This document shows positions 1-6,167 of a stretch of DNA of 6,167 nucleotides, piece after piece. The DNA lies in the NCBI GenBank assembly GCA_003136335.1, contig PLEA01000026.1:1367-7533 (forward strand), in the 5' to 3' direction. A program made the position numbers and the translations under genes. How positions within the stretch are numbered: the stretch's first letter is position 1; each line of letters opens with the position of its first letter. Under the pieces are notes generated by a model. The model did no database searches. It was not told the DNA's origin and saw only the letters and a program-made list of their open reading frames with translations. This stretch comes from Acidobacteriaceae bacterium (GTDB lineage: Bacteria; Acidobacteriota; Terriglobia; Terriglobales; SbA1).

Positions 1-1
1 T

Positions 2-21
2 CAAAACGCAGCCGCGGGCTG
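2..21 (-). terminator. Weak candidate terminator after egtD
   Basis: Read on the minus strand, CAGCC and GGCTG form a 5-bp hairpin with a CGC loop, followed by CGTTTT. It lies about 50 bp beyond the egtD stop. The stem is short and the U-tract is only four bases, so this is a weak candidate. The rest of positions 1-72 shows no gene. Confidence 0.25.
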
Positions 22-72
22 AGTTTTTCAGCAGTCAGCCAGGAGCGAGGCACAGAGTATGCTGCCCTGTAG

Positions 73-1041
73 TTATTCTGCGATGAGCAGGTTCTCTGAA
101 AAGGGCCAGCGCTCATCGATCCATTGACACTCGCAACGGAAGCCCGCATCGCGCGCCGTCTCGACAATCTCCTCGGCCGAATACTTGTGGCTGCTTTCCG
201 TCCATATCGTTTCTCCTTCCTGAAACTCGACAGAGACCTCTGCCGCCGAAATAGTCACGATCTGTTTTCGCATTGATTGCAGGTGCATCTCCACACTACG
301 AACTTCGGGATTGATCTTCGCCAGATGGCGGAAGTGGCGCAAATCAAAGTCGGCGCCGAGCTCGCGATTCGTTCGGGAGAGTAGGTTGAGATTGAAGGCG
401 GCCGTCACCCCGAGTTCATCGTCGTAGGCTCCAAGCAGTTGCGCGGTGGATTTTTCCAGGTCTGCGCCCAGAAGCAAAGAGTCGCCCGACTGGAGAATGC
501 TTCGGACTGCCCCCAGAAACTTCACCCCTGCGGGGCGATCAAAGTTCCCAATCGTACTGCCCAGGAACAGTACGAACAGGCGCTGACCGCTCTTGCGATA
601 CGACGCGACCTCCAGTAGTCCATCGAGATATTCACGCTCAAAACCCACAATGCTGATGGCGTCAATGTCACTCAGTTCGCGCTCGCACATGACCAGAGCG
701 GAGCGAGATATTTCGACGGGATAATAGGACGTGCGCTGGCGCCGACAGAACGCTTCGAGCAGCCAGCGCGTTTTTTTACCGCTGCCACTTCCTAGTTCCG
801 CCACGGCAACTGGCCCGGCAAGGCGGTCCACGATCTCATCCGCGTGGCGCCGCAGTAAACGCTCGTCAGCCCGCGTGAGCCCATACTGCGGCAGGCGGCT
901 GATCACTTCAAAAAGAGCTGAACCGACATCGTCATACAGGTACTTGGAGGAAAGCTCTTTTTGTCCTGTCCGAGTAAGTCCGGCGCGAACGTCGGCAGCG
1001 AAGTCGTATGTGGCATTGCTAGGAATGGCGTGAACGAGCAT
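73..1041 (-). CDS. egtD: EgtD, L-histidine Nalpha-methyltransferase
   Basis: This cytoplasmic enzyme methylates the alpha-amino group of histidine three times with SAM to give hercynine, the first step of ergothioneine synthesis. The 322-aa product from the ATG at 1041 matches the usual length of about 321 aa. Visible motifs are the SAM-binding ELGSGSGKKT (82-91), FLGSTIGNFD (159-168), GADLEKS (192-198) and TESSHKYS (281-288). Asn166, Tyr206, Glu282 and Ser284 fall at the same numbers as the substrate-binding residues known from the mycobacterial enzyme, and Tyr53 corresponds to its Tyr56. These residues distinguish true EgtD from other DUF2260-type methyltransferases. A TTG 48 bp upstream would add 16 residues, but the ATG has a clear GAGGAG six bases before it. 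The gene lies 48 bp downstream of egtB on the same strand, so the two are probably one transcript. Confidence 0.93.
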   Translation of the reverse strand: MLVHAIPSNATYDFAADVRAGLTRTGQKELSSKYLYDDVGSALFEVISRLPQYGLTRADERLLRRHADEIVDRLAGPVAVAELGSGSGKKTRWLLEAFCRRQRTSYYPVEISRSALVMCERELSDIDAISIVGFEREYLDGLLEVASYRKSGQRLFVLFLGSTIGNFDRPAGVKFLGAVRSILQSGDSLLLGADLEKSTAQLLGAYDDELGVTAAFNLNLLSRTNRELGADFDLRHFRHLAKINPEVRSVEMHLQSMRKQIVTISAAEVSVEFQEGETIWTESSHKYSAEEIVETARDAGFRCECQWIDERWPFSENLLIAE

Positions 1042-1047
1042 TGCAAA

Positions 1048-1053
1048 CTCCTC
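1048..1053 (-). promoter_or_regulatory. Ribosome binding site of egtD
   Basis: On the minus strand GAGGAG sits six bases upstream of the ATG at 1041. It decides the egtD start in favour of this ATG over the TTG at 1089, which directly abuts the egtB stop codon. Confidence 0.8.
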
Positions 1054-1089
1054 TACTCCAGTGATTCGGCAAGTCAGGTGATTCGACAA

Positions 1090-2424
1090 TCAGTGATTCA
1101 CGCAGCGGAACCCCGCGTATACGTATTGGTAATGCGCCTGAAACCAGTTGCGAAATGTGGGCCGCAGCATGCACGCGGCGGTGCGCGGCGAACCGCCCTT
1201 CATGACAAAATGTTTGCCATCGAAAAAATTACCTGAATAGCCGGGGTAGAACGGGAATGGCTCGAACCCATGAAATGGCGCGAAAACGCTGGAAGTCCAC
1301 TCCCAGCCATTGCCTAACATGTCCTGTACGCCGAAAGCGCTGCGTCCCGCAGGAGAGGCATTTACCGGCGTCGGATTCCAATGGGTGAAATCAAAGTTGC
1401 CGAAAGTCGAATTCGGCGCTTCACGGCCCCACGGGTAATTTGTTTCGCCCCCGTCGGCTGTGCCATAGGCGGCGCGGTGCCAATGCTCTTCTGTGGGAAG
1501 TGCCTTCCCGGCCCAGCGCGCGTATGCGAGGGCCTCGGCATGACTGACATAAGCGGGCCAATCCATAGGGAGCGGGATTTTTTCGAACATTGCGCGGTAG
1601 AGCCATCCGTCAGGCGCCTTGGTCCAGAACACGGGATGCGAGACGGCATGCGCGGCCTTCCAGTTCCAGTCCTCGTCGTTCCAGAAAGCACGGGTTTCGT
1701 AGCCGCCGGCGGCCATGAATTCGAGGTATTGCCCGTTCGTCACCTCATACTCGTCAATCTCAAAGGCCGGCACCTGCACCGTGTGGGCTTCATACTCGTT
1801 ATCCCAGCCGAAAGTTTCGCCTCCGCGCCGGAGGCCTAGGGTTGCAACGCCAGCCGGAATCTCAATCATCCGATGGGTCACAGCCTCGGTTAGTAGATGC
1901 CGTGGATTTTCTTGCGGAACTTTTCGGTCGAGCGGCAATTGATGCAGCATGTAGGCCAGCGTCTCGACGTGCATCAGGCGATGCTCAATTGCGACGTTGA
2001 GCAGAGTGTCGAGCGGAAAACCGTCGCGGCCCTGCCCGTATGATTCCAGACTTCCGTCCGCCAGTTTCTCGTCGAGAGCCGCGCGAATTTTGGTCACGTA
2101 GTCGCGCACAGCGTCGAGAGACGGCCAGTCCGACGGCTGGTCGGAGGGCAATCCGCCGCCCACCGGATCGATACCGAAGGCAAACAGGCGATCGAAATCC
2201 AGATGAAAACTCTTCAGACCCAGGACGTTTTCGTGGAGGAGATTCCAGTCAAACGCCTCCAGATGCCCTACATAAAAGATGATGCGGTGACGCTCGGGAA
2301 TTGGCCGTTCGTAAAGGAAATTTGGTCGTACGATGTTGAAGAGTGCGTCACTTTGCGTGCGAGCATCGGAGACCCGCTCCAGTAGTTGACGACGGCCTGC
2401 GATCTCTTCTTGAGCAGCGAGCAT
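1090..2424 (-). CDS. egtB: EgtB, hercynine-type sulfoxide synthase
   Basis: This is a non-haem iron enzyme that uses O2 to join hercynine to a thiol donor, forming the sulfoxide precursor of ergothioneine. The 444-aa product has an N-terminal DinB-like helical domain and a C-terminal formylglycine-generating-enzyme/C-type-lectin-like domain (about 185-444; VTNGQYLEFM, ALPTEEHWHRAAYG, MLGNGWEWTSS, MKGGSPRT, YAGFRC). The expected iron ligands are visible: His54 in YVGHLEAFDW and His148 and His152 in EHRLMHVE. Its similarity in tone to acidobacterial EgtB, and the absence of egtA (gamma-Glu-Cys ligase) and egtC nearby, suggest a type II enzyme that uses free cysteine; this is inference. The ATG at 2424 has GGAGG four bases upstream. 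An upstream TTG at 2508 would add 28 residues of low-complexity sequence without an SD. Confidence 0.93.
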   Translation of the reverse strand: MLAAQEEIAGRRQLLERVSDARTQSDALFNIVRPNFLYERPIPERHRIIFYVGHLEAFDWNLLHENVLGLKSFHLDFDRLFAFGIDPVGGGLPSDQPSDWPSLDAVRDYVTKIRAALDEKLADGSLESYGQGRDGFPLDTLLNVAIEHRLMHVETLAYMLHQLPLDRKVPQENPRHLLTEAVTHRMIEIPAGVATLGLRRGGETFGWDNEYEAHTVQVPAFEIDEYEVTNGQYLEFMAAGGYETRAFWNDEDWNWKAAHAVSHPVFWTKAPDGWLYRAMFEKIPLPMDWPAYVSHAEALAYARWAGKALPTEEHWHRAAYGTADGGETNYPWGREAPNSTFGNFDFTHWNPTPVNASPAGRSAFGVQDMLGNGWEWTSSVFAPFHGFEPFPFYPGYSGNFFDGKHFVMKGGSPRTAACMLRPTFRNWFQAHYQYVYAGFRCVNH

Positions 2425-2428
2425 TGGG

Positions 2429-2433
2429 CCTCC
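2429..2433 (-). promoter_or_regulatory. Ribosome binding site of egtB
   Basis: GGAGG on the minus strand lies four bases before the ATG at 2424. The spacing is a little short, but it is the only SD near any candidate start. The 99-bp gap to the divergent phzF-like gene must hold promoters for both directions, but I see no convincing -35/-10 pair in it. Confidence 0.55.
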
Positions 2434-2523
2434 AAGTATATTGATTGGACGAGCATCCGACGAACGTGGATTCTCAAAATCCTCGCCCGCTTTCGGGTCG
2501 TTTCGCAAAGTAAAATAAAGAAG

Positions 2524-3318
2524 ATGCGGATTCCGCTATTTCACGTTGACGCATTCGCCAACCAGCCGTTCCGCGGCAATCCGGCCGCAGTCTGCCCTCT
2601 TCAAGAGTGGTTAGATGACGAGTTGCTGCGCAAGGTCGCCACTGAAAATAATCTTTCTGAGACCGCCTTTTTCATTTCCAGGGGCGACCATTACGATCTC
2701 CGGTGGTTTACGCCCCGTTGCGAGGTTAAGCTGTGCGGCCACGCGACCCTTGCATCGGCTTACGTGGTATTGAATCTGCTGCAACCCGGGCTGCGAGCGG
2801 TTCGATTCGAGACGCGGCGCAGCGGGGCTTTGACCGTCAGCAAGGACGGCGAAATGTTCGCAATGGACTTGCCGGCGCTGTTCGGGAAGACTCGCGCGCA
2901 TCCGCCAGAGGGGCTGATTGATGCTCTCGGACCGGGACCGTGTCCATCTGCTTTGCTGGAAGTGAATGACACGTATATTGCCGTGTACGACACCCAGGCT
3001 GCAATCCAAAACATCCGTCCTGATTTCGCGAAGCTGGAGGAACTTCATCCGTTTGCGGTCGCGGTGACGGCACCGGGGGAGGAGAGCGATTTCGTGTCGC
3101 GTTATTTTGCGCCCAGCTATGGAATCCCGGAAGATCCCGTGACCGGCTCGGCCCATTGTGCACTCACGCCATACTGGGCGGAGCGTTTGGGCATGACGCA
3201 TCTTTATGCACGCCAAGTGTCGGAGCGCGGTGGTGAACTCTGGTGCGAAATGGCCGGAGCCCGAGTCATTCTCAAAGGGAATGCAGTGTTCACGCTGCAG
3301 GGGGCACTGCAAATCTGA
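2524..3318 (+). CDS. PhzF-family isomerase/epimerase
   Basis: This is a complete 264-aa member of the PhzF / diaminopimelate-epimerase-like family. These cytoplasmic enzymes have two similar half-barrels and move protons on small substrates; PhzF itself isomerises trans-2,3-dihydro-3-hydroxyanthranilate in phenazine synthesis. Family motifs are all present: HVDAF at the N-terminus, GNPAAV (18-23), NNLSETAFF with the probable catalytic Glu46, LCGHATLASA (70-79) and EDPVTGSAHC (203-212). The ATG at 2524 begins exactly at the conserved MRIPLFHVDAF. The frame stays open upstream to 2386, but that stretch lies over egtB and its leader and looks non-coding. There are no other phenazine genes, so the true substrate is unknown. 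The divergent position next to egtBD could be chance or could reflect a shared role. Confidence 0.9.
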   Translation: MRIPLFHVDAFANQPFRGNPAAVCPLQEWLDDELLRKVATENNLSETAFFISRGDHYDLRWFTPRCEVKLCGHATLASAYVVLNLLQPGLRAVRFETRRSGALTVSKDGEMFAMDLPALFGKTRAHPPEGLIDALGPGPCPSALLEVNDTYIAVYDTQAAIQNIRPDFAKLEELHPFAVAVTAPGEESDFVSRYFAPSYGIPEDPVTGSAHCALTPYWAERLGMTHLYARQVSERGGELWCEMAGARVILKGNAVFTLQGALQI

Positions 3319-3341
3319 ATGACATTCGGGGAATTATCCAC

Positions 3342-3370
3342 TTGACATACCCATACTAGTTTGGTAGGGT
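3342..3370 (+). promoter_or_regulatory. Candidate promoter of the transposase gene
   Basis: A perfect TTGACA -35 (3342-3347) is followed after exactly 17 bases by TAGGGT (3365-3370), a weak -10. Transcription would begin near 3377, at or beside the second in-frame ATG of the transposase. The mRNA would then be leaderless or almost so, which fits the lack of an SD and would limit expression. Confidence 0.45.
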
Positions 3371-3379
3371 ATGAGTATG
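3346..3379. repeat. Inverted repeat over transposase promoter and start
   Basis: CATACCCATAC (3346-3356) and GTATGAGTATG (3369-3379) match as an inverted repeat in 10 of 11 positions around a 12-bp centre. The arms cover the end of the -35 box, the -10 box and both candidate ATG codons. This is the geometry of an operator for a dimeric repressor, or of an internal transposase-binding site. No regulator gene is present in the window. Confidence 0.5.
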
Positions 3380-4342
3380 AAAACCGAACCACAGCATGAG
3401 CTTTTCACGAATGAAGAAAAGGCTATCGCATTCTGGGAGAATCAGCGATGGCCTGATGGCGCGATCTGTCCTCATTGTGGTCTGGTAGGCGAAGCGTACA
3501 AGCTACAAGGCAAAAGCACTCGCCCCGGTCTGTGGAAATGCAAGGGATGCAGGAAACCGTTTACGGCAAAAATGCGCTCTATCTTTGAGGACTCGCATAT
3601 CCCGATGCACAAGTGGATGTATGCCATCCATCTGATGTGCTCCTCCAAAAAGGGTATGAGTGCGTTCCAATTCCACAGAATGACGGCGACGTTTTACGGC
3701 GAAAAAGTCTCTTACCGCACGGCGTGGTTCATGTTCCATCGGATTCGATTCGCAATGACGCAGCATCCAATGGTCGAGAAACTGAGCGGCACAATCGAAT
3801 GCGACGAGACCTATGTGGGCGGTAAAATTCGTGTAGGCACCTACAAACCCCGCGATGGGAAGAAACCAAAGTATCGTTCGCCGAGAGACAATAAGGCTTC
3901 CGTGTTTTCTGTTCTACAGCGTGGCGGCGATGTTCGCTCACGGCATGTCGAACGGGTCACGGCAGATAACCTCCGGCCCATCATAGACGAAATGATTGCC
4001 GAGGACGCACACGTAATGACGGACACTTCTACGGTGCTATCCAGCGCTCTCAAGAATCGGAAACACGATCAGGTAAACCACAGGCACGACGAATACGTTC
4101 GCTATGAAAATGGGAAGTGCATCACCACGAACACAGTGGAAGGCTATTTTAGCTTGCTGAAACGTGGCATCTACGGAACGTACCATCAGGTAGGGAAAGC
4201 CTACCTACAGCAGTATTTGAACGAATTTGATTTCAGGTACAACAGCCGAAAGATAACCGACATGGAGCGTTCATCGCTAGCGGTTAAGGCAACTGAGGGC
4301 AAGAGATTGACGCTCAAAAGGCCAGTCGGAAGGGTGGTCTAA
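3371..4342 (+). CDS. IS1595-family (ISXO2-like) DDE transposase
   Basis: This full-length 323-aa transposase cuts and joins the ends of its own IS. The N-terminus has a zinc ribbon, CPHC (33-36) and CKGC (57-60), typical of the IS1595 family, followed by a helical region (MHKWMYAIHLM, VSYRTAWFMFHRIR). The catalytic domain shows ECDETYVGGK with Asp145, HVMTD with Asp218 and TNTVEGYFSLLKRGIYG with Glu257, so the DDE triad appears complete. There is no frameshift or stop, and the usual C-terminal KATEGKRLT segment is present, so the protein may be active. Two in-frame ATGs (3371 and 3377) are possible starts and neither has an SD. It follows the phzF-like gene by 52 bp but has its own promoter candidate and is unlikely to belong to that unit. 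Confidence 0.93.
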   Translation: MSMKTEPQHELFTNEEKAIAFWENQRWPDGAICPHCGLVGEAYKLQGKSTRPGLWKCKGCRKPFTAKMRSIFEDSHIPMHKWMYAIHLMCSSKKGMSAFQFHRMTATFYGEKVSYRTAWFMFHRIRFAMTQHPMVEKLSGTIECDETYVGGKIRVGTYKPRDGKKPKYRSPRDNKASVFSVLQRGGDVRSRHVERVTADNLRPIIDEMIAEDAHVMTDTSTVLSSALKNRKHDQVNHRHDEYVRYENGKCITTNTVEGYFSLLKRGIYGTYHQVGKAYLQQYLNEFDFRYNSRKITDMERSSLAVKATEGKRLTLKRPVGRVV

Positions 4343-4367
4343 ATAACTTCGACGTTTACTAGTAAGC

Positions 4368-4376
4368 CACTTGACA
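4368..4376 (+). repeat. Third copy of CACTTGACA
   Basis: This 9-bp sequence is identical to the left candidate IS end and in the same orientation, 25 bp after the transposase stop. It follows a perfect palindrome TTACTAGTAA (4356-4365). Its TTGACA faces outward to the right and could act as a -35 element, though the matching -10 (TGAATT at 4394) is poor. Confidence 0.4.
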
Positions 4377-4496
4377 GAGGTTTAAATATTTCGTGAATTT
4401 TTGATAACGAATTGGGTTGTTTATATCCAGATCAATACAAAGGGCTTACGCGATGGTGTACGGTCGGATATTATACTCCTAGTGTCAAGTGTGCTA

Positions 4497-4526
4497 TTGC
4501 GCCCGCTTGCAGAATAAAGCTATCAT
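4497..4526 (+). promoter_or_regulatory. Candidate promoter of the small RNA
   Basis: TATCAT (4521-4526) matches the -10 consensus in five of six positions. TTGCGC lies 18 bp upstream as a weak -35 (three of six). Transcription would start near 4533, just ahead of the first hairpin of the RNA candidate. Confidence 0.3.
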
Positions 4527-4532
4527 GTCAAT

Positions 4533-4622
4533 AGGTTTTACTGTCCGGTGAAACTCCGGGCGATACCCATGCTCAAGGGCTTATTGGGCAAGGAACAGCC
4601 ACCGCAAGGTGGCTGTTTTTAT
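4533..4622 (+). ncRNA. Candidate small structured RNA, three hairpins
   Basis: Three consecutive perfect hairpins fill this stretch. Hairpin 1 pairs 4542-4548 with 4556-4562 (7 bp, one U-G and one G-U pair, loop UGAAACU). Hairpin 2 pairs 4570-4576 with 4584-4590 (7 bp, one U-G pair, loop GGGCUUA). Hairpin 3 is the terminator at 4594-4617. The GGG of loop 2 could pair with CCC at 4566-4568 as an alternative or pseudoknot contact. No coding frame here is convincing, and no same-strand gene follows the terminator, so this is not an obvious riboswitch leader. A free sRNA of about 90 nt is the simplest reading. I do not recognise the family. It lies just outside the candidate right IS end. Confidence 0.45.
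4594..4620 (+). terminator. Strong intrinsic terminator, GCAA tetraloop
   Basis: AACAGCCACC and GGTGGCTGTT form a perfect 10-bp stem capped by a stable GCAA tetraloop, followed by a run of five T and then ATTT. The U-tract lies only on the plus strand, so it ends transcripts coming from the left. On the other strand the same hairpin falls directly after the stop of the convergent gene but has no U-run. Confidence 0.88.
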
Positions 4623-5194
4623 TTGTGCCTAGGCCAAAGCGGTTGTCCGGTTACGCACGCTATCGCCCGATTTGGCTTGGTCAAATATGAAGTCACTACA
4701 ATGGTCTCATGGGTGGCTTTAATGTTCCGCGTGAAAACCAATTTCACGTTGGACCCAAGTTTGTCATAGACCTTGACGTACACTTCATCCGCCACTACCA
4801 CGCGGTGAATATTCGGATAAATGGCATCGGGCGTTCGCAAGACATCACAGATCCAAAACAAATCCTCGATTCGATCCAGCTCCCATTTGTAGGCATCCTC
4901 CTGTAGAGTACCCTCCTTCAACATGCGAACTAGAACGATCGGCCTAGCCGGATCGCCCTTCTTTTTGGGTTCGAGATTTAGAAACTTGGGGAAATTGTTT
5001 TCAATGATCTTTATTCTTCTCCCCCTGGGATCAACAATTGGGGAGTGGGCCAAAATGTCGCAACTGAATTTCTTAAAAGAATCCGTCAATCCAAGTTCGT
5101 TGTACGGGGGATGCTGGCAGCCCTTGCTGTGGAATACAAGCAAGTGGGCTACCGCCGGAACCGCGGTCGCGAGTTGTTCGCGGAGGTCGCCCAT
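4619..5194 (-). CDS. Hypothetical protein, PBECR-like nuclease fold
   Basis: This 191-aa protein belongs to no named function I can assign with certainty. Residues 52-70 (PIVDPRGRRIKIIENNFPK) and 103-172 (KWELDRIEDLFWICDVLRTP, DEVYVKVYDK, VKLVFTR, TIVVTSYLT) recall the PBECR group of phage-encoded barnase/EndoU/colicin E5-D/RelE-like nucleases. The shared pattern is a helix ending in an NPD/TPD-type turn, then a beta hairpin with a YVKxYxK strand and a final VVTSY strand. There is no signal peptide or membrane segment. The ATG at 5194 has no SD, and the frame is open upstream only to 5228, so the start is uncertain and residues 1-45 may be partly artefactual. The gene lies 120 bp downstream of the unusual tRNA on the same strand. 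Its TAA stop falls inside the U-tract of the convergent terminator. Confidence 0.6.
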   Translation of the reverse strand: MGDLREQLATAVPAVAHLLVFHSKGCQHPPYNELGLTDSFKKFSCDILAHSPIVDPRGRRIKIIENNFPKFLNLEPKKKGDPARPIVLVRMLKEGTLQEDAYKWELDRIEDLFWICDVLRTPDAIYPNIHRVVVADEVYVKVYDKLGSNVKLVFTRNIKATHETIVVTSYLTKPNRAIACVTGQPLWPRHK

Positions 5195-5248
5195 ATTTGA
5201 CGTGGTGCATAGTACCAGTAAAATCAGTTACCTATAACCACGTAACGG

Positions 5249-5297
5249 CCCAAGAAAATCATCCCCTTTTCTGGGTTATTCGATGTACAATTAACCC
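5249..5297 (-). other. Two overlapping hairpins between tRNA and nuclease-like gene
   Basis: GGGTTA (5292-5297 read on the minus strand) can pair with TAACCC (5273-5278). Alternatively the CCC at 5273-5275 can join a longer imperfect stem, CCCA-GAAAA with TTTTC-T-TGGG (5249-5275), with one bulged base. The two folds share bases, so they exclude each other. Neither is followed by a U-run. They could be a 3' processing or pausing signal after the tRNA, or a leader structure of the 4619-5194 gene. Confidence 0.3.
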
Positions 5298-5314
5298 GAC
5301 GTATCCGAAAGTGT

Positions 5315-5421
5315 TGGTGCGGACGACGAGATTCGAACTCGCAATGGGATGTTGACCTTCCGAGGGGGCATCCCAAACTAGGGTCCAAGCCTAGCGCGTA
5401 TTCCAGTTCCGCCACGCCCGC
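5315..5421 (-). tRNA. tRNA, leucine-type body with UGG (Pro) anticodon
   Basis: All cloverleaf stems form. The acceptor pairs GCGGGCG with CGTCCGC (one G-U). The D arm is GCG-GAACTGGAATA-CGC, the typical leucine style. The anticodon arm is CTAGG-CTTGGAC-CCTAG. The T arm is GCGAG-TTCGAAT-CTCGT. A73 and an encoded CCA (5315-5317) are present. The anticodon at 5385-5387 is UGG, which reads proline CCN codons, whereas leucine tRNAs carry NAA or NAG. Residue 37 is A, not the G usual in proline tRNAs. Proline tRNAs also have a short variable loop and C1-G72; this one has G1-C72 and a class II variable arm of 35 nt (5343-5377) with a 7-bp stem, far above the usual 12-16 nt for leucine. It would therefore probably be charged with leucine. 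It lies 55 bp after the 129-aa gene and has no clear promoter of its own, so it may be cut from that transcript. Confidence 0.85.
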
Positions 5422-5429
5422 GTGTTGAC

Positions 5430-5474
5430 GGTCAGCGATCGGCTCGCCCTCCAAGACTTGCCTACTCGCTGGCC
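5430..5474 (-). other. Inverted repeat ahead of the tRNA
   Basis: On the minus strand GGCCAGCGA (5466-5474) and TCGCTGACC (5430-5438) are complementary in eight of nine positions around a 27-base loop. They fill the spacer between the 129-aa gene and the tRNA. They could isolate the tRNA for RNase P/RNase E processing; there is no terminator U-run. Confidence 0.25.
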
Positions 5475-5476
5475 GT

Positions 5477-5866
5477 TTATTTACGCTTACCCCTTTCCAG
5501 TACCCTCGCCTCCATAGGTTTTGATAGATCAACGGATAGTATCTTGTCCTTTTCATTAAACACAGCAGCGTATTTGATAGTTTTTATCGGGAAAATCTTG
5601 TATGTCTTCAGAAATGACATACCCGAAAGCGAGGCATGGCTCTTACTAGCTGTAGTCTTTACAGAATAGGCATCTGGATCATTTTGCTTGATGAACTTTA
5701 TGCCCATAAGCTGACGTTCCTTGTCGAAGAACAGAAGGGCATATTTAGAGTCACCCATGACGTTCTTCGCTACTGCTGTATTGAGGCCAATGATGCCACT
5801 GACACTCAACGTGACTGTAGGATCCTTAGGGCTAGGTTTTGAACTGCGCTTGAATTGCTCCCACAT
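5477..5866 (-). CDS. Hypothetical protein, 129 aa, beta-rich
   Basis: I do not recognise a named family. The product is soluble, basic (pI clearly high; C-terminal ERGKRK) and strand-rich. It has a core TVTLSVSGIIGLNTAV (17-32) then YALLFFDKERQLMGIKFI (42-59), SHASLSGMSFLKTY (76-89) and a final KILSVDLSK strand (108-116). No signal peptide, membrane helix or catalytic motif is evident. The regular alternating pattern looks like a genuine, conserved small domain rather than a shadow ORF. Support for expression is strong: GGAGGG lies nine bases before the ATG and a near-consensus promoter lies about 40 bp upstream. It is first in a possible minus-strand transcript that continues into the tRNA and then the nuclease-like gene. 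Confidence 0.8.
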   Translation of the reverse strand: MWEQFKRSSKPSPKDPTVTLSVSGIIGLNTAVAKNVMGDSKYALLFFDKERQLMGIKFIKQNDPDAYSVKTTASKSHASLSGMSFLKTYKIFPIKTIKYAAVFNEKDKILSVDLSKPMEARVLERGKRK

Positions 5867-5875
5867 GTGGATGCA

Positions 5876-5881
5876 CCCTCC
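5876..5881 (-). promoter_or_regulatory. Ribosome binding site of the 129-aa gene
   Basis: GGAGGG on the minus strand lies nine bases upstream of the ATG at 5866, at the long end of normal spacing. There is no other in-frame start closer to it. Confidence 0.6.
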
Positions 5882-5906
5882 GGTGATCTCCTCAGCTTAG
5901 GATGCA

Positions 5907-5935
5907 ATTATAAGTGTTTGTACCAGGAGAGTCAA
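5907..5935 (-). promoter_or_regulatory. Strong sigma70 promoter, minus strand
   Basis: TTGACT (5930-5935; five of six matches) and TATAAT (5907-5912; perfect) are separated by exactly 17 bp. Transcription should begin near 5900 and give a 34-nt leader before the 129-aa ORF. It is the best promoter in the window and may serve the gene, the tRNA and possibly the nuclease-like gene. Confidence 0.85.
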
Positions 5936-5963
5936 CTACCCAAACTACTGCCCCAATTTTGGC

Positions 5964-6086
5964 CTATTTCGCGGAAGATTTAGAGGGTGTTTCTGTAATC
6001 CTAATTGTTGATTGTATCAGTCTTGCCGCTAGTTGATTAACATCAGGCTTCGGCGGATGCTTCTTAGTCTTGCGACGTTTCTTCAT
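5964..6086 (-). CDS. Small basic ORF, 40 aa (50 aa from 6116)
   Basis: The minus strand encodes MKKRRKTKKHPPKPDVNQLA and continues ARLIQSTIRITETPSKSSAK before a TAG. An upstream in-frame ATG at 6116 would add ten residues (MTWILWHRIP). The Lys/Arg-rich start followed by a D-x-NQLA-type helix resembles many tiny bacterial proteins of unknown role, in which a Gly/Lys-rich tail often follows; here that tail is absent, so the gene may be a shortened relic. Neither start has a good SD. The stop lies 28 bp upstream of the strong promoter, so this ORF would belong to a separate transcript or the end of an incoming one. Positions 6117-6167 hold nothing else I can support. Confidence 0.4.
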   Translation of the reverse strand: MKKRRKTKKHPPKPDVNQLAARLIQSTIRITETPSKSSAK

Positions 6087-6167
6087 GGGAATACGATGCC
6101 ATAGAATCCAAGTCATTTCCAGACCCCAGAAAATTCAAACTGAAGCACTACGTGTGCCGCGAGTACA

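Follow-up and report, generated by a model that had tools for sequence, protein, structure and literature searches.

The stretch of DNA analysed here (the window) is 6,167 nucleotides long and carries an IS1595-type transposase and a tRNA gene in which a leucine-type body has a proline anticodon. They lie beside three genes recognised by Pfam matches, and the features of the window are as follows.

73 to 1089, minus strand: gene that we take to be EgtD-like.
1090 to 2508, minus strand: gene that is presumably EgtB-like.
2386 to 3318, plus strand: PhzF-like gene.
3329 to 3350, plus strand: transposase-side terminal inverted repeat (TIR), GGGAATTATCCACTTGACATAC, 10 bp behind the phzF stop codon.
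3371 to 4342, plus strand: IS1595-type transposase, convergent with the tRNA (PF12762, E 3e-33; PF12760, E 3e-12).
4619 to 5194, minus strand: 191-aa ORF between tRNA and transposase, with no Pfam match; the database has 17 such proteins, this one among them, and no Pfam domain in any.
5315 to 5421, minus strand: class II tRNA with leucine-type body, UGG anticodon and encoded CCA (Rfam match, parsing and pattern relatives).
5343 to 5377, minus strand: variable region of the tRNA, 35 nt, with a 7-bp stem UGGGAUG/CAUCCCA (parsing).
5385 to 5387, minus strand: anticodon UGG in the loop CUUGGAC (Rfam alignment, parsing).
5428 to 5476, minus strand: imperfect hairpin between the tRNA and the stop codon of the 129-aa ORF, arms of 11 positions with one mismatch.
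5477 to 5866, minus strand: 129-aa ORF on the strand of the tRNA and upstream of it, with no Pfam match; the database has 21 such proteins, this one among them, and no Pfam domain in any.
5907 to 5935, minus strand: promoter-like TTGACT-17-TATAAT (11/12), upstream of the 129-aa ORF and the tRNA; weak, because two such sites were found against 2.0 expected in shuffles.

The tRNA matched the Rfam tRNA model RF00005 from 5421 to 5318 with 49.9 bits (E 1e-08, cut-off 29). The initial annotation had placed an intact leucine-type cloverleaf with UGG at 5315 to 5421; these coordinates are right, and the gene is read on the minus strand, from 5421 to 5315. Parsing showed an acceptor stem paired at 7/7 positions (one G-U) with G1-C72, A73 and an encoded CCA, an anticodon stem paired at 5/5 with the loop CUUGGAC and A37, and a T stem paired at 5/5 with the loop UUCGAAU. 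The core is of leucine type (A14, A15-U48, G18G19), and the 35-nt variable region is longer than the 13-17 nt of 15 canonical leucine tRNAs from three genomes. ARAGORN reported no tRNA on the window, probably because of this region. In 274 kb from 40 loci there were 46 tRNA-like structures against a mean of 0.67 after shuffling of the same loci, which had been selected for holding such tRNAs, and the 46 include ordinary host tRNAs and one doubtful match. The window tRNA is not a chance structure. It marks a blind spot of annotation, where ARAGORN misses the gene and naming by anticodon only labels its relatives as tRNA-Pro.

A search for relatives with the same anticodon, as the initial annotation had proposed, was made with a pattern of leucine D arm, correct spacing and UGG, and gave 93 stretches in GTDB contigs and 22 in viral contigs. 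Complete leucine-type cloverleafs with UGG were obtained from 74 of 124 scored matches, with the window included and some elements met twice (L109/L111, L069/L081); the match L078, which extended past the edge of its locus, is outside this count. The other 50 were dropped as incomplete cloverleafs, many of which resemble by eye intron-bearing tRNA-Leu or half-tRNA repeats of Clostridia. According to record titles, the complete UGG members span Acidobacteria, Alpha-, Beta- and Gammaproteobacteria, Planctomycetota, Chloroflexi and Verrucomicrobia. The record of L002 (genome G001) is titled Betaproteobacteria, and its class sample overlaps that of G003, an Acidobacteriia record, so this title may be wrong.

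The median identity to the window tRNA is about 60% across the family. Among 77 distinct members (those with UGG or AGG, and in addition L147 and L236), A73 is present in 74, G1-C72 in 66, U48 in 76, A37 in 49 and G37 in 28, and A15, which the pattern favours, in all 77. Compensated pair changes occur in all three stems, which the parser demands to be mostly paired, and the variable stem, where no pairing is demanded, has a mean of 4.7 bp against 2.3 in shuffles (75 members). This agrees with the earlier view that intact stems argue against simple decay, as all stems pair in the window and compensatory changes run across the family. Most members have a variable region of either 14-20 nt or 27-50 nt, and two have one of 6-7 nt; long variable arms are a trait of part of the family.

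Profile search found an IS1595-type transposase within 3 kb of 44 of the 74 UGG tRNAs (29 convergent, 12 tandem and 3 divergent), and of 7/16 when viral contigs alone were counted. As a control, a viral scan of leucine bodies had, among the matches listed, a transposase within 2.5 kb of 2/57 tRNAs with other non-leucine anticodons, and near 1/6 UGG tRNAs of the same scan, again among the matches listed. There was no transposase within 3 kb of 30/74 UGG tRNAs, some of them with ample flanks (L097, L095, L013, L059), and at 104 of 138 transposases the strict parser, which misses some tRNAs, found no convergent tRNA within 2 kb.

By automatic search, TIRs plus an exact 8-bp duplication surround the tRNA at 22/90 loci, compared with 3/450 shuffled controls, and the transposase lies inside them in 22/22. 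These complete elements are 1799-3554 bp long (median 2702), and element ends read CGGAATTATNCACTTGACAA or CGGAAGTATGTACTTGACGC. Inspection by eye recognised ten loci in which the tRNA lies between paired ends with an exact 8-bp duplication (L016, L040, L053, L061, L070, L086, L088, L102, L110, L123). The ends of L034 carry a 9-base repeat, and those of L169, both present, lack a duplication. Because TIRs and 8-bp duplications enclose both transposase and tRNA, the tRNA is in these relatives a cargo gene of an IS1595-type transposon. The flanks of the insertion sites in L102, L110 and L123 are by eye palindromic or T-rich, as if the elements had gone into terminator hairpins.

The window transposase has the zinc-ribbon (PF12760) and DDE transposase (PF12762) domains of IS1595 above cut-off, and blastp put it in one cluster with 39 ORFs, some partial, each within 3 kb of another UGG tRNA. 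Comparison of its sequence with solved structures gave no match at E 0.001. The transposase nearest to it, that of L002, is 84% identical and is followed after 9 bp by a tRNA of this kind.

Because the first pattern demanded UGG, searches were also started from the transposase, and gave 170 loci, several of them repeating loci already in the set; the strict parser and ARAGORN were run on all 170, the relaxed parser and Rfam each on part. Outside the UGG-pattern loci, 16 further leucine-type class II tRNAs lay within 2 kb of a transposase. Ten have UGG (L123, L171, L187, L342, L354, L358, L365, L378, L380, L389), one AGG (L117), three UGC (L206, L359, L391), one UUA (L394) and one GGA (L147), and none has a leucine anticodon. 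By eye, all 16 have A73, A14 and A15; L187 and L389 have C33, and the UGC loci L359 and L391 are complete elements with TIRs. Two changes go together in L354, L378 and L380, where AG replaces GG in the D loop and TGC replaces TTC in the T loop; this coupling suggests that the tertiary core is kept. Ordinary leucine tRNAs of phage arrays (L140, L168, L192) lie farther from the transposase. Set aside from this set were L116 (serine-type, UAU), L142 and L335, in which inspection by eye showed no cloverleaf, and the phage tRNA array of L140.

The viral scan of leucine bodies added, among the matches listed, UGC in L236 and UUA in L284. A long-variable-arm pattern free of the anticodon found six viral stretches, five with UGG and one with AGG, the latter about 4 kb from a transposase, and matched 1/297 genomes of one phylum (UGG). 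As the 16 tRNAs include no leucine anticodon and the long-arm pattern gave five UGG and one AGG, a non-leucine anticodon on a leucine body is the rule in these transposons, with UGG as the main form. The mismatch looks maintained rather than accidental because related transposons in distant bacteria keep it. The initial annotation had foreseen neither the transposon setting, nor the AGG, UGC, UUA and GGA sister elements, nor the long variable arms.

The identity elements of the window tRNA were compared with those of E. coli. In the available part of PMC9976931, LeuRS of E. coli reads A73, A15-U48, G18G19 and A20a and ignores the anticodon and the variable arm, as had been assumed at the outset for E. 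coli-type systems. The window tRNA has the complete leucine set of that text (A73, U8-A14, A15-U48, G18G19, A20a) and lacks the leucine anticodon (A35), having UGG instead. With the anticodon omitted, it was compared with the canonical tRNAs of three genomes, and mean similarity was 0.736 for Leu (15), 0.637 for Tyr (3), 0.622 for Pro (4) and 0.607 for Ser (11), which bears out the leucine-like body first read from the sequence. With the anticodon included the means were close (Leu 0.668, Pro 0.659), and the nearest single tRNA was Leu (0.754) against Pro (0.696). In that comparison the nearest canonical tRNA of the 77 members is Leu for 72, Pro for 4 and Ser for 1, and by mean similarity Leu for 62, Pro for 14 and Tyr for 1. 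Charging of the window tRNA with leucine by LeuRS is plausible, because the E. coli enzyme uses A73, A15-U48, G18G19 and A20a without the anticodon (PMC9976931, in the part available).

On this basis we propose that the tRNA and the upstream passenger ORF may be on one transcript, from which RNase P would free the tRNA. Host LeuRS, blind to the anticodon, would charge it with leucine, and the charged tRNA could pair with CCN codons. Acting weakly, or in certain conditions, it would thus be a mobile missense suppressor that replaces proline by leucine, and with the sister elements leucine could enter at Ala, Ser or UAA codons. We think it probable that the cargo tRNA is charged by LeuRS and able to pair with CCN, that is, a mobile code-breaking tRNA comparable to the nev-tRNAs of nematodes; its expression, charging and insertion of leucine for proline are what we infer from the sequence. 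If it is charged with leucine, a mobile genetic element would be spreading a code-breaking adaptor among distant bacteria, and the use of mistranslation, suppression or tRNA mimicry by transposons, together with the upkeep of a wrong anticodon, would become directly testable.

A wider proposal is offered tentatively and is at present rather doubtful: a dispersed class of bacterial transposons would maintain a tRNA that accepts leucine and whose anticodon, mostly UGG, is not one for leucine. Code-breaking would then be mobile and horizontally spread, with leucine put at Pro (or Ala, Ser, UAA) codons in messages of the host or of the element in certain conditions, and selection would keep the leucine identity as well as the wrong anticodon. 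That the tRNA serves to recode the transposase of its own element was considered and rejected. Proline codons make up 3.68% in transposases with the tRNA (31) and 3.57% in those without (104), and only one leucine-rich transposase column has Pro, in 2/31; with equal proline-codon content and this single column, no need of the element's own gene for leucine at CCN was seen. The filling of a gap in the host was not supported, as a canonical tRNA-Pro pattern, allowing up to 2 mismatches and so admitting other proline anticodons, matched in 25/30 genomes. Three genomes which carry such tRNAs (G001, G003, G268) have all five canonical leucine anticodons; canonical Pro(UGG) is present in G003 and G268, and the tRNA-Pro pattern had no match in G001.

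Alternatively, the cargo RNA could work off the ribosome as a tRNA-like regulatory or structural RNA: a 3'-end processing module for the passenger transcript, a barrier or antisense against the convergent transposase, or a decoy for a tRNA-cutting enzyme or LeuRS. The convergent order in 29/44, with gaps of sometimes 1-9 bp (L012, L002), would suit such a role, as would the outsized variable arms, the other anticodons of the sister elements and the irregular second tRNA-like sequences in L034, L070, L092 and L354. An upstream hairpin in many loci points in the same direction: a perfect stem of at least 8 bp occurs in the 90 nt upstream of the tRNA in 57/75 loci and downstream in 36/75, and the longest perfect stem has a mean of 10.3 bp upstream, 7.9 bp downstream and 7.2 bp after shuffling (75 loci). 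The window hairpin is weak, its longest perfect stem of 6 bp being equal to its shuffles. However, the anticodon stays mostly NGG (11/16 in the anticodon-blind set) while the rest diverges, and the family keeps A73, the leucine core and the 7-nt loop, features that a purely structural module could do without. We regard this role as a serious candidate but unlikely.

Homologues of the 129-aa ORF were found neither in 250 genomes nor in viral contigs. The passenger ORFs beside other tRNAs appear by eye to have a coiled coil and a winged helix, with HARE-HTH and Mrr_N Pfam matches below cut-off, and their joint alignment is poor.

It is also conceivable that ProRS charges the tRNA through G35, G36, A37 and A73, making it a proline tRNA in a leucine-like body that decodes CCN correctly. 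The available part of PMC9976931 gives G72, G35 and A37 as strong proline determinants in E. coli, followed by G36, A73 and G15-C48; four of these, G35, A37, G36 and A73, are present in the window tRNA together with the UGG anticodon, and G72 and G15-C48 are absent. The closeness of the Leu and Pro means with the anticodon included fits this reading, and C1-G72, as in the four host proline tRNAs of the genomes compared, is found in 6/77 members. But those host tRNAs have a 5-nt variable loop together with C1-G72, whereas the window tRNA has G1-C72, A15-U48 and a 35-nt variable region, and G1-C72 prevails in 66/77 members. The UGC, UUA and GGA sister elements, with the same kind of body, fit LeuRS and not ProRS. 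We consider charging by ProRS quite improbable.

For the window itself, a plain IS1595 element might lie by chance near an independent tRNA-bearing stretch. One TIR only was found in the window, at 3329, and its partner, which would have ATAATTCCC at its end, was not; the left-flank 8-mer GACATTCG occurs once, and with one end a duplication is not visible. A stretch at about 4481-4503 that contains TGTCAAGTG resembles part of a TIR, and the gap of 973 bp between tRNA and transposase is exceeded only by L102 among the convergent loci listed. Against chance proximity, that stretch is not followed by the 8-mer which precedes the left end, the L002 transposase, the nearest one, has such a tRNA directly behind it, and L053, L102 and L110 have other genes between the two with both ends outside. 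Chance proximity is very improbable, and the partner end of the window element may lie beyond 6167.

The initial annotation had also listed a recent A35G relic of tRNA-Leu(UAG). Such a host tRNA, decaying or lately mutated, can be practically dismissed: UAG and UGG are one base apart, but all stems are paired, the variable region has 35 nt, the host's own Leu(UAG) is retained in three genomes that carry such mismatched tRNAs, and a diverged, dispersed family with compensatory changes, already contradicting a recent relic, keeps the same mismatch inside IS1595-type transposons.

The mobile leucine-type tRNA with a wrong anticodon can be compared with several known systems. It shares with canonical bacterial tRNA-Leu the D arm, A15-U48, A73 and G1-C72, and differs by its proline anticodon, its 35-nt variable region and its mobility. 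The transposase domains, TIRs and 8-bp duplications of the tRNA-bearing elements are those of IS1595-family transposons, which habitually carry passenger genes; the conserved tRNA cargo is a feature of the elements described here. The closest analogue is the nev-tRNAs of nematodes, which are class II, accept leucine in vitro and have non-leucine anticodons (Gly CCC, Ile UAU), with mistranslation undetectable in C. elegans (PMC4300185, available part). The comparison is of the way of working only: those are nematode genes with leucine charging in vitro, whereas the tRNA here is bacterial, transposon-borne and mainly UGG, with leucine charging predicted. Allo-tRNAs (Mukai et al. 2017, via the available part of the review PMC7609411) have many non-cognate anticodons, Acidobacteria among their hosts, and one pseudogene that overlaps a transposon ORF. 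Their acceptor branch is of the 8/4 or 9/3 type and their identity is Ser or Ala, whereas the Rfam alignment shows a 7-bp acceptor and a 5-bp T stem in the leucine-type window tRNA. The tRNA-ProX of Streptomyces and Kitasatospora (PMC11415595, in part) are likewise bacterial tRNAs of dual identity, with Ala, Asn and Thr anticodons on proline bodies, whereas here a leucine body has a proline anticodon. In the open-licence literature searched, titles and beginnings of abstracts mentioned no IS1595 element with a tRNA and no bacterial leucine tRNA with a proline anticodon.

Some other unusual tRNAs were met in these searches. Leucine-type tRNAs with UUA (ochre) and a near-constant anticodon arm occur in L284, L394 and L436 and in the viral L217, L229, L245, L293 and L307; L284 and L394 are near an IS1595 transposase, and L436 has none in its 7-kb stretch. 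The serine-like tRNA of L116 (2922-3017, plus strand; UAU, G73) lies 1.6 kb from an IS1595 transposase and recalls allo-tRNA-UAU (PMC7609411, available part). Class II tRNAs with GUU, mostly with G73 (L227, L238, L240 and others), made up 19/63 in the viral scan, among the matches listed. Second irregular tRNA-like sequences with short or odd D arms stand directly beside the leucine-type tRNA in L034 (4596-4665, plus), L070 (2835-2900, minus), L092 (2970-3037, plus), L354 (2642-2714, minus) and L394 (2669-2739, minus). In the Clostridia contigs L058 (384-2178, minus; 8 matches), L023 and L050, a 5' half of tRNA-Leu is repeated and is followed by a shared GGGC..GCG.TACTACAGTGGA stretch.
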